Notes under the pieces: generated by a model | What the model saw: only the letters and a program-made list of their open reading frames with translations | Databases searched by the model: none | What the model was told of the DNA's origin: nothing | Assembly (NCBI RefSeq): GCF_030695525.1 | Contig: NZ_JAUYSS010000054.1 | Coordinates: 1 to 64,000, forward strand | Direction of reading: 5' to 3' | From: Daejeonella sp. | Lineage (GTDB): Bacteria; Bacteroidota; Bacteroidia; Sphingobacteriales; Sphingobacteriaceae | Length of the DNA stretch: 64,000 bases | Part shown: positions 1 through 64,000 of the stretch, piece after piece | Numbering within the stretch: position 1 is the stretch's first letter | How the letters are laid out: the number at the start of each line of letters is the position of its first letter | Program-made: the position numbers and the translations under genes

Positions 1-175
1 CTGTTGTTTAGCACAGTGTTCTCACTGTACTGACTGTGCAAGAAGGAGTCAGGAGACTCCTCACCATTGGACAATCCGTAGAGACGCTGCGCTTAACTCT
101 ACGGACAGTGCGTAAATGTGCTAATTTGCTTACTCCCTTCGATAAATAAACAAAACACCAAATTTACAACTCAAC

Positions 176-257
176 CTTGCAGTATCATTAAACCCTATCC
201 TCCGGAGAGGGCAGCACCAGATTTGAAACCAGAAGCTACGTAAAGAGGGTGAGGCCC
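176..257. repeat. 82-bp dispersed repeat, copy 1
   Basis: This copy has the same length and order as the copy at 1896-1977: it begins CTTGCAGTATC, passes a CCCTnTC...GAGAGGG hairpin and ends AGGGTGAGGCCC. The middle part diverges. It is non-coding and sits downstream of the hydrolase gene. Confidence 0.75.
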
Positions 258-285
258 CCAATTTGCTAATTCGACAAAAGGAAGA

Positions 286-335
286 TGTGAATGACGAAAT
301 CGACCTTCTAAACGCCTAGGTGATTTCGTAAGTCC
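286..335. repeat. GACGAAATC palindromic repeat, copy 1
   Basis: Imperfect inverted repeat with arms ATGACGAAATC and GATTTCGTAAGTC around a core containing CGCCTAGG. Related copies are at 2071-2117, 2221-2266 and 3332-3378. This copy abuts the stop codon of the hydrolase gene at 339, so it could also act as a transcript-end hairpin. Confidence 0.7.
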
Positions 336-338
336 AAA

Positions 339-1631
339 TTACCCTTTCAACCACTGATCAAACCAGTCGAAAGCTTCCTTCTGCATATCGCTATCAAATT
401 TATGCGGACCAGGATAATAGGAGCACTTATACTTATCCTCAGCTTTTGCTTTGGTATAGACATCTTTCAGGATTTTATCGGCATTCTGCATTTCCGGAAG
501 GGTATACAATTGATCGTCAGAATCGTTTAATATCAGCGTTGGAAGCGGAGCCCTTAATCCAAGAATCTCGGGAAAGTCCATTTCATTTGGCAGAATTGGA
601 ACATAAGTCATCCAGGTATGAGTAAAAGACTTGTTGAGTATCAGATCTTTCCAGGTTGTCATGAAGCCAACGCAGACTGCACACTTTATTCTGGAATCTA
701 AACCACCCATAAATACCGTACGCATACCTCCACCAGATAATCCTGCGCATCCAACCTGATCCGGATTCACATCTTTTCGGGCGCATAAAACATCCAGGGC
801 TTTCTGATCTTCAGCAAAAAAGACACCCGGCCAGGTGGTACCTGCACAAAACAACGACTTCGCCATAATATGCTCATGATCAGATGCCCAGGTATTATAT
901 GCTTTAATATTTTCGGAATTTTCAGGATCTTTATCACTCAAATTCTTACGCATAGTTGAGGGAACATCCTCCATCATTACCCTGCGGCTGGCAAATGGAA
1001 AGGCATCAGAAACCAAAACAACATACCCACGTTTTGCAATCTCATTGGCCCATGCCATGCCGCTGTAATATTCTTTCTGATGCTCCACCATATCCGGATG
1101 CTGTTTATCAGAAGTACGTGTAATTTTTCTGGTTCCAAAATATTTGTTCGCTCCATGATCATGAAATGCAAGAATTCCAGGTAATGGTCCCTTTGCATTT
1201 ACAGGTTTGAGCAAAATAGCCTCAGTCGGACGCCCGTATGGCAATTGCCAGCTAAGCTCTTCAATATGCAAACCATCGTATTCGTATTGCTTTTTTACAG
1301 TAACCGTAGGAGTACCCCCGATTTCAGGAATGCCCAGGCGATCGAGAATGCGCTCATTTGCAGAGGCTTTCCATTGATCAATATTTTGCCATTTCGTATT
1401 CCTGAACGAGTGGGAAGGTATCTTGTTTTCAATCAGCGAACTGGCCCAGGGGCCATAGAGACCAATGATACTTTGCTTTGTCGGATCCAGTATTTCATCA
1501 TCAACAATCGGCGCATTTGCACCCTTTTTCGAATCAGTACAGGATGCGAGACTGCTCAGCATACTGCTGCTAACCACACCAACTCCGGCAATGCCAGCTA
1601 CCTTAAGAAAATCTCTGCGATTATTATTCAT
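339..1631 (-). CDS. Tat-exported alpha/beta-hydrolase lipoprotein (dienelactone hydrolase / acetyl xylan esterase-like)
   Basis: A 430-residue secreted hydrolase. The N-terminus NNNRRDFLK is a twin-arginine signal, and LASC around Cys31 is a lipobox, so the mature protein is probably a lipid-anchored periplasmic or surface protein. The alpha/beta-hydrolase fold is shown by an HDHG oxyanion segment (157-160), the nucleophile elbow GLSGG with Ser299, a candidate acidic residue at Asp372/373 (SDDQ) and His410 (GPHKF) near the C-terminus. Esters of plant or microbial polysaccharides are plausible substrates by family resemblance, but nothing here fixes the substrate. It stands alone, with repeat-rich spacers on both sides. 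Confidence 0.8.
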   Translation of the reverse strand: MNNNRRDFLKVAGIAGVGVVSSSMLSSLASCTDSKKGANAPIVDDEILDPTKQSIIGLYGPWASSLIENKIPSHSFRNTKWQNIDQWKASANERILDRLGIPEIGGTPTVTVKKQYEYDGLHIEELSWQLPYGRPTEAILLKPVNAKGPLPGILAFHDHGANKYFGTRKITRTSDKQHPDMVEHQKEYYSGMAWANEIAKRGYVVLVSDAFPFASRRVMMEDVPSTMRKNLSDKDPENSENIKAYNTWASDHEHIMAKSLFCAGTTWPGVFFAEDQKALDVLCARKDVNPDQVGCAGLSGGGMRTVFMGGLDSRIKCAVCVGFMTTWKDLILNKSFTHTWMTYVPILPNEMDFPEILGLRAPLPTLILNDSDDQLYTLPEMQNADKILKDVYTKAKAEDKYKCSYYPGPHKFDSDMQKEAFDWFDQWLKG

Positions 1632-1767
1632 CTGCTTATTTTTTATTGTTTTCTTTTGTCATCCCACAGCTGCAGGATTAAAATCAAATTATAAAACAAG
1701 ATAAGAGATTTTTTAAATAGAGTGCAAGAAGGGGGTAGGTTTTATACTTAATTCGGTTATCGGAAAT

Positions 1768-1795
1768 CTGATGCCTGATGTCTGATGTCTGAGAT
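1768..1795. repeat. Degenerate heptamer tandem array (CTGATGn)
   Basis: Four consecutive 7-bp units: CTGATGC, CTGATGT, CTGATGT, CTGAGAT. Arrays with the same 7-bp period but different unit sequences occur elsewhere in this window, for example at 3186, 7134, 20347 and 31643. Confidence 0.8.
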
Positions 1796-1895
1796 ATCCT
1801 GCTTGATTGGAGGAATTAGCCTAAAACTTTTATTGGATTCTTAATAGCTGCGAAATCTAATGTTTTTATATATAGGCTTCAAATTGGAGAATATT

Positions 1896-1977
1896 CTTGC
1901 AGTATCTTTAAACCCTCTCTTCTGGAGAGGGCCACATTGATTCTGAAATCAACGGTTTCGCAATAAGGGTGAGGCCC
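1896..1977. repeat. 82-bp dispersed repeat, copy 2
   Basis: Second copy of the repeat at 176-257. It holds the hairpin CCCTCTC/GAGAGGG (loop TTCTG) and ends AGGGTGAGGCCC. Both copies are exactly 82 bp and run in the same direction. Confidence 0.8.
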
Positions 1978-2070
1978 AAAAAGTACTTGAATAAAGACAT
2001 TAAAATAATGGATAAAGATTTTCAATTGTAGAACCCCCGAATCGACAAAAAGCTCCCAATCTCGGTGAGC

Positions 2071-2117
2071 GACTGACGAAATCTACTTTCCGCTCGCCTA
2101 TGTAATTTCGCAAGTCC
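2071..2117. repeat. GACGAAATC palindromic repeat, copy 2
   Basis: Arms GACTGACGAAATC and AATTTCGCAAGTC flank a core containing CCGCTCGCC. The core is nearly identical to that of the copy at 3332-3378. Confidence 0.8.
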
Positions 2118-2122
2118 TTTCC

Positions 2123-2210
2123 ATCGACAAATTGACAAATCATCTCATTGACAAATCATTCCCCATTTGCTAATTTTCAAATTTGTTAATTCCTGATTGC
2201 CAAATCGCTA
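2123..2210. repeat. Degenerate octamer tandem array, 11 units
   Basis: Eleven successive 8-bp units can be read without a gap, among them ATCGACAA, ATTGACAA, ATCATCTC, ATTGACAA, TAATTTTC and AATCGCTA. The period is constant while the unit drifts. The same style of array occurs at 3275, 3404, 9222, 9366 and 27927. Confidence 0.75.
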
Positions 2211-2220
2211 ACCCAGATGT

Positions 2221-2266
2221 GACTGACGAAATCTAATTCCGCTCGCCCAGGTGATTTAGTAAGTCC
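2221..2266. repeat. GACGAAATC palindromic repeat, copy 3
   Basis: Arms GACTGACGAAATC and GATTTAGTAAGTCC surround a CCGCTCGCC core. It is one base shorter in the core than copies 2 and 4. Confidence 0.8.
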
Positions 2267-2317
2267 TTACCCCACCCAATAGCTACCTGGTTGCTCATTT
2301 TCAAATTTTCAAATCCC

Positions 2318-3178
2318 TTACCTAATCAAACCAAGCAAGTACTCCCCATATCCGCTTTTCATGAGAGGTTCTGCAACTTTCTTCAACTGTTCTGAATTGA
2401 TGAACTTCATTTGAAATGCAATCTCCTCGATGCAGCCTATCTTTAAACCCTGCCGCTCTTCAATGACCTGCACAAATTGACCAGCCTGCATCAGGGAATT
2501 AAACGTTCCTGTATCCAACCAGGCGGTTCCACGACTTAAAACCCCAACTTTTAGTTTTCCCTGTTGTAAATACTCACGGTTTACATCCGTTATCTCGTAT
2601 TCCCCCCTTGGTGATGGCTTGATATTTTTGGCAATCTGCACTACTGAATTATTGTAGAAATATAATCCCGGGACAGCATAATTGGATTTTGGCTTAAGGG
2701 GTTTTTCTTCAATAGAAAGTGCATTAAAGTCTTTATCAAATTCAACTACTCCATATCGTTCAGGGTCAGATACCTGGTAGGCAAATACAATCCCCCCTTC
2801 AGGATTCTGAATTGACGGTAAGAGGTTGCTGATAGAATCCCCATGAAAGATATTATCCCCGAGTATTAGTGCAACATCATCGTCAGCAATAAACTTTTCA
2901 CCGATCACAAAAGCCTGAGCAAGCCCGTTCGGGACTTTTTGTTCAGCATAAGAAAATTTACAACCTATCCGGCTTCCATCGCCCAGAAGTTTCTCAAAAT
3001 TGGGAAGGTCATGCGGAGTAGAGATGATCAGAATCTCACGAATTCCTGCCTGCATCAGGGTAGAAAGCGGGTAATAAATCATTGGCTTATCGTAAACAGG
3101 CATCAACTGCTTGCTCACCGCCAAGGTAAGTGGATGCAACCTGGTTCCTGATCCTCCTGCGAGTATAATTCCTTTCAT
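2318..3178 (-). CDS. rmlA: Glucose-1-phosphate thymidylyltransferase
   Basis: Makes dTDP-glucose from glucose-1-phosphate and dTTP, the first step of the dTDP-rhamnose pathway for surface glycans. The 286 residues match the usual length. The nucleotide-binding loop [11 protein letters not shown] is at residues 8-18, followed by [12 protein letters not shown], then GDNIFHG near residue 110 and the EEKP segment (around 160). The other rml genes are not in this window. It stands alone: upstream is a heptamer array (3186-3220), downstream a repeat-rich spacer. No clear -7 box was found. Confidence 0.95.
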
Positions 3179-3185
3179 TGCTTTC

Positions 3186-3220
3186 TAGTTGTTGGTTGTT
3201 AGTTTGTTGATTGTTGGTAA
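3186..3220. repeat. Heptamer tandem array upstream of rmlA
   Basis: Five 7-bp units: TAGTTGT, TGGTTGT, TAGTTTG, TTGATTG, TTGGTAA. It begins only 7 bp upstream of the rmlA start codon, so it would lie in the rmlA leader or promoter. Confidence 0.75.
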
Positions 3221-3274
3221 GATCCTACTAAATGTCAAAAGATGTACTCCGTCATCCCCAACGAAGTAGGGACC

Positions 3275-3306
3275 AATTTGCTAATTTCCAAATTTGCTCA
3301 TTCCTA
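3275..3306. repeat. Octamer tandem array
   Basis: Four units: AATTTGCT, AATTTCCA, AATTTGCT, CATTCCTA. It is followed after 25 bp by the palindrome at 3332. The same succession of octamers then palindrome is seen at 2163-2266. Confidence 0.75.
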
Positions 3307-3331
3307 ATATCCAAGTCGCTTAGCAGGATGT

Positions 3332-3378
3332 GACTGACGAAATCTACTTTCCGCTCGCCTATGTGATTTCGCAAGTCC
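3332..3378. repeat. GACGAAATC palindromic repeat, copy 4
   Basis: Arms GACTGACGAAATC and GATTTCGCAAGTCC flank a TACTTTCCGCTCGCC core. This is the best-conserved member of the four-copy family. Confidence 0.85.
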
Positions 3379-3385
3379 TTTCCCC

Positions 3386-3435
3386 TCCCGATAGTTATCG
3401 GGATGCTAATTATCAAATTTGCTAATTTGCTAATT
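3386..3435. repeat. CCCGATA hairpin followed by octamer array
   Basis: A perfect 8-bp hairpin TCCCGATA/TATCGGGA (3386-3403, 2-nt loop) leads directly into four octamers ending in TGCTAATT repeats (3404-3435). A related hairpin, AACCCGAT/ATCGGGTT, is at 12300-12319. It lies just downstream of the lptC stop and may help end that transcript. Confidence 0.65.
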
Positions 3436-3454
3436 CTCTTCCATCGACAAACCC

Positions 3455-4018
3455 TTAAAACCCCTGCTCCCCAGTCAATCTCAAATCGCCGGTTGATTGA
3501 ACAATCTCGTAATACGAAAAATCTTCATTTGCCCAAAAACTGGTCCCATAAAGTATATTCTGGTTGGAGGTAATACTGACAAGTCTGTTCGAATAAAATC
3601 GCTTTTTGGTTTCATCCCAAATCAGTTCTTCGGATTTAAATGTCTCGCCTTTAATATTAGTGACAACAACATTCCGCTTAAGTTCAACAATATTCTCACG
3701 CTCGCGACGAATTGCATAATCAGCCTTAACCCGACTGGATTCCTGTTGATACGGATCATAAAAAATCACAGTCACACCTTTATTCATCTCAATATAAGGC
3801 TTCTCTGTTTTAAAATTAAGTAATTCGGGGGTGATAAGTTTGGCTTTTACAATCGAAGAATCACTGTAAATGATTTCTACACCTGTGGATTTATCAACAG
3901 GGACCAACATTTTCTTAGCAGATATTTGTTCAACCTTGCGCAGATCATTTTCACAGGCAAACAGCAGAAGTATTCCTACATAAAGAACAGCACCGTATAT
4001 GCAGCGCCGGATTTTCAT
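3455..4018 (-). CDS. lptC: LPS export periplasmic protein LptC-like lipoprotein
   Basis: A 187-residue protein resembling LptC, which bridges the inner-membrane LPS extractor to the periplasmic LptA bridge. The N-terminus has a hydrophobic stretch ending in LFAC (Cys22), which looks like a lipobox rather than the plain anchor of the E. coli protein. The beta-rich middle (IEMNKGVTVIFYDP, ADYAIRRERENIVELKRNVVV) is typical of the LptC/OstA fold. It follows the outer-membrane protein gene by 3 bp and is probably the last gene of the coaX operon. Confidence 0.8.
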   Translation of the reverse strand: MKIRRCIYGAVLYVGILLLFACENDLRKVEQISAKKMLVPVDKSTGVEIIYSDSSIVKAKLITPELLNFKTEKPYIEMNKGVTVIFYDPYQQESSRVKADYAIRRERENIVELKRNVVVTNIKGETFKSEELIWDETKKRFYSNRLVSITSNQNILYGTSFWANEDFSYYEIVQSTGDLRLTGEQGF

Positions 4019-4021
4019 ACA

Positions 4022-5317
4022 TTAATCAATATAGGTTTTCTGGAACCACTTATCATTTAGCGTAAAGCCAAGATGAATATTAACAAACCGATCCCGAACA
4101 AGGTTGTTCATTTCGGTGCCGCGCTGGCCAATCTCTGTAGACAGATTTATTTTGTAGAAACTGGATCGGTTACGGGGTAGTGGGAAACCAAATCCAAAAT
4201 TAAGAGCATATTGATTGATATCATTGTTGCCAATCTTTACAAAGGTTTTGTCGTATTTAACCCCTAAACGGTAATCAATTAGTTTAAAATAACTGCTAAC
4301 AGAATTTGCATCCGGTGTAAACTGTCCGCCCACAATAATACCATAGCTGTCATTTAAGCCCGGGTTTGTACTTCCTTCCCTATAGTCTGACCACCTACTG
4401 AAGGTGACATCAGCCCCAAACAGCCATTCATTCGTCTTTTCAAAGGCAAAACCGGCTGTATGAGTTAAGGGCATTTGAATTTTAGTTTTAGCTCCCTCTG
4501 CAAAATAGGTACTATCAGCAGCAGCAAGTTCGTCACCTAATACATCTTTTCTGTACCGGGTGGTAACAGTATTACTTTTAGAGTTCAGGCCATTCCCGGA
4601 GTTTCCAGAATAACCCAAAATGAGTTTGGTCTTACTACTAATTTCAGCAGAGTACTGTAAGGCATAATCATAACTCATGCCTCCAACAGAATTGCTGTAT
4701 TGAGTACGGGAGTTAAAAGCCACTGTAGACTCATTCACAAACTCAAAAGCTCTTGTTTGTTTCAGGCTTCCGAAAAGATAAGCAACGTTAAAACCTAAAC
4801 TCAGATTTTTATTTATCCTAAAGCCATAACCCAAATAAGCTTTTGACATTCCACCTTCGCCCCCGTAAACATAATTTACTTTGCTTGTATCAACCGTGCC
4901 GGAATTCATAAATTGATACCCCAGATCACTGTATGGAACAAGACCGAAACTAACCGCCGAAAATCTATTTACAGGCACACCAAAAGTAATATGGCTTAGC
5001 GTGGAGTTAAACTGCCTTTTTCCGGATACCCCTCCCTTACTTAATTTTCGGAGATCCATCGAAGCCCCAACATCAAAAGTAGTCAGTTCGAGGGTTGAAT
5101 AAGATGCCGGGTTTGCAAGATTTATATTATCATACAATCCTGGTTTACGAATTCCCATGCTTAAACCGCCCATTCCCCTGTTCTGGGGTAATAAAGAACC
5201 ACTCAGGTCACCCAGACCAAATTGTGAATACGGAGAGGAAGAAGTTACTTGTGCTGTTGCAGAAAAACTCATTGCAAACAGAAAAAGAAAAAATATATTT
5301 CTAAATGTCTTAATCAT
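4022..5317 (-). CDS. Outer-membrane beta-barrel protein, function unknown
   Basis: A 431-residue exported protein. A signal peptide of about 22 residues ends SFSATA before QVTSSSPYS. The rest is rich in alternating, glycine- and aromatic-rich strands, with the GMGGLSMG and NLANPASY segments seen in Bacteroidota barrel proteins of the PorV/FadL type. It overlaps coaX by 8 bp upstream and lies 3 bp from lptC downstream, so the three are co-transcribed. Placement next to lptC suggests an envelope role, but that is inference only. Confidence 0.75.
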   Translation of the reverse strand: MIKTFRNIFFLFLFAMSFSATAQVTSSSPYSQFGLGDLSGSLLPQNRGMGGLSMGIRKPGLYDNINLANPASYSTLELTTFDVGASMDLRKLSKGGVSGKRQFNSTLSHITFGVPVNRFSAVSFGLVPYSDLGYQFMNSGTVDTSKVNYVYGGEGGMSKAYLGYGFRINKNLSLGFNVAYLFGSLKQTRAFEFVNESTVAFNSRTQYSNSVGGMSYDYALQYSAEISSKTKLILGYSGNSGNGLNSKSNTVTTRYRKDVLGDELAAADSTYFAEGAKTKIQMPLTHTAGFAFEKTNEWLFGADVTFSRWSDYREGSTNPGLNDSYGIIVGGQFTPDANSVSSYFKLIDYRLGVKYDKTFVKIGNNDINQYALNFGFGFPLPRNRSSFYKINLSTEIGQRGTEMNNLVRDRFVNIHLGFTLNDKWFQKTYID

Positions 5318-6047
5318 TGTTGTTTATAACTTCATTTAAACCAATTAATACCAAATCAGGCTCGGTTTTTAAAGTGTGGGCAAAGATGCTATTTTTAAGC
5401 CTAGTATCAAAAAAAATCGCATCCCCTCCGCATAGTATAACCAATAATCCGGGATATCGGGATCTGTAGATCTCAATCATCCCCCTAACTTCCTCAGTAC
5501 AACCATTCAATACCCCTGAAAGCATCGCAGTTGGGGTGTCATATCCCTGCCAGTCAGTATAGTTTGTAAGTTCAACCTCCGGCAATCGTCCGGTGAACGT
5601 ATGCATAGCCTGTAACCTCATGTTTAAGCCCGGTGAGATACTCCCTCCTTCGTAAACCCCTGCTGTGTCAACCGCGTCGTAAGTAATACATGTACCCGCA
5701 TCAATAACCAGACAATTCGTATCTGGAAAAAGTGATTTGGCACCAATTACTCCGGCAAGCCTGTCTAAACCCAAAGTTTCAGGACTTTTGTATTTATTAA
5801 TCACCCCTGCATTTACACTTGCCGAGAATCGGATATATTTTGTCTTTTCTTTCAGGAGGTCTTCCAGAATAATTATATCATCATTGACAGATGAAATTAT
5901 GCTGTGGGTAATCTGGTGAGTACCAAGCAAAGCCTTCAATTGAATAGTATCAATCTTCCCGGTATTCCCCGACTCAGTAAGTTTGCGTTTATCAAAAACA
6001 GCAAACTTTGTTCTTGAGTTGCCAATATCAATAACCAGGTGCGCCAT
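5310..6047 (-). CDS. coaX: Type III pantothenate kinase
   Basis: Phosphorylates pantothenate in the first step of coenzyme A synthesis. The 245 residues show the ASKHA phosphate-binding start DIGNSRTKFA (Asp7), the family GLDR motif at 93-96, DAGT (116-119), and GGSISPGL near 135-142. It is the first gene of a three-gene overlapping set with the outer-membrane protein and lptC. Gene start is the ATG at 6047; upstream lies a short AT-rich spacer. Confidence 0.95.
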   Translation of the reverse strand: MAHLVIDIGNSRTKFAVFDKRKLTESGNTGKIDTIQLKALLGTHQITHSIISSVNDDIIILEDLLKEKTKYIRFSASVNAGVINKYKSPETLGLDRLAGVIGAKSLFPDTNCLVIDAGTCITYDAVDTAGVYEGGSISPGLNMRLQAMHTFTGRLPEVELTNYTDWQGYDTPTAMLSGVLNGCTEEVRGMIEIYRSRYPGLLVILCGGDAIFFDTRLKNSIFAHTLKTEPDLVLIGLNEVINNND

Positions 6048-6147
6048 TAAATTTCAAATAAAGACTCCATAATACCCCACAAAGCTATTTAATTTTTGAA
6101 GCCGACAGATCTTATTTCTGTTAAAAAAGGTTAAATCGTTCTACTTA

Positions 6148-7128
6148 TCAGAATAACTGGAAATAAATAATACAGGCTGCCAGAACCAAATAAAGGCTTT
6201 CATAAATCCATCTTTTGCCCGAGTGAAGAAAATAGTACGCCATCAGGGCAGAAGCAGGCGGGACACAGAACAAAAAATGATACAGAACCAGATTCTGTTT
6301 TAAATAGAAAGATAAAAGTCCGATAATGAACATAAAAAATAAAAGTTGGAACGATTTTCTAAGTTGAACTACACTTCTGAAAAAGTTCTGCTGCAATTGA
6401 AAAAAGCCCAGAACTAATATTATTATCACAGGTATCAGTACCAGAGAATCATAAAGGTTGATGCGAAGATTGGTAGGAAATTTAGTTGTTAAAGGCAACC
6501 ATATACGATAGAACTTGTCCAAAGAATCATTCCAATAATAAAAAACGGCAAGAAAAAAGAAAATGGTAATAAATCCTGCAATAACTGCAAACCATTCTCT
6601 CCAGTTGAAAGGTCTGAAGATTACCAGACTGATCCATATTAGGGGAAGCATAGATATAAATGGGAAATAGACAAGGGTTCCTAAAGCCACAATCATTCCC
6701 AGATCATACATAACAGACCTTACCTCATCTCTTTTGTAAATACTCAGAAACTTATCGATCATCCATAATAACAAAAAATTGCATACCAACACCGGACTTA
6801 AAAGCAGGAAAGGACTGAGTAAACTTCCTGTAGTAACATACATCAATGCGGGTAAAAAAGTAGGCTTCCCCAGCAGACCGTATGAATTAATTATTCTGTT
6901 AAACATTAAAGCCTGAATAATCAGAATAGTTTGTGCAATTAAAACGTTTCCTAAAGAACTGAATGCATTTTCGAGAGGGATATCCAACAACAGCCTTGCA
7001 AAAGGCTCCATAAACTCAAAACTAATTTCTTCAGGCAAATGAATAAATATACCAACCCTGAGAAGAGTGGCGATCCCTATCAGAAGAATGATGTTTAATG
7101 GATTAATACTTCTGAACTGCTTAATCAT
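6148..7128 (-). CDS. Polytopic membrane protein, DUF6427-like
   Basis: A 326-residue integral membrane protein with about nine or ten hydrophobic helices, running from NPLNIILLIGIATLLR at the N-terminus to LYLVLAACIIYFQLF at the very end. There is no signal peptide and no catalytic motif that I recognise. Its length and pattern fit the Bacteroidota DUF6427 family, for which I know no function. It stands alone, with a heptamer array immediately upstream of its start. Confidence 0.65.
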   Translation of the reverse strand: MIKQFRSINPLNIILLIGIATLLRVGIFIHLPEEISFEFMEPFARLLLDIPLENAFSSLGNVLIAQTILIIQALMFNRIINSYGLLGKPTFLPALMYVTTGSLLSPFLLLSPVLVCNFLLLWMIDKFLSIYKRDEVRSVMYDLGMIVALGTLVYFPFISMLPLIWISLVIFRPFNWREWFAVIAGFITIFFFLAVFYYWNDSLDKFYRIWLPLTTKFPTNLRINLYDSLVLIPVIIILVLGFFQLQQNFFRSVVQLRKSFQLLFFMFIIGLLSFYLKQNLVLYHFLFCVPPASALMAYYFLHSGKRWIYESLYLVLAACIIYFQLF

Positions 7129-7133
7129 TTTAG

Positions 7134-7175
7134 TAGTGAGTAGTGCGTATTGAGTATTGAGTATTGAGTACTGGA
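7134..7175. repeat. Heptamer tandem array (TATTGAG), 6 units
   Basis: Units TAGTGAG, TAGTGCG, TATTGAG three times, TACTGGA. It starts 6 bp upstream of the membrane-protein start codon, in its likely leader or promoter region. Confidence 0.85.
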
Positions 7176-7216
7176 AAATTTGAATAAAATATGCTATTTT
7201 GTACCTTAATTAGAAA

Positions 7217-7251
7217 CCTCTGACCTCCGACCTCCGGCTTTCAGCTTTTAA
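7217..7251. repeat. Heptamer array overlapping the DinB-like gene end
   Basis: Units CCTCTGA, CCTCCGA, CCTCCGG, CTTTCAG, CTTTTAA. The last units overlap the stop and final codons of the gene ending at 7241, so the repeat has moved into, or grown out of, coding sequence. Confidence 0.75.
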
Positions 7252-7762
7252 GCCTCCTCCCAATCTTCCTAAGTTGCCTTGTATGATGCACAGTATGCAC
7301 TTCAATAAACCGGAACCATTCTTCTGCATTCAAAAGCCCAAGTCGGGGGTGTTTTGATTTTTGAAAGGAATCTGCCTGATGAATTTTTGATTTGACCTCC
7401 CCAAGACGGATTTTAAATTTAGAGATCAGATCAAGTGCATCCTCCCTGCTGATCTTTTTCGTCATTGCAGCAATCTTTGCCGGGGCTTTAAACTTTACAG
7501 GGGGAAATCTTCCAAAAAACAAAATAAGCCAGGCAAGCCAGTGAATTCGTTTCCTGTTCGGAACTCCAATGCCAGCAATACATTTCTCGATTGCAAGAAG
7601 TGATAACAGGTTGGATTGAAAGATATGAGAATAGGTTTCCGAATAGGACCATCCGCCATCCTGAGGACTTTGAATAAATTCTTCCTCAGATACTTTTACC
7701 AGAAGCTTCTCATATACTGATACAGTACTCAGCAGGGATCTGTAATGCCTTTCTACACTCAT
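7241..7762 (-). CDS. DinB-like four-helix metal-binding protein
   Basis: A 173-residue protein of the DinB/YfiT-like superfamily. The probable metal triad is His46 (in SETYSHIF) plus His156 and His160 (HTVHHTRQL) near the C-terminus, the usual spacing for this fold. Members include thiol transferases and many of unknown role, so no reaction is assigned. Its start overlaps the end of the upstream HAD nucleotidase gene by 4 bp, indicating translational coupling. Its 3' end runs into a heptamer repeat. Confidence 0.8.
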   Translation of the reverse strand: MSVERHYRSLLSTVSVYEKLLVKVSEEEFIQSPQDGGWSYSETYSHIFQSNLLSLLAIEKCIAGIGVPNRKRIHWLAWLILFFGRFPPVKFKAPAKIAAMTKKISREDALDLISKFKIRLGEVKSKIHQADSFQKSKHPRLGLLNAEEWFRFIEVHTVHHTRQLRKIGRRLKS

Positions 7763-8451
7763 AATAAGGTCATAAGTTCACTCAAACATGTTATATCCTG
7801 CTCCACATCCCCTGGTTTTTCCTTTCTTTCAGGATTAAAATAAATAGCTTTCATTCCATAATCCTGTGCTCCCCGAATATCAGCCTCAAGACTATCCCCA
7901 ATCATGATACTTTCAGAAATACCAGCATTTGCGAGACCCAGTGCATGATTAAAAATAGCCCTGTCCGGTTTGTTAAAACCCACTACCTCTGAAATAACGA
8001 CATTTTCGAAATATAAATTGAGACTATTGTTACTGACTTTTAGTTCAGTTGATTCCTTGAACCCATTTGATATCAGATGCAATGAATACCTTTCTTTCAG
8101 GTAACGAAGGGTTTCATGTGCTTTGGGAAATAAATTTGTTTTTGTAGGACAAATAGTGACATAATCATCCTCAAAATGCTGAGGAATAAGATCAGGTGAA
8201 AGTCCGAGGTCAATAAATGTTTTGGAAAATCTGGTTTCCCTGAGCATTTGTTTAGTGATTTTACCCACATGGTATTCTGCCCAAAGCTGATGGTTATTAT
8301 GGGTATAAACTTCAATAAAACGATCTGGAGAATTCAATCCTAGATCCCTGAGTTTATAAGTATGATAAAGTTCATTCAATGTCTCCTCTGCATTTTTATC
8401 AAAGTCCCAGATTGTATGATCCAGATCAAAAAAAAGATGTTTATAGTGCAT
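7759..8451 (-). CDS. yjjG: HAD-family pyrimidine nucleotidase (YjjG-like)
   Basis: A 230-residue HAD hydrolase. The catalytic aspartates Asp9 and Asp11 lie in FFDLDHTIWDF. Motif II is LISNGF, and the GDSLEADIRGAQDYG block carries the motif IV acidic residues. The helical cap, the length and the DHTIWDF start fit the YjjG nucleotidases that dephosphorylate non-canonical pyrimidine nucleotides. It overlaps the DinB-like gene and lies 83 bp from upp, another pyrimidine gene read in the same direction, which fits a nucleotide-housekeeping role. Confidence 0.85.
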   Translation of the reverse strand: MHYKHLFFDLDHTIWDFDKNAEETLNELYHTYKLRDLGLNSPDRFIEVYTHNNHQLWAEYHVGKITKQMLRETRFSKTFIDLGLSPDLIPQHFEDDYVTICPTKTNLFPKAHETLRYLKERYSLHLISNGFKESTELKVSNNSLNLYFENVVISEVVGFNKPDRAIFNHALGLANAGISESIMIGDSLEADIRGAQDYGMKAIYFNPERKEKPGDVEQDITCLSELMTLL

Positions 8452-8534
8452 TAAAACTGATTGCTAAATTTACCTGCAAAGTAACGGATAATAGCCGAAA
8501 AGGGAATGCCTATATTTTCTTTAAAAACAAGGCT

Positions 8535-9179
8535 TTATTCCTTAACACCGAAGGATAAATCACCTGCATCACCCAGACCAGGCACTATGTAGGATTTTGT
8601 AGTCAGTTCTTCATCTACAGAACCAATCCAGAGTTTAGCTTTTGGGAGATTTGCCTTTATGTGTTCAATGCCAACCTTACACGCAATAACCCCTACAATG
8701 TGCAATTCTTTAATCTTATATTGAGCCAATAATTCCTTACAGCAAAGAACCATACTCTCTCCGGTTGCAATCATAGGATCTGCTACAATCAGGATTTTGC
8801 CATCCAGGGATGGAGCAGATATATATTCGATCTTGATAATAAAGTTATGCCCTTTAGTTGTTTTACGATAGGCAGAAATAAAAGCAGAATCGGCCCGGTC
8901 AAAATAGTTTAATAAACCCTGATGAAGAGGTAAGCCAGCTCTCAGAATCGTGGCCAGTACGGGTAGTTCATTCATAACAGGAACCGATGCTGTTCCAAGA
9001 CTAGTCTCAAACTCTGTTTCGGTAAAACTCATAGTCTTACTTATTTCATAGGCGAAAATTTCACCCAAACGCTCCATATTTTTCCGAAAACGCATGCTAT
9101 CCTGCTGAATCTGCGCATCACGCAGTTCGGCGAGAAAATGATTTGCGATTGAGTTGCTTTGATCTAGTATAAATGCCAT
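8535..9179 (-). CDS. upp: Uracil phosphoribosyltransferase
   Basis: Salvages uracil to UMP using PRPP. The frame is open further upstream to 9254, but those residues come from the octamer repeat. I place the start at the ATG at 9179 (MAFILDQSN), giving 214 residues, the usual size. The PRPP-binding loop is ILIVADPMIATGESM, and the uracil-binding C-terminal segment is VPGLGDAGDLSFG. It is read with the yjjG-like gene downstream. Confidence 0.93.
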   Translation of the reverse strand: MAFILDQSNSIANHFLAELRDAQIQQDSMRFRKNMERLGEIFAYEISKTMSFTETEFETSLGTASVPVMNELPVLATILRAGLPLHQGLLNYFDRADSAFISAYRKTTKGHNFIIKIEYISAPSLDGKILIVADPMIATGESMVLCCKELLAQYKIKELHIVGVIACKVGIEHIKANLPKAKLWIGSVDEELTTKSYIVPGLGDAGDLSFGVKE

Positions 9180-9221
9180 GGTTAAATTTAAGGAATAATC
9201 TCTTATTTGGTGAAATTTGTC

Positions 9222-9261
9222 AATGAGCAAATTTGAGAATGAGCAAATTAGCAAATGGGAC
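9222..9261. repeat. Octamer tandem array (opposite orientation)
   Basis: Units AATGAGCA, AATTTGAG, AATGAGCA, AATTAGCA, AATGGGAC: the complement of the ATTTGCTA type. It sits between the divergent upp and uvrB genes. Confidence 0.75.
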
Positions 9262-9298
9262 GAGTGTTTCAGAATGTAATTCTACTACCAACTTTCCT

Positions 9299-9355
9299 CT
9301 GGTCGGTGTTATCACCGTACCAGTAACCCTCTGGTCGGTGTTATCACCGTACCAT
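9299..9355. repeat. Tandem pair of GGTCGGTG/CACCGTACC hairpins
   Basis: Two identical 21-bp imperfect palindromes (9301-9321 and 9333-9353) with arms GGTCGGTG and CACCGTACC and loop TTAT. A third copy is at 15374-15394, next to a longer relative. It is non-coding, in the upp-uvrB divergent spacer. Confidence 0.85.
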
Positions 9356-9365
9356 AATCATCCTA

Positions 9366-9405
9366 CATTTGCTAATTTACTCATTTCCTCATTTTCTAAT
9401 TAACA
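9366..9405. repeat. Octamer tandem array before uvrB
   Basis: Units CATTTGCT, AATTTACT, CATTTCCT, CATTTTCT, AATTAACA. It ends 12 bp before the uvrB -7 box, so it covers the place where a -33 element should be. Confidence 0.75.
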
Positions 9406-9417
9406 ACACTTCTTTGT

Positions 9418-9425
9418 TATCTTTG
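9418..9425 (+). promoter_or_regulatory. uvrB promoter -7 box (TATCTTTG)
   Basis: Perfect match to the Bacteroidota -7 consensus TAnnTTTG. It ends 9 bp before the uvrB ATG, so the transcript would have a leader of only a few bases. No good -33 element was seen. Confidence 0.55.
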
Positions 9426-9434
9426 CCCTATCTT

Positions 9435-11465
9435 ATGGAATTCAAACTCACTTCCGAATATCAACCCACGGGCGACCAGCCGGAGGCGATCAGGCAATTG
9501 GTGGAAGGGGTTAATGCCGGCGAACATTATCAGACCTTGCTTGGTGTAACAGGTTCAGGTAAAACCTTTACCATTGCTAATGTAGTGCAGCAAACACAAA
9601 AACCAATGCTGGTGCTCAGCCATAATAAAACACTTGCAGCCCAGCTTTATGGAGAATTTAAGCAATTTTTTCCTGAAAATGCGGTGAATTATTTTGTATC
9701 CTACTATGATTATTATCAGCCCGAAGCCTATATAGCATCATCCAATACCTATATCGAAAAGGATCTTCAGATTAATGAGGAGATTGAAAAACTCAGGCTG
9801 CGCACAACCTCCTCCCTGATGTCGGGCAGGCGGGATATCATCGTGGTTTCATCCATTTCCTGTATCTATGGTATGGGGAATCCTGAGGATTTCTCAAATT
9901 CAATATTCCGCTTTGCTGTTGGCACCAAAATTAGCCGAAATGCTTTCCTGCACCGCCTGGTTGAAATACTGTATTCCAGAACTACCGTTGATTTCCGCCG
10001 TGGAACATTCAGGGTGAAGGGTGATACTGTGGATATCTACCCGGCATATATGGATTTTGCCTATCGTGTTTCTTTTTATGGGGATGATATCGAAGAGCTA
10101 AGCACAATTGATCCCGCATCGGGAAAAACCCTGGAGAAAATGGATCATCTGGCTATTTTTCCTGCAAATTTATTTGTCACCCCAAAGGATCGGCTTACAC
10201 AATCCATTTGGGCCATTCAGGAGGAACTTGAGGGTCGCAAACAGCAGTTTATTGATGAAAAACGATTTTTAGAGGCTAAAAGACTGGAAGAGCGGGTTAA
10301 CTATGACCTGGAGATGATCCGGGAGTTAGGTTATTGCAGCGGAATTGAAAATTACTCCCGCTTTTTCGATGGGAGAACCCCCGGAATGCGCCCATTCTGC
10401 CTGCTGGATTACTTCCCAAAAGATTACCTGATGGTTATTGATGAAAGCCATGTAACCGTTCCCCAAATCCGGGCGATGTATGGGGGCGACCGTTCCAGAA
10501 AGCTTTCCCTGGTTGATTATGGTTTCCGGCTACCTGCCGCTCTGGATAACCGACCTCTGAACTTTAATGAATTTGAAAAACTTGCCCCGCAAACTATTTA
10601 TGTGAGTGCTACTCCCGGTGATTACGAATTAGAACAAACTGAAGGGGTATTTGTTGAGCAGGTAATCAGGCCCACCGGACTCCTCGATCCGGAAATTGAA
10701 ATCCGGCCAGTTGTAAACCAGGTAGATGACCTGCTTGATGAGATCGATAAAACCGTCAAATTAGGTGATAGGATACTCGTTACCACATTGACCAAACGAA
10801 TGTCTGAAGAGCTTACAAAATATATGAATCGCCTTGGAATTAAGGTGAGATACATTCACTCCGAAGTAAAAACAATGGAGAGAGTTGAAATTCTGCGGGA
10901 TCTGAGGCTCGGGGTTATTGATGTCCTGATTGGGATAAACCTGCTTCGGGAAGGTCTGGATCTTCCGGAAGTTTCGTTAGTAGCAATTCTGGATGCCGAT
11001 AAGGAAGGTTTCCTTCGTTCAGAACGATCATTAATCCAGACTATTGGGCGTGCAGCCCGAAATGACCGTGGACGGGTAATTATGTATGCTGATAAAATTA
11101 CCAATAGTATGCGCGTCACTATCGAGGAAACTAATCGAAGGAGAGAGAAACAGGTCGCATACAATACAAAACATGGTATTACACCTAGGACAGTTGGAAA
11201 ATCCCGGGAAGCAATCATCGAGCAGACTTCCGTAATGGATTTTAAAGGTGGCGTTCAGAAAGCTTACGTTGAGAAGGAAATGACCGATAGTCTCGCAGCT
11301 GATCCTATTGTGCAGTACATGACCAAGTCCGAATTACAGAAATCCATTGATAAAACAAAAAAGGATATGGCATTGGCCGCGAAAGAAATGGACTTTCTTC
11401 TTGCCGCAAAATTACGGGATGAAATGTTTGCATTGGAGAAGGTGATGGAGGAAAGGTTTAGTTAA
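9435..11465 (+). CDS. uvrB: Excinuclease ABC subunit B
   Basis: DNA-damage recognition helicase of nucleotide excision repair. I use the ATG at 9435 (MEFKLTSEYQ) rather than an in-frame start at 9369 that lies in repeat sequence and upstream of the -7 box. The 676 residues are the normal length. Visible are Walker A GVTGSGKT (37-44), the damage-gripping beta-hairpin YYDYYQPEAYI, the Walker B-type box DESH, helicase motif VI QTIGRAARN, and the C-terminal UVR domain (KEMDFLLAAKLRDEM) that binds UvrA/UvrC. It is monocistronic or read with ywbE. Confidence 0.97.
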   Translation: MEFKLTSEYQPTGDQPEAIRQLVEGVNAGEHYQTLLGVTGSGKTFTIANVVQQTQKPMLVLSHNKTLAAQLYGEFKQFFPENAVNYFVSYYDYYQPEAYIASSNTYIEKDLQINEEIEKLRLRTTSSLMSGRRDIIVVSSISCIYGMGNPEDFSNSIFRFAVGTKISRNAFLHRLVEILYSRTTVDFRRGTFRVKGDTVDIYPAYMDFAYRVSFYGDDIEELSTIDPASGKTLEKMDHLAIFPANLFVTPKDRLTQSIWAIQEELEGRKQQFIDEKRFLEAKRLEERVNYDLEMIRELGYCSGIENYSRFFDGRTPGMRPFCLLDYFPKDYLMVIDESHVTVPQIRAMYGGDRSRKLSLVDYGFRLPAALDNRPLNFNEFEKLAPQTIYVSATPGDYELEQTEGVFVEQVIRPTGLLDPEIEIRPVVNQVDDLLDEIDKTVKLGDRILVTTLTKRMSEELTKYMNRLGIKVRYIHSEVKTMERVEILRDLRLGVIDVLIGINLLREGLDLPEVSLVAILDADKEGFLRSERSLIQTIGRAARNDRGRVIMYADKITNSMRVTIEETNRRREKQVAYNTKHGITPRTVGKSREAIIEQTSVMDFKGGVQKAYVEKEMTDSLAADPIVQYMTKSELQKSIDKTKKDMALAAKEMDFLLAAKLRDEMFALEKVMEERFS

Positions 11466-11493
11466 TTGACAGTTGAGAGTTGAGAATGGAGAG
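11466..11493. repeat. Heptamer array after uvrB
   Basis: Units TTGACAG, TTGAGAG, TTGAGAA, TGGAGAG follow the uvrB stop codon immediately. Confidence 0.75.
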
Positions 11494-11557
11494 TTAAATC
11501 CATTTGAAGATTAAAAATTAAATTTAAAATGAACCACCAATTCAATAACAACTAATT

Positions 11558-11743
11558 ATGGACAGAAAAGACATTTACCCCGGACTAGAAGTAGATATCA
11601 TTCTTAAAAAGGACCAGCGCAGTGGCGTCCGAACCAGGGGGATTGTGCAGGCACTGCTAACCAGTGCAGCTTTTCACTCCAGAGGTATAAAAGTGAGGCT
11701 TGAAGACGGACAGATAGGCCGGGTAGTGCAAATATTCCCATAA
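11558..11743 (+). CDS. ywbE: YwbE-family small protein
   Basis: A 61-residue protein matching the YwbE family in length and sequence (start MDRKDIYPGLEVDIILKKDQ, middle GVRTRGIVQALLTS, end GQIGRVVQIFP). The GIKVRLEDGQIGRVVQI ending suggests a small beta-barrel. The function of the family is not known to me. It lies 92 bp after uvrB on the same strand. Confidence 0.85.
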   Translation: MDRKDIYPGLEVDIILKKDQRSGVRTRGIVQALLTSAAFHSRGIKVRLEDGQIGRVVQIFP

Positions 11744-11899
11744 ATCTGTTAAAACCATTGAGCTCAATTCAAACTCCATTCCCAATTTGCTAATCACTGT
11801 TGTCCGGTAAAAATAAAATGTTTAAAAATATCCTTGTAAAAAGTATTGTGAACGATTTTATTTCCTGATTTCAAAAAGCAAGCCCCGCTGTTAGCGCAC

Positions 11900-12129
11900 T
11901 CGCTCAATAGGCCCCGCTTTTAAGCGGGGTATACAAGGGGGATATTCCGGGCTTCAGCCCAAAATAATCCGTTTATACCGGAACACCCCCATCGGGCTTC
12001 AGCCCGATTAAATGTTGTCGGCGCTGAAGCACCGGTTTACGTTATTTTCTAACCTGCTATATGTGGGGCTGAAGCCCGAATTGAATCACTCCGATTACAA
12101 CCCGCCTGAAGGCGGGCCCTATTGAGCGA
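11900..12129. mobile_element. Palindrome island with 12-bp terminal inverted repeats (candidate non-autonomous REP element)
   Basis: A 230-bp block bounded by perfect inverted 12-mers, TCGCTCAATAGG (11900-11911) and CCTATTGAGCGA (12118-12129). Inside are six palindromes: CCCCGCTT/AAGCGGGG (11912-11929), GGGCTTCAGCCC (11949-11960), ATCGGGCT/AGCCCGAT (11991-12008), CGGCGCTGAAGCACCG (12019-12034), GGGCTGAAGCCC (12066-12077) and CCCGCCT/AGGCGGG (12101-12116). The 16-mer at 12019 is the exact reverse complement of the palindrome at 18444-18459 beside the transposase gene. The 11-bp end motif also recurs at 19112 and 19311. The block has no ORF, so mobilisation would be in trans. That it moves is inference. 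Confidence 0.7.
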
Positions 12130-12391
12130 TACTTCTATACCCGAGATTAAAATAATTCAATCATTAAGAAAATACCCTCTTTCCTAAATATGGCAAGAGT
12201 TTCAATTCTGCTGCCGGGCTAAACCTTAATAAAAACTTTCCCCGGACACTAGTAATTTGCTAATTATCTCAATTTGCTAATTGCTATCCCTCATTTACTA
12301 ACCCGATAGCAATCGGGTTGCGAATTAGCTTTAATCGTAATTCCATTGTAACATTTCATCCGATTTGAAACATTTTAAAGAAATTAACGTC
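12130..12391. other. Spacer before the DUF4834 gene
   Basis: AT-rich sequence with a degenerate octamer run (about 12245-12298) and a hairpin AACCCGAT/ATCGGGTT (12300-12319, loop AGCA) like the one at 3386. No gene was seen. Confidence 0.6.
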
Positions 12392-12399
12392 TATATTTG
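12392..12399 (+). promoter_or_regulatory. Promoter -7 box (TATATTTG) of the DUF4834 gene
   Basis: Perfect TAnnTTTG match, 19 bp before the ATG at 12419. A TTTG at 12364-12367 is a possible -33 element, though the 24-bp spacing is somewhat long. Confidence 0.6.
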
Positions 12400-12418
12400 A
12401 GTATTACATTTCGTTATT

Positions 12419-12673
12419 ATGGCAGTTTTAAAGTTTTTATTCATTACTATTTGTATTCTCTGGCTCATCAAAATGATAGCCCGGGTGCTTTTACCATTCG
12501 CTTTCCAAAAAATGATGACAAAAGCACAGAATCAAGCTAATCAACGTTATCAGCAACAACATAACCAAAATCCTGATGGCCGTATCCGTGTAGATTATAT
12601 GCCACCAAAAGACAAAAAACACGATGATCAGGCAGGTGACTTTGTGGAGTATGAGGAAATTAAAAACCCCTGA
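12419..12673 (+). CDS. DUF4834-family small membrane protein
   Basis: An 84-residue protein: one N-terminal membrane helix (FLFITICILWLIKMIARVLL) followed by a charged, Gln/Asn-rich cytoplasmic tail with DGRIRVDYMPPKDKK and an acidic end. Length and pattern fit the Bacteroidota DUF4834 family, of unknown function. It precedes the YfhO-like gene by 170 bp, which has its own -7 box. Confidence 0.75.
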   Translation: MAVLKFLFITICILWLIKMIARVLLPFAFQKMMTKAQNQANQRYQQQHNQNPDGRIRVDYMPPKDKKHDDQAGDFVEYEEIKNP

Positions 12674-12813
12674 TTCCCTTCCCGACTATTCTTTTTTCAT
12701 TTCTGAAGCAGCTTATCAACCAGTTCACGCTCGTATTTTGCCCGAATTACCCAATAATTAAGATTTATTTTCATAAAGCTCGATAACAAGCCTTGCAGGT
12801 TTAAGCTTTTTTC

Positions 12814-12821
12814 TATTTTTG
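12814..12821 (+). promoter_or_regulatory. Promoter -7 box (TATTTTTG) of the YfhO-like gene
   Basis: Perfect TAnnTTTG match 22 bp before the ATG at 12844. A TTG at 12793-12795 stands 18 bp upstream as a plausible -33 core. Confidence 0.6.
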
Positions 12822-12843
12822 GCATTCAACTAATTTAAGCAGA

Positions 12844-15336
12844 ATGAATAACTGGTTTAAACGCAATGGGGTACATCTGGCCATAATAGGAATATTTATC
12901 GCCTTATGTTTTGTGTATTTCAGTCCGGCATTGCAGGGTAAAGCCCTCTATCAGAGTGATGTTCTCATGGCTCAGGGAATGCAAAAGGAAATCATGGATG
13001 TTAAGGCAAAGGATGGTAAAGGGCCTTTATGGACAAATTCCATGTTTGGCGGTATGCCTGCGTTTCAAATATGGGTTCAGTATCCAAACAATGTAACGAG
13101 CTATGTGATTTCATTCTTTAAAACTACATTCCCAAACCCGATCGATACCGTACTTCTTTATCTTTTAGGTGCTTACCTATTGTTCTGCGTTTTAAGAATG
13201 AACCCATGGCTTGCAGCTGCCGGCGCTATCGCATTTGCATTTTCATCATATAATTTCCAGATCATCGATGCCGGTCATAGCAATAAAGCAATGGCTATTG
13301 CATTTTTCCCACCTATTCTGGCAGGAATTATAATGACTTTCAGGAGGCAATACCTTCTTGGTGCTATCTTAACAGCTTTATTCCTTGCAATTGAGATCAG
13401 AACCAACCATATTCAGATGACCTATTATCTGTTTATTGCCCTGCTTATTTATGTTGGAATTGAACTTTATCATGCGGTTAAAACAAAAACCACTCAGGAT
13501 TTTCTGAAATCCTTTGGATACCTCGCTGCTGCTGCTTTGCTTGCAATTGCAGTCAATGCAGGTATGCTCTGGACAACTTATGAATATGGCGCAGAAACTA
13601 TCCGTGGAAAATCTAATTTAAAAACTGAAAAGTCTGAACCAAATAATGGCCTTGACCGTGAATATGCTTACCAATGGAGTCAGGGACTTGGTGAAAGTCT
13701 GACATTTCTGGTGCCGAATGCTTATGGAGGCGCATCCGGCGCAGGAAATCTGGATGAAAATTCAGAAGTTGCAAAAACCCTCGCTACCAGAGGGGTTCCT
13801 GCAGAGCAGCTTATACCCGCCATGCAGCAATTATCGCAGATTGGACTCAGTACATACTGGGGAGATAAACAATTCACTTCCGGCCCATGGTATTTTGGAG
13901 CGATTATCTGCTTCCTGTTCGTACTCGGTTTATTTATTGTAAAAACCAGAATAAAATGGTGGATTCTGAGTGCAAGTCTTTTGTGTCTGCTGCTCTCTTT
14001 CGGAAGGCACCTTCCATTCCTTTCTGATCTGTTCTTTGATTATTTCCCGCTCTACAATAAGTTTAGGGCCGTTGAATCTATCCTGGTTATTACCGCCTTT
14101 CTAATTCCGGTACTGGCAATTCTTGCAGTAAAAGAAGTTGCCTTCCACACAGAAGATCCAAAAAAACTGAACAAAAGCCTTTTAAATAGTTTATACATAA
14201 CCGGCGGACTCTTAATAATCCTAATTGCTGTTCCAACTGTATTACTGGATTTCAAAACACAGAACCATAATGCATTTATTGAACAATTAACTCAAGTAGC
14301 CAGTGGTGACCGGGCATTTGCCGACTCTGTCGCTAAAGCGCTGGTAGATGACAGAATAAGTATGGCAAGGATGGACGCATTACGTTCCCTCTTCTTTATT
14401 CTCGTTGGAGCAGGCTTAATCTGGGCATTGATCAGAAAGAAAATGAACCCAGAGCTCACATTTATAATTTTGGCTGCTGTAATACTTGTTGATATGTGGA
14501 ATATCGACCGACGCTATCTGAATAATGAAAAATTTGTAGATAAGAGTGTTCTCGCGCAACAGTTCAAGACAAGGGATGTGGATCAACTCATTCAAAGGGA
14601 TGGTTCATATTATCGTGTCCTTGATCTTGCTTCCGGAAATCCATTTTCGAATTCAATCCCATCTTACTTTCATAAAAGTATCGGCGGTTATCATGCCGCA
14701 AAATTGAAAAGATATCAGGAGGTTCTGGATAAACAATTTAATGGTGCCATTAATGAAGATGTTCTGGATATGCTGAACACCAAGTATCTGATCACTTCTG
14801 ATCAAAGTGGCCAGAAAGAAACCATGGTAAACCGTGCTACAGCTGCCGGAAATGCCTGGTTTGTACAGTCTGTTGAATATGTTAAAAGTGCGGATGAAGA
14901 AATGCTCGCAATCAGTAGCTTCGATCCAAAAAAGGTAATGGTTGTACATGAAGAGTTCAAGCCGCTAATTGATATAAAAAAGGTTGGCTACGACGGAAAC
15001 GCTTTCATCAGACTTACAAATTACCATCCTGATCATATGACCTATGAATATTCCTCTGGCCGTGATGCTCTTGCCGTATTTTCAGAAGTATGGTATGATA
15101 AAGGCTGGAATGCCTATGTTGACGGAGAGAAAATCCCTTATTTCAGAGCGGATTATCTTTTAAGAGCTGCCCAATTACCCGGAGGAAACCATAAACTCGA
15201 ATTCAAATTTGAACCGACGTCTTATTATACAGGGGAAACTATTTCACTTATCGCTTCAATCCTGCTTGTTCTGGGTTTGGCATATGCAATCTATACAGAA
15301 AACCGGAGAAGGACCCCGGAGCCGGCAAAAGCATGA
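12844..15336 (+). CDS. YfhO-like large polytopic membrane protein
   Basis: An 830-residue protein with many membrane helices in the first 550 residues (for example VHLAIIGIFIALCFVYFSPAL and VLLYLLGAYLLFCVLRM), a soluble domain from about 560 to 790 and one last helix (ISLIASILLVLGLAYAIY). This layout fits the YfhO family, related to GT-C glycosyltransferases. Some Gram-positive members glycosylate wall or lipid polymers. The position just before a glycan gene cluster fits a sugar-transfer role, but the substrate is unknown. Confidence 0.8.
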   Translation: MNNWFKRNGVHLAIIGIFIALCFVYFSPALQGKALYQSDVLMAQGMQKEIMDVKAKDGKGPLWTNSMFGGMPAFQIWVQYPNNVTSYVISFFKTTFPNPIDTVLLYLLGAYLLFCVLRMNPWLAAAGAIAFAFSSYNFQIIDAGHSNKAMAIAFFPPILAGIIMTFRRQYLLGAILTALFLAIEIRTNHIQMTYYLFIALLIYVGIELYHAVKTKTTQDFLKSFGYLAAAALLAIAVNAGMLWTTYEYGAETIRGKSNLKTEKSEPNNGLDREYAYQWSQGLGESLTFLVPNAYGGASGAGNLDENSEVAKTLATRGVPAEQLIPAMQQLSQIGLSTYWGDKQFTSGPWYFGAIICFLFVLGLFIVKTRIKWWILSASLLCLLLSFGRHLPFLSDLFFDYFPLYNKFRAVESILVITAFLIPVLAILAVKEVAFHTEDPKKLNKSLLNSLYITGGLLIILIAVPTVLLDFKTQNHNAFIEQLTQVASGDRAFADSVAKALVDDRISMARMDALRSLFFILVGAGLIWALIRKKMNPELTFIILAAVILVDMWNIDRRYLNNEKFVDKSVLAQQFKTRDVDQLIQRDGSYYRVLDLASGNPFSNSIPSYFHKSIGGYHAAKLKRYQEVLDKQFNGAINEDVLDMLNTKYLITSDQSGQKETMVNRATAAGNAWFVQSVEYVKSADEEMLAISSFDPKKVMVVHEEFKPLIDIKKVGYDGNAFIRLTNYHPDHMTYEYSSGRDALAVFSEVWYDKGWNAYVDGEKIPYFRADYLLRAAQLPGGNHKLEFKFEPTSYYTGETISLIASILLVLGLAYAIYTENRRRTPEPAKA

Positions 15337-15373
15337 TCCCGTCATTTTCGATGAGCGGAAATAATTTCCCTAT

Positions 15374-15394
15374 GGTCGGTGTTATCACCGTACC
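15374..15394. repeat. GGTCGGTG/CACCGTACC hairpin, third copy
   Basis: Same 21-bp sequence as at 9301 and 9333. It lies between the convergent YfhO-like and glycosyltransferase genes. Confidence 0.85.
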
Positions 15395-15411
15395 ATAAGG
15401 AACTCACATCT

Positions 15412-15438
15412 TGTGGTCGGTGAAAAACACCGACCACA
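15412..15438. terminator. 11-bp perfect hairpin between convergent genes
   Basis: Arms TGTGGTCGGTG and CACCGACCACA with a loop of five A residues. It stands 75 bp after the YfhO-like stop and 36 bp beyond the stop of the opposite glycosyltransferase gene. It could stop or stabilise both transcripts, but lacks a strong T run. It is a perfect relative of the GGTCGGTG repeats. Confidence 0.5.
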
Positions 15439-15473
15439 GGAGCGAAACGTAAAACTTACAACTTATTACTCCC

Positions 15474-16226
15474 TCAATCATTCGTCCTCCTATGCTTCAG
15501 GTAGTAAAAAGCCAACTTGCCTGCAATAACCAAATGATTAAATACATTGGGAATAAGCCCGTAATGCTTTGAAAAAATATGGAAACGCTCAATCAAACTC
15601 TGACGGTGCTTCTTTTTTGACATTCCACCAACCAGATACTTTGCTACATACATTCTCGTATTAACAATCTTTCCGGCCTTTTTAGCAGCCTTAATAATCC
15701 AATCAATATCTGCACTCAGTTTATATTGGGAATCATAAGGCTCGGTCAGCGACTTACGAATATAAATTGCCTGGTGACTGATGCTCATCCCATATTTAAA
15801 ATCTTTCCAGGTAAAAGTTTCAGGAGCTTTATGCCTTCTTTGTCCGAGACTTTTCCAGTCTTCATCATACATTTCTGTCTCACCATAATAGATATCAGCA
15901 TCTGGAGCGGAGGCAAATACATTTTCAACAGTTTCAGAGGCATATAATTCATCACCTGAATTCATAAACAAAATATAATCACCAGAAGCTAGTGATAGTC
16001 CTTTGTTCATCGCATCATAAATACCCTTATCCTTTTCAGAAATCAGTTTAGCCAATCTGCCCTCATATTTTTTCAAAATTTCCAGAGTCCCATCAGTAGA
16101 GGCGCCATCAATTACCAGGTATTCAATGTTAGGGTAGGTTTGATTCAACACCGACAGAACCGTTCGTTCAATATCCCGGACATTGTTATAAACAATCGTA
16201 ACGACAGTTAATTTAGGCTGGAACAT
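15474..16226 (-). CDS. Family 2 glycosyltransferase
   Basis: A 250-residue GT-A transferase. The N-terminal TVVTIVYNNVRDIERTVLSV and IEYLVIDGASTDGT segments bind the nucleotide sugar. The metal-binding DxD position appears as NSGDELY, followed by a histidine-containing acceptor region (MSISHQAIYIRK). This resembles WcaE-type exopolysaccharide transferases. Its start overlaps the end of the upstream GT4 gene by 14 bp, so the two are translated together. The sugar and acceptor cannot be named. Confidence 0.88.
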   Translation of the reverse strand: MFQPKLTVVTIVYNNVRDIERTVLSVLNQTYPNIEYLVIDGASTDGTLEILKKYEGRLAKLISEKDKGIYDAMNKGLSLASGDYILFMNSGDELYASETVENVFASAPDADIYYGETEMYDEDWKSLGQRRHKAPETFTWKDFKYGMSISHQAIYIRKSLTEPYDSQYKLSADIDWIIKAAKKAGKIVNTRMYVAKYLVGGMSKKKHRQSLIERFHIFSKHYGLIPNVFNHLVIAGKLAFYYLKHRRTND

Positions 16227-17505
16227 GATTTTTTAGCAATGATTCATATAATTCAATATGCCTGCGCGCGATTTTATGCTCTGAAAAATGCTCTTCAATA
16301 GTTCTTCGGGAATTTGCCTTCAAAACCTGGCGGTTGGCAGAATAAACCCAGGCAATTCCACGGGCAAGGTCTGCAGAAGAACGATACTCAGCCAGGTAAC
16401 CATTTTGCTGGTGCTGAACCATATCCGGAATTCCACCTGTCCTGAACGCAACTACCGGAGTACCGCAGGCAAGGCTCTCCATTACCGTGTTGGGGAGATT
16501 ATCTTCAAGCGAAGGAGCCAGAAAAACATCTGCTGCGCTATAACACAAAGCCAACTTTTCATCATCGGTAATAGTCCCAAGAAAAGTAGTTTTGATTGGG
16601 AACTCAGGAACATTCTTCTCATCCCGGTTGCCAAAAATGATCAGTTCCATCTTCTCAGGATCAAAACCATAATTCGTGGCGAACAATTCTATTGCGTCAA
16701 CCAGGTAACTTGTTCCCTTATGCATATCCATACGGGATGGCATAAAACCACTCATCATAATAAATTTATCAGGTGCTAAACCAAGCACTTCACGGGACAT
16801 GGCTTTATCGCCTGGCCTAAAAACCGCGGTATCCAGGGTATTTGGAATATTTACAATTTTCGCTGATCTGAGCATACTGCTCATCCGAACCGAATCAGCC
16901 ATCCATCTCCCGGGAGCGACAACGGTAAATTTAAGACCTGAATACGCATTTTTCTTTTGAAGCCAGATTTTATGAGAGCTGTCATCCGGGGAAGAATTTT
17001 TCAGTATCGGACAATTACCACATTCCTTCAGAAAATGATCACATTCATACCGCACATGGCATCCCCCGGTAAATGCATTGCTGTCATGGAAAGTCCATAC
17101 AATGGGTTTATTCAAAGTAGTTAATTTTGCAAGATCAGCAGGCCGTAAGAAAGCATGATTGATCCAATGCAGGTGTATAATATCCGCAGATCGAAGCAAG
17201 TCAAACTTTGAAACATCCCTGCCCCAAAGCGGAAATGAAAAAGGTATTGGCAGTGGTTTGGTATAGAACTTAGAATAATACCGTTCGAGGAGGATTCCAA
17301 ATGCAGTAAGCCATTTATTGAAAAAACCTTTGGATAGATTGACTACAACTGGATTATCCCTGAACAGAAAATTAACTGCCAGCTCAGAATCCATCCCTTC
17401 AGCTTTCAAGGCTTTATTCAGTCGCGAACACGCACGTCCAGCTCCGCCATTACCGGCATATGAATTCAAATGGATAATTCTCACTATCCCAAAAATACAA
17501 TTCAT
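16213..17505 (-). CDS. Family 4 glycosyltransferase
   Basis: A GT-B retaining transferase of about 430 residues from the ATG at 17505 (MNCIFGIVRIIHLN). An in-frame ATG at 17535 adds ten residues but no known motif. The N-terminal acceptor domain begins HLNSYAGNGGAGRACSRL. A cysteine-rich patch (CHVRYECDHFLKECGNCP) may bind metal. The donor-site E-x7-E region is EDNLPNTVMESLACGTPVV with GGIPD after it. It overlaps the GT2 gene downstream and is divergent from the methyltransferase at 17594. Confidence 0.88.
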   Translation of the reverse strand: MNCIFGIVRIIHLNSYAGNGGAGRACSRLNKALKAEGMDSELAVNFLFRDNPVVVNLSKGFFNKWLTAFGILLERYYSKFYTKPLPIPFSFPLWGRDVSKFDLLRSADIIHLHWINHAFLRPADLAKLTTLNKPIVWTFHDSNAFTGGCHVRYECDHFLKECGNCPILKNSSPDDSSHKIWLQKKNAYSGLKFTVVAPGRWMADSVRMSSMLRSAKIVNIPNTLDTAVFRPGDKAMSREVLGLAPDKFIMMSGFMPSRMDMHKGTSYLVDAIELFATNYGFDPEKMELIIFGNRDEKNVPEFPIKTTFLGTITDDEKLALCYSAADVFLAPSLEDNLPNTVMESLACGTPVVAFRTGGIPDMVQHQQNGYLAEYRSSADLARGIAWVYSANRQVLKANSRRTIEEHFSEHKIARRHIELYESLLKNHVPA

Positions 17506-17593
17506 ATCACTAACAGAAAGATTTTCAGAAAACAATTTGCTTTGCTTGCTATTTTCACAAGCATATCTAAAATTTTGTTTTCTTTGCTAATGC

Positions 17594-18340
17594 ATGGGAA
17601 ATCAATTAACCGACAGGCAGTTTTGGACATACTATTGGGAATCTAAACCCGATCTGGCTATTCAGATCAACAAGGATTACCTATTTCACCAGCAACTGGA
17701 AGAAATAGTTAAAACAAATAATGTTCAGACGGCTATTGAACTGGGCGGATTTCCGGGATATTATTCCATCTTCCTGCACAAATACCTGGGGGTAAAAACC
17801 ACTCTTTTCGATTATTTTATTCATCCCGATATTTTAAGAAAGGTACTAAACAAAAATGGTCTGGATGAAAGTGATATTCCGGTTATTGAGAATGATGTAT
17901 TTCAATATCAGCCTGAACAAAAATATGATCTGGTTCTATCCTGCGGTTTGATTGAGCATTTTAAGGATACCAAAGATATTATTGAACGGCATCTTGAATT
18001 TTTAAAGCCGGGGGGTACTTTATTCATTACCCTTCCTAATTTCAGAGGTGTGAATGGCTGGGTTCAAAAGACTTTCGACAGAGATAATTACAATAAACAC
18101 TATATCGAATGCATGGATACCGAATATCTTGCAACGATACTGGAAGAACTTGGCCTGAAATCCATAAAATCCTTATACTTTGGCAGATACAGTGTTTGGC
18201 TGGAAAACAAAGATCAAAAATCAGGAATGACCAAAGCATTTATCAAGACCATTTGGTTCATTGGAAAGGTAGCTACTACCCTGATACCTCTTGAATCAAA
18301 ATTCTTATCACCTTACATCGTTCTGGAGGCAAAGAAATAA
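17594..18340 (+). CDS. Class I SAM-dependent methyltransferase
   Basis: A 248-residue protein with a Rossmann methyltransferase core: motif I AIELGGFPGYYS (around 50), an acidic residue after TTLFDYF, YDLVLSCGLIEHFKD (motif IV) and LKPGGTLFITLPN (post-motif). The C-terminal 60 residues include a hydrophobic patch (AFIKTIWFIGKVATTLI) that could touch the membrane. Location among glycosyltransferases suggests methylation of a glycan or lipid-linked sugar, by inference. It is read alone on the plus strand and ends just before the RAYT left repeat. Confidence 0.82.
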   Translation: MGNQLTDRQFWTYYWESKPDLAIQINKDYLFHQQLEEIVKTNNVQTAIELGGFPGYYSIFLHKYLGVKTTLFDYFIHPDILRKVLNKNGLDESDIPVIENDVFQYQPEQKYDLVLSCGLIEHFKDTKDIIERHLEFLKPGGTLFITLPNFRGVNGWVQKTFDRDNYNKHYIECMDTEYLATILEELGLKSIKSLYFGRYSVWLENKDQKSGMTKAFIKTIWFIGKVATTLIPLESKFLSPYIVLEAKK

Positions 18341-18354
18341 ATGGGATAATTTTA

Positions 18355-18467
18355 AATAGCCCGGTGCTTTAGCTCCGGGCGAAAATCCGGTTTTCAGATC
18401 GGGCTTTAGCCCAAAACCTAAGAGACATGAACGGAACAAATAGCGGTGCTTCAGCGCCGAAATGCCG
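18355..18467. repeat. RAYT-flanking palindrome module, left copy (113 bp)
   Basis: Contains three palindromes: arms GCCCGG/CCGGGC around TGCTTTAGCT (18359-18380), GGGCTTTAGCCC (18401-18412) and CGGTGCTTCAGCGCCG (18444-18459). By hand alignment it matches the right copy at 19317-19429 over exactly 113 positions with about 12 mismatches, in the same orientation. Confidence 0.85.
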
Positions 18468-18549
18468 TTAAATAACCTCAATCTACCATTCCTTAACCCG
18501 AATTTTTATTATTCCAAAACTTTCGAATATTGTAGTCTAAATACCTGCA

Positions 18550-19002
18550 ATGTCATTTATAAAAATAATTATCCATTGTGTATGGAGCACAAAAAATCGA
18601 ATTCCATTTTTAAAATCATCGGAATTCCGGAATGAACTTTGGGATCACATTCGTCACAATTCGAAAAAGAAGAATATCTATATAGATACCATAAACGGAT
18701 ATGATGACCATTGCCATTGTCTCATTTCTCTGAAAAGCGATCAATGTATAAAGGATGTTCTGCAACTTATCAAAGGGGAATCTTCGAGATGGATAAACCT
18801 GAGAGGGGGATTTAACAATTCGTTTGCAGCAAAATTTGAATGGCAGGATGAATACCTGGCAATTTCTGTTTCTGAATCCAATTTAGCAATGGTAAGAGAA
18901 TACATTAAAAATCAGGAAATGCATCATAAGAAAAAATCATATGAAGAAGAATATAAGGCTTTTATTGAAAAACTAGGATTCAATCAAATCAGAGTAGATT
19001 AA
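18550..19002 (+). CDS. REP-associated tyrosine transposase (RAYT, Y1/IS200-like HUH nuclease)
   Basis: A 150-residue single-strand DNA transposase of the Y1_Tnp family. The metal-binding HUH pair is His54 and His56 (DDHCHCLISL), preceded by the N-terminal strand FIKIIIHCVWSTKNR. The WQDEYLAISVS segment leads to helix VREYIKNQEMHH, where Tyr118 is the predicted nucleophile and Gln122 a cofactor-site residue. All key residues are present and the length is full, so it looks functional. There is no TnpB partner. It sits between REP-like palindromes on both sides, as RAYT genes do, rather than in IS200-type ends. No -7 box was found; transcription may be weak or come from upstream. Confidence 0.9.
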   Translation: MSFIKIIIHCVWSTKNRIPFLKSSEFRNELWDHIRHNSKKKNIYIDTINGYDDHCHCLISLKSDQCIKDVLQLIKGESSRWINLRGGFNNSFAAKFEWQDEYLAISVSESNLAMVREYIKNQEMHHKKKSYEEEYKAFIEKLGFNQIRVD

Positions 19003-19012
19003 TGTTATATCT

Positions 19013-19122
19013 ATCGGGCTAAAGCCCAATGTAATTTTCCTCACATGTTGCAGAATATTGGGCTGAAGCCCGAAAACGAACAATCTCATTGACCCCAGCT
19101 AAAGCTGGAGCCTATTGAGCGA
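19013..19122. repeat. Palindrome cluster downstream of the RAYT gene
   Basis: Three palindromes in the opposite orientation to the left module: GGGCTAAAGCCC (19016-19027), GGGCTGAAGCCC (19060-19071) and CCAGCTAAAGCTGG (19095-19108). It ends with CCTATTGAGCGA (19111-19122), the same 12-mer that ends the island at 12118-12129. Confidence 0.8.
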
Positions 19123-19310
19123 CCGTACTGGTCATGCCATTAATATAAGGAACATATCGAAATGCTAAGGTGGCCAAAATAATGGCAGTTTACTTGTTAC
19201 GATGAAAGGATGAAATTATTGAAACTTTATCCGTCAATTATTGAGCGAGAAGACACTTGATTACGGGTGAAATGTTTGAATAAAAAATACCGGGGATTGG
19301 GCTAGCCATA
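19123..19310. other. 188-bp spacer between RAYT palindrome blocks
   Basis: Non-coding sequence without obvious palindromes, enclosed by the inverted 11-mers CTATTGAGCGA (19112-19122) and TCGCTCAATAG (19311-19321). It may be the original intergenic DNA into which two elements inserted. Confidence 0.5.
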
Positions 19311-19316
19311 TCGCTC

Positions 19317-19429
19317 AATAGCCCGGTGCTTTAGCTCCGGGTTAGTATCCGGTTTTCAGACTGGGCTTTAGCCCAAAACCTAAGCGACCAGAACGGAACA
19401 AATACCGGTGCTTCAGCGCCATAATGCCG
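19317..19429. repeat. RAYT-flanking palindrome module, right copy (113 bp)
   Basis: Direct repeat of 18355-18467 with the same three palindromes. Its left edge carries TCGCTCAATAG (19311-19321), the end motif of the island at 11900. It stops 8 bp before the stop codon of the glycosyltransferase gene. Confidence 0.85.
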
Positions 19430-19437
19430 AAAAACAG

Positions 19438-20343
19438 TCAGATCCCTTTTATTTTCTGTTTCGTAAACCGCAATATCCTTTGCCATAAGCTTCCCTTCCG
19501 GGTTTTCAGGAAATCCTTAATTGCCAGATAAGCTTCCTTATTCTCCTCAATTTTTTCTGGAAAAGTTGTTACCGGAACTGGATTAATAATCACATGATAA
19601 ATATCATTTAAACCCGAATGAATTCCAGAGCCGTCATGCCCAATATTATTAATCAGGGATTTTGAAGGATTCAGTGTTAGTCCTCCCTTAAGAAATATTG
19701 AAGCGTACCAGCGTATCGCCCATGAATTATTTCTGCCCCGTTTAAATTCAATAATCTGTTTCCAGAAATTCATAGTACCCTCAATGGAGAATTCAAGTCT
19801 CTTCCTCCTGTCGAACCGGGCAATTATCTTATTAATATCAGGTTCAAAATCTTTCCAGGCTCTTTCCCAGGTTGCCCAACCCCAGCTGGTTGCGGCGCGG
19901 TAAAAAAAGGTTTGTGGTAAGTTTTCAGCATTCAGCGGATACATATAAGCACCAATGTGCATCACCTTTTCTTCGTTCTGATACCGAACCAGGGCATCAT
20001 TAAAATATTGCAGGGTATATGCCGAACTGATCAGATCATCTTCAAATACAATCACTTTACCATATTCAGAAGCCAACATGCTCACCCCGTCAATAATAGA
20101 CTCAGCCAGACCGAAATTAGTTTTCCGTTCAATCAGCTCAACCGATTTAAAGCCATCAACCTGTTTGATAATATCCCTCACTTCATCCACTAACACTTGT
20201 TGTGAGGGATCTTTAGCAGCATCTGAAAAGATAAAAAGCCGGGATTCATCCGCCAGCAAATTTTGCTGTAAAAACTTTATTGTCCGCCTGGTATGCTCCG
20301 GACGGTTATAAACGAATAAAGCTATTGGGGCAAAGTTCTGCAT
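19438..20343 (-). CDS. Glycosyltransferase (GT-A fold, family 2/GNT-I-like)
   Basis: A 301-residue transferase. The start APIALFVYNRPEHTRRTIKFL is a typical GT-A nucleotide-binding strand-helix. NFGLAESIIDGV leads to VIVFEDDLI, with the DxD-like EDD metal site near residue 100. SWGWATWERAWKDF and NNSWAIRWYA are family signatures of acceptor-side segments. It has no membrane helices. It is convergent with the RAYT gene. A heptamer array lies directly at its start codon. Confidence 0.82.
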   Translation of the reverse strand: MQNFAPIALFVYNRPEHTRRTIKFLQQNLLADESRLFIFSDAAKDPSQQVLVDEVRDIIKQVDGFKSVELIERKTNFGLAESIIDGVSMLASEYGKVIVFEDDLISSAYTLQYFNDALVRYQNEEKVMHIGAYMYPLNAENLPQTFFYRAATSWGWATWERAWKDFEPDINKIIARFDRRKRLEFSIEGTMNFWKQIIEFKRGRNNSWAIRWYASIFLKGGLTLNPSKSLINNIGHDGSGIHSGLNDIYHVIINPVPVTTFPEKIEENKEAYLAIKDFLKTRKGSLWQRILRFTKQKIKGI

Positions 20344-20346
20344 TAT

Positions 20347-20381
20347 TTAGTATTGAGTATTGAGTACATAGTATTTAGTAC
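20347..20381. repeat. Heptamer tandem array at a glycosyltransferase start
   Basis: Units TTAGTAT, TGAGTAT, TGAGTAC, ATAGTAT, TTAGTAC, beginning 3 bp upstream of the start codon at 20343. It has the same flavour as the array at 7134. Confidence 0.85.
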
Positions 20382-20421
20382 GGAAAATTCGAGTAAATTA
20401 TATAATTTACATCTCCATTTT

Positions 20422-20453
20422 TCAACTGTCAACTGTCAACTGTCAACTGTCAA
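20422..20453. repeat. Perfect heptamer array (TCAACTG)
   Basis: Four perfect TCAACTG units plus four more bases (TCAA). It is the least degenerate array of the window, so probably the youngest. It ends exactly at the stop of the cytochrome gene (20454). Confidence 0.9.
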
Positions 20454-22757
20454 TTAAAAAAATTCCTTCTCCGTAAATCCGTGTTGCCTTCCTTTATGTT
20501 TCAAGCGTGTAGCTGCAACCTCTTCTTTTGAAACTTTATCAGTTGAATTAGTCCAGGAACCACGGATATAACTTAAAACCTGCGCAATATCTTCATCCGA
20601 AAAATTGGTATTCGAAGCAATCCCGGGCATTTCGCCACTGACATCCGGTGCCTTGTATAATTTTTTACTAACTGTTATTGGTCCAGTAAGTCCATAAAGA
20701 ACGACTGCTGCCAGCCTTTTCTTATCCCCCGTAACCCAATCTGAGTTATTTAGTGGAGGCGCCAATCCATTAACCCCATTCCCATCAGCTCCATGACAGG
20801 CCTGACAAATGCTCCTGTACAAGGCAAGACCCTTTGGAAATTCCTTCGCAGGATCCGTAGTATTGACCTTCCTTTTTGCCATATCATCGACTATTTTTTT
20901 AAGACGTTTGATGAGTACCAGACTCGTATCCGGATTAATACTTGTAAATTCTTTATAAAAACCTGCTTCCCTGTTTTGCAAATTACTGATTATTGCATCA
21001 GAAATAAAACTATTGCCAGCATACTTTTTAGAGATTTCCAGTAAAAGTTTACCGGCTGCTGCCGGATCAAAAGCATGTACGTGAGGGTTCAAAAAAGCCA
21101 GATATGGAGCCGCAAGAGTATCATTTTCATTAAGCATTGCCATTAAAACAGGAAGAAACTCTTTATAATTCTCTCTGGTCAAAACCGAGGGTAATACAGC
21201 TAGTGCCTGCATACGAAGTGCCCATTCTGTACTTTTCAAAAGGGGCAATACATCATCCTTTTCCAGAGCTCCCAGGCCTTCCAAAGTCCAAAGGGCATGA
21301 ACCCTGCCTAAATTCTTTGAACCGGAATTTAATACCTGCCTTAAAGGAAACCCCAGACTTATATCCTTCCCATCGACCAGCATTTGCTGGGCTTTGTTAC
21401 GAATCCATCCGTTTGAATCGGACAATAAGGCGATCAGCTTTTCAGGATCCTGTGGAATTTTGACTCCCCGGACCTTCTTTCCCTTTGGTAGGACTTTGTA
21501 AATACGACCATAATTAAGTGGTTGAGTAAGATTTCTGGCTTTGATCTCACTTTTGAGATAGGGTGTTAAATAGGTTTTATGCTGTATGATCCCCCGGTAC
21601 ATATCAACAATATACAGCGCCCCATCCGGGCCGGTGTACAGATTTACCGGCCGGAACCGTTCATCGGTACTCGCCAGAAATTCGCGACCGACATATGCCT
21701 GTTTACCTGTGACCAGATTGCCTTCATTGCTCAGTATATTTCGCTTAATAAGATTGGCAGATGGCTCGGCAACAAATGCGTTTCCATAATAATCGGCGCC
21801 GAATAAGTTGCTGCTAAAAATTACCGGTCCGCAGGCAGCAGTAAAATTAACCAGCTTCAAATTTTCATCAATTATCCCCTTCATATAAGCCCGGTTCACC
21901 CCGGTATTAGGCCTGATGGGATATACTTTATTGTTTTTGATAATGCTTTCTGAAAAACCGGCAAGCCTCGACTGATTCGAATTTGTGGCGCCAAAACCAG
22001 GACTGAAATAATCTCCCTGAAGATTCTCGGAATTATTGTTATAAAACAAACGACCCTGATCATCCTGGGAAATCCCCCACTGCCCTCTGAAATGCGTTTT
22101 TTCAATCAGCCATTTATTGCCTTGTTTTCTATATCGTTTTGTTGATTTTGCGTTGTAGATCCAGTTATCCAGAGCCCTGAACAAGCCATTAGGCTGATGC
22201 TCCACATTTCCCCCTTCGGCGTAAGTTGCATCCACAAGCGTTTTATTGACAGGTTTATCATTTTTAATTTCGTAAAACCAAAGGTTTGGAGATTCAGCAA
22301 CCAGAATTCCATTTTCAACGAAGCAAATAGCACGGGGTAGTACTAGGGAATCGAGAAAGATCTTTCTGTTATCCATTATTCCATTCCCATTCCTGTCCGT
22401 CAGAATGACGATCTTCCCTACCGGCAAATCTTCTCCTGTACCCAGGGAATCAGGCATATAATTTTCCATTTCCACTACCCAAATCCTGCCTTTATCATCA
22501 AAGCTAAGGGCAACAGGTGTATTTAATAGCGGTTCAGTGGCGACAACATGAACCCCAAAACCCTTCTCAATTTGCATTTTCCGGATAGACTCTCTCGCAG
22601 AAAGTACTGGCGATTCAGAAAAGGCTTTTCTGATCGAAACTGAGTCAGCATAATCATTCCTGTTCGATGATTTTTGCTGAGTTCTACCGCTAAATAGCTG
22701 CAGGAAAATAATCAGCAGAAAAGGAATTGAAAATAAGATTGTCTTCATAAAATGCAT
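20454..22757 (-). CDS. Large exported c-type cytochrome with propeller and HEAT-like parts (PVC-type)
   Basis: A 767-residue protein. A signal peptide (ILFSIPFLLIIFLQLFSG) precedes an NHL/glucose-dehydrogenase-like beta-propeller (about 60-400, with GRIWVVEMENYMP and DGALYIVDMYRGIIQ), then a HEAT-like helical part (about 430-600), and a C-terminal cytochrome c. The heme site is CQACH (Cys651, Cys654, His655) with Met710 of GEMPG as likely sixth ligand. Proteins of this layout are thought to be periplasmic dehydrogenases of sugars or alcohols; the substrate is unknown. The ATG at 22748 is an alternative start. It follows the methyltransferase gene by 9 bp. Confidence 0.85.
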   Translation of the reverse strand: MHFMKTILFSIPFLLIIFLQLFSGRTQQKSSNRNDYADSVSIRKAFSESPVLSARESIRKMQIEKGFGVHVVATEPLLNTPVALSFDDKGRIWVVEMENYMPDSLGTGEDLPVGKIVILTDRNGNGIMDNRKIFLDSLVLPRAICFVENGILVAESPNLWFYEIKNDKPVNKTLVDATYAEGGNVEHQPNGLFRALDNWIYNAKSTKRYRKQGNKWLIEKTHFRGQWGISQDDQGRLFYNNNSENLQGDYFSPGFGATNSNQSRLAGFSESIIKNNKVYPIRPNTGVNRAYMKGIIDENLKLVNFTAACGPVIFSSNLFGADYYGNAFVAEPSANLIKRNILSNEGNLVTGKQAYVGREFLASTDERFRPVNLYTGPDGALYIVDMYRGIIQHKTYLTPYLKSEIKARNLTQPLNYGRIYKVLPKGKKVRGVKIPQDPEKLIALLSDSNGWIRNKAQQMLVDGKDISLGFPLRQVLNSGSKNLGRVHALWTLEGLGALEKDDVLPLLKSTEWALRMQALAVLPSVLTRENYKEFLPVLMAMLNENDTLAAPYLAFLNPHVHAFDPAAAGKLLLEISKKYAGNSFISDAIISNLQNREAGFYKEFTSINPDTSLVLIKRLKKIVDDMAKRKVNTTDPAKEFPKGLALYRSICQACHGADGNGVNGLAPPLNNSDWVTGDKKRLAAVVLYGLTGPITVSKKLYKAPDVSGEMPGIASNTNFSDEDIAQVLSYIRGSWTNSTDKVSKEEVAATRLKHKGRQHGFTEKEFF

Positions 22758-22766
22758 TTTGAAGAA

Positions 22767-23543
22767 TTAATGATTGAAGATATCCAGATCACCATTCTTC
22801 CTTAAAAATAGGGTATAGGCATTGGCAAAAGATTCCTTCCTTTTTTGGCCGCTTAAGTAGATTATTAATTTCTTAAGAAAGTATTCAGCTTCAATCCGAA
22901 GGGAGCTTAACAGATTTTTGGCTTTCCCCTGGTTAATAAAAATATTGAACTTTGTCACTTCGGGCTGAATCATTGAAACCTTATCCGCAAGTACTTCAAA
23001 ACCTTCCGATTGAACCAGGAACCGGACTGAAGTAGGCGTGTACATATTAATATGCCCGTAATTCAAAAAATGTTTCATCCTTTTATCAACGCCATACCGG
23101 TAATCACAGGGTACTTCAATTATCACATACTTTGATACCCGCTTGATCTCACGCAAGAGCATCCGTTCAAACTCAACATGTTCAAGAACATGGGCCAAAA
23201 TAACAAGATCAAATTCATTATCGGCAAAAGGAATATGATATCCATCGAACACATTAACCGACTTTAAATTTTTCAGTTTTCTGGAATTGATCTGATCTAC
23301 GCCGCTTTCTGAGATTTCTAAAGCGTGCATTTCAGGAAAGGCATTCATAACATCAAGGTGCTGTAATATACTTCCATCGCCTGCCCCTACTTCCAGAATC
23401 TTTTTGAATTCATGGCCCATGCAAACATCCATGATGTTCCTGGCCTTATACTTAGCGCCAAGCATCCTCCATTGTACATCACGGCCCAGATAAAAATCAT
23501 CGTAGGCACTTTTAACCTCAGCACTTAAAATCTCATTATTCAT
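22767..23543 (-). CDS. Class I SAM-dependent methyltransferase
   Basis: 258 residues from the ATG at 23543 (MNNEILSAEVKSAYDDFYLG), which lies 1 bp after the upstream stop. The frame is open to 23648 but that part overlaps the neighbour. Motif I is ILEVGAGDGSIL, the acidic loop ALEISES, motif IV FDLVILAHVLEHVE, and the following strand VIIEVPC. The C-terminal region is basic. Its place in the glycan cluster suggests a sugar or lipid acceptor. It is part of an operon from the flippase to the cytochrome gene. Confidence 0.82.
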   Translation of the reverse strand: MNNEILSAEVKSAYDDFYLGRDVQWRMLGAKYKARNIMDVCMGHEFKKILEVGAGDGSILQHLDVMNAFPEMHALEISESGVDQINSRKLKNLKSVNVFDGYHIPFADNEFDLVILAHVLEHVEFERMLLREIKRVSKYVIIEVPCDYRYGVDKRMKHFLNYGHINMYTPTSVRFLVQSEGFEVLADKVSMIQPEVTKFNIFINQGKAKNLLSSLRIEAEYFLKKLIIYLSGQKRKESFANAYTLFLRKNGDLDIFNH

Positions 23544-23544
23544 C

Positions 23545-24189
23545 TTAGATACCCAAGCAATTATTATCCTTGTAAAACACTGAAGTAGACTTACGATAAA
23601 AAAGGCCGGGAGAGATGCCGCTGAATGATAATTCCCGGAATCCCTCATTTTTTAAAAAGTTGACAGCAGCAGAATATTGATGTCGCTCAGAATCATCAAG
23701 AACTATCACTCCTTTTTCACTTAGTGCACCCAGGGAATTGTAAGAGCAATTTACCCTGTCGCGACCATCTATTATGATAATGTCAAACTTTATACCTATG
23801 CTTTCGGGCATTTTGCTGTACTCACCATCCTTCTGCAGTTCGCAGAAGATCATCTCTGAGTTTAAAGGTTTCGAGGCTGATATTTTATCAAACCATGCCT
23901 TATCATGTTCAACAGAAACAACCTTTTGTGCCCGTTTTGCATAGTAGAATGTTGAATTACCTGAACCGAATTCAAAAACTAGATGTTCCTTTTGAATACG
24001 ATCAGCAATAAAATCGATAAATGAATAGGTGACCCATGGAATGGGCTCTGAATTCCGGCCGATAGGAGATTTTGTTTCAAATGATTTGAACCAGCCTATT
24101 TCTGATAAATATCCTTTTATTCCGAAAGATAATAAGGTCTTTATTCTTGCCGGATTGATCAAACTGGTATAGGGTTCCGTTCTTTTCAA
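23545..24189 (-). CDS. Rossmann-fold methyltransferase-like protein, TTG start
   Basis: 214 residues. The core shows FEFGSGNSTFYYAKRA (motif I), VSVEHDKAWF, FDIIIIDGRDRV (acidic motif IV) and GVIVLDDSERHQY. This fits the class I methyltransferases often found in polysaccharide loci. The start codon is TTG at 24189, overlapping the flippase stop as TTGA. No in-frame ATG exists near the N-terminus, and the frame upstream runs back to a stop without one, so the TTG start is well supported. Confidence 0.75.
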   Translation of the reverse strand: MKRTEPYTSLINPARIKTLLSFGIKGYLSEIGWFKSFETKSPIGRNSEPIPWVTYSFIDFIADRIQKEHLVFEFGSGNSTFYYAKRAQKVVSVEHDKAWFDKISASKPLNSEMIFCELQKDGEYSKMPESIGIKFDIIIIDGRDRVNCSYNSLGALSEKGVIVLDDSERHQYSAAVNFLKNEGFRELSFSGISPGLFYRKSTSVFYKDNNCLGI

Positions 24190-25511
24190 CGTTTTGCGAT
24201 TTTTTGAATGAGTGAGATTAAAAATAAGGATTTAAGCATATTTATTCCCTGTTTTCTTGTTTGAGGAAAGACAAGGATAAAAAAAGTTGCAGAAAAATAT
24301 GCGATAAGTGTAGCAAAGGCAGCACCCTGAAGACCGTATAAGGGTATCCAGAAAAATCCCAGAACAACATTAACCACTGCACCTGCTCCAGTACGATACA
24401 ATGAATACCGGGTATAACCTTCAGCTACCAGATACTGACCACTTGCACTGCCCAGAAAAACAAAAATGCCTGCCCAGATATGAATGGATAATATTTTTGC
24501 ACCCTCGGCAAACTCTGCAGCATAAAGGTACCGGTAAATGTAGGTAGAGGCAAAACTCATCATTATCGCAATACTCAAACTGATCAAAACCATCAGATCA
24601 TACATATCGGTCAGTCTTTTCTGATAACGGGATGGATCATCCCTGCGGGCATTCATAATGGCCGGAAATACTGAAGTGACTATTGCTACAGGAATAAAAT
24701 ACCAGCTTTCACTCCAGTTTACTACCGTAGAATAGATTCCAAGGGCCCCCACACCCAAAAAACTTTCTACCATGAGTTGTCCTATCTTCATGTAAACAGT
24801 GACCAGAATTGCAGAAAATGCAAGTGGCCAGGAATGCTTTAGCAGATATCTGGCGAGGCTGCCCTCATACTTCCACTCTGAAATATGGTTTCCCTTTACT
24901 CTGTAAGCTATCAGATAGCCAAATCCTAAAATGGCAGCATCAATGAGCAAAGTCCAGATAAACCAGGATAAAGGAGCCGAAATAAAAATCAGAATAAGCT
25001 TAATTCCAGCCGATAACAGATTTCCTGTCACCTGAACCAACATGACATATTTTCCCTGAACCCGGGATTGAAAATAACTATCAATTATAGATAATGATTG
25101 GGTGATACCGATACAGGAAGCGATCAGAATATAACTTATCGGTATATCACCATTTGTACCCTTAAAAAGGGTATAACTCAGCCAGGCAAGCGGAATGATA
25201 GCGATTCCGGCCAAAAGCCGCATACGAAAGGCCGTACCCAGCAGCTTATTCTTTTTTGTGGGTTCTGAAAGAAGTTCGCGAGTTACAAATCCATCTAGGC
25301 CCAATGCTGCTGCTGCCAAAAAGAAGGTGACAAAAACGAGGGGGTAATTTAGCATTCCATTGGCGGTCTTACCAAGATAATTGGCAACGGCAATACCCGC
25401 AAGAATTTTAATACCCAAACTTCCCACCCTGGCAAGGAACAACCATCCGGTGTTTTTCAGGTATTTACTAAAAGCTTGCTGGTCAAACCCCGGTACGACT
25501 GGAAACTTCAT
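24186..25511 (-). CDS. Polysaccharide flippase (Wzx/MATE-like)
   Basis: A 441-residue membrane protein with about 12-14 helices, from WLFLARVGSLGIKILAGIAVANYLG to GAAFATLIAYFSATFFILVFP. It is of the oligosaccharide flippase (PST/Wzx) type that moves lipid-linked repeat units across the inner membrane. The start is the ATG at 25511 (MKFPVVPGFD). It begins an operon: the next gene overlaps by 4 bp, then the second methyltransferase and the cytochrome gene follow at 1- and 9-bp gaps. Confidence 0.88.
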   Translation of the reverse strand: MKFPVVPGFDQQAFSKYLKNTGWLFLARVGSLGIKILAGIAVANYLGKTANGMLNYPLVFVTFFLAAAALGLDGFVTRELLSEPTKKNKLLGTAFRMRLLAGIAIIPLAWLSYTLFKGTNGDIPISYILIASCIGITQSLSIIDSYFQSRVQGKYVMLVQVTGNLLSAGIKLILIFISAPLSWFIWTLLIDAAILGFGYLIAYRVKGNHISEWKYEGSLARYLLKHSWPLAFSAILVTVYMKIGQLMVESFLGVGALGIYSTVVNWSESWYFIPVAIVTSVFPAIMNARRDDPSRYQKRLTDMYDLMVLISLSIAIMMSFASTYIYRYLYAAEFAEGAKILSIHIWAGIFVFLGSASGQYLVAEGYTRYSLYRTGAGAVVNVVLGFFWIPLYGLQGAAFATLIAYFSATFFILVFPQTRKQGINMLKSLFLISLIQKIAKR

Positions 25512-25528
25512 CAAAACAAATATAATAG

Positions 25529-25557
25529 AAAAGCCCCGGATTAAATCCGGGGCTTTT
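25529..25557 (-). terminator. Terminator after typA
   Basis: Perfect 12-bp stem, arms AAAAGCCCCGGA and TCCGGGGCTTTT with a 5-nt loop, 30 bp after the typA stop. The A and T ends make it usable in both directions. It separates typA from the flippase operon. Confidence 0.85.
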
Positions 25558-25586
25558 CATGTGATATTTTAAATTATTTCGTTTGA

Positions 25587-27398
25587 TTATTGATTCACAA
25601 ACTTCTTTGCATTGATCTTACGCTCATTCTCAGTCAGATAGATCTTGCGTAAACGCATACTTTTAGGAGTTATTTCAATGTACTCATCGGCCTGAATATA
25701 TTCCATAGCTTCTTCCAGTGAAAACTTAACGGCGGTAGCGATACGTGCATTATCATCTGTACCTGATGCGCGCATATTGGTTAGAGCCTTGCCCTTAACA
25801 ACGTTTACAACCAGGTCATTATCACGGATATGCTCACCCATGATCTGTCCTTCATACACTTCAACACCTGGTTCAATGAAGAAACGGCCACGATCCTGTA
25901 ATTTATCAATTGAATAAGCGGTGGTTGAACCTTTTTCCATGGATACCAATACTCCATTCAAACGACCCGGAATATTACCTTTCCATGGCTCATAAGCCTT
26001 AAAACGGTGTGCCATAATGGCTTCACCTGCAGTAGCTGTTAATACGTTATTACGAAGTCCGATGATACCACGTGCCGGAATTTCAAACTCAAGATGCTGA
26101 AGGTCTCCCTTAGGTTCCATAATCAGTAATTCACCTTTACGTTGAGTTACCAGTTCAATCACTTTTCCTGAAACCTCTGCTGGTACATCAACAATCAGTG
26201 TTTCAATTGGCTCACACTTCTGTCCGTCTATTTCTTTGATGATAACCTGAGGTTGTCCAACCTGTAGTTCATATCCTTCACGACGCATTGTTTCAATCAA
26301 TACCGATAAGTGGAGAATTCCGCGGCCATAAACCAGGTAAGAATCCGGCGAGTCGGTTTCGAGAACTTTCAAAGCCAGATTTTTTTCCATCTCCTTGTAA
26401 AGACGCTCACGTAAACGCTGTGAGGTTACAAATTTCCCTTCCTTACCAAACATTGGTGAATTGTTGATGGTAAACAACATATTCATGGTTGGTTCGTCGA
26501 TCTTAATTACTTCCAATTGTTCAGGTTTTTCGAAATCGGCAATAGTATCACCAATATCAAAACCTTCGATTCCTACAACTGCACAAATATCACCTGAAGA
26601 AACTTCCTGAACTCTGATTTTTCCTAATCCTTCAAATGTATAAAGTTCTTTAATTCTGGATTTTTGTATCTTCCCGTCGCGTTTCACTAAAGAAACTGGC
26701 TGATTTTCTTTGATCACACCTCTTGCTACACGTCCGATGGCAATACGGCCTACGAAGGATGAATAATCAAGAGAAGTAATCTGCATCTGAAGGGTACCTT
26801 CAAAACTTGGTGCAGGTGGAATATGCTCCAGAATTGTATCCAGCAATGGAGTAATATCTTCAGTCTGTACTTTCCAGTCTTCACTCATCCACCCCTGCTT
26901 TGAAGAACCATAAAGAACCGGAAAATCCAGTTGATCTTCAGTAGCTTCAAGATTGAAGAACAATTCGAAGATTGATTCATAAACCTCTTCCGGGCGACAG
27001 TTTTCTTTGTCGACCTTATTAACAATAACAACTGGTTTTAATCCCAATGAAAGGGCCTTTTGAGTCACGAAACGGGTTTGAGGCATAGCGCCTTCAAAAG
27101 CATCGACCAGAAGGATAACCCCATCAGCCATTTTCAATACCCGTTCAACCTCACCACCAAAATCGGCGTGTCCCGGAGTATCAATAATATTAATTTTGAC
27201 ACCCTTATAGTTTACAGAAACATTCTTCGAAACAATGGTAATACCACGTTCACGTTCAAGATCATTGCTATCCAGTATCAGATCCCCGGTGTCCTGATTA
27301 TCACGGAACAAATTGGTTTGGTGTAAAATTTTATCAACCAATGTAGTTTTACCGTGGTCAACGTGAGCGATGATCGCTATATTCCTTATTTTTTGCAT
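25587..27398 (-). CDS. typA: Ribosome-associated translational GTPase TypA/BipA
   Basis: 603 residues from the ATG at 27398 ([20 protein letters not shown]). Upstream in-frame codons to 27467 overlap the promoter box and are not used. GTPase motifs: G1 [11 protein letters not shown]2 ERERGITI, G3 DTPGHADF, G4 NKVDK, G5 GSSKQG. EF-G-like domains II, III and V follow, then the TypA-specific C-terminal domain. It helps ribosome assembly and stress adaptation. It is monocistronic, with its own -7 box and terminator. Confidence 0.96.
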
Positions 27399-27424
27399 TA
27401 AAAAATTATTCTTGAATTTTTTTG

Positions 27425-27432
27425 CAAAGGTA
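27425..27432 (-). promoter_or_regulatory. typA promoter -7 box (TACCTTTG)
   Basis: Perfect TAnnTTTG on the minus strand, 26 bp before the typA ATG. A TTG core 22 bp upstream (27455-27457, minus) could serve as -33. Confidence 0.65.
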
Positions 27433-27498
27433 GGATTTAATAAGGAGATTTTTGCAATATGTACCAATTCAGTAAGATAAAGGCTTCGTAATTAGGCT

Positions 27499-27521
27499 GC
27501 TTTGCAAAAAGCAAAGCTTTT
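27499..27521 (+). terminator. Terminator-like hairpin with no gene before it
   Basis: Arms GCTTTGC and GCAAAGC, loop AAAAA, followed by TTTT on the plus strand. No plus-strand gene precedes it; it lies in the divergent spacer between typA and the small gene at 27658. It may be a relic or the end of an unseen short RNA. Confidence 0.4.
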
Positions 27522-27645
27522 CTGTAGCGATTGGCGGCGTATTGGGGCAGATTTCACTATCAATCTTCAAATAAATTGTGGATAAACTTATTTTGCAACA
27601 CTACATAATTTACCCTCGCCTGACCGGAAATTGTCAGATATTCTG

Positions 27646-27653
27646 TAACTTTG
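27646..27653 (+). promoter_or_regulatory. Promoter -7 box (TAACTTTG) of the small Cys-rich protein gene
   Basis: Perfect TAnnTTTG match ending only 4 bp before the ATG at 27658. If used, the message would be leaderless or nearly so. Confidence 0.55.
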
Positions 27654-27657
27654 ATGT

Positions 27658-27825
27658 ATGGATTATCAGCTGATTTTGGTTATTCTGCTCTTCATCCTGG
27701 CCATTATTTATATGAGCCGTATGGTCTATAAAAGTATGAACAGCAAAAAGGGCTGCGCAAGCAATTGTGGCAAATGTGCGGCAGACTTCACTGAACTTAA
27801 AATTCCTGATTCAGGGAAAAACTGA
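27658..27825 (+). CDS. FeoB-associated-type Cys-rich small membrane protein
   Basis: A 55-residue protein translated by eye. An N-terminal membrane helix (QLILVILLFILAIIYMS) is followed by a basic stretch and a cysteine cluster, Cys33, Cys37 and Cys40 (KGCASNCGKCA). This layout matches the small Cys-rich membrane proteins usually next to the ferrous-iron transporter FeoB, but no feoB lies here. An iron or metal role is therefore only suggested. A perfect -7 box directly before the ATG supports expression. Confidence 0.72.
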   Translation: MDYQLILVILLFILAIIYMSRMVYKSMNSKKGCASNCGKCAADFTELKIPDSGKN

Positions 27826-27926
27826 TTCCGATTTTTATGGTAACATATGGACTAATAACTCTTAGTTGGTTAGTGATTAGTTGGTTAGTTGGTTAGAAAA
27901 AGCCTGCTGAAATTTTGTCGTGTCCC

Positions 27927-27966
27927 ATCGACAAATCGTCTCATTGACAAATCGCCTTTCATTTGC
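27927..27966. repeat. Octamer tandem array before the ispF end
   Basis: Units ATCGACAA, ATCGTCTC, ATTGACAA, ATCGCCTT, TCATTTGC. The first three closely match the array at 2123-2154. It reaches the ispF stop codon. Just upstream (27863-27896) is a GTTAGTTG-type repeat with mixed 7- and 8-bp spacing. Confidence 0.8.
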
Positions 27967-28448
27967 TAAGAGACTTTCTCAATCAAGCAGACCGCATAAG
28001 CAACCAAACCTTCTTTTCTGCCAATAAAACCCATTGTTTCATTTGTGGTTGCTTTGATTGATATATCATCCTCGCTAATCCCGGCAGCCTCAGCTATTTT
28101 AAGCTTCATTTCTGGGATGTGTGGATTTATTTTAGGAGCTTCCAAACATAACATGGCATCAATATTTCCAACAGTCCAGCCTTTTTGATTAAGTAATTCG
28201 ACACATTCTTTCAAAAGAATCAGGCTGCTGATACCTCTCCAGCGATCATCTGTATTCGAAAAATGATATCCAATATCACGCAAGTTTGCCGCACCCAGCA
28301 GCGCGTCACAAATGGCGTGAACCAAAACATCCGCATCAGAATGCCCGAAAGCCCCTGAATGATGATCTAATTTAACACCTCCTAAAACAAATGGATGATT
28401 TTCAACTAATTGGTGTACATCGAACCCAAATCCAACCCTGATTTTCAT
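27966..28448 (-). CDS. ispF: 2-C-methyl-D-erythritol 2,4-cyclodiphosphate synthase
   Basis: Fifth step of the non-mevalonate isoprenoid pathway. At 160 residues it has the standard length. The zinc ligands are Asp10, His12 (GFDVHQL) and His44. GHSDADVLVHAICDALLGA and DIGYHFSNTD are family signatures, and TTNETMGFIGRKEG is the C-terminal nucleotide-contact loop. It follows porV by 5 bp on the minus strand and probably shares its promoter. Confidence 0.96.
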   Translation of the reverse strand: MKIRVGFGFDVHQLVENHPFVLGGVKLDHHSGAFGHSDADVLVHAICDALLGAANLRDIGYHFSNTDDRWRGISSLILLKECVELLNQKGWTVGNIDAMLCLEAPKINPHIPEMKLKIAEAAGISEDDISIKATTNETMGFIGRKEGLVAYAVCLIEKVS

Positions 28449-28453
28449 TTATA

Positions 28454-29608
28454 TTATTTTTCGAAATTAAACACCAGTGAAAAGCGCAATGTCTGTGCTA
28501 AAGGACTGGTTTGTTGATTTGCCAGCAAATATGCGAAATCAAGATTAAAGACATTGTATTTTAAGCCGACACCGAGTGTCAGGTATCTTCTGTCACCTTT
28601 AGTTGGTGCTTCATAAAAATACCCTGATCGAAGTGCAAATTGTTTATTATACCAGTATTCTGTACCAAGCGAATAACTGATCTCACTAAATTCTTCAGAA
28701 AAACCACCCGGAGCATCACTGAAAGAACCGAAAATTGCAGCAGGAACAGAACGGTCAGGGTCTTTCCCATCAATAATATTTCCATTGATATCCCTGATGG
28801 GATTGGTTGGAACAAGTAGCTTGTTCATATCCAGTGCAACTGTAAACTGATTCAAATCATCAAGAAGAAAAGTAGTAGCGGCACCTAGCTTCATATTAGC
28901 AGGTAGAAAGGATTTTGTCCCCCCATCAGTGTAACTCATTTTTGATCCGATATTAGACAGGTTCAAACCAAAAGCTAACTCTGCATCTGTGCCCAACAAA
29001 ACTGTACCAGTTTTATAATAAGCCGAAGCATCTGCCGCAAGTGCGGTTGCAGGCTGTATATCCTGTCCGTTGAACTGGCCGTTACTTAAACTTGACCGAA
29101 TGTATCTTAAAGCGGTTCCCAGAGAAAATCCCTCACCAAATCTTCTGGAGAAAGAACCTTCAACAGAAAATTCATTCGGGCTGTATACTCCAATGTCATT
29201 CTGACTATTATCTGTAAGTTGTATTGACCCGTATGAAAAATACCTTAATGCCCCAGCTATTGTATTTCTCTCATCCAAACGATGGTAAATGGATATATAA
29301 CCCAAATCGACATCAGGAACCAGATTTCTAAGCCAGGGAGTATATGAGGCTGAAATGCCAGTGGGTTTATCAAGAAAGGCCAGCTTAGCCGGGTTCCAGT
29401 GCATGGAATTAGCATCAGGTGAAATTGCTACTCCGGCATCACCCATAGCACCTGAACGAGCATCGGGTGTGATTAGTAAAAATGGAGCTGCTGTCTGAAT
29501 GGTATTAGTCCGTTTTCCATCTGACTGGGTTGGCTGTGACATAGCCAAATCAGGCACACAGACAATGAAAACGATAAAATAATTACAAAACGAGAGTTTG
29601 TTAACCAT
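28454..29608 (-). CDS. porV: Type IX secretion outer-membrane protein PorV
   Basis: A 384-residue outer-membrane beta-barrel of the FadL-like PorV/LptO family. In the type IX system it shuttles cargo from the translocon to the PorU attachment complex. A signal peptide ends near MSQPTQ. The signature N-terminus follows: PFLLITPDARSGAMGDAGVA, DANSMHWNPAKLAF and GISASYTPWLRNLVPD. The protein ends in an aromatic strand (LRFSLVFNFEK). It is the first gene before ispF and divergent from gldJ. No porU is adjacent. Confidence 0.9.
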   Translation of the reverse strand: MVNKLSFCNYFIVFIVCVPDLAMSQPTQSDGKRTNTIQTAAPFLLITPDARSGAMGDAGVAISPDANSMHWNPAKLAFLDKPTGISASYTPWLRNLVPDVDLGYISIYHRLDERNTIAGALRYFSYGSIQLTDNSQNDIGVYSPNEFSVEGSFSRRFGEGFSLGTALRYIRSSLSNGQFNGQDIQPATALAADASAYYKTGTVLLGTDAELAFGLNLSNIGSKMSYTDGGTKSFLPANMKLGAATTFLLDDLNQFTVALDMNKLLVPTNPIRDINGNIIDGKDPDRSVPAAIFGSFSDAPGGFSEEFSEISYSLGTEYWYNKQFALRSGYFYEAPTKGDRRYLTLGVGLKYNVFNLDFAYLLANQQTSPLAQTLRFSLVFNFEK

Positions 29609-29628
29609 TAATATTGAAAAAAATCAGC

Positions 29629-29636
29629 CAAATCTA
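29629..29636 (-). promoter_or_regulatory. porV promoter -7 box (TAGATTTG)
   Basis: Perfect TAnnTTTG on the minus strand, 20 bp before the porV ATG. No clear -33 element. Confidence 0.6.
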
Positions 29637-29972
29637 CACTTTACAGTGTTTTAAATATAGGTATTTAAAAGAATTATTTCCCATTGAACCGGATAAACTA
29701 AGTTAAAATATAAACCGGGAAATCAAATGTAAACTGACCAGCATGGAATCTTTAATCTTTTAAAATAACTTGAATCAATTACTTGATTTACAGTCTATTA
29801 ATTTTATATATTTGATTAGACCAGTGTATATTTAAAAAGTACATTAAAATAATATTTATTATAAAACGTTTGGAAAATGATTTAACGTATATTGTTATGT
29901 AACCTTATTCAAACTTTTTTCGTTAGAACAATAAAGCCATATCCTGACATTAGTTAAGACAAAAAAAAATCC

Positions 29973-30004
29973 ATTGGGGATATAAGTCCAATTTTGTACT
30001 TTTA
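29973..30004 (+). promoter_or_regulatory. gldJ promoter candidate
   Basis: ATTG (29973-29976) and TACTTTTA (29997-30004, seven of eight to TAnnTTTG) are separated by 20 bp, the expected -33/-7 spacing, 32 bp before the preferred ATG at 30037. Confidence 0.45.
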
Positions 30005-30036
30005 GAAAATATATGCTCCAATTACATCGAATAGTA

Positions 30037-31638
30037 ATGAAACGAATTTCAATTTATTCTTTAGCTGCCATAATTCTTCTTGGGATCTTATCATCCTGCA
30101 ATAAAAAGACGGGTCAATCTTCTAAAACCGGCATGGCTTATAATAATAAGTACAATGGTGGTTTCGAAGTTAACAGCAAAGTGAAGGCTGGACCGGGTCC
30201 GGGTTTGATCGCAATTGAAGGCGGAACTTTTGTAATGGGCGGAAGTTTAAACCAGGATTTGGGTTATGAGTTTGATAATGTGAGACGCAGGGTAACTGTT
30301 GCCTCTTTTTATATGGATGAAACTGAGGTGTCAAACGTAGACTGGCTCGAATATCTTTATTGGATAAGACGAACTTATGCCAATGATGCAGAATATTATT
30401 ACAATGCACTGCCAGATACACTTGTTTGGAGACAACCTCTTTCCTATAATGAACCCTATGTAAATAATTATCTGCGTCACCCGGCCTTTCAGGATTACCC
30501 GGTAGTTGGGGTAACCTGGGAACAGGCAAATGCCTATTGTGAATGGCGAACCGATCGTGTTAACGAAGAGATCTTACGATCAAAAGGTTATTTAATCGAT
30601 TATAAGACACTAACAGCCGGTGCGGGCAAAGCAGGAACTGCTGCCACCGTTTCAACATCTGCAGATCCTTTCAATACCGATATTTACCTGAACGGGCAGT
30701 ATCGTGGCGAAGGAATTGATGGAAAAAAGATGAAAAAAGATTTAAATCCAAGCGCAGTAGCTACCGGAACAACTCCCAATGCAAAAGGGGTTGTCAGACC
30801 GGTACGATTGGAAGATGGGGTATTAAAACAACCTTATCGTTTACCAACCGAGGCAGAGTGGGAATATGCAGCCCTGGCCCTGGCAGGAAACACTGAATAC
30901 GAAAATATTGCCGACGGCAGGATTTATCCATGGAATGGCCTTGGTGTAAGGTCTCCAAAAAAACGTACTCAAGGAATGATTCTGGCCAACTTTAAGCGTG
31001 GAGAAGGTGATAATATGGGTACAGGCGGATACCTTAATGATAAAGCGGATATAACTGCTCCTGTAAGAAGTTATGTTCCAAATGATTTCGGCTTATATAA
31101 TATGGCAGGAAATGTCAATGAATGGACTGCCGATGTTTATAGGAAATTAAGTTTTGAAGATTTCAATGATTTCAACCCATTTAGAGGAAATGAATTTGTG
31201 AATAAACGCTTATCAGACAGAGATAAGGGTATTTATGCTAAAGATAAATATGGTCGTCCGATAAAGGACCCTGCAAAGACAGGCAAAAAACAAAAATGGT
31301 CAGAACTACAAAATGATGTTACAGCAATAGATTCATCCGCAATTGCAGGTAAACCCTACAATCCTGATTTCCGCGGCCATAAGGATACTGTAGTAACAGA
31401 CCTTTACGGAATTACCACGCTGGTGAATGATCGCTCAAGGGTTTATAAAGGTGGATCATGGAATGACAGGGCCTACTGGCTAAATCCTGCTACCAGAAGA
31501 TTTATGCAACAGGATGAAACAAGTGCAGAAATGGGTTTCCGTTCTGCTATGACTCTGGTTGGTGCGCCTGAAATTATGACTAAAGGCAAACCCCAATTTA
31601 GCCAGCCTAAATCAAAAGCTCAGAGTAAATCAAGATAA
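30037..31638 (+). CDS. gldJ: Gliding motility lipoprotein GldJ
   Basis: A 533-residue lipoprotein from the ATG at 30037. An earlier in-frame ATG at 30013 adds eight residues that break the signal peptide. The lipobox ends at Cys21 (ILSSC). The body is a formylglycine-generating-enzyme/sulfatase-modifying fold: LIAIEGGTFVMGG, SFYMDETEVSNVDWLEYLYW, YRLPTEAEWEYAALAL, NDFGLYNMAGNVNEWTADVYR and VYKGGSWNDRAYW. The length and the large insertions fit GldJ rather than GldK. It supports GldK stability and type IX secretion/gliding in relatives. It lies alone opposite porV, with a terminator after it. Confidence 0.88.
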   Translation: MKRISIYSLAAIILLGILSSCNKKTGQSSKTGMAYNNKYNGGFEVNSKVKAGPGPGLIAIEGGTFVMGGSLNQDLGYEFDNVRRRVTVASFYMDETEVSNVDWLEYLYWIRRTYANDAEYYYNALPDTLVWRQPLSYNEPYVNNYLRHPAFQDYPVVGVTWEQANAYCEWRTDRVNEEILRSKGYLIDYKTLTAGAGKAGTAATVSTSADPFNTDIYLNGQYRGEGIDGKKMKKDLNPSAVATGTTPNAKGVVRPVRLEDGVLKQPYRLPTEAEWEYAALALAGNTEYENIADGRIYPWNGLGVRSPKKRTQGMILANFKRGEGDNMGTGGYLNDKADITAPVRSYVPNDFGLYNMAGNVNEWTADVYRKLSFEDFNDFNPFRGNEFVNKRLSDRDKGIYAKDKYGRPIKDPAKTGKKQKWSELQNDVTAIDSSAIAGKPYNPDFRGHKDTVVTDLYGITTLVNDRSRVYKGGSWNDRAYWLNPATRRFMQQDETSAEMGFRSAMTLVGAPEIMTKGKPQFSQPKSKAQSKSR

Positions 31639-31642
31639 TGAA

Positions 31643-31698
31643 GCTGAAAGTGGAAAGCTGAAAGTGGAAAGCTGAAAGATAAAAGCTAAAAGCAGAAA
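31643..31698. repeat. Heptamer array after gldJ, 8 units
   Basis: Units GCTGAAA, GTGGAAA, GCTGAAA, GTGGAAA, GCTGAAA, GATAAAA, GCTAAAA, GCAGAAA. It begins 5 bp after the gldJ stop and leads straight into the terminator stem. Confidence 0.88.
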
Positions 31699-31727
31699 GC
31701 CCCGAATAATCAGCATTTGGGGCTTTT
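31696..31727 (+). terminator. gldJ terminator
   Basis: Stem arms AAAGCCCCGAAT and ATTTGGGGCTTT with one G-T wobble and a short loop, ending TTTT. The left arm overlaps the last heptamer unit. It may also act on the convergent receptor gene. Confidence 0.75.
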
Positions 31728-31750
31728 GATTTTTAAAGCCAAAATTGCTG

Positions 31751-33991
31751 TCAGAAATCAAATGAAAGGCTCGTCCAAAGACTTCTTCCAACTGAATTTA
31801 TTCCGCTGCCATGAGTTCGGTAATCGGCATTGAAAAGGTTTTGAGCACTCAACCGTAATTGTGCTTTCTTCAATGTATATCCTGAATAAATGTTAAGAAC
31901 CTGCCATCCTGGTGTTCCACCTGCAGGAATCCTGTTATCATCTTTATCACCCTGAGCAAGACGATCTTGTTTGTCGGCCCAGCCCAACTCAGCCTTCATA
32001 TAAAATTTATTCATTTTATACTTCATTGAAACATTTCCATTAAACGGGGGTACTCTTCTCAGTGGCTCTCCTTTAGAGATATTTCGTCCATGATTAAATG
32101 AAGTAAACAAATCAAAGAACAGATTTTGGGAAACTTGAAATTCAGCAAAGCCCTCTACTCCTTTAATTACCGCATCTTCTGTATTTTCCTTCATGTAAAC
32201 ATTATATCCATCAATTACCTGACCCGTTAGAACTCTGTTAATCAGATCGCTAAGCTGATTTCTATAAAATGCTGTACCAAAACTAACATGCTCAGAAAAA
32301 TACTTATAACCGATTTCTGAATTATAACTTTTTTCAGGTTTTAGTGTATAAGAAGGAAGTTCATATCTGAAATCTACAATACCCAATGTTCCCATATCGT
32401 CAATATTCGGAGCACGGTATCCGGTATTAAATGAGGTATATAAATGATGCTTCCCGACAGAATAATTCAGCCCTGTATTCCATACAAATGCACCAGGGTT
32501 AATTTCCAATCGGCCGAGATCCTTATCAGGAATCCTTGCCTGCAACCAGTTGTATCTTAATCCGCCTTCAAGATTAAAATGGCCAAGGGTAAGGTGATGA
32601 AGCGAATAAACCGAAGTGTTTGAATACGCTGAATTATCTGGATATAATCCCCTCTGTGTAGTAAGTACTCCACTCAGTGTATTTGTTGTGTTCCTGATAC
32701 TGTTAACCTTGTCTCTGTAATATTCCAGACCACTGTTTACTGTCCACTTTTTACTCAGATCCGAGAATAATTCAATGCCCAAATTAGAAGTGTTAATCTT
32801 ATCACTTTCCAAACCAATAGACTGACTAGCGTTCTTTTGACTGTTTCGTTCTTCAACAGTTGCATTTAAGGAACCTGTAATATCTATCCTTCTGAAAATT
32901 GATGATTCCTGATCAATACTGTATTTCAGATAACTGAGATTTCTACCCTGAAGCCCCATCTTATTAATGTTGAAATTCTCAAGTTGAACCTTATGATAAA
33001 CATCAACATCATTTTGCTGTACAAACTGATTAGCAAGAATAAGTTCGGAATTTTCAGAAACTTTTAACTTTAATTTCAGGCTGGCATCCGATTGGGAATA
33101 GCCGGAAGGTGATTGTCTGCCGGTAGTGTCCCCGCCTATCAGATCCCCAAAATTCTTTACTCCCAAAATTCCTGAAAGAACCACTCTCTTGGTGGAATAG
33201 GTCAATTCTGTGCTTCCAGTTTGTTCCATATTACCACTCCCAAATCTTCCTGAAACACTTCCTTTAAAAGAATTTTCAGTTGTATAGCCCGGATCCTTTG
33301 TGAAAATCTGTATAACCCCGCCTATGGCATCAGATCCATACTGAACAGAGCCACTTCCTCTCAGAACTTCAATCTTATTTACTGAGAATGGATCAATAGT
33401 ATTCAAGTACTGATTGGGGCCATATCTGAACGTGGAATTATTTAGTCTTATGCCATCAATAAGGATCAAAGTTTGATTGCCGGTTAAACCCCTAATAAAT
33501 GGAGAACCACCCCCATGGTTTGTTTTCTGAACAAAAACACCAGGGATAATATTTAAGGATTCAGGTATGGTGCGTGGGATATTTTCAGATTGCGCAGGCA
33601 AATTTAATACACTGGAGGCAAATGGCAAATTAGCTGAAGAAGTATTCCGGCGTGAGGCGGATAAAATCTGAACTTCAGGAAGGGAACCCGATTTGGAAAT
33701 AAGGAATAATTCAAGAGTGAGATCCTCATTATCCAGAATCACTGTAGATTGATACGGCTCAAAACCAACATAGCTAGCTTTAATTATGTATTTGCCTGGA
33801 GGTATGTTCTGAAAACTAAATACTCCCATCTCATCTGACGCTGCTCCTATTGAGCTTGCACCTTCAAGCCTGATGCTCACCCCAATCAAAGCGTCTTTTG
33901 TATTCTGTGAATATATTTTCCCTTTAATACTCTGACCGGAAAGATTTCCGGAAAGAAATACCATTGACAGAAAAAATAAAATTCTCGCCAT
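31751..33991 (-). CDS. TonB-dependent outer-membrane receptor
   Basis: 746 residues: signal peptide (ILFFLSMVFLSGNLSGQ), a carboxypeptidase-regulatory-like beta-sandwich (about 22-105, SIKGKIYSQNTKDALIGVSI), the plug (about 125-235, with PFIRGLTGNQTLILIDGIRL, VNKIEVLRGSGSVQYGSDAI and GGVIQIF), then a 22-strand-type barrel ending in the aromatic SLWTSLSFDF. It takes up a large or scarce ligand using the Ton motor encoded at about 60 kb. It is 48 bp downstream of the phosphoesterase gene on the same strand. The ligand is unknown; the short receptor length fits siderophore or cofactor types rather than SusC. Confidence 0.9.
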   Translation of the reverse strand: MARILFFLSMVFLSGNLSGQSIKGKIYSQNTKDALIGVSIRLEGASSIGAASDEMGVFSFQNIPPGKYIIKASYVGFEPYQSTVILDNEDLTLELFLISKSGSLPEVQILSASRRNTSSANLPFASSVLNLPAQSENIPRTIPESLNIIPGVFVQKTNHGGGSPFIRGLTGNQTLILIDGIRLNNSTFRYGPNQYLNTIDPFSVNKIEVLRGSGSVQYGSDAIGGVIQIFTKDPGYTTENSFKGSVSGRFGSGNMEQTGSTELTYSTKRVVLSGILGVKNFGDLIGGDTTGRQSPSGYSQSDASLKLKLKVSENSELILANQFVQQNDVDVYHKVQLENFNINKMGLQGRNLSYLKYSIDQESSIFRRIDITGSLNATVEERNSQKNASQSIGLESDKINTSNLGIELFSDLSKKWTVNSGLEYYRDKVNSIRNTTNTLSGVLTTQRGLYPDNSAYSNTSVYSLHHLTLGHFNLEGGLRYNWLQARIPDKDLGRLEINPGAFVWNTGLNYSVGKHHLYTSFNTGYRAPNIDDMGTLGIVDFRYELPSYTLKPEKSYNSEIGYKYFSEHVSFGTAFYRNQLSDLINRVLTGQVIDGYNVYMKENTEDAVIKGVEGFAEFQVSQNLFFDLFTSFNHGRNISKGEPLRRVPPFNGNVSMKYKMNKFYMKAELGWADKQDRLAQGDKDDNRIPAGGTPGWQVLNIYSGYTLKKAQLRLSAQNLFNADYRTHGSGINSVGRSLWTSLSFDF

Positions 33992-34039
33992 AATTAATGA
34001 ATTAAAGAAAGTAGAAATGGTTTAATGGTTTAGCGATAA

Positions 34040-36505
34040 TTAGTCATCAGCATTCATTTTTTGCTCCAGCTTTAGAAATGCACTTCTGCGCGGAGCAGGC
34101 ATTACAGAATCTTCGCCCATAACTGATTTCCAAACCACCTCGTTTAAATCCAGATCAGGAGCGGCATCTTCTCTCGCGAAATTCCACTCATGAGATCGCT
34201 CTGCACTCTTATTCCATACCATATTGCGCTGTTCTAAATCAACATTAGATGGCTTCACCTTGTATGGCCTATAATCGGGTATTGAGGTAAAACATTCAGA
34301 AAGTGGAACAGCTGCAGCATCATACTGACTCATTGGAGGTAAACCCAATATCAGCTCCATTGTCCTGAGCATGCCCGATGTTGAATACATATTACTGTTT
34401 ACTGAATTCCGTTTGGTATAAGGGCTAATTACAAATGCAGGTGAGCGGTGTGCATCTACGTGATCTGGACCATTCTGTGCATCGTCTTCAAGAACAAAAA
34501 TTGCAGATTCCTTCCAGATACTGCTGTTTGAAATATGTTCCACAAGCTGCCCTAATGCTAAATCATTATCTGCCACCTGTGCTGTAGGAGTTAGTTTTCC
34601 TATCCTTTGTCCACTGGTATGATCATTCCCTATCCGGATAGTATTGAACTGTGCCACTGAATTGATTGCAAGCAATGAATCGAAATCAGATTTAAATGCA
34701 ACGATCCTGTCAATATCCTTTATATCCAGATTATAGGGTGCAAATTTTGTTGCAATATTACCAATAAGCGACTCTGTAGTTGGGCCATCCTTGGTCACAA
34801 ATTGTCCATAACTACGGTAACTGATTCCTGCACGCTTGCAATAATCCCAGATATACCCATCCCGGGGATAGGCAATTTTGCGGCTACCCTCATAATCATA
34901 GGTACCACCCCTACTGCCATAACTGGTGGGCCATGTTTTCTCGGTATAATCGGTTGCATAAGCTGCCGTACTCCAGTTATGTCCATCTGCACTTACTTCG
35001 GCATCCACATAGAAATTATCAAGCAAAACAAACTCCCTTGCTAAAGCATGGTGATTAGGTGTTACTCTCTCGGGGAAAATACAAAGTCCGGGGTCTCCGT
35101 TACCTTCCTTCATATCTCCTAAAACCTGATCATAAGTACGATTCTCCTTGATCACATAAAAAACATATTTAATTGGCGATTTACCCCCCTGAATATTGGG
35201 CACAGGATTATCTTTAAGACCCTTTGAAAGAGTTTCAGCTTGCTTGTTATAAGGAGTATTGGCATAAACCTGTTTTGAATAAGAGTCCAGTTTTGAATCA
35301 TCCGGCTGATCGATAATCGAAAGCGTTCCTTTAAACAGCGATCCGATATACTGTACTTCCCTTTGCTCAGTGATACCGGTATGTAAGCCACTGTTATCGG
35401 TCTTTTTTACAGGTTGAGGACCGTATGGGTTAGGCATTGAATTGAAACCTTTTCCATTTGAAACAAATATCTTTTTTCCGGCTACCCGAACGTTAGTTGG
35501 GTACCATCCTGTAGGAATAAAACCTTTCGAACTGCTTTTCCCTGGTTTGGAAACATTAAAAACTGCAAGACAATTATTATCAGCATTTGCCACATAAAGT
35601 GTTTTTTCATCTTCTGAAAGTGCAAGACCATTGGTTGTTGAACCTGTCAGCCTGGTTGGATAAAGTGCGGTGGAGATTACTTCAATAACTTTACCAGCCT
35701 GGGTATCGATAACAGAAACTGAATTATCATTTGCATTTGCTACGAATAGATATTTACCGTTCCTGTTTTGAATAATTTCATTGGGGTGGTTCTCGGTAAA
35801 TATCTCTGCAGTAACACGGTTGGTTTTCGTATCATAAACCGCGAGTTTATCTGAACCCCACAAAGAGATGTATAGCTTGCTTTTATCAGGTGATAATAAA
35901 CAATCGTATGCTTCTGCGCCAAGCTTAACTTTGTGCAAAAGTTTCTTTGTTGAAAGATCAAAAACGTAAAGTGAATTATTTTCTTTGGTTACAGTATAAA
36001 GTCGTTTGCCGGCATCATCAACCTCTAAGCCAGTTGGACCAATTTTTTCGACCGGCCAGGGCTTGCCCAATACAAGTGTATCTGCGGCCGTTAATTTTCT
36101 ATTGACTATTTGATAAACCAATATTATATTATCATTTGCACCAGATGCATATAACTTCTTTTCATCTGCGCTGAACTTAAGTCCATACCATGCCTTCCCG
36201 ATAGGCTGTTCATGCAGTATTTTTTCGCCTTGCGGATCAATCAATTGTATACTGTGTTTGCTCTGTCCATTATTAGTTACGGCCATCAATCTTTGAGATT
36301 CAGAGATCTGAATATTCAGTGGGAGATCACCCAATTGAATTGATCGCCCGGCCGGACTTAATGACCAGCCATTTGGCAGGAGTACTTTTGAAGGGTCTTG
36401 ACTATTAGGAACTGTCTGGCTTATGCCCTTATTAGATAGCAACAACAAACAGATAATCAATAGGGTAGGCATGAATAACCCAGGGCTTTTTTTTATAATA
36501 ATCAT
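34040..36505 (-). CDS. Exported beta-propeller / alkaline-phosphatase-like phosphoesterase fusion
   Basis: 821 residues. The signal peptide ends at LSNKGISQ. Residues about 50-400 form a YncE-like seven-bladed propeller (repeated KLYASGANDN, LYVFDLST, KYLFVANANDNSVSVID and TLYVANADNN segments). Residues about 440-770 are a phosphoesterase of the alkaline-phosphatase superfamily (YVFYVIKENRTYDQVLGDMK, FVLLDNFYVDAEVSADGHNW, AIFVLEDDAQNGPDHVDAHR). The DAEVSADGHNW and EDDAQNGPDHVDAHR parts hold the likely metal ligands. It is the upstream partner of the receptor gene, which may point to uptake of the hydrolysis product or a metal-phosphate ligand. The substrate is unknown. Confidence 0.82.
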   Translation of the reverse strand: MIIIKKSPGLFMPTLLIICLLLLSNKGISQTVPNSQDPSKVLLPNGWSLSPAGRSIQLGDLPLNIQISESQRLMAVTNNGQSKHSIQLIDPQGEKILHEQPIGKAWYGLKFSADEKKLYASGANDNIILVYQIVNRKLTAADTLVLGKPWPVEKIGPTGLEVDDAGKRLYTVTKENNSLYVFDLSTKKLLHKVKLGAEAYDCLLSPDKSKLYISLWGSDKLAVYDTKTNRVTAEIFTENHPNEIIQNRNGKYLFVANANDNSVSVIDTQAGKVIEVISTALYPTRLTGSTTNGLALSEDEKTLYVANADNNCLAVFNVSKPGKSSSKGFIPTGWYPTNVRVAGKKIFVSNGKGFNSMPNPYGPQPVKKTDNSGLHTGITEQREVQYIGSLFKGTLSIIDQPDDSKLDSYSKQVYANTPYNKQAETLSKGLKDNPVPNIQGGKSPIKYVFYVIKENRTYDQVLGDMKEGNGDPGLCIFPERVTPNHHALAREFVLLDNFYVDAEVSADGHNWSTAAYATDYTEKTWPTSYGSRGGTYDYEGSRKIAYPRDGYIWDYCKRAGISYRSYGQFVTKDGPTTESLIGNIATKFAPYNLDIKDIDRIVAFKSDFDSLLAINSVAQFNTIRIGNDHTSGQRIGKLTPTAQVADNDLALGQLVEHISNSSIWKESAIFVLEDDAQNGPDHVDAHRSPAFVISPYTKRNSVNSNMYSTSGMLRTMELILGLPPMSQYDAAAVPLSECFTSIPDYRPYKVKPSNVDLEQRNMVWNKSAERSHEWNFAREDAAPDLDLNEVVWKSVMGEDSVMPAPRRSAFLKLEQKMNADD

Positions 36506-36680
36506 AGCGAAAATGTATTTCTTTTGGGTAAAAACAAGAAATTGTTAATACTTCATTCCGTAAAAGAACTTAGTTAATATGAACATTACATTAACTGAAT
36601 ATGACCATTAAAACATGTTCATATTAATGCAGATTCAATCCTTGATTTATTAAAGAAAATTAGGAACCAAACGCAATAGG
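36506..36680. other. Spacer with an 11-bp inverted repeat
   Basis: 175 bp upstream of the phosphoesterase gene. TTAATATGAAC (36574-36584) and GTTCATATTAA (36617-36627) form a perfect inverted repeat with a 32-bp gap, a possible operator. No -7 box matching the consensus was found. Confidence 0.45.
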
Positions 36681-37364
36681 TTAACTATCCCAGGTCATAA
36701 TTTTCCCCCGATCCTCAGCCTTCAGACACTCGGCAAGAGTCTTTTCATCATATTCAAGGTCATATTGCTTCAATACATCATCGGGAACCCCATCCCATGC
36801 ATTAGGTTGATTTCCTTTATATTGCATATCTTCAATACCTTCTTTACTTGTAAAAAATCCGGTAGCTGTCAGGTTACGCATGGTATTGAAGAAACTTACT
36901 CCTGCAGCATTCTCAGGAGCTGCTTTCTCAGGGAACGCGATGAGTTCAACAAGTTCAATCTGTTGTGCTTTAGTAGCCTCAGTAAATGATTTTTTGAAAA
37001 GTTTAAGCGACTTCACATCCAGCCATTTCAAACCACCTCTCATCGGAATCTTATACCGGGGCTGATCTTTTACGATAAATTCAATAAAATCAGGCACTTT
37101 AGCCTCACTTGCACTCCCCGAATTTTCGTCGCGTGGGATGATGATATCGCATAAAATGGTAATTGTACCCATTTCAGCTGCACTGAAGAACTTTTCGGCC
37201 ATCAGCTTTTCATCAATCAGCTTTTCTTCAGGTGTACGGCCATATACCACGGTCTTTTCTTCTCCGGAAGATTGTGTTCCTTCTTTTTTATCGCAGGATG
37301 TGAGTAGTGTACCGACGCTCACTGTTCCAACAGCCAGCGCTTTGAGTGAATCTCTTCTGTTCAT
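36681..37364 (-). CDS. Gluconate 2-dehydrogenase subunit 3-like Tat lipoprotein
   Basis: 227 residues. The N-terminus NRRDSLK is a twin-arginine signal and LTSC (Cys24) a lipobox. The body (EMGTITILCDIIIPRDENSGSASEAKVPDFIEFIV) is the subunit 3 domain that partners a GMC dehydrogenase, and a C-terminal GVPDDVLKQYDLEYDEKTLAECL follows. It lies 4 bp after the GMC gene. The catalytic partner lacks an export signal, so this subunit probably carries it through the Tat pore as a folded complex. Confidence 0.85.
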   Translation of the reverse strand: MNRRDSLKALAVGTVSVGTLLTSCDKKEGTQSSGEEKTVVYGRTPEEKLIDEKLMAEKFFSAAEMGTITILCDIIIPRDENSGSASEAKVPDFIEFIVKDQPRYKIPMRGGLKWLDVKSLKLFKKSFTEATKAQQIELVELIAFPEKAAPENAAGVSFFNTMRNLTATGFFTSKEGIEDMQYKGNQPNAWDGVPDDVLKQYDLEYDEKTLAECLKAEDRGKIMTWDS

Positions 37365-37368
37365 CTGA

Positions 37369-39108
37369 TTAAATATTTTGCTTTTTTAACTGATCAACGA
37401 TATACTCCGAAGCGCGTAAGGAGAGTGCAAGAATAGTCCAGGTTGGATTTTTATCAGCCTGAGAAACAAATGCACCGCCATCAACTACAAAGAGGTTTTT
37501 TACGTCATGGGCCTGATTGTATTTATTTAGCACCGACTTATTCTTGTCATTACCCATCCGGGTTGTTCCAACTTCGTGAATAATCCTTCCGGGTGCTTCC
37601 AGGCCATACTTCTTATCCGCTCCTGGTTTTACCCCACTCGCAACGCCTCCCATTGAATCGATAATTTCCTCAAAAGTATCCTGCATATGTTTGGCTTGCT
37701 TTACCTCCTGATCAGTCCAGTTATAATTAAATTTCAAGACAGGAATTCCATATTTATCTACAACTTCAGGATCAATTTCACAATAATTCTCTATTCTGGG
37801 GATACTCTCTCCGCGACCGGCAAATCCAACAGTTGAACCATAGTATCTGCGATAATCATCTTTCAAAGAGGCTCCATAACCCCCTGCAGCCTTCATCTTT
37901 CCATCCTTTCCGGGATACATACCATTCATTCTTTCGATCCCAAAACCGAAACCGTATGAAGGCATACCCAGTCCGCCCCAGAATTCAATATGATAGCCGC
38001 GGGCAAAATCAAGTTTTTTATTATCAAGCCACCATGGAATATAGAGATGGAGGCCTCCTACACCGTCTTCATTATAACGTTTCCTATCCATCAACTGAGG
38101 GATAAATGCGCCACGTGATGCCCCGGTAGAATCGTGGAGGTACTTACCCACCATTCCGCTTGAATTGGCGAGTCCATTTGGATGTGCACTTGATTTTGAG
38201 TTCAATAATAATCTCGCAGATTCACAGGCACTTGCTGCAAGAACAACAACTTTTGCATTTACCTGGTATTCCTGCATATCTGTTTTATCTACATAGGATA
38301 CACCGGTGGCTTTACCTTCACGATCGGTAAGAACTTCGCGTGCCATGGCATTGACATAGACATCAGCATTGCCGGTTTTTCTTGCGGGTTTAACCAGACA
38401 GGTTGAAGATGAAAAATCAGCATGTACTGAACAGCCGCGATTACACTGGTTGCAAAAGAAACATGAACCCCGGTCATTATTTACCGGACGGGTTAAAATT
38501 GAAAGCCTGGAAGGAATGACCGGGATTCCAATCTTATTTGCAGCCTTCTTAATCATCAACTCATGAAGTCTTGGCTTTGGTGGCGGAAGAAAGTAGCCAT
38601 CCGGCTCGTTATAAATTCCTTCTTTGGTACCGAAAACACCGATCATTTTATCAATACGGTCGTAATATGGCTTTACATCATCATATCCTATGGGCCAGTT
38701 ATCTCCCAAACCATCGAAATCATACCGTTTAAAATCTTTCGGACCAAAACGAAGGGAAATCCTTCCCCAATGATTGGTCCTTCCGCCAAGCATACGCGAT
38801 CTGAACCAGTCGAATTCAGTTCCATTCTTTTTTGTGTAAGGTTCCCCATCAATTTCCCATCCACCATAAGCCGCATCAAAATCACCAAAAGCACGGTTTG
38901 TACCGGCGCCTCTGCGGGGTGATTCATAAGGCCATTTAAGCTGGGTTTTCTGTTCAGGATTTGCAGGGTCATAATCGGGGCCTGCTTCGAGCAATGCCAC
39001 TTTAAGTCCGGCTTCAGTTAGTACTTTCACCGCCATTCCACCACCGGCACCGGAACCTACGATACAAACATCATAAAGTTCACCCTTGGTTTTTATTTCT
39101 ATTGCCAT
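37369..39108 (-). CDS. GMC-family FAD-dependent sugar/alcohol dehydrogenase
   Basis: 579 residues. The FAD-binding start is CIVGSGAGGGMAV (Gly18-Gly23), GGRTNHWG follows at 109-116, and the C-terminal active-site region is HEVGTTRMGNDKN with NPTWTILALSLR. A four-cysteine motif C-x2-C-x2-C-x3-C (Cys216, 219, 222, 226) could hold an iron-sulfur cluster like that of FAD-glucose dehydrogenases. There is no signal peptide; export would rely on the subunit 3 partner 4 bp downstream. The substrate is not evident; the electron acceptor is probably a cytochrome c. Confidence 0.88.
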   Translation of the reverse strand: MAIEIKTKGELYDVCIVGSGAGGGMAVKVLTEAGLKVALLEAGPDYDPANPEQKTQLKWPYESPRRGAGTNRAFGDFDAAYGGWEIDGEPYTKKNGTEFDWFRSRMLGGRTNHWGRISLRFGPKDFKRYDFDGLGDNWPIGYDDVKPYYDRIDKMIGVFGTKEGIYNEPDGYFLPPPKPRLHELMIKKAANKIGIPVIPSRLSILTRPVNNDRGSCFFCNQCNRGCSVHADFSSSTCLVKPARKTGNADVYVNAMAREVLTDREGKATGVSYVDKTDMQEYQVNAKVVVLAASACESARLLLNSKSSAHPNGLANSSGMVGKYLHDSTGASRGAFIPQLMDRKRYNEDGVGGLHLYIPWWLDNKKLDFARGYHIEFWGGLGMPSYGFGFGIERMNGMYPGKDGKMKAAGGYGASLKDDYRRYYGSTVGFAGRGESIPRIENYCEIDPEVVDKYGIPVLKFNYNWTDQEVKQAKHMQDTFEEIIDSMGGVASGVKPGADKKYGLEAPGRIIHEVGTTRMGNDKNKSVLNKYNQAHDVKNLFVVDGGAFVSQADKNPTWTILALSLRASEYIVDQLKKQNI

Positions 39109-39232
39109 CAGGACTATTTCTAATTAATTGGGCTTAAATATGTTTGAAAATAAACAATATTTATTTGCGGGAAGAAATATTATTCCAGGAAAACAGCGAA
39201 TTATTCAATTATAATCAAATGAGGTTTCAGGA

Positions 39233-39733
39233 TCAGGAAAAGACCATCACAACTTGATTCTTTTCGACCTTATCGCCGGGTTTAACTTTTATTGATTTTA
39301 TTTTAACATCGGCAGGAGCCTTTATGATATTCTCCATTTTCATCGCTTCGAGTACAAACAAATTACCCCCTTTCTCCACTTCATCACCTTCGGAAGCCAG
39401 AACCCGGATCACCAAACCAGGCATTGGAGCTTTAACCTCCGGGACCTTGGTAGATTTTAAATTATCCATTCCCAGTTGATGCAGAAGCTCATCAAACTGA
39501 TCAGACATTTGCATCGAGTAAATATTCGTACCAACCTTAATAGAACATGATTTTTCATCCCTGTTTATACAAATGAGTTCTGCATTATAAGATCTCCCAT
39601 TGTGAATTACATGGTAGGTTCGATCATTAATTCTGACTATGTCTGCCTTAATGACCCGACTATTTATCTTCGTAATATCCCTTTCTGAATTAACTTCAAA
39701 ACTGAACTTATCATTTACTTTTACTTTAAGCAT
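39233..39733 (-). CDS. Biotin carboxyl carrier protein of an acyl-CoA carboxylase
   Basis: 166 residues. The C-terminal 70 form a biotinyl domain (VKAPMPGLVIRVLASEGDEV, then EAMKMEN with the biotinylated Lys132). The N-terminal part (1-90) is beta-rich and typical of carrier subunits of propionyl/acetyl-CoA carboxylases in Bacteroidota. The carboxylase and carboxyltransferase genes are not in this window. It lies 3 bp after the DUF4159 gene, so it ends a DUF4159-linked operon. Confidence 0.88.
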   Translation of the reverse strand: MLKVKVNDKFSFEVNSERDITKINSRVIKADIVRINDRTYHVIHNGRSYNAELICINRDEKSCSIKVGTNIYSMQMSDQFDELLHQLGMDNLKSTKVPEVKAPMPGLVIRVLASEGDEVEKGGNLFVLEAMKMENIIKAPADVKIKSIKVKPGDKVEKNQVVMVFS

Positions 39734-39736
39734 ACA

Positions 39737-40408
39737 CTATTGAGTTAATGCGTACTGAATCAGATTTGAGCCCATTTTTAGCGCTTTTTGGCGGGTATCT
39801 TCAGAATCGCCGGCATATGTTCCTGCATCCTCCCATCCGTTACCAAGATCGCATTCAAAAGTATAATAACAAACTATTCTTCCTTTATAAATTAGTGCAA
39901 GACCCTGAGGACGTTTACCATCATGTTCATGAATCTTTGGAAGACCGGCTGGAAATTTAAATTTCTGATTGTAAAGTATGTGATTAGATGGTAACTCTAC
40001 AAAATCAAGCTCCGGGAATACTTTCTTCATTTGGGGGCGAATAAACTGATCTAATCCATAATTATCATCAATATGCAAGAATCCACCACCTGTCAAATAC
40101 TTACGGATATTCAGAGCTTCCTGATCAGAGAACACAATATTACCATGTCCTGTCAGATAAACAAAGGGATAATTAAACAGATTTATACTTCCGGCCTCCA
40201 CTATTGCCTCTTCTTTATCAAAATTAGTCCCTATATTTTTATTGCAAAATCTGATCAGATTGGGAAGGGCTGTCCGGTTAGCATACCAATCCCCGCCCCC
40301 ATTATATTTCATCTTGGCCATCTTATAAGTGGGAGCCTGGAATGAGAAAAATATTCCTAAAAAAAGAAAAAAAATAATCCCAGAGATAGCACTCTTTAAA
40401 TGTTTCAT
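39737..40408 (-). CDS. Exported DUF4159-family protein
   Basis: 223 residues. An N-terminal hydrophobic segment (SGIIFFLFLGIFFSFQ) precedes a class I glutamine-amidotransferase-like fold with FVYLTGHGNIVFS, GGFLHIDDNYGLDQFI and VELPSNHILY, matching DUF4159. The usual glutamine-amidotransferase cysteine nucleophile is not obvious. Some relatives sit in aerotolerance (Bat) loci; here it lies between rsmE (4-bp overlap) and the biotin carrier (3-bp gap). Function unknown. Confidence 0.78.
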   Translation of the reverse strand: MKHLKSAISGIIFFLFLGIFFSFQAPTYKMAKMKYNGGGDWYANRTALPNLIRFCNKNIGTNFDKEEAIVEAGSINLFNYPFVYLTGHGNIVFSDQEALNIRKYLTGGGFLHIDDNYGLDQFIRPQMKKVFPELDFVELPSNHILYNQKFKFPAGLPKIHEHDGKRPQGLALIYKGRIVCYYTFECDLGNGWEDAGTYAGDSEDTRQKALKMGSNLIQYALTQ

Positions 40409-41106
40409 CTGTTTAAAAAATTAATTTCGAAACAAACCTCCAAAGCAGCAGTTTCAGTCCTTAATCTCGAATTTCCAAGACTTATAGGAATAAAACCTTG
40501 CTTCATAGCCGCATCAACTTCGTGGGAAGTAAAATCTCCCTCAGGGCCTATCATTACAATATAATCAGAATTGAGTTTGAATTGATCTTTAATCACCGAT
40601 TTTTTACTTTCGATGCAATGAGCAATATATTTATTGGTATTCTGACTTCTCAGAATAAATTCAGAAAAGCGTTCTGCTTCATTTAACTTTGGATGAAATG
40701 CTTTAATTGATTGTTTAACCGCAGTGGTAATTACCTTGTTTAGTCGCTCCGTTTTCACATCTTTACGTTCTGACCGGTCGCAAATGATCGGTGTAATCTC
40801 GTCAATTCCAATTTCAGTAGCTTTTTCAAGGAACCACTCCAGTCGCTCAATGTTCTTGGTGGGTGCAATAGCAATGTGAAGGTAGTGGTTCCTCCTTCCA
40901 AAATTTTTCTGAACACGCTGGATAACTATCCTGGTTCTTTTAGGATGGGGTTCATCTACAATTGCGTCATAAAAGCCACCCTTCCCATCAACCAGGTTAA
41001 GCAAGCTTCCTTTCTGGAACCTCAAAACTTTGATGCAATGTTTGCTCTCCTCTTCACTCAGGATATAAGTATCAGAATTTATATCAGGTGTATAGAAAAT
41101 ATGCAT
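40405..41106 (-). CDS. rsmE: 16S rRNA m3U1498 methyltransferase
   Basis: 233 residues. N-terminal PUA-like RNA-binding part (HIFYTPDINSDTYILSEEES, HCIKVLRFQKG), then a SPOUT domain with the knot: YIVMIGPEGDFTSHEV and ISLGNSRLRTETAALEV. It methylates U1498 of 16S rRNA in the assembled small subunit. It overlaps the DUF4159 gene by 4 bp and follows the CNNM-type gene by 15 bp. Confidence 0.94.
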   Translation of the reverse strand: MHIFYTPDINSDTYILSEEESKHCIKVLRFQKGSLLNLVDGKGGFYDAIVDEPHPKRTRIVIQRVQKNFGRRNHYLHIAIAPTKNIERLEWFLEKATEIGIDEITPIICDRSERKDVKTERLNKVITTAVKQSIKAFHPKLNEAERFSEFILRSQNTNKYIAHCIESKKSVIKDQFKLNSDYIVMIGPEGDFTSHEVDAAMKQGFIPISLGNSRLRTETAALEVCFEINFLNR

Positions 41107-41121
41107 GGAAAGACCTCCGGA

Positions 41122-42441
41122 TTAATGAATATCCACTGCATCCTCACTGTTAATTACTAATTCAAGTTTAACAGATTCAACATTCTGATCGGCCTTCTTT
41201 AAGATAGTAATAACATATCCATGAAATTCACTGGCTTCCCCAACATCCGGTATCTTTCCAAAAATCTCACTAACAAGACCTGCGACAGTATCATAGTCAC
41301 CATCTTCCGGAAGATCATGCGGAAGGTATTCATTTACATCATAAATGGAAGCCGTGGCATCGATTATAAATTCATTTGCAGATACTTTTTCAACAATTGG
41401 CTTTTCCTCATCGTATTCATCCTGAATATCACCAACAAGCTCTTCAACAATATCTTCGGCGGTCACCATACCTGCTGTACCTCCAAATTCATCCAGGACA
41501 ATAGCGATCTGTATACGTTTCAACTGCAGCTCACTTAGAAGATCATTAATTTTTTTAGTTTCAGGAATGAAATAAGGTGTACGTATAATCTCTCTAAGAA
41601 CACACTCTTTATTTTGCGCTAAAAGAGGTAGAATATCCTTAGCGTGAACGATTCCTACAATTTTATCTATTGTTTCATCATAAACAGGTATCCTGGAATA
41701 TCCCTCCCGAATAATTATATCCAGAACTTCTTTGTGGGGCGTATTCAGCTCGATGCCAGAAATCTTGGTTCTTGGTACCATGATATTCTTCACAACACGA
41801 TCATTGAAATCAAATACATTCTTTATCAATTCGTGTTCATTGGTTTCGAGTGCGCCACTCTCTTTCCCCTGATCAAGCAGATACTGCAGTTCTTCAGAAC
41901 TATGGTGAGCATCATGACCTCCTACTGTCGTTATACCAATAAGTTTAAGTATAAAATTTGCAAATCCGTTAAGTAGCCAGATAAAGGGTCTGAACACTAT
42001 ATAAAAGAAATGAAGAGGTAAAGCGATACCCATGGTTGTACCAATCGGCCGCTGAATGGCAAGTGATTTTGGAGCCAGTTCACCAAATACAATATGTAAA
42101 ACTGTAATAATCGCAAAGGCGAGAACATGACCAATATTGGTTGCCACCGAAGAAGACATGTCTATATTTATAAAATTGAAGAACTTACTGACAATATCAG
42201 TCATTACTTCTTCCCCAACCCAACCCAATCCTAATGAAGCAAGTGTAATACCTAACTGTGTTGCGGCAAGATAACCATCCAAATGCTGTGTCATGTGCTT
42301 GGCAATCTTAGCTACACGACTTCCGGTTTTGGCTTTAATTTCAATTTGTGAAGCACGCACCTTAACCAATGCAAATTCAGCAGCAACAAAAAAGCCGTTA
42401 AGAAAAACAAGGAAAAATGTAAAAAACAGCGCGAGGCCCAT
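41122..42441 (-). CDS. CNNM/CorC-type transporter (hemolysin family)
   Basis: 439 residues: DUF21/CNNM membrane domain (1 to about 190, four hydrophobic segments, beginning LALFFTFFLVFLNGFFVAAEFALVK), a CBS pair (about 205-330, VPRTKISGIEL and GIVHAKDILPLL), and a C-terminal CorC/HlyC domain (about 345-425). Such proteins export Mg2+ or regulate its balance. They are named hemolysins only by history. It follows ppa by 5 bp, and a link through Mg2+-pyrophosphate is plausible but unproven. Confidence 0.9.
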   Translation of the reverse strand: MGLALFFTFFLVFLNGFFVAAEFALVKVRASQIEIKAKTGSRVAKIAKHMTQHLDGYLAATQLGITLASLGLGWVGEEVMTDIVSKFFNFINIDMSSSVATNIGHVLAFAIITVLHIVFGELAPKSLAIQRPIGTTMGIALPLHFFYIVFRPFIWLLNGFANFILKLIGITTVGGHDAHHSSEELQYLLDQGKESGALETNEHELIKNVFDFNDRVVKNIMVPRTKISGIELNTPHKEVLDIIIREGYSRIPVYDETIDKIVGIVHAKDILPLLAQNKECVLREIIRTPYFIPETKKINDLLSELQLKRIQIAIVLDEFGGTAGMVTAEDIVEELVGDIQDEYDEEKPIVEKVSANEFIIDATASIYDVNEYLPHDLPEDGDYDTVAGLVSEIFGKIPDVGEASEFHGYVITILKKADQNVESVKLELVINSEDAVDIH

Positions 42442-42446
42442 GATGG

Positions 42447-42989
42447 TTATTTATTTAAGAATGTGCTCTTATATAATTGCAGACTTTCTTTGATGACTTT
42501 ATATGCATAATTTTTTCCAAGTAAATGTTCAATGCTAACATTTTTGCGTTCCAAAGCCTTATAATCCTGAAAAAACCGTACAATTTCTGTCATTGTGTGT
42601 GGAGGTAATTCTTTCAGGTCCTCTATATAATTAACAGACATATCATTCCTTGCAACAGCAATAATTTTATCATCCTGCTCTCCATTATCAACCATGTGCA
42701 TAACACCTACAACTTTTGCTTCCACAATTGACATTGGATAAACATCAACTGAACACAAAACTAATATATCCAAAGGATCTTTATCATCACAATATGTTTG
42801 TGGAATAAAGCCATAATTTGCCGGATACATTACTGATGAAAAAAGCACACGGTCTAATTTAATCAGGCCTGACTCTTTATCAATCTCATATTTTGCTTTG
42901 GACCCTTTTGGAATTTCAATAATTGCATTTACATATGAAGGTATTTCTTCACCAGGAGAAACGTTATGCCAGGGATGGTCTTTGTTCAT
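42447..42989 (-). CDS. ppa: Inorganic pyrophosphatase, family I
   Basis: 180 residues. Hydrolyses PPi to drive biosynthesis. Family I signatures: [40 protein letters not shown] then LDILVLC (active-site aspartates), and [12 protein letters not shown]. It lies 5 bp after the DedA gene and 5 bp before the CNNM-type gene, all on the minus strand. Confidence 0.95.
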
Positions 42990-42994
42990 TTTGC

Positions 42995-43651
42995 TTAAGT
43001 ATTTTGCTCTTCTTCGCTCCTGTCTCCTTCAATTCTCCTTTTTAAATAGGTTACAATTAAAGGTATAGTTGTTATCAGTATGAAACCGATAATAATGTAT
43101 AACAGGTAGTCATTTATCTCTTGCTCAAAACTTCGGCCAAGATAATATCCGAGCAAAGTTAAGGATGAAATCCATAGAATCGCACCAGATATATTATAAA
43201 ATGCAAATTTATTAAAATCAAGTTTTACTATCCCTGCAATTATTGGCGCAAAAGTCCGGACAATTGGGATGAACCTACCCATGATAAGAGCAAAAGCTCC
43301 CTGCTTTCTGTAATAAACTTCAGCAGCTTTGAGATATTTCTTCTTAAAAAAAAAAGAATCTTCTCTCTGATATAAAACCGGTCCGGTGCGCTTTCCAAAC
43401 CAATACCCTACAAAATTACCACCAACTGCAGCTGCAATTAGGCCAACTATCAGGATATAAATTGATACATCAAGTTTATTAGTAGCAACAAACATACCGG
43501 CGAGGAACAGGAGGTAGTCCCCCGGAAGGAAAAATCCGAAAAATAAACCTGTCTCTGCAAATACCACAAAAAGGAGTAAGTAAAACCCTCCTTCCCGAAG
43601 CAATTTTACCGGATCAATAAGATGTTGAAAATAATCCCAGAATTCGTGCAT
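42995..43651 (-). CDS. DedA-family membrane protein
   Basis: 218 residues, about five hydrophobic segments. DedA signatures are [16 protein letters not shown] (near 35-50), [15 protein letters not shown] and [16 protein letters not shown], the last with the re-entrant-loop arginines and prolines. Relatives recycle undecaprenyl phosphate or flip phospholipids using the proton gradient. It stands 45 bp after nuoN and may read through from the nuo operon. Confidence 0.9.
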
Positions 43652-43696
43652 AATATCAATAAGCGTAAAGCTACAATATTTATGGAAGAATTTGAC

Positions 43697-45076
43697 TTAG
43701 AAAAGGTTGGATATAAAGCCTGGATACACCCCAACTATAATTGTTAGCAGGGCTGAAAAGCCGAGAACAAAATTAAAGTATGGAGATGATTGAATCTCTG
43801 AACGCTCTGCCGATTTAAAATACATTGCAACAACCACTCTCAAATAGTAATAGATCCCAATTACAGCATTTACAACCGCAAGGATTACCAGCCAGATATG
43901 ATATTCTGACATAACCGTTGAGAACATCATAAACTTTCCAATGAAGCCGGCAGTCAGGGGTATTCCTGCCAAAGAAAGCATTGCCACTGTCAGCGTAAAT
44001 GCGATGAAAGGATTTCGTTTAGCAAGGCCGGTAAAACTATCAAAATTGTCAGATCCGGTTTGACGTTTAACTAGAATAAGCACGGCAAAGGCAATGATTG
44101 AAGCTACAGAATAGGCACTGGCATAAAGAAACACCGCATTACCAGAACCGGGTCCTAAAGCAATAATTGCAAATAACATATAGCCTGCATGTGAGATGCT
44201 CGAAAATGCAAGCATTCTTTTAAAGCTATGCTGATATAAAGCGGTGACATTCCCAATAAACAAGGTTAAAAGGGCGATTACCAGCAGAACAGGCATCCAG
44301 AATTCCTGAAGCGGCGCAAAACAGATCATGAATAAACGCAAGAAGGCAGCAAATCCAGCGGTTTTAACTACCGTACTCATGAAAGCAGTAATTATAGTAG
44401 GGGAACCTTCATAAACATCAGGGGTCCAGAAATGGAATGGAGCGGCGCCTACCTTAAAACTAAGTCCGATAATCATTAAAATCAGGCCAGTATAAAAAAG
44501 TGGTGAAATGTGAGCAGGGTTGGAAATTACATAATCCTTAATCATACCCAGATCAAAACTTGCGGTAGCTCCATACAGCAATGCAATACCCATCAATAAA
44601 AATCCAGTCGAAAAAGCACCTGTCAGAAAATACTTAAGAGCAGCCTCATTTGACTTAAAATCATTTTTACGGATACCCGCAAGAATATAAAGACTCACTG
44701 ACATAATTTCTATGCCGATAAACAGCATAGAGAGGTTATTGAATGACACCATAACCAGAATACCAATCAGAGCGAAAAGCATGATTGCATAATACTCTGC
44801 GACATTATCGCTGATATGTTCAAAATAATCTTTGGATATCAGCAAGATCAGCATTGTTGAAACAATTCCTATCGATGTAAATGCCACTGCAAAATTATCA
44901 AACTGCATCATTCCACTGTAAATCGGTCCTGCACCCGAGTTCCACTCAAGTAAAGCGAAAACAAGTCCGGCCGCTAAGCCTAGCAAAGTAACAGGCAGTA
45001 AAGCATTTTTTGCCTTATACAAGCCTAAGTAAAGAACCAGAATGGCTAAAACAGATAGGGTTATTAATGCGTTCAT
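43697..45076 (-). CDS. nuoN: NADH-quinone oxidoreductase subunit N
   Basis: 459-residue antiporter-like membrane subunit of complex I that helps pump protons. About 14 helices; the signature VGAAPFHFWTPDVYEGSP (near 205-225) and the lysine/glutamate-bearing helices are present (MLFIGIEIMSVSLYILAG; RMLAFSSISHAGYMLFA). Last gene of the operon, 4 bp after nuoM. Confidence 0.95.
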   Translation of the reverse strand: MNALITLSVLAILVLYLGLYKAKNALLPVTLLGLAAGLVFALLEWNSGAGPIYSGMMQFDNFAVAFTSIGIVSTMLILLISKDYFEHISDNVAEYYAIMLFALIGILVMVSFNNLSMLFIGIEIMSVSLYILAGIRKNDFKSNEAALKYFLTGAFSTGFLLMGIALLYGATASFDLGMIKDYVISNPAHISPLFYTGLILMIIGLSFKVGAAPFHFWTPDVYEGSPTIITAFMSTVVKTAGFAAFLRLFMICFAPLQEFWMPVLLVIALLTLFIGNVTALYQHSFKRMLAFSSISHAGYMLFAIIALGPGSGNAVFLYASAYSVASIIAFAVLILVKRQTGSDNFDSFTGLAKRNPFIAFTLTVAMLSLAGIPLTAGFIGKFMMFSTVMSEYHIWLVILAVVNAVIGIYYYLRVVVAMYFKSAERSEIQSSPYFNFVLGFSALLTIIVGVYPGFISNLF

Positions 45077-45080
45077 GCTT

Positions 45081-46544
45081 TTATTTAACTAATATTTTTT
45101 GATTGACCTGATCTAACAGGTTAATTACTGCTGCTTCTGAAATATGCAGGATTGGTTGAGGGTAAACCCCAATTAAAATCACCAGTGCTGAAATAATCAG
45201 TAAAACTGATTTTTCTGTTCCATCCAGATCTTTAAAAATCGTAGTACTCGAATTTACAGGCCCCAGCATCACCTTTTGGTACATTCGGAGCATATAAACT
45301 GCGCCGAAAATGATGGTTAAACCTGAAATAGCAGCCATCCAGAGATTGTGATTATAAACGCCCATTAATAACAGAAATTCTCCAACAAAGCCATTCGTAA
45401 GTGGTAAGGCTACAGTTCCCAATAATACAATAAGGAAAGTAATAGCCAGAACCGGTGCAGGTTTTGCTATTCCGCCCATCTGAGCCATATCGCGTGTATT
45501 CATCCTGCGGATGATAATATCTGCAATGAAGAACATCCCCACCACATTTATTCCATGATTAAGCATTTGTATCATTGCTCCCTGCAGACCCTGAAGATTC
45601 CAGGCAAAAATACCAGCTGAGATTAGTCCGACGTGTGCGATTGATGAATAGGCAATCAGGCGTTTAATATCGTTCTGAGTAAATGCAATTATTGATGCAT
45701 AAACCACCCCTATTACCGACAAGATTAATGCCGTTTCTCCCCATGCATCAAAACCGAGAGGCGCAACAGGAATTAACCAGCGTAAAACTCCATAAATTCC
45801 CATCTTCAGCATGATACCTGAAAGTAACATAGTTCCGGCAGTTGGAGCTTCAGTATACGTATCAGGTTGCCAGGTATGGAATGGAAATACCGGCATTTTA
45901 ATAGCAAAGGCAATAAAGAATGCCCAGAATATCCATGCCTGAGTTACCGAATCAAGTTCAAGCTTGTAAAACTCTGCTATATCATAGCTATTGCCAGGAG
46001 TTTGTAAATGCAGGTAGATAATTGCCAGTAACATCAATAAACTTCCTGCAATTGTGTAAATGAAGAATTTTAAATTAACTTTTATACGGTTCTCTCCACC
46101 CCATAGTGCACAAATGAAATAAACTGGTATTAAGGCTGTTTCCCATCCGATATAAAACAAAAACCCATCTAAAGCTGTAAAAACAAGCAATAATCCAGTC
46201 TGCATGAAGAATATCAGTGCATAAAATGCATTGGGATTCTTCATATCATGTTTAAAACTTGATAATATAATTATCGGAATAAGGAGATTGGTTAAAATTA
46301 ATAGTAACATACTTATCCCATCCACCCCTGCCTTAAAATGTATCCCGAACTGAGGAATCCAGGCCAGGTCAACCAGAAACTGGGTGCTGGCATCCGGAAC
46401 AAAATTCAGATACAAATAAAAAGTAATTGCCAGTGATAATAAAGACAATACACCTGCAAGCCCTTTCACAATTGTTCTGCTTGAAAGGAGGATGACCAGT
46501 GCAGCTATAAGCGGAATAAAAATTTGTAACAGTAAGATTTCCAT
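45081..46544 (-). CDS. nuoM: NADH-quinone oxidoreductase subunit M
   Basis: 487-residue antiporter-like subunit. Key features: FYIGWETALIPVYFICALWG with the essential Glu, PVFPFHTWQPDTYTEAPT and DIKRLIAYSSIAHVGLI. About 14 membrane helices, beginning with an N-terminal helix that is not cleaved. It precedes nuoN by 4 bp and follows nuoL by 23 bp. Confidence 0.96.
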   Translation of the reverse strand: MEILLLQIFIPLIAALVILLSSRTIVKGLAGVLSLLSLAITFYLYLNFVPDASTQFLVDLAWIPQFGIHFKAGVDGISMLLLILTNLLIPIIILSSFKHDMKNPNAFYALIFFMQTGLLLVFTALDGFLFYIGWETALIPVYFICALWGGENRIKVNLKFFIYTIAGSLLMLLAIIYLHLQTPGNSYDIAEFYKLELDSVTQAWIFWAFFIAFAIKMPVFPFHTWQPDTYTEAPTAGTMLLSGIMLKMGIYGVLRWLIPVAPLGFDAWGETALILSVIGVVYASIIAFTQNDIKRLIAYSSIAHVGLISAGIFAWNLQGLQGAMIQMLNHGINVVGMFFIADIIIRRMNTRDMAQMGGIAKPAPVLAITFLIVLLGTVALPLTNGFVGEFLLLMGVYNHNLWMAAISGLTIIFGAVYMLRMYQKVMLGPVNSSTTIFKDLDGTEKSVLLIISALVILIGVYPQPILHISEAAVINLLDQVNQKILVK

Positions 46545-46567
46545 TTAAATTGTTCTACTCCTTAATA

Positions 46568-48475
46568 TTAAATTTTATACATACTATAGGCCAGTAAGGC
46601 TATAATTCCTGCCACCATCATGAAAATGTAAAAGCCAACCATACCAGATTGAAGTAATCTGAAAGTTTTACTTGCTTCGACAGCTCCCTTACCAAAACCA
46701 TTCACCAGGCCGTCAATACCTGCTTTATCAATAGTTCTGAAGAAGAAAACGGACAATGTATTTAATGGACGTGAAATCAGCGTATCATAGATCTCATCTA
46801 TAAAAAACTTGTTATATGACAGGCGCGCAAGTCCCTTGCGTCCTGTAATTTCATCAGCTGGAATATGCGCTTGTTTTACGTAACGGCTATAGGCATAAAG
46901 CATCGCAATAATTGCAGCTCCAACAGAAACAGCCATAAGAATGTATTCTGTGGTATGATCTAAGCTGAGTTGAGCTGATTTAGAAGCTGATGTTTCAAAA
47001 ACCGGGGCAAGGAAACCCGCCAGCCAGTGCCCACCGCCAAATACTGCTGGAATTCCAATTAATCCGCCCAAAGCTGATAGGATTGCCAGAATTATTAAAG
47101 GAACCGTCATTGATGTCGGTGATTCATGTAAATGGTTTTCCTGATCGCTTGTACCCCTGAACATCCCGTTAAATGTCAAATACATCATCCTGAACATATA
47201 AAATGCTGTAAACATCGCACCAATAACAGCAATCAGCCAGAAGAGTTTGTTGTTTTCATAAACGTGCGCTAGTATCTCATCCTTTGAAAAGAATCCTGAA
47301 AAAGGAGGAAGTCCGGCGATCGCAATTGTTCCGATCATCATTGTCAGGTAAGTAACAGGTAATTTCTTTTTAAGTCCACCCATGTTTCGCATATCCTGTT
47401 CATTGCTCATCGCATGAATAACAGATCCTGCACCAAGGAAGAGTAATGCCTTAAAGAATGCATGAGTGATTACATGAAAGAATGCACCAGTATATGCTCC
47501 AACTCCTAATCCGAGGAACATATATCCCAACTGAGATACAGTTGAATAAGCCAAAACTTTTTTAATATCTGTCTGAGTTACAGCAATAGCGGCTGCAAGG
47601 AAGAGCGTTGCAAGACCGATAATGGCTACCACTCCCAAAGTTTCAGGAGCCAGTGTAAATAATATATTAGAACGTGCAATCATGTAGATACCCGCAGTAA
47701 CCATTGTCGCAGCATGAATCAGGGCTGATACTGGAGTTGGCCCGGCCATCGCATCAGGCAACCAGGTAAACAATGGAATTTGAGCCGACTTTCCGATTGC
47801 ACCGACAAATAATAAAGCCGTAATCAGAATCAGAACTGAATCTCCTGAAGCCATATCTGCAGCCTGAGGAAAAACACTGGAGAATTCGACACTATTGAAA
47901 GTGGTGAAGATCAGGAAGACAGCAATCAAAAAGCCTAAATCACCGATACGGTTCATCACAAAAGCCTTTTTTGCAGCACTTGCATACGATGAATTGGTGA
48001 ACCAGAATCCAATAAGCAGATAAGAGCATAAACCCACGCCTTCCCATCCAATAAACATGACGACATAATTGGAACCAAGCACCAATAGGAGCATGAAAAA
48101 TATGAACAGATTCAGGTAGGAAAAGAATTTGGCAAAGCCTGCATCATGGTGCATGTATCCGGTTGAATATACATGGATAAGAAATCCAATTCCTGTTACA
48201 ATCAGCAGCATTAATGCACTGAGGGGATCAACCAGAAAAGAAAAAGGAATCTTCACATTTCCTGCACTTATCCAATCGAAAATTGGAATTATGAAAGATT
48301 TTGTTTCTGCTGAATTCAGTTCAAAGAATATTCCCAAACTAACCGCAAAAGAAGCAAGTACTGTAAGGCAACCTACAAATCCAACAATAGCTTTAGGCAG
48401 GGTATTGCGGCCTAATCCATTGATGAGGAAACCCAAAAGAGGGAATAAAGGAACTAACCAGACTAAATTTATCAT
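46568..48475 (-). CDS. nuoL: NADH-quinone oxidoreductase subunit L
   Basis: 635-residue distal proton-pumping subunit. Signatures: VMFIGWEGVGLCSYLLIGFW, PLFTWLPDAMAGPTPVSALI and DIKKVLAYSTVSQLGYM. The C-terminal extension (after about 490) gives the lateral helix and last anchor (MVGFYIFMMVAGIIALLAYS). The nuoK-nuoL gap of 75 bp holds a small hairpin (48535-48553). Confidence 0.96.
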   Translation of the reverse strand: MINLVWLVPLFPLLGFLINGLGRNTLPKAIVGFVGCLTVLASFAVSLGIFFELNSAETKSFIIPIFDWISAGNVKIPFSFLVDPLSALMLLIVTGIGFLIHVYSTGYMHHDAGFAKFFSYLNLFIFFMLLLVLGSNYVVMFIGWEGVGLCSYLLIGFWFTNSSYASAAKKAFVMNRIGDLGFLIAVFLIFTTFNSVEFSSVFPQAADMASGDSVLILITALLFVGAIGKSAQIPLFTWLPDAMAGPTPVSALIHAATMVTAGIYMIARSNILFTLAPETLGVVAIIGLATLFLAAAIAVTQTDIKKVLAYSTVSQLGYMFLGLGVGAYTGAFFHVITHAFFKALLFLGAGSVIHAMSNEQDMRNMGGLKKKLPVTYLTMMIGTIAIAGLPPFSGFFSKDEILAHVYENNKLFWLIAVIGAMFTAFYMFRMMYLTFNGMFRGTSDQENHLHESPTSMTVPLIILAILSALGGLIGIPAVFGGGHWLAGFLAPVFETSASKSAQLSLDHTTEYILMAVSVGAAIIAMLYAYSRYVKQAHIPADEITGRKGLARLSYNKFFIDEIYDTLISRPLNTLSVFFFRTIDKAGIDGLVNGFGKGAVEASKTFRLLQSGMVGFYIFMMVAGIIALLAYSMYKI

Positions 48476-48534
48476 TATTATATTCTAATTATCATTTTGT
48501 TTAAGCGATCATCCCCGGCCGCCCAAAGGCAGGC

Positions 48535-48553
48535 TGATCCTCAGCGAGGATCA
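48535..48553 (-). other. Hairpin at the nuoK stop codon
   Basis: Perfect 8-bp stem TGATCCTC/GAGGATCA with a 3-nt loop; one arm contains the nuoK stop codon. No T run follows, so it is more likely to affect mRNA stability or nuoL translation than to terminate. Confidence 0.45.
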
Positions 48554-48880
48554 CCACTTAAGCTTATTCAAAATATTTACATCCGTGGAGTTCGTGTTCC
48601 GGTAAATCATTACAATGATGGCCAGACCAATTGCCACTTCAGCAGCTGCCAATGCCATTATAAAAAATACAAATACCTGCCCCGCAGGATCATTATGATG
48701 AACTGAGAAGGCAGTAAGCAACAGATTCACAGCATTGAGCATCAATTCGATTGACATGAAAATTACGATTGCATTTCTACGGATCAAGACCCCTATTACA
48801 CCTATTGCAAAAATAATCGTGCTTAGAAGGATATAGTGATTTAAAGGAACGCCTTGAATTGACTGAGTTAAATTTTCCAT
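48551..48880 (-). CDS. nuoK: NADH-quinone oxidoreductase subunit K
   Basis: 109-residue membrane subunit with three helices. Typical is GVLIRRNAIVIFMSIELMLN with the conserved Glu in the second helix, and AVNLLLTAFS after it. A second glutamate in helix 3 (MALAAAEVAIGLAI) is also conserved. Overall length matches the family (about 100). It starts 3 bp after nuoJ. Confidence 0.95.
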   Translation of the reverse strand: MENLTQSIQGVPLNHYILLSTIIFAIGVIGVLIRRNAIVIFMSIELMLNAVNLLLTAFSVHHNDPAGQVFVFFIMALAAAEVAIGLAIIVMIYRNTNSTDVNILNKLKW

Positions 48881-48883
48881 GAC

Positions 48884-49387
48884 CTATCCCTGTTTAATAT
48901 CTTTTTTAGCTAATAGAACCGCCCCGACCATCGCAGAAAGTAAGAGTATTGACGATAACTCAAATGGCAAAAGGAATTTGCTGAACAAAACCTTACCCAG
49001 GTTTTTTACAAGACCCAGATCCTGGGTTTGCAGAATTAATGGATCAGAATCATTTAATGCTTTTACAGAACCAACCAATGTTATGATCAGGCACATACCT
49101 GCAATTACACCAACCATTTTAAGAAGATTGGATTTAGAACCGATTGAACCCTCATTAAGATTAAGCAGCATGAGGACAAACAGGAACAGAACCATAATTG
49201 CACCCATGTAAACTATAAAGTTCACAATAGCAAGGAACTGTGCATTCAACATGATATAGTGCAGCGTAAACGTAAAAAATGTGACGATGAGATAAAGCAC
49301 GCTATGCACCGGATTCTTCGAAAATATCACCAGAAGTGAGAAGAATATGGTTAAGAAAGCAACAAAATAAAAAAGAGATATACTCAT
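48884..49387 (-). CDS. nuoJ: NADH-quinone oxidoreductase subunit J
   Basis: 167-residue membrane subunit with five helices. PVHSVLYLIVTFFTFTLHYI and AIVNFIVYMGAIMVLFLFVL are the family core (helix 3 with its pi-bulge region). A 93-bp gap separates it from nuoI, the largest gap in nuoB-N together with that between nuoE and nuoF, and it holds a -7 box. Confidence 0.94.
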   Translation of the reverse strand: MSISLFYFVAFLTIFFSLLVIFSKNPVHSVLYLIVTFFTFTLHYIMLNAQFLAIVNFIVYMGAIMVLFLFVLMLLNLNEGSIGSKSNLLKMVGVIAGMCLIITLVGSVKALNDSDPLILQTQDLGLVKNLGKVLFSKFLLPFELSSILLLSAMVGAVLLAKKDIKQG

Positions 49388-49422
49388 TAATAAGATAATT
49401 TAATCTTTGCTCCTATTTTGGG

Positions 49423-49430
49423 CAAAGGTA
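49423..49430 (-). promoter_or_regulatory. Possible internal promoter before nuoJ (-7 box TACCTTTG)
   Basis: Perfect TAnnTTTG on the minus strand, 35 bp before the nuoJ ATG and within the nuoI-nuoJ gap. The same octamer is the typA box. It would give nuoJKLMN an extra start site. Confidence 0.5.
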
Positions 49431-49480
49431 TAATTTCTACCGAAATATTTACAGATCCCGGCTGCCTCAATTACAAAAAC

Positions 49481-49987
49481 TTAGTCTTGCTGAACCTTCA
49501 TGGGCTCTTCAACCAATTTGTCTTTACCATAGATGAAATCCTTCCTCAGATAATCAGCAGGGACAATAGGACCATCCAGATAGATTGCCTCTTTCGGACA
49601 AGCTTCTTCACATAATCCGCAGAAAATACAGCGCAGCATATTAATCTCGTAAACAGCTGCATACTTCTCTTCCCGATATAAAGCTTCTTCACCTTTCTGA
49701 CGTTCTGCAGCAATCATTGTAATTGCTTCTGCAGGACAGGAAAGCGCACAAAGTCCGCATGCAGTACAACGCTCACGGCCTTGTTCATCCCTCTTCAATG
49801 AATGCATCCCTCTCCAGTTCTCCGAAAACTCGCGTTCTACCTCAGGATAAAAAATAGTTTCCTTCTTTTTGAACATGTGCCTGAAAGTTATTCCCATACC
49901 CTGAAAAATTGCAGGAAGGTATAATCGCTCCCAGAAATTCATTGGTTTCTGTTCTAAAACTTTTTTCCTGTTACTTAATGGTTCCAT
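49481..49987 (-). CDS. nuoI: NADH-quinone oxidoreductase subunit I
   Basis: 168-residue iron-sulfur subunit with two 4Fe-4S sites (N6a and N6b): CTACGLCALSCPAEAI and CIFCGLCEEACPKEAI. It carries electrons through the peripheral arm to NuoB. The N-terminal part contacts the membrane and NuoH. It lies 61 bp after nuoH. Confidence 0.96.
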   Translation of the reverse strand: MEPLSNRKKVLEQKPMNFWERLYLPAIFQGMGITFRHMFKKKETIFYPEVEREFSENWRGMHSLKRDEQGRERCTACGLCALSCPAEAITMIAAERQKGEEALYREEKYAAVYEINMLRCIFCGLCEEACPKEAIYLDGPIVPADYLRKDFIYGKDKLVEEPMKVQQD

Positions 49988-50048
49988 AGACCCTAAATCC
50001 TCCTAAAAGGGTATTTTATTTTAAATAAACCAATCGATTTCAGACTGG

Positions 50049-51086
50049 TTAAAGTTTGTCAATAATAGTAATTACAATACCTGTAATTACTATGTTGGCT
50101 ATTGCCAATGGAATTAAAATTTTCCAGCCAAGATTCATTAACTGATCATATCTGAAACGCGGGATAGTCCACCTCACCCACATAAACAGGAAGATAAATG
50201 CAAATATCTTCAGCATAAGGACAGCCATTCCGATCAGTGGTCCAATCACAGCTCCGGTCATTTCATTTACCCAATCCATTCCGGGATAATTGTATGCTCC
50301 AAAATATAGTGTGGACATTACCGCCGAAGCCAAAAACATATTCAAATATTCAGCGAACATGTAAGCTCCCATTTTAAAACCGGAATATTCGGTATGGTAA
50401 CCTCCTACAAGTTCAGTCTCACATTCAGGTAAATCGAAAGGGGTGCGATTAGTCTCTGCAAAAGAACAAATAAGGAAAATAAGAAATCCAAGAGGCTGGT
50501 AAAAAATATTCCAGTTTATGCCATGTTGCTGCTCAGCTATTTCCTTCATACTCAAGGTATTGGTAAGCATAAGCAAAGCAATGATGGATAAGCCCAATGG
50601 GATCTCGTAGCTGATACTTTGGGAAGCTGCTCTTACGGCCCCCATGAGCGAGAACTTATTATTCGAAGCCCAACCACCAATCATAATTCCATACACACCC
50701 AGTGAAACCACCCCAAAAATATAGAGGACTCCTACATTGATATCAGTGATCTGCAAACTGACCTGTCGTCCGGCTATTTCGATATCCTGACCCCAGGGAA
50801 TGACCGCACTACCTAAAAACGATGTAAATAATGCAAGGGATGGCCCAAGAATAAAAAGCGCTTTACTTGATTCCGTTGGAATAATTTCTTCCTTAAAAAA
50901 CATCTTCAGTCCATCAGCAAGCGGCTGGAACATTCCTCCGGGTCCGGCTCTGTTCGGTCCGACCCTGTCCTGAAGAAAGCCTGCGATTTTTCTTTCTGCC
51001 AGTGTTGAATAAGCTGCAACAGTAAGACTGATCACAAATATTACGAGAATTAAAGCGAATTTTTCAATTATAAATGCTAGTTCCAT
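50049..51086 (-). CDS. nuoH: NADH-quinone oxidoreductase subunit H
   Basis: 345-residue membrane subunit forming part of the quinone tunnel. Eight helices; signatures are AERKIAGFLQDRVGPNRAGP and FAETNRTPFDLPECETELVG, with the acidic quinone-linked loop. It shares one base with the nuoG stop (coordinate 51086), so the two are tightly coupled. Confidence 0.97.
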   Translation of the reverse strand: MELAFIIEKFALILVIFVISLTVAAYSTLAERKIAGFLQDRVGPNRAGPGGMFQPLADGLKMFFKEEIIPTESSKALFILGPSLALFTSFLGSAVIPWGQDIEIAGRQVSLQITDINVGVLYIFGVVSLGVYGIMIGGWASNNKFSLMGAVRAASQSISYEIPLGLSIIALLMLTNTLSMKEIAEQQHGINWNIFYQPLGFLIFLICSFAETNRTPFDLPECETELVGGYHTEYSGFKMGAYMFAEYLNMFLASAVMSTLYFGAYNYPGMDWVNEMTGAVIGPLIGMAVLMLKIFAFIFLFMWVRWTIPRFRYDQLMNLGWKILIPLAIANIVITGIVITIIDKL

Positions 51087-52087
51087 CAGATCTTGGTTGC
51101 TCGTTCAAATTCAACTTTATTTGCTTCAATCAATACCTGATTCTCTTTAATAACAGGTAATGGAGCAAATTCATAATGATTAGCGGATATAACTGAGGTT
51201 TGCGCAATATGACGCGGACCTTCAATGATCCAACTGTTAGTATTTTTAGTCTCGAAGCGGCAAGTATTACAAATAAAATCCTCTACCTCACCAAATTGAT
51301 CTTTACGGCCTGTAACCCTTAAAACTTCATCTCCCTTATACCAGAGGGTGACCTTTCCTTTACATGTTGGGCAATCGCGATGAGCGTCTACAGGCTTAGT
51401 AAACCAAACCCGGTTCTTGAAACGGAAGGTTTTATCGGTTAAAGCTCCAACCGGGCAAACATCAATAACATTACCTGAAAAATCATTATCAATTGCTTTT
51501 TCAATGTAGGTAGAGATTTCTGAAGCATCGCCCCGACCCAAAATGCCATGCACACGGTTATCAGTAATCTGATTTGCAACATAAACACATCTGTAGCATA
51601 AAATACAACGGGTCATATGTAACTGAATCTTATCCCCAATATCTATTTTATCAAAAGTACGGCGTTCAAATTCATATCTGGTATCACCTACACCATGTTC
51701 ATAGGAAAGATCCTGTAAATGACATTCACCAGCCTGATCACAAATCGGGCAATCCAGAGGGTGGTTAATCAACAATATCTCAACTACTCCCTTTCTTGCT
51801 TCAATCACTTCCGGGGAAGTAATGTTCTGCACCTCCATTCCATCCATTACCCCGGTACGGCATGAAGCCACCAATTTTGGCATCGGGCGTGGATCCTTCT
51901 CAGAGCCCTTATTTACTTTTACCAGACAGGTGCGGCATTTTCCGCCGCTACCTTCCAGTTTAGAATAATAGCACATAGCAGGTGGTACAATATCTCCTCC
52001 AATCTGACGCGCAGCATTGAGAATACTTGTACCAGGCTCTACTTCAACCGTAATCCCATCTATTGTAACTTTAACTTTATCGCTCAT
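51086..52087 (-). CDS. nuoG: NADH-quinone oxidoreductase subunit G, short form
   Basis: 333-residue iron-sulfur subunit. N-terminal 2Fe-2S domain (CYYSKLEGSGGKCRTCLVKV, later SCRTGV), a HPLDCPICDQAGECHLQDLS segment and CILCYRCV...CPVGAL for 4Fe-4S clusters, then a second cysteine set (DCPTC and CNTC, around 240 and 275) like the start of the molybdopterin-type domain. The large C-terminal molybdopterin-like domain of E. coli NuoG (about 900 residues) is absent. The short form is, to my knowledge, normal in Bacteroidota. Confidence 0.92.
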   Translation of the reverse strand: MSDKVKVTIDGITVEVEPGTSILNAARQIGGDIVPPAMCYYSKLEGSGGKCRTCLVKVNKGSEKDPRPMPKLVASCRTGVMDGMEVQNITSPEVIEARKGVVEILLINHPLDCPICDQAGECHLQDLSYEHGVGDTRYEFERRTFDKIDIGDKIQLHMTRCILCYRCVYVANQITDNRVHGILGRGDASEISTYIEKAIDNDFSGNVIDVCPVGALTDKTFRFKNRVWFTKPVDAHRDCPTCKGKVTLWYKGDEVLRVTGRKDQFGEVEDFICNTCRFETKNTNSWIIEGPRHIAQTSVISANHYEFAPLPVIKENQVLIEANKVEFERATKI

Positions 52088-52148
52088 TGTTTAAAATTCA
52101 AAACCTGTGCTTAGTATCAAAGGGCTTTCCGTCCAAATTTTTGACTTT

Positions 52149-53519
52149 TTAATTTTCACTTACCACTTCTTCTAATTTTGGCAAGGGATCGGCATATTTT
52201 GCCAGACCATAATTCCGTTCCATTGCTTCCTTAGGGTTTGTTACATGCCATTCAAATTCATCACGGAAATGGCGAATAGCACTGGCGACAGGCCATGCAG
52301 CAGCATCTCCCAGTGGACAAATTGTATTTCCTTCGATTTTCTTAGAGACATCCACCAAAAGATCAATGTCACTCATTTTTCCATGGCCATATTCCAAACG
52401 GTGAAGAACTTTTTCCATCCAGCCTGTTCCTTCACGGCAGGGTGAACACTGTCCGCAACTTTCATGATGATAGAAACGGGAGAAATTCCAGGTATTTCTA
52501 ACAATACACTGGTCTTCATCAAAAGCAATAAAACCACCTGAACCCAACATTGACCCACTTTGAAAGCCTCCATCAGAAAGAGATTCGTAGCTCATCAAAC
52601 GGGGCTGACCATTGATGGTATTCAGGATCAGATTAGCTGGCAGAATTGGAACAGAAGAACCTCCGGCCACTACAGCTTTCAATCTTTTACCATTTGCTAT
52701 CCCTCCACAATATTCATCGGAATAAATAAACTCTTCAACAGGCAGACCTAATTCAATTTCATAAACACCAGGCTTTTTGAGGTTTCCGGAAGCAGAAATC
52801 AGTTTTGTTCCAGTACTTCTGCCATTACCGACCTTAGCATACTCGTCTCCGCCATCATTTATAATAGGTACAACAGCTGCTATGGTTTCCACATTATTAA
52901 CCACAGTAGGACAAGCCCAAACTCCTGAGATTGCAGGAAAAGGAGGCTTGATACGTGGGTTACCACGCTTGCCTTCCAATGATTCTATAAGAGCGGTTTC
53001 TTCACCACAAATGTATGCACCACCACCAGGCTGAACATATAATTCAAGGTCATAACCAGAACCCAATATATTTTTTCCAAGAAAACCGGCATTTTTTGCT
53101 TCAGCAATTGCACGCTCCAAAATTCTGATTTGAGGCATCATTTCGCCGCGCACATAGATATAGGATGTTTTTGCCCCTAAAGCGAAACTGGAAACAATCA
53201 TTCCTTCGATAAGAAGATGAGGAATGTGAGTCATCAGATAACGGTCTTTAAACGTTCCAGGTTCAGATTCATCAGCATTACAAACCAGATAGCGCTCACG
53301 ACCTTCCGGTTTAGCCAAAAAACTCCACTTCATACCTGTAGGGAATCCGGCACCGCCACGTCCGCGTAGTCCTGAAGTTTTCACTTCTTCCACTATGGCA
53401 TCAGGAGTCATAGACTTTATAGCCTTTTCTACCGAACGGTATCCTCCATTCTGACGATATACATCGAAAGTATGAATTCCTGGTACATTAATATTCTCTA
53501 GTAATAACTTGCGCGCCAT
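52149..53519 (-). CDS. nuoF: NADH-quinone oxidoreductase subunit F
   Basis: 456-residue NADH-oxidising subunit. FMN/NADH loop GLRGRGGAGFPTGMKW (about 50-65), ADESEPGTFKDR, PGGGAYICGEETALIESLEG, and the 4Fe-4S (N3) motif ESCGQCSPCREGTGWM with NTICPLGDAAAWP. It receives hydride from NADH. It lies 61 bp before nuoG and is separated from nuoE by 93 bp of repeat sequence with a long inverted repeat. Confidence 0.97.
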   Translation of the reverse strand: MARKLLLENINVPGIHTFDVYRQNGGYRSVEKAIKSMTPDAIVEEVKTSGLRGRGGAGFPTGMKWSFLAKPEGRERYLVCNADESEPGTFKDRYLMTHIPHLLIEGMIVSSFALGAKTSYIYVRGEMMPQIRILERAIAEAKNAGFLGKNILGSGYDLELYVQPGGGAYICGEETALIESLEGKRGNPRIKPPFPAISGVWACPTVVNNVETIAAVVPIINDGGDEYAKVGNGRSTGTKLISASGNLKKPGVYEIELGLPVEEFIYSDEYCGGIANGKRLKAVVAGGSSVPILPANLILNTINGQPRLMSYESLSDGGFQSGSMLGSGGFIAFDEDQCIVRNTWNFSRFYHHESCGQCSPCREGTGWMEKVLHRLEYGHGKMSDIDLLVDVSKKIEGNTICPLGDAAAWPVASAIRHFRDEFEWHVTNPKEAMERNYGLAKYADPLPKLEEVVSEN

Positions 53520-53528
53520 GTTAAATCA

Positions 53529-53624
53529 AGATGAGAGATGTGAGAAATGAGATGGGAGACCGGGCTGTTAGAAAACACTCAGTCTTATATCTCATTTCTC
53601 ACATCTCGTTTCTCATATCTTATT
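53529..53624. repeat. Paired heptamer arrays forming a 19-bp inverted repeat between nuoE and nuoF
   Basis: Left array units AGATGAG, AGATGTG, AGAAATG, AGATGGG; right array units TCTCATT, TCTCACA, TCTCGTT, TCTCATA, TCTTATT. The arms 53535-53553 and 53589-53607 are perfectly complementary over 19 bp with a 35-nt loop. The right array overlaps the last four codons and the stop of nuoE (53613). Confidence 0.85.
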
Positions 53625-54128
53625 CTTTAATGTTTCAATCAATTTATCAACACTCTCTTCTGTTAAATGCTCATAAAAAGTGTATTCAGGGCCAATCTGT
53701 AGAACCGGTGCCATACCACAGGCCGCCAAACATTCTACTCCTCTCCAGCTGAACATTCCATCGGCTGTCACTTCACCCTCTTTAACTCCAAGAGTATTTT
53801 CAATATGGGTCATAATCTTTTCGGCACCTACCAAACAACATGGTCCGGTACGACATACTTCCAAAACATATTTTCCCTGTGGACGTAGAAAAAACATCGT
53901 ATAGAATGTTGCAACTTCATAAACCTCAATTGGTTTTATCTGAAGATAAGCTGCTACTTTATCCATTGCCTCCGGGCTAATCCAACCGTATTCAGCCTGA
54001 ACCAAATGTAGTACAGGCAATAAGGCCGACTTTTGTTTTCCCTGAGGATAACGGGTTACAATCTCATCAAACTTTATAAGCAGTTCTGATGAAAATTCAA
54101 TTTCCTTATGTTCAGTTACACTAAGCAT
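53613..54128 (-). CDS. nuoE: NADH-quinone oxidoreductase subunit E
   Basis: 171-residue 2Fe-2S (N1a) thioredoxin-like subunit. Cysteine ligands in CRTGPCCLVGAEKI and ECLAACGMAP. N-terminal helical part (KSALLPVLHLVQAEYGWIS) is typical. Its end (ETLKNKI) is built from heptamer-repeat sequence, so the last residues are likely variable between strains. It overlaps nuoD by 8 bp. Confidence 0.95.
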   Translation of the reverse strand: MLSVTEHKEIEFSSELLIKFDEIVTRYPQGKQKSALLPVLHLVQAEYGWISPEAMDKVAAYLQIKPIEVYEVATFYTMFFLRPQGKYVLEVCRTGPCCLVGAEKIMTHIENTLGVKEGEVTADGMFSWRGVECLAACGMAPVLQIGPEYTFYEHLTEESVDKLIETLKNKI

Positions 54129-55332
54129 CTAATTCTCCTGCAATTACATTCAAGCTACTCATATTAATAATGGCATCGGATAAAAACATTCCAGCACTCA
54201 TTGGAGCGTACATCTGGTAGTTAATGAAACTTGGCCTTCTGAAGTGCAGACGGTAAGGAGAACGTCCTCCGTCATTAACCAGATAGAAACCCAGTTCACC
54301 ATTACCCCCTTCAACTGCATGATAAACTTCAGTTTTTGGAGTATCAATTTCTCCCATCACTATTTTAAAATGGTAGATAAGGGCTTCCATACTATTATAA
54401 ACTTCTTCTTTAGGTGGCAGATAAAATTCAGGGACATCTGCATGAAAAATACCTTTGGGTTCCTTTTCAATCTTTTGCAGCGCCTGTTCAATAATCCTTA
54501 AACTCTGCCATATTTCTTCATTTCGTACAATGTAACGATCGTAAACATCGCCGCTTGTACCAACCGGTATCTCAAACTCAAAATCCTGATAAGATGAATA
54601 TGGCTCATTTACCCTCACATCATAATCAACACCTGTTGCCCGTAAAATCGGACCACTCCAGCTATAATTCAATGCAGTTTCCGGATCAACAGCAGCAACA
54701 CCTGAGGTACGCTCGATAAAGATTCTGTTTCGGTTAAATAAGGTTTCAAACTCTTTCAGAATAGGTGGAAATTTCACCAGGAACTTTTTTATTTTGGCAA
54801 AGGCGATATCATTAAAATCCCGCTCAAATCCGCCGATACGGCCAATGTTAGTAGTCAATCGTGCACCGCAAATCTCTTCGTAAATTTCGTAAATATGCTC
54901 TCTTTCCTCCATCAGGTAGAGGAAGCCAGTAAAGGCTCCGGTATCAACCCCTAATATTCCATTACATATTAAATGATCCGAAATACGGGCAAGCTCCATA
55001 ACAATCACTCTCAGGTAATCCACTCTTTTGGGGGTTTCAATTCCAAGCAATTTCTCTACCGTCATATGCCATCCCATGTTATTGATTGGAGATGAGCAAT
55101 AATTTAAACGGTCAGTAAGCGGAGTGATTTGATAAAAGGGTCGGTGTTCAGCAATTTTTTCAAATGCACGGTGTATATAGCCAATGGTTGAAACGCCACT
55201 TATTATTCGTTCTCCATCCATCTCCAGAATATTCTGAAAAACACCATGCGTTGCCGGATGGGTTGGACCAAGATTTAATGTAAACGTTTCCTTCTGTGGG
55301 TCCTGATCTGTGAATATAGGGTGATTCGTCAT
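54121..55332 (-). CDS. nuoD: NADH-quinone oxidoreductase subunit D
   Basis: 403-residue 49-kDa-type subunit forming the quinone site with NuoB. Signatures LGPTHPATHGVFQNILEMDG (with the quinone-site histidine loop), GYIHRAFEKIAEHRPF and GGNGELGFYLVNDGGRSPYR. It overlaps both neighbours (nuoC by 4 bp, nuoE by 8 bp). Separate nuoC and nuoD genes are the common arrangement, in contrast to the fused NuoCD of E. coli. Confidence 0.97.
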   Translation of the reverse strand: MTNHPIFTDQDPQKETFTLNLGPTHPATHGVFQNILEMDGERIISGVSTIGYIHRAFEKIAEHRPFYQITPLTDRLNYCSSPINNMGWHMTVEKLLGIETPKRVDYLRVIVMELARISDHLICNGILGVDTGAFTGFLYLMEEREHIYEIYEEICGARLTTNIGRIGGFERDFNDIAFAKIKKFLVKFPPILKEFETLFNRNRIFIERTSGVAAVDPETALNYSWSGPILRATGVDYDVRVNEPYSSYQDFEFEIPVGTSGDVYDRYIVRNEEIWQSLRIIEQALQKIEKEPKGIFHADVPEFYLPPKEEVYNSMEALIYHFKIVMGEIDTPKTEVYHAVEGGNGELGFYLVNDGGRSPYRLHFRRPSFINYQMYAPMSAGMFLSDAIINMSSLNVIAGELDA

Positions 55333-55832
55333 CTTCCGAAGAAATAATCCTTTTTATCTACACGATTCGGGTCTTCCAGTGGATGCTCTCTTCGCATCGG
55401 GAAAACCGTCATGTCATCAACATTTAAAATTCTTACCAGATTCGGATGTCCATCGAAAATGATTCCGAAAAAATCATAGGTTTCACGCTCCATCCAATTA
55501 GCTCCTTCCCAAAGGTTGGTAGCAGTTGGGATGTGCGGTGCATTTCCATCAATAAAAACCTTAATCCTGACCCGAACATTATTTGAAAGGCTATGCAAAT
55601 GATAAATTACACCAATTGAAAGCTCCATTTCAGGAAAATGTATTCCTGTAATGTCGGTCAAATAATTAAATTTTAGCTCCTTATCCTCTTTAAGGAAACG
55701 AAGCACTTCACTGATATTTTCAGCAGTAGTTTCAAATGTTAAAAAACCATAAGGTTCTGTGGGGACAGAAATTCTGTCTCCAAACGCTGAGGTTATACTT
55801 TGTATGACTTGCTGATTATTAAGTTTGCCCAT
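55329..55832 (-). CDS. nuoC: NADH-quinone oxidoreductase subunit C
   Basis: 167-residue 30-kDa-type subunit. Signature WMERETYDFFGIIFDGHPNL near 115-135, then a C-terminal RREHPLEDPNR. It braces NuoD and NuoI in the peripheral arm. It shares one base with nuoB and overlaps nuoD by 4 bp. Confidence 0.95.
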   Translation of the reverse strand: MGKLNNQQVIQSITSAFGDRISVPTEPYGFLTFETTAENISEVLRFLKEDKELKFNYLTDITGIHFPEMELSIGVIYHLHSLSNNVRVRIKVFIDGNAPHIPTATNLWEGANWMERETYDFFGIIFDGHPNLVRILNVDDMTVFPMRREHPLEDPNRVDKKDYFFGR

Positions 55833-56374
55833 TACTGGATTCCGTATCTTTCTAATAATTCTTTGTACTCTGGCGAATCTCTTCTGCGAAGTGACTCATT
55901 CTTTACCAGTTCCTGTATTTTATTAAACCCATCAATTATGGCCTCTGGCCTTGGTGGGCAACCCGGAACATAAACGTCAACCGGGATAATTTCATCAATA
56001 CCCTGCATCACAGAATAAGTATCAAATATTCCACCGCTACTGGCACAGGCACCTACTGCAATTACCCAGCGTGGTTCTGCCATCTGAAGATAAACCTGCT
56101 TCAATACAGGACCCATTTTTTTAGCAATGGTACCCATGACCATCAAAAGATCTGCCTGACGGGGTGAAAAACTAGGCCTTTCTGATCCAAATCGGGCAAA
56201 ATCATAGTGTGATCCCATCGTAGCCATAAATTCTATACCGCAGCAAGAGGTTGCAAAAGGCAATGGCCACAATGAATGTGATCTTGCCAAGCCAACTACT
56301 TTATCCATGGATGTAGCAAAAAAACCAGAACCTTCAAGTCCCGGAGGTGCTTCTACTAACTTTACTTCAGTCAT
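55832..56374 (-). CDS. nuoB: NADH-quinone oxidoreductase subunit B
   Basis: 180-residue subunit carrying cluster N2, the electron donor to quinone. The unusual tandem cysteines are Cys44-Cys45 (SCCGIEFM), with the other two in GACASSGG and GCPPRPE. Its start is 108 bp from the nuoA stop, and a terminator-like hairpin stands in that gap. Confidence 0.97.
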
Positions 56375-56382
56375 AATTCTTC

Positions 56383-56420
56383 AAAAGAAAAAGCCCAATT
56401 CAGACAAGTCTGAATTGAGC
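56383..56420 (-). terminator. Terminator-like hairpin between nuoA and nuoB
   Basis: In the minus-strand RNA, arms GCTCAATTCAGA and TCTGAATTGGGC pair over 12 bp with one G-U, loop CTTG, followed by UUUUUCUUUU. It lies 62 bp after the nuoA stop and 18 bp before the nuoB start. The wobble pair forms only in this direction, supporting a role in nuo transcripts as a partial terminator or an mRNA-end protector. Confidence 0.7.
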
Positions 56421-56482
56421 CCAAATTTAAGAAATTTAATGTTTTCAATTGTTTAAACCATTATTTAGAATCAGTCTAAACA

Positions 56483-56854
56483 TTATTCCCAATCGAGGGC
56501 CTTTTTCTTCACTATATAAATAAATCCTAGTAAGAGCGTGCCCATAAATACAAACATTTCAAGAAGACCATTGACTCCAAAATCGCGGAAATTAACCGCC
56601 CAGGGGTACATAAAAATTACCTCTATGTCAAATAGAACAAAAAGTATAGCCACTAAAAAATACTTTATAGAAAAGGGTTGGCGCGCATTTCCAACAGACT
56701 TTATTCCGGATTCAAATGCAACCAACTTATCTAATGTTTTTCGCTTAGGTCCTGCCAAATGAGTAATGGTCATTGTCAGTGCCACAAAGCCAAGGGCAAC
56801 AAGCATTTGAAATATTATAGGGAGATAATTTACAGCCGTACTTTGTGCTTCCAT
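56483..56854 (-). CDS. nuoA: NADH-quinone oxidoreductase subunit A
   Basis: 123 residues from the ATG at 56854 (MEAQSTAVNYLPIIF). In-frame codons up to 56902 lie in the terminator and promoter and are not translated. Three membrane helices; signature FESGIKSVGNARQPFSIKYF and LFVLFDIEVIFMYPWAV with conserved acidic residues. It is the first gene of nuoA-N, 17 bp after a perfect -7 box. Confidence 0.94.
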   Translation of the reverse strand: MEAQSTAVNYLPIIFQMLVALGFVALTMTITHLAGPKRKTLDKLVAFESGIKSVGNARQPFSIKYFLVAILFVLFDIEVIFMYPWAVNFRDFGVNGLLEMFVFMGTLLLGFIYIVKKKALDWE

Positions 56855-56871
56855 TGTTGTTTTTTGCTGGG

Positions 56872-56879
56872 CAAATATA
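56872..56879 (-). promoter_or_regulatory. nuo operon promoter -7 box (TATATTTG)
   Basis: Perfect TAnnTTTG on the minus strand, 17 bp before the nuoA ATG, directly after the T run of the preceding terminator. The usual -33 place falls inside the terminator stem. Confidence 0.65.
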
Positions 56880-56880
56880 A

Positions 56881-56917
56881 AAAAAAAGAAGTCCCTAAAC
56901 AAGGTTCAGGGACTTCT
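56881..56917 (-). terminator. Terminator of the exb/ton-TPR operon
   Basis: Ten-bp stem AGAAGTCCCT/AGGGACTTCT followed by a run of T residues on the minus strand, 22 bp after the TPR gene stop. A strong intrinsic terminator, separating the ton operon from nuo. Confidence 0.88.
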
Positions 56918-56938
56918 CTTTAAATAGTATTGAATTTT

Positions 56939-58621
56939 TTACTTACTTCCGTCTATTGCTTTAACTGCCTGCGTTGCTGTGACATTTGCCGGATCCAAAG
57001 AAAGAACCTTATCGAAGTATTCTTTAGCCTTTACATTGTCTCCATCCTTTCTCGCTGCAACTGATCCAAGATAATTGTATGCCTCAATCAGTCCGGGAGT
57101 ACTCTTTGAAGCAAGTTCCGGCTTCTCAACTGTAACCAGATCTATGTATTTTTCATAGAATGGCACCGCCAGACCCTGGCTATCGTTTTCATCGTCCAAT
57201 AGCCGATTGATGCGACCTCTGTACTGCCAACCAATCTGTGTAGTTGGAGAACGCTGAACCAGGAAGCTGAAGGCTGTATCTGCTTTTACTAAAAGATCTT
57301 TTTCAGGAGACAAATTAGCATTTTTCAATGCCCCATAATGAAAGTAATACGATGAGCCTAAGTAGTAATAATCAAGAAGTGCTCTTTCCGGATTCAAAAT
57401 AGATATCTCATATGCTTTCGCGGCATCTTCATATCTTTTTGCCTTGAACAATTCTAAACCAATTTCACTCATTACTGCTGCATTAGTAGAATCCATTTGC
57501 ACAGCCTTGGTTATATTTACCATACCTTCATCAAGCATCGTAGAATCTTTCATCTGAGCTCTTCCCAAATAAAGATAATCCTGTGATATTAAACGGCTTG
57601 GTTCAACCTTAGAAATAAACTCTTTAAGGGCCTGTGCACTTGAGGCAAAATTTTCATTTTCAAAGGCAGAATAAGCCAGATATCTTAACACTCTGGGATT
57701 TACTTTATCAAGCTTTGCCATTTCAATCGCTTCAGCTTCAAGTGCCTTGAAATCTTTTGCCAGGAATAAAAAGTCGGCATGGCGTAAACGTGAATCTAAT
57801 GAACGATCCGTCAAGTCCATATACTTTTCATAATACTGTAATGCCTGTTGAATACGACCAGCATACTCTTTTTGGGAAGCCCATGCCCATCCAAAATAGG
57901 TTTCTGCTAATTCACGATAAGCTGGTCCATAATTTGCATCCAGAGCAATCACACTATTAAATTCTTCAATTGCCTCAGGATATGCTTTAGACAATTTGTT
58001 AATTTTGCCTAATTCAACTTTCGATCTTAAAAAGGTCTTATCCATTTCAAATGCGCTTCTGTATGCACTAAATGCCTCACCATTCTTTTGTTGTTCACGG
58101 TATGCATCGCCCAATACGAGGTATAGCTGCGCATCTTTATCATTGAGCAATTTTGCTTTCTCAAGATGAACCAAACCTTCTGCAATCATCGGCTTAGGAG
58201 CATGAACATATGCCCTTCCGATATACAAATCGGTTTCATGATCTTTTCTTTTAGTTTGCTCAATCGCCTTATCAAAATTTGCTTTTGGATTGCCATTTTT
58301 TGCAAGATCCACCGCGCCTAAACCGACATAATTTAATGCATATTTTTCATCAGCTGCAATCCCTTTACTAAATGCTGCTTTCGCTGAATCAATATAATCA
58401 GGTCGGACATAAATAGGGCTGGTTGTTAAATACAGATTCCCTAAAAAGAAAAAGTTCTCAGCATTTGTAGGTTGCGTACTTGTTAAGGTATTTAAAATAG
58501 CCTTTCCTTTCTGGTACTGTTCCGCATCAATTGCCTTACGGGCATCAGCTAAACTCTGAGCAAAAACTGCTGAACCAACTAATATCAACCCCAAGGTTAT
58601 TTTTACTGCCTTGTTCATCAT
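56939..58621 (-). CDS. Exported tetratricopeptide-repeat protein
   Basis: 560 residues. A signal peptide (ITLGLILVGSAVFAQ) precedes about ten TPR-like helix pairs, for example AENFFFLGNLYL, KYALNYVGLGAVDLA, AQLYLVLGDAYREQQ, ALLDYYYLGSSYYFHYG and EAYNYLGSVAARKDG. It is predicted to be a periplasmic scaffold. As the last gene of the exbB-exbD-exbD-tonB operon, it may help the Ton system or envelope organisation. Two adjacent ATG codons exist (58621, 58618). Confidence 0.8.
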   Translation of the reverse strand: MMNKAVKITLGLILVGSAVFAQSLADARKAIDAEQYQKGKAILNTLTSTQPTNAENFFFLGNLYLTTSPIYVRPDYIDSAKAAFSKGIAADEKYALNYVGLGAVDLAKNGNPKANFDKAIEQTKRKDHETDLYIGRAYVHAPKPMIAEGLVHLEKAKLLNDKDAQLYLVLGDAYREQQKNGEAFSAYRSAFEMDKTFLRSKVELGKINKLSKAYPEAIEEFNSVIALDANYGPAYRELAETYFGWAWASQKEYAGRIQQALQYYEKYMDLTDRSLDSRLRHADFLFLAKDFKALEAEAIEMAKLDKVNPRVLRYLAYSAFENENFASSAQALKEFISKVEPSRLISQDYLYLGRAQMKDSTMLDEGMVNITKAVQMDSTNAAVMSEIGLELFKAKRYEDAAKAYEISILNPERALLDYYYLGSSYYFHYGALKNANLSPEKDLLVKADTAFSFLVQRSPTTQIGWQYRGRINRLLDDENDSQGLAVPFYEKYIDLVTVEKPELASKSTPGLIEAYNYLGSVAARKDGDNVKAKEYFDKVLSLDPANVTATQAVKAIDGSK

Positions 58622-58636
58622 GTTACAATTTTTAAT

Positions 58637-59539
58637 TTAGTTTACAATATTAATCTCCCGTGAAGGAATACTATCCGGCAAAAGTCCGGATTTAAGTACA
58701 ATCCTCTGTCCACGTTCACCTGCAATGAATGATGCAAAACCTGTGCCTAAACCTGCACCACCTTCACAGTTAATAACATATAAGGACCTCGTCAATGGAT
58801 ATAATCCCAACGCAATGTCATTTTGAGTAGGTTTATAGAAGGCATCTGATCCTGCTTGTCCTTCAATATTCTTTACTCCCAATATTTTCAACTCTGCCAC
58901 AATCGCTTCAAGCTCAACAGGAGGTTGTACCATCCAGTTTACACCAACAACTCCAATAGCACCCGGGTTCTCATGAACATACCTGATAACTTCAGAGTTG
59001 GATTTGAGCGCATAAACACCTTCTGCAGGAAGATCTTTAACGCCGGCAAGTTCTTTAAAGTATCTTACTGTACTCGAATTTGCATTATCAAACACCAAAC
59101 TGTGAATGGCAGAAGCGGAACCTTTCAAAACTTTAATTATATCTTTTACAAGAACATTAGAATCCTTTGTAGGATTCTTCGTAATCAGTGCTATACCGTC
59201 TATTGCAAAGCGATTTATACGAATCTTAATTTTCTTTGCCTCAAAATGCTTTGTCTCCTGGGGAGTTAAAAGCCGGGATAGAATAGCCACCTGAATACTA
59301 TCGCTTAAAAACAAATTTAATAATTCATTTTCAGATTTCCTTACCAAATCAAGCTTAGCATTTGCATAGGTGCTTTCAAACAAATATGCCTGATCTTCAA
59401 TGATTGGAGCAAAGGATTCATCAACCAAAATTTGCTCGAAACCACTTGTATATGATTCCTTAACGGAACCGGAATTATTCTGACATGAAAAAAGAACGAA
59501 CAGAAAACCTGCTAAAAACACCCACCTGATATTTCCCAT
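58637..59539 (-). CDS. PstS-like phosphate-binding lipoprotein
   Basis: About 300 residues from the ATG at 59539 (MGNIRWVFLAGFLFVLFSC), where the lipobox FSC follows a short hydrophobic segment. The body is a periplasmic substrate-binding fold of the PstS-like type (FAIDGIALITKNPTKDSNVL, IHSLVFDNANSSTVRYF, RSLYVINCEGGAGLGTGFAS). No pstC, pstA or pstB is adjacent. In the Ton operon it may be a Ton-linked accessory. Its ligand is not certain to be phosphate. Confidence 0.78.
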   Translation of the reverse strand: MGNIRWVFLAGFLFVLFSCQNNSGSVKESYTSGFEQILVDESFAPIIEDQAYLFESTYANAKLDLVRKSENELLNLFLSDSIQVAILSRLLTPQETKHFEAKKIKIRINRFAIDGIALITKNPTKDSNVLVKDIIKVLKGSASAIHSLVFDNANSSTVRYFKELAGVKDLPAEGVYALKSNSEVIRYVHENPGAIGVVGVNWMVQPPVELEAIVAELKILGVKNIEGQAGSDAFYKPTQNDIALGLYPLTRSLYVINCEGGAGLGTGFASFIAGERGQRIVLKSGLLPDSIPSREINIVN

Positions 59540-59546
59540 ACTATAA

Positions 59547-59768
59547 TTAAGATCGAAGTAAACGCACAAACCTGAAAAAAGAATATATGATCAGGAGCAA
59601 TGCAAAAGCTAGTCTGTAGCCGAAGTCGAGATTGATTGGGAAATCCTTCCAAAAGATAATCGCAACCCCCAGTGCAAAGTAAACGGCAAACATCCCAAGC
59701 CCTAAAATAAACAGAAATCGCTTTGCGGGCGATTTCTGTATTTTATTTTCTTCTTTAGAGAAAGACAT
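59547..59768 (-). CDS. Small two-helix membrane protein in the ton operon
   Basis: 73 residues from the ATG at 59768; a TTG at 59774 would add two. Two hydrophobic helices (RFLFILGLGMFAVYFALGVAIIF and LAFALLLIIYSFFRFV) are joined by a short polar loop. I do not recognise the family with certainty. Tight packing between tonB and the PstS-like gene suggests co-function. Confidence 0.7.
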   Translation of the reverse strand: MSFSKEENKIQKSPAKRFLFILGLGMFAVYFALGVAIIFWKDFPINLDFGYRLAFALLLIIYSFFRFVRLLRS

Positions 59769-59774
59769 AGACAA

Positions 59775-60599
59775 TTATTGTCCAGCCAACTGGAAGAAGA
59801 TAGGCATAGTGTATGCAACACGAACCGGACGACCATTTTGAATACCTGGTTTCCATGCCGGTGCATTTTTCAATACCCTGACAGCTTCCTCATCACATCC
59901 GCCACCAATACCTCTCAAAACTTTTATATCAGTTAACTGACCGTTTTTCTCAACTACAAAGCTCATAATTACACGGCCTGTAATATTGTTTTCACGTGCC
60001 ATTGGAGGATATTTCAGATTCTTCTGAAGATACTTACCCCATCCAGCCATACCACCCTGAAATTCAGGAAGTACTTCAACACTTGCAAAATCCCTGATAC
60101 TGTTATCCTCAATAACTGCAACCTCTTTAGGTGCTTCACCTACAGGCTCATCAATTACGATATCTGCATTTGGATCACCTTCAATTTTCTTTTGACCCGG
60201 ATCAGCAACCTTAAGTTCCTCAACTGTTGGTGGCTCCTCATCCCGAACCTGCTCTGCAGGAACAACTACCGGAGGAGGGAATTTGACCTGATCAATTTTA
60301 GGTTTAGGTGGCTCCGGTGGAGGTGGAGGCAACTCTTCTTTGTTAATCGGAGGTGGAGGTGCCAATACTACCTCAGTAATTTTGACCTTCTCTTCTTCTG
60401 GCATGATTCCGGAAATATACCTTACAATTAAGGGAGTGGTTACCAAAAGTGAGAACATAAGAGCACCAATAATAACTGCACGGCTTGTGGTCTTGGAATT
60501 TTCTCTCCTTAACTCATAAGCCCCATAGCTCTTATTTCTCCCGGCAAAAATCACATCCAGCCATTGCGGGTTGAATAAATCTATTTTAGACCCTAACAT
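59775..60599 (-). CDS. tonB: TonB energy-transducing protein
   Basis: 274 residues. A cytoplasmic start is followed by one membrane helix (AVIIGALMFSLLVTTPLIV, about 38-56), then a long proline-rich periplasmic stretch (about 75-115, for example LPPPPPEPPKPK), a spacer, and the C-terminal TonB domain (about 185-274: YPPMARENNITGRVIMSFVV, GGGCDEEAVRVLKNAPAWKP). It transfers proton-motive energy from ExbB/ExbD to outer-membrane receptors. It follows exbD2 by 39 bp. Confidence 0.94.
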   Translation of the reverse strand: MLGSKIDLFNPQWLDVIFAGRNKSYGAYELRRENSKTTSRAVIIGALMFSLLVTTPLIVRYISGIMPEEEKVKITEVVLAPPPPINKEELPPPPPEPPKPKIDQVKFPPPVVVPAEQVRDEEPPTVEELKVADPGQKKIEGDPNADIVIDEPVGEAPKEVAVIEDNSIRDFASVEVLPEFQGGMAGWGKYLQKNLKYPPMARENNITGRVIMSFVVEKNGQLTDIKVLRGIGGGCDEEAVRVLKNAPAWKPGIQNGRPVRVAYTMPIFFQLAGQ

Positions 60600-60638
60600 A
60601 ATTTAATTCTTTAAAGGGTTAATATTTGTTTAAAATTA

Positions 60639-61190
60639 TTATTTGTAGATACCATCACGCTTTAACAATTGGATATCAGGCTCGGAGATATCAACGATTG
60701 CATACCTTTCGATGTTTGAAACCTTCATTTCATCGAGGATATCTACAAAATTTCTATAATTTGATTGAGCACTGGGCTTAATTAACACGATCAATCCTTT
60801 ACTTGGATCACCTGTAGCTGCTATAACCTTTTTAGAATTCTCAATCAATGCTTTTCTTATTCCATTCCTTCCAAAATTGTCAACCTGGGGAGGAGTCAGG
60901 GGATTATCAACAAGACCCATATACCATTCCAGACGGTTATCCGCGCCAAGAAGGATAGTCATTGTTCTGTTATCAGCGACTGTTAATTCCTGCTGATCTT
61001 GTTTTTCCTTATCAGGCATGGCTAAATCCATTGCCTGAGGTTTAGCCAGTGTAGTGGTAAGCATAAAGAAAGTAATTAAAAGGAAAGCCAAATCCACCAT
61101 TGCGGTTAAATCCACACGTGTTGATTGCTTCTTACTTCTAACTTTCCCGCCTTTATTCTTACCCCCGCCGGAGGTGTCTAATTCTGCCAT
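60639..61190 (-). CDS. exbD: ExbD-family biopolymer transport protein, second copy
   Basis: 183 residues. A single membrane helix with the essential Asp in TRVDLTAMVDLAFLLITFFM; the N-terminal cytoplasmic part is Lys/Gly-rich (GGKNKGGKVRSKKQ). The periplasmic domain (about 60-183) is longer than the enteric ExbD. Two different ExbD copies in tandem are common in Bacteroidota and may form a mixed motor. Confidence 0.92.
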   Translation of the reverse strand: MAELDTSGGGKNKGGKVRSKKQSTRVDLTAMVDLAFLLITFFMLTTTLAKPQAMDLAMPDKEKQDQQELTVADNRTMTILLGADNRLEWYMGLVDNPLTPPQVDNFGRNGIRKALIENSKKVIAATGDPSKGLIVLIKPSAQSNYRNFVDILDEMKVSNIERYAIVDISEPDIQLLKRDGIYK

Positions 61191-61213
61191 CGTGTTTTAA
61201 ATTTATGATACGA

Positions 61214-61840
61214 TTATTCGTCGCCTGTCCTCAATGAGGTGATCAGACTAAATTTGTTAATATTCTGATCCTGAAGGATTCCTAATAATTTTTCAATCGA
61301 AGGATATTCTTCCTTTGAATCTCCTTTAATACTGACTCGCATATCAACATTGTTAAGCTCTTTGGTTGCATAACGGGCTGAAAGTATCCAATCGTGCAAT
61401 TCAGATGGGCGCTGCCCTACTGAATCAAGAGGAACTCCGGGCTGTAAGCCGGGTTTAAGCCGGTCATCCCCCTTCATCATGATGATCTGCTTCAGATTAC
61501 CAATCGGAACCCCAAAACTCTCCATAACTGAAAATCGGGCCTTTTCCTCTTCGCTAAATTGAATTTGGTACTTTTCGCCCATTAATTCAAGAGTCCGTCT
61601 TCTTATAGGTTGTCCTGGCACTCCGAAGAATACTTTACCTTTCTGACCAATAGTCAGTGTTGCTATATCCAAATCAGGCAGTTTAAATTTAACTGTCGAA
61701 GCAGGGGTATCAACAGGAAGTGGTTCAGGCTGACGGGCTGTGGCTGTAAGGATAAAGAAGGTAAGCAACAAAAACGCCACATCACACATTGCTGTCATGT
61801 CGATAGCTGTACTCTTTCTGGCAACTTTAATTCTAGGCAT
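61214..61840 (-). CDS. exbD: ExbD-family biopolymer transport protein, first copy
   Basis: 208 residues. The membrane helix with catalytic Asp is STAIDMTAMCDVAFLLLTFF. The periplasmic part is large (about 45-208) and differs from the downstream copy, including an insert near GQPIRRRTLELMGEKYQIQF. It stands 87 bp after exbB, with a terminator-like hairpin between, and 23 bp before exbD2. Confidence 0.92.
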   Translation of the reverse strand: MPRIKVARKSTAIDMTAMCDVAFLLLTFFILTATARQPEPLPVDTPASTVKFKLPDLDIATLTIGQKGKVFFGVPGQPIRRRTLELMGEKYQIQFSEEEKARFSVMESFGVPIGNLKQIIMMKGDDRLKPGLQPGVPLDSVGQRPSELHDWILSARYATKELNNVDMRVSIKGDSKEEYPSIEKLLGILQDQNINKFSLITSLRTGDE

Positions 61841-61882
61841 TGCTTATTTTTTAATTATTAACTATTTAAATAGAGATGAAAA

Positions 61883-61912
61883 TATTCCGGGTTTTCCATA
61901 AAACCCGGAATA
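61883..61912 (-). terminator. Terminator-like hairpin between exbB and exbD
   Basis: Perfect 12-bp stem TATTCCGGGTTT/AAACCCGGAATA with a 6-nt loop, followed by TTTTC on the minus strand, 15 bp after the exbB stop. The T run is short, so partial read-through is expected. Confidence 0.65.
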
Positions 61913-61927
61913 AATTTTCGATATCTA

Positions 61928-62758
61928 TTATTTATGAGTACTTGCATATGTCTGAACGATTGAGAAGCCTGCCTCGTCGATAGCATATGTCAATTTATCA
62001 ATTTTAGAAGTAAATACGTTGTAAAAAATAATTGCAACGGTTGAAGTAGCAATACCAGTAGCCGTATTGATAAGAGCCTCAGAAATACCATTTGCAAGGG
62101 CTGCCTGATCCGGAGAACCAGCAGTTGACAATGCCGCGAAGGCCTTGATCATACCAGTTACTGTTCCTAATAATCCTGTTAATGTACCAATTGAAACTAA
62201 AGTTGCAATTACAGTTAAGTTTTGCTCTAACATTGGCATTTCCAACGCTGTTGCTTCTTCAATGTCTTTCTGAATAGCAAGGCACTTTTGTTCAGTGTCC
62301 ATTCTTGTCTCAGTTTCCATCTCTTTGTACTTTTTCAGTCCGGATTTAATCACATTTGCGACAGAACCTGCTTGTTTATCACACTCAGCGATTGCGGAAT
62401 CAATATTACCTGCACCAATGAACCCTTGAATCTTTTTCACAAAAGCGTCAACACTGCCTTTACCGGTAGCTTTACCGATAACTATATAGCGCTCAATAGC
62501 AAAGACAAATGTCATAAGTAAAAGTCCCATTAAAACCGGAACGACATATCCTCCTTTATAAACCATTCCAAAGTAATTACCAGGAAGTGGATGCCCGTTT
62601 TCCGGATCACCACCTTCAAAGTTTGAAGGATCCCCCATTACGAATTTCCACAATAGAGCACCTACAACTAGGCACATTACAATAGACAGACTTGCAAAAA
62701 TGTTTGAACCAGAGCTACTCTCTTTCTTAGCTGTTGTTGGTTTTGGTGCGTTCGCCAT
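61928..62758 (-). CDS. exbB: ExbB/TolQ/MotA-type proton channel
   Basis: 276 residues. A first helix (IFASLSIVMCLVVGALLW), an inserted loop, then the helix GYVVPVLMGLLLMTFVFAIE, a long cytoplasmic helical part, and the paired helices IATLVSIGTLTGLLGTVTGM and GIATSTVAIIFYNVFTS that form the proton path. It powers TonB with ExbD. It is the first gene of the seven-gene operon; a possible -7 box lies 137 bp upstream. Confidence 0.92.
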   Translation of the reverse strand: MANAPKPTTAKKESSSGSNIFASLSIVMCLVVGALLWKFVMGDPSNFEGGDPENGHPLPGNYFGMVYKGGYVVPVLMGLLLMTFVFAIERYIVIGKATGKGSVDAFVKKIQGFIGAGNIDSAIAECDKQAGSVANVIKSGLKKYKEMETETRMDTEQKCLAIQKDIEEATALEMPMLEQNLTVIATLVSIGTLTGLLGTVTGMIKAFAALSTAGSPDQAALANGISEALINTATGIATSTVAIIFYNVFTSKIDKLTYAIDEAGFSIVQTYASTHK

Positions 62759-63531
62759 TTTTTTTAAAATTTAGTTTTAGTTGTTGATTAGATAATATAA
62801 GTTAATTGATTTTTTGTTTGGTTTTAATATGTTAATGTTATTTTTCTATCAATTTTAAAATATCATTTACTTGTCTCCCAATCACTTTGGGATAACAAAA
62901 ATATAATTTTCGAGTTAATAAAAAATTTTTTGTGAATTTATTAATCCTATTTTTTCAATCCTGTCAATGCCTTCCCTAGAATGTGGCAAGAAACGTGCCG
63001 TTCTAAAAGATGATTATCATAAAATTCCGATTATCATTTTACAATGAAAACTATTTTTTATTGTAATTGCAAATTTGCTGAATGATTTTAAAGGATAAAG
63101 ATTTAAAAATATGATATGATTGTAACTAATCACCTCATTATCAGCATAGTTATTAGATTGTTTAAAATTTGATACAAATGCCTGTGACAGATCTTCTGAT
63201 CATTAACTTCTTTATCATTCAATGTAGTACGCGGATTTAAAATTTCAGAAGCCACACCCGGGCAGGATAAGGGAAAGCCAAAACAAAAACCAGATGTTCA
63301 TCTATTAAAATAATTTGAATCGCTATTTAAGGCAGCGATAATCATTGCTCTGAAATGCAGAAGTAAGCTGCGGTTCGGTATTACAACTTCTGTATCCATT
63401 TCTTTTATAACAAAGTTTTTACAAGTGTGCCTGGTAAAAAATTTATCATTGCAATAAAACGATTTCAAAATCACCTATTTGTACTAATACTAAGAAATGA
63501 ATCACTTTAGCTTAAAGTATAAAGACACTGA
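62759..63531. other. Long gene-free spacer upstream of exbB
   Basis: About 770 bp, AT-rich, with no convincing ORF on either strand. A -7 box for exbB is at 62896-62903. A weak 6-bp hairpin ATCGCT/AGCGAT stands near 63319-63338. A part around 63230-63310 is less AT-rich. An unrecognised small RNA cannot be excluded. Confidence 0.5.
62896..62903 (-). promoter_or_regulatory. Possible exb/ton operon promoter -7 box (TATTTTTG)
   Basis: Perfect TAnnTTTG on the minus strand, 137 bp before the exbB ATG, giving a long leader. In such AT-rich sequence one chance match is quite possible. Confidence 0.35.
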
Positions 63532-63876
63532 TCAGCCACCAGATTTTTTAGCTTTATACCCCTCAGCAAGAAGTATAGCCAATACTTTATCACGAAAATC
63601 TCCCTGAATAATAATTTCACCATCTTTTGCTGATCCACCAACCCCGCATTTCTGCTTAAGCATTTTACCAAGTAACTCGAGATCCACCTGATTTCCTATA
63701 AAGCCGGTAACCAGAGTTACCGCTTTCCCGCCACGGTGCTTCCTATCGAGTTGTACTCTCAAATCCTGCAAGCGGGGCTCGGGTGTATCCGGGATTTCAG
63801 AATCATTAGAAATAAAACCAAAATCAGGATCAGTAGAATATACTACCCCCTGAAGACCTTTATTTTTTTTTGACAT
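63532..63876 (-). CDS. SUI1/YciH-family translation factor
   Basis: 114 residues. The C-terminal SUI1 domain (about 32-110) has DLRVQLDRKHRGGKAVTLVT and DLELLGKMLKQKCGVGGSAK with the conserved basic and glycine-rich loop. Bacterial YciH/SUI1 proteins resemble eIF1 and are thought to affect start-codon selection. It lies 3 bp after the partial lipid kinase gene. It reads towards the long spacer. Confidence 0.88.
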   Translation of the reverse strand: MSKKNKGLQGVVYSTDPDFGFISNDSEIPDTPEPRLQDLRVQLDRKHRGGKAVTLVTGFIGNQVDLELLGKMLKQKCGVGGSAKDGEIIIQGDFRDKVLAILLAEGYKAKKSGG

Positions 63877-63879
63877 AAT

Positions 63880-64000
63880 TTAATTAAGGATATATAAAGA
63901 TTGAGGATTAACTCCAATACTCAGTGTTCTTCCCATAGAATAGGGATCCCCATCCAGATGAACTGCGGCATCACGATCTCTTTTGATGATGATATTACTA
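63880..64000 (-). CDS. Diacylglycerol/lipid kinase, C-terminal fragment (cut by window edge)
   Basis: The last 39 or so codons of a gene running off the window, translated by eye. The end AVHLDGDPYSM...SIGVNPQSLYILN matches the C-terminal beta-sandwich of the YegS/DgkB lipid kinases (the HLDGD segment followed by an I-x-V-x-P-x-x-L ending). The catalytic domain is outside the window. It is probably co-transcribed with the SUI1 gene, 3 bp away. Confidence 0.65.
   Translation of the reverse strand, partial: SNIIIKRDRDAAVHLDGDPYSMGRTLSIGVNPQSLYILN

Follow-up and report, generated by a model that had tools for sequence, protein, structure and literature searches.

A subclass-1.2 type transposase gene between inverted three-hairpin modules as a probable mobile REPtron-like unit in Daejeonella

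Introduction

How REP sequences and their RAYT transposases originated from IS200-type transposons is an open question because RAYT genes appear immobile. According to the available text of PMC8266576 and PMC6006769, no REPtron is known to move as a unit, and the accessible part of the former speaks of 'no evidence of tnpAREP mobility'. A locus in Daejeonella sp. raises this question in a concrete form, as the window (the whole stretch of 64,000 nucleotides that was analysed) contains a Y1 transposase gene, tnpA, surrounded by modules of three palindromes each. A sequence-only reading had described the gene as a RAYT framed by two direct modules, apparently forming a composite that could duplicate or excise as a unit. 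The locus thus poses the questions to which class the transposase belongs, which of the repeats could serve as its ends, and whether gene and repeats move together.

Results and discussion

Architecture of the locus

The coordinates of all features are collected in Table 1. Alignment of A with A' gave 104 identical positions out of 118 (88%) and, over the first 113, exactly the 101 that had been counted by hand; the three palindromes announced per module were located in both. The inverted palindrome cluster that had been noticed directly after the gene corresponds to module B, which lies shortly 3' of the tnpA stop codon, contains three palindromes, is inverted relative to A and terminates in CTATTGAGCGA, the inverse of TCGCTCAATAG at the A' edge. 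Within the spacer, part C includes a degenerate copy of an outer TIR-like arm, and part D ends in TATCGCTC adjoining A', the right edge of which is at most 3 nt away from the stop codon of the glycosyltransferase gene. Chance does not explain the module A repeat, since 13 near-full copies were found in the own genome. Compared with dinucleotide shuffles, folding as single-stranded DNA was stronger for A on the given strand (z −2.7) and for B on both strands (z −3.9 and −4.3), and weaker for A' (z −1.3) and for the other strand of A (z −1.5).

Table 1 Features of the tnpA locus and their coordinates in the window.
Feature	Position	Strand	Remarks
Left flanking gene, methyltransferase-like (by eye)	17594..18340	+	Outside the element; synteny marker
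Module A (putative left end)	18355..18472	+	13 near-full copies in own genome; preceded by AATAG
Hairpins of A	A1 18359-18380; A2 18400-18412; A3 18443-18459		
Leader, A to tnpA start codon	18473..18549	+	Remnants retained in some gene-less copies
tnpA	18550..19002	+	150 aa; Y1 HUH transposase, subclass-1.2 type; H54, H56, Y118; YIKNQEMHH
Module B (putative right end)	19009..19122	+	Hairpins B1 19015-19027, B2 19060-19071, B3 19095-19108
Spacer C-D, between B and A'	19123..19316	+	
Second direct module A'	19317..19434	+	Probable chain repetition; hairpins 19321-19341, 19362-19375, 19406-19420
Right flanking gene, glycosyltransferase-like (by eye)	19438..20343	-	Outside the element; synteny marker

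Class of the transposase

The open reading frame of 150 codons carries all three residues (His54, His56 and Tyr118) on which the claim of an intact transposase had been based. Its product matched the Pfam family Y1_Tnp with 94.5 bits against a cut-off of 23 and the NCBIfam IS200/IS605 model NF033573 with 62.5 bits, above the cut-off of 55, and scored 35.5 bits with the NCBIfam model REP_Tyr_transpos (RAYT), below the cut-off of 80. The best solved chain was 2xm3 (E 4e-8, residues 6-123), annotated 'transposase' and presumably representing ISDra2 TnpA, followed by 2a6m, the ISHp608 transposase (E 4e-6). The closest relatives were Daejeonella records.

Three motifs were recognized in the protein, namely DHCH, WQ and YIKNQEMHH. 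The last of these fits the signature Y---Q--HH which the available part of Quentin et al. 2018 (PMC6006769) gives for subclass 1.2, a group of low copy number, while the class 2 (RAYT) Y motifs in the classification table of that source end in NP. The W-Q of subclass 1.2 is also present, and both histidines of the HUH motif are kept, with a middle Cys versus the published DH[IV]H; DHCH was likewise found in the homologs L116-L119, which originate from outside the genus. Length (150 aa versus about 148 aa) and host group (Bacteroidetes or Cyanobacteria) fit as well. Missing are the NP of the class 2 Y motif (YIxxNP type), as the protein reads YIKNQ, and the GT[AG]G foot of RAYT palindromes, A1 and B3 being bounded by AATAG / CTATT. 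A motif survey of 41 loci yielded a match in 37, and Y---Q--HH was present in 35 of these, with the remaining two (L041, L060) being fragments; the four loci without a match (L033-L036) are Y1 genes of the own genome with NP-type motifs. Given the Y---Q--HH signature and the NP ending of class 2 motifs, tnpA is a subclass-1.2 type gene, as judged from motifs and length, and the RAYT name had to be abandoned, ruled out by the motifs and by the family cut-offs.

Five more Y1 genes (L168, L169, L170, L171, L032) were noted in the own genome. Several of them adjoin repeated palindromes of their own, for example the TCCGTAGAG types at the genes on C35 and C32, and these same two genes also have B modules of the window family in their vicinity.

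Recurrence of the unit within the genus

The earlier reading had asked whether the module occurs elsewhere in the genome. The near-full copies of module A (alignments of 102-141 nt, among 42 rows) are dispersed, and module B is present in 10 near-full copies (105-114 nt, among 20 rows). Both recur in A-B arrangements and in A-B-spacer-A chains whose B-spacer-A junctions are alike in sequence. Inverted palindrome pairs that are chained by spacers and dispersed between genes at many sites are features of BIMEs and REPINs, and A-B-spacer-A chaining is the organisation reported for BIMEs in the available text of PMC8266576.

Module A was detected in 10 of the 41 genomes searched, all ten within the genus, and a close tnpA in 5 of the 20 genus genomes. 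All five tnpA-bearing genomes contain module A (at least 14, 2, 2, at least 12 and at least 15 rows, with lower bounds for G000, G009 and G019), as do 5 of the 15 genus genomes lacking this tnpA (5, 3, 2, 1 and 1 rows). Full-length tnpA was found in G000, the own genome, where the window copy is the only intact one, as well as in G004 (with a stop two codons early), G008 and G019:C45, and an internal deletion affects G009:C24. Two genomes harbor decayed copies beside an intact one: G019 carries a frameshifted gene (C57) and a remnant (C26), and G000 has a remnant at C71, where only the last quarter of tnpA is left between A and B. As the copies within one genome are not near-identical (89% for the C71 remnant), their movement was not very recent.

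Overall, tnpA or a remnant of it occupies seven distinct sites in five Daejeonella species, namely the window site (shared with G009:C24), G004:C45, G008:C20, G019:C45, G019:C57, G019:C26 and G000:C71, of which G019:C26 (135 nt) and G000:C71 (114 nt) are 3' remnants. An upstream A is present at all seven; it is full at four, and at the other three it is cut short because the contig ends, foreign DNA is inserted or part of it is deleted. A downstream B is likewise present at all seven.

Gene-less copies were found to derive in part from the same unit, several of them retaining parts of the leader. A deletion junction between leader and B2 is common to C43, its ortholog G019:C62 and C55, and a junction of A3, 16 nt and B1 is common to G000:C61 and G009:C1. 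For the pairs C43-C55 and C61-G009:C1 the element alone aligns, and the similarity sets in 20 and 5 nt ahead of A1, respectively; for the C61 flank, no match outside G000 was obtained among the best 15 candidates scored per genome. Two classes of deletion derivatives therefore recur at non-orthologous sites. A third class was rejected as proof of movement, as G009:C28 and G000:C31 represent one shared site (88% over the element plus 1.2-1.4 kb of one flank).

Six pairwise comparisons among G000, G004, G008 and G019 gave dN values of 0.023-0.040 and dS values of 0.19-0.45 for tnpA, corresponding to a dN/dS of about 0.09-0.16. The synonymous divergence of tnpA is below that of both genes flanking the window copy, a comparison that uses these two genes only (dS 0.46 and 0.53 for G000-G019; not computable for G000-G004, and for G004-G019 2.8 for one gene with no value for the other). 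At the level of identity, tnpA reached 90-94% versus 74-91% for the fetched flanks in the same genome pairs. Among the hairpins, the outermost pair of A3 was standard in 32 of 35 copies (TA 19, CG 7, TG 3, AT 2, GC 1), with all four Watson-Crick forms represented, and that of B3 was standard in only 17 of 24. One further copy of each module, out of 36 for A and 25 for B, showed no hairpin that could be recognised, and the sets include orthologous and IS-interrupted copies and are not independent.

Orthologous sites with and without modules

At the window locus, 9 of the 12 genomes with both flanking genes in one locus were module-free, so that the empty sites between the methyltransferase and glycosyltransferase genes for which the earlier reading had proposed to look exist in nine species; the count omits G017 (genes on separate contigs), G018, G012, G005 and G003 (first gene not found) as well as G006, G008 and G013. 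In four of the nine (G002, G016, G001 and G015) the flanking genes meet with overlapping stop codons or with 4 nt between them (gap −4 to +4 nt), and the other five (G014, G004, G010, G011 and G007) have 198-607 nt of other, module-free sequence. Modules are arranged as A-tnpA-B-C-D-A' in G000, as B-spacer-A-tnpA (with the internal deletion)-B-spacer-A' in G009 and as B-spacer-A' only in G019. Matches to tnpA of 31-34 nt within the glycosyltransferase gene (L098, L153, L155, L162) were counted as chance.

Similar observations were made at the other tnpA sites. The stretches orthologous to G019:C26 were module-free in 6 of 6 cases with both flanks, and those of G019:C45, G019:C57 and G004:C45 in 3 of 3 cases each with one flank only. 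For G008:C20, 3 of 6 were module-free, with a gene-less A-B in G009 and B remnants in G000 and G010, and for C71 2 of 3, the third containing a stretch with faint similarity to B (75%). The gene-less sites differ in age and sharing, from private ones, without modules in any of the orthologous stretches (C55, 0 of 4; C69, 0 of 6), through an intermediate one (C43, 2 of 6) to old, shared ones (C2, 3 of 3; C58, 3 of 4; C66, 2 of 3; C44, 2 of 4). With the closest relatives about 10-12% diverged, comparison of filled and empty sites gave no exact junctions, ends or target.

We consider it probable, on the evidence of sequence comparison, that A-tnpA-B constitutes a mobile unit resembling a REPtron with BIMEs, the hairpin modules of which would be the ends used by a single-strand transposase of subclass 1.2, with A' resulting from chain repetition. 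A Y1 tyrosine-HUH transposase is encoded between two inverted three-hairpin modules, which would act as its ends. By analogy with IS200/IS605 and TnpA_REP (PMC8266576, available text), TnpA is expected to recognise the A and B hairpins on single-stranded DNA, Tyr118 to cut near the outer AATAG / CTATT edges, and the enzyme to move A-tnpA-B as well as, in trans, gene-less A-B units. Such units would be chained as A-B-spacer-A in the manner of BIMEs, and A' would accordingly represent a chained module and not the end of a composite transposon.

Outer arms and a sister family

Some copies feature outer TIR-like arms (TGTCATGTCA... / ...TGACATAACA) bordered by CTAG, TTAG or CTAA (YTAR). Both arms, with CTAG on each side, surround A-B-C in L106 (5685-6100) and L100 (4830-5380), an arrangement that suggests a shell with a YTAR target, and a single arm at TTAG or CTAA was observed on the left in L101 and on the right in L099 and L108. 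These features open an alternative, namely that the arms form a DDE-type MITE shell which moves A-tnpA-B and A-B, with tnpA as a passenger and not the driver. The alternative also draws on the sister family F2 described below, which combines the same six-hairpin core with TIRs, target duplications and an empty site. Against it, the arms are missing or different at other copies (no left arm in G009:C1 and at the first A of C69; B-spacer-A chains), the same core is found within different shells, and insertion at YTAR was not confirmed by an empty site, the L100 flanks being too diverged. The occurrence of the same core in different shells, or without the left arm, gives some preference to the core as the unit that all copies share, and we regard the passenger explanation as rather unlikely.

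Family F2 is represented in the window at 11795-12252 on the minus strand, and its core was found at 14 own-genome loci, many of which lie at contig ends. Its TIRs (TAGTGTCCGG / CCGGACAACA) enclose a six-hairpin core like A-B. Among the five copies with both ends in view, 12-bp target duplications were exact in L018, L027 and L028, contained one mismatch in L019 and were not visible in L017, and G019 provides a clean empty site. F2 is clearly a mobile element with a TIR shell.

The modules themselves appear to have been hit by other elements. In G019, 8 of at least 15 module-A rows begin at module position 13 or 17 (C13, C18, C23, C45, C46, C57, C62, C68), and in those copies that were read a similar foreign end sequence abuts A, as if one IS repeatedly hits the A1 palindrome; foreign sequence at the A edge was also seen in L096 and L099. 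Furthermore, a long ORF that appears by eye to encode a DDE-like transposase (L111, 282-1721) adjoins GGGGCCTA of B3 in C31. The foreign sequence of L111 abuts the same place in an F2 copy (L024, near the low end), which points to a further case of insertion into such palindromes. Several copies (L104, L112, L100, L096, L027 and others) also share an insert of about 25-30 nt, CCCGGATGAACTCCGTTCGGACTGG or its complement, next to the GGGCT..AGCCC palindromes at A2 or B2.

Recombination between modules and composite transposition as less likely alternatives

A further alternative assumes a domesticated REPtron, in which TnpA would spread hairpin modules only and tnpA would be relocated by homologous recombination between modules along with horizontal transfer of larger pieces. 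Known REPtrons are so described in the available text of PMC8266576 and PMC6006769, the modules offer the required homology, and the window locus differs between G000, G009 and G019 by blocks lying between direct B-spacer-A repeats. On the other side, the module-free orthologs of G019:C26 (both flanks) and G019:C57 (one flank) leave no partner for recombination between modules in the relatives examined, and the decayed extra tnpA copies within single genomes (G019, G000) also argue against it, so that this explanation appears quite improbable to us.

The composite element of the sequence-only reading, in which the direct A modules would be the working ends and the stretch between them would be duplicated or excised, finds some footing in A-tnpA-B-spacer-A' of G000 and G009 and in B-spacer-A' at the same place in G019, but is extremely improbable and was discarded, as a complete downstream A' occurs at one of the seven tnpA sites only (the window site, in two species), G004 has a 62-nt piece, and five sites show no downstream A in the stretches fetched. 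At the same time, with only B-spacer-A' present at the window site in G019, A-tnpA-B may plausibly have been gained or lost there as one block. The probable mobile unit remains A-tnpA-B. Defined hairpin modules, copies in decay, derivatives without the gene and module-free sites are all found for this unit, so that gene and repeats seem to be still moving together, and the unit offers a concrete, testable system for the question of REP/RAYT origin.

Hairpins near other subclass-1.2 genes

Subclass 1.2 as described in the available text of PMC6006769 is generally without terminal IS200 structures and without REP, and does not share IS properties. Around 29 other genes of this type, a set without the 8 Daejeonella copies of the window gene but with some remoter genes from Daejeonella, among them one from the own genome, GC-rich hairpins numbered 59 in 14.6 kb of intergenic sequence within 450 bp of the genes (4.0 per kb) versus 17 in 12.5 kb farther out at the same loci (1.4 per kb) and a density of 1.7 per kb in other parts of the window, an approximately threefold enrichment that refers to intergenic sequence only. 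By the criterion used, 11 of the 29 genes had no hairpin in their intergenic flanks. The dispersal of such hairpins was followed for two genes, with one hairpin each and by exact matches only: all three copies of the G038 hairpin lie no more than 1 kb from the gene, and of the five copies of the G012 hairpin two are by the gene and three elsewhere. An association of subclass-1.2 genes with hairpins is therefore likely, but not universal.

At this stage, we tentatively propose that subclass 1.2 might represent a distinct class of mobile REPtrons across Bacteroidota, single-strand transposons whose multi-hairpin, REP-like ends would travel with the gene and seed chained, gene-less, BIME-like derivatives, and whose members could be living intermediates between IS200/IS605 elements and the immobile RAYT/REP systems. 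The Daejeonella unit itself already hints at what this orphan subclass of transposases, set apart from IS elements on the basis of sequence (PMC6006769, available text), may do.

Comparison with known systems

The arrangement found here differs from a standard IS200 element and from a plain RAYT with one REP pair, as had been anticipated. With subclass 1.2 as published, in the available part of PMC6006769, the window unit shares Y---Q--HH, WQ, a length of about 150 aa, the occurrence in Bacteroidetes and few copies per genome; it differs in having hairpin modules and derivatives without the gene, in showing signs of mobility, and in the Cys as middle HUH residue. Among the matches listed for the open-access literature, nothing more recent dealt with subclass 1.2 or with Daejeonella repeats. 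In common with REPtrons (RAYT, that is TnpA_REP of class 2, with BIMEs and REPINs), the gene lies between inverted palindromes which are dispersed, paired and chained by spacers, whereas the window protein is not of class 2, the module edge is AATAG versus GT[AG]G, each end comprises three hairpins, and the gene occurs at different sites. IS200/IS605 elements (subclass 1.1) resemble the unit in their HUH-Y1 transposase, in hairpins near the ends and in the signs of mobility. Unlike in these elements, each end of the window unit comprises three hairpins, in inverted order, the units are chained, gene-less copies are more numerous than gene-bearing ones, and HH follows the Y motif. A parallel for its gene-less derivatives is provided by the PATEs of Haloquadratum, IS200-derived miniature elements which likewise lack the gene and originate from a Y1 element.
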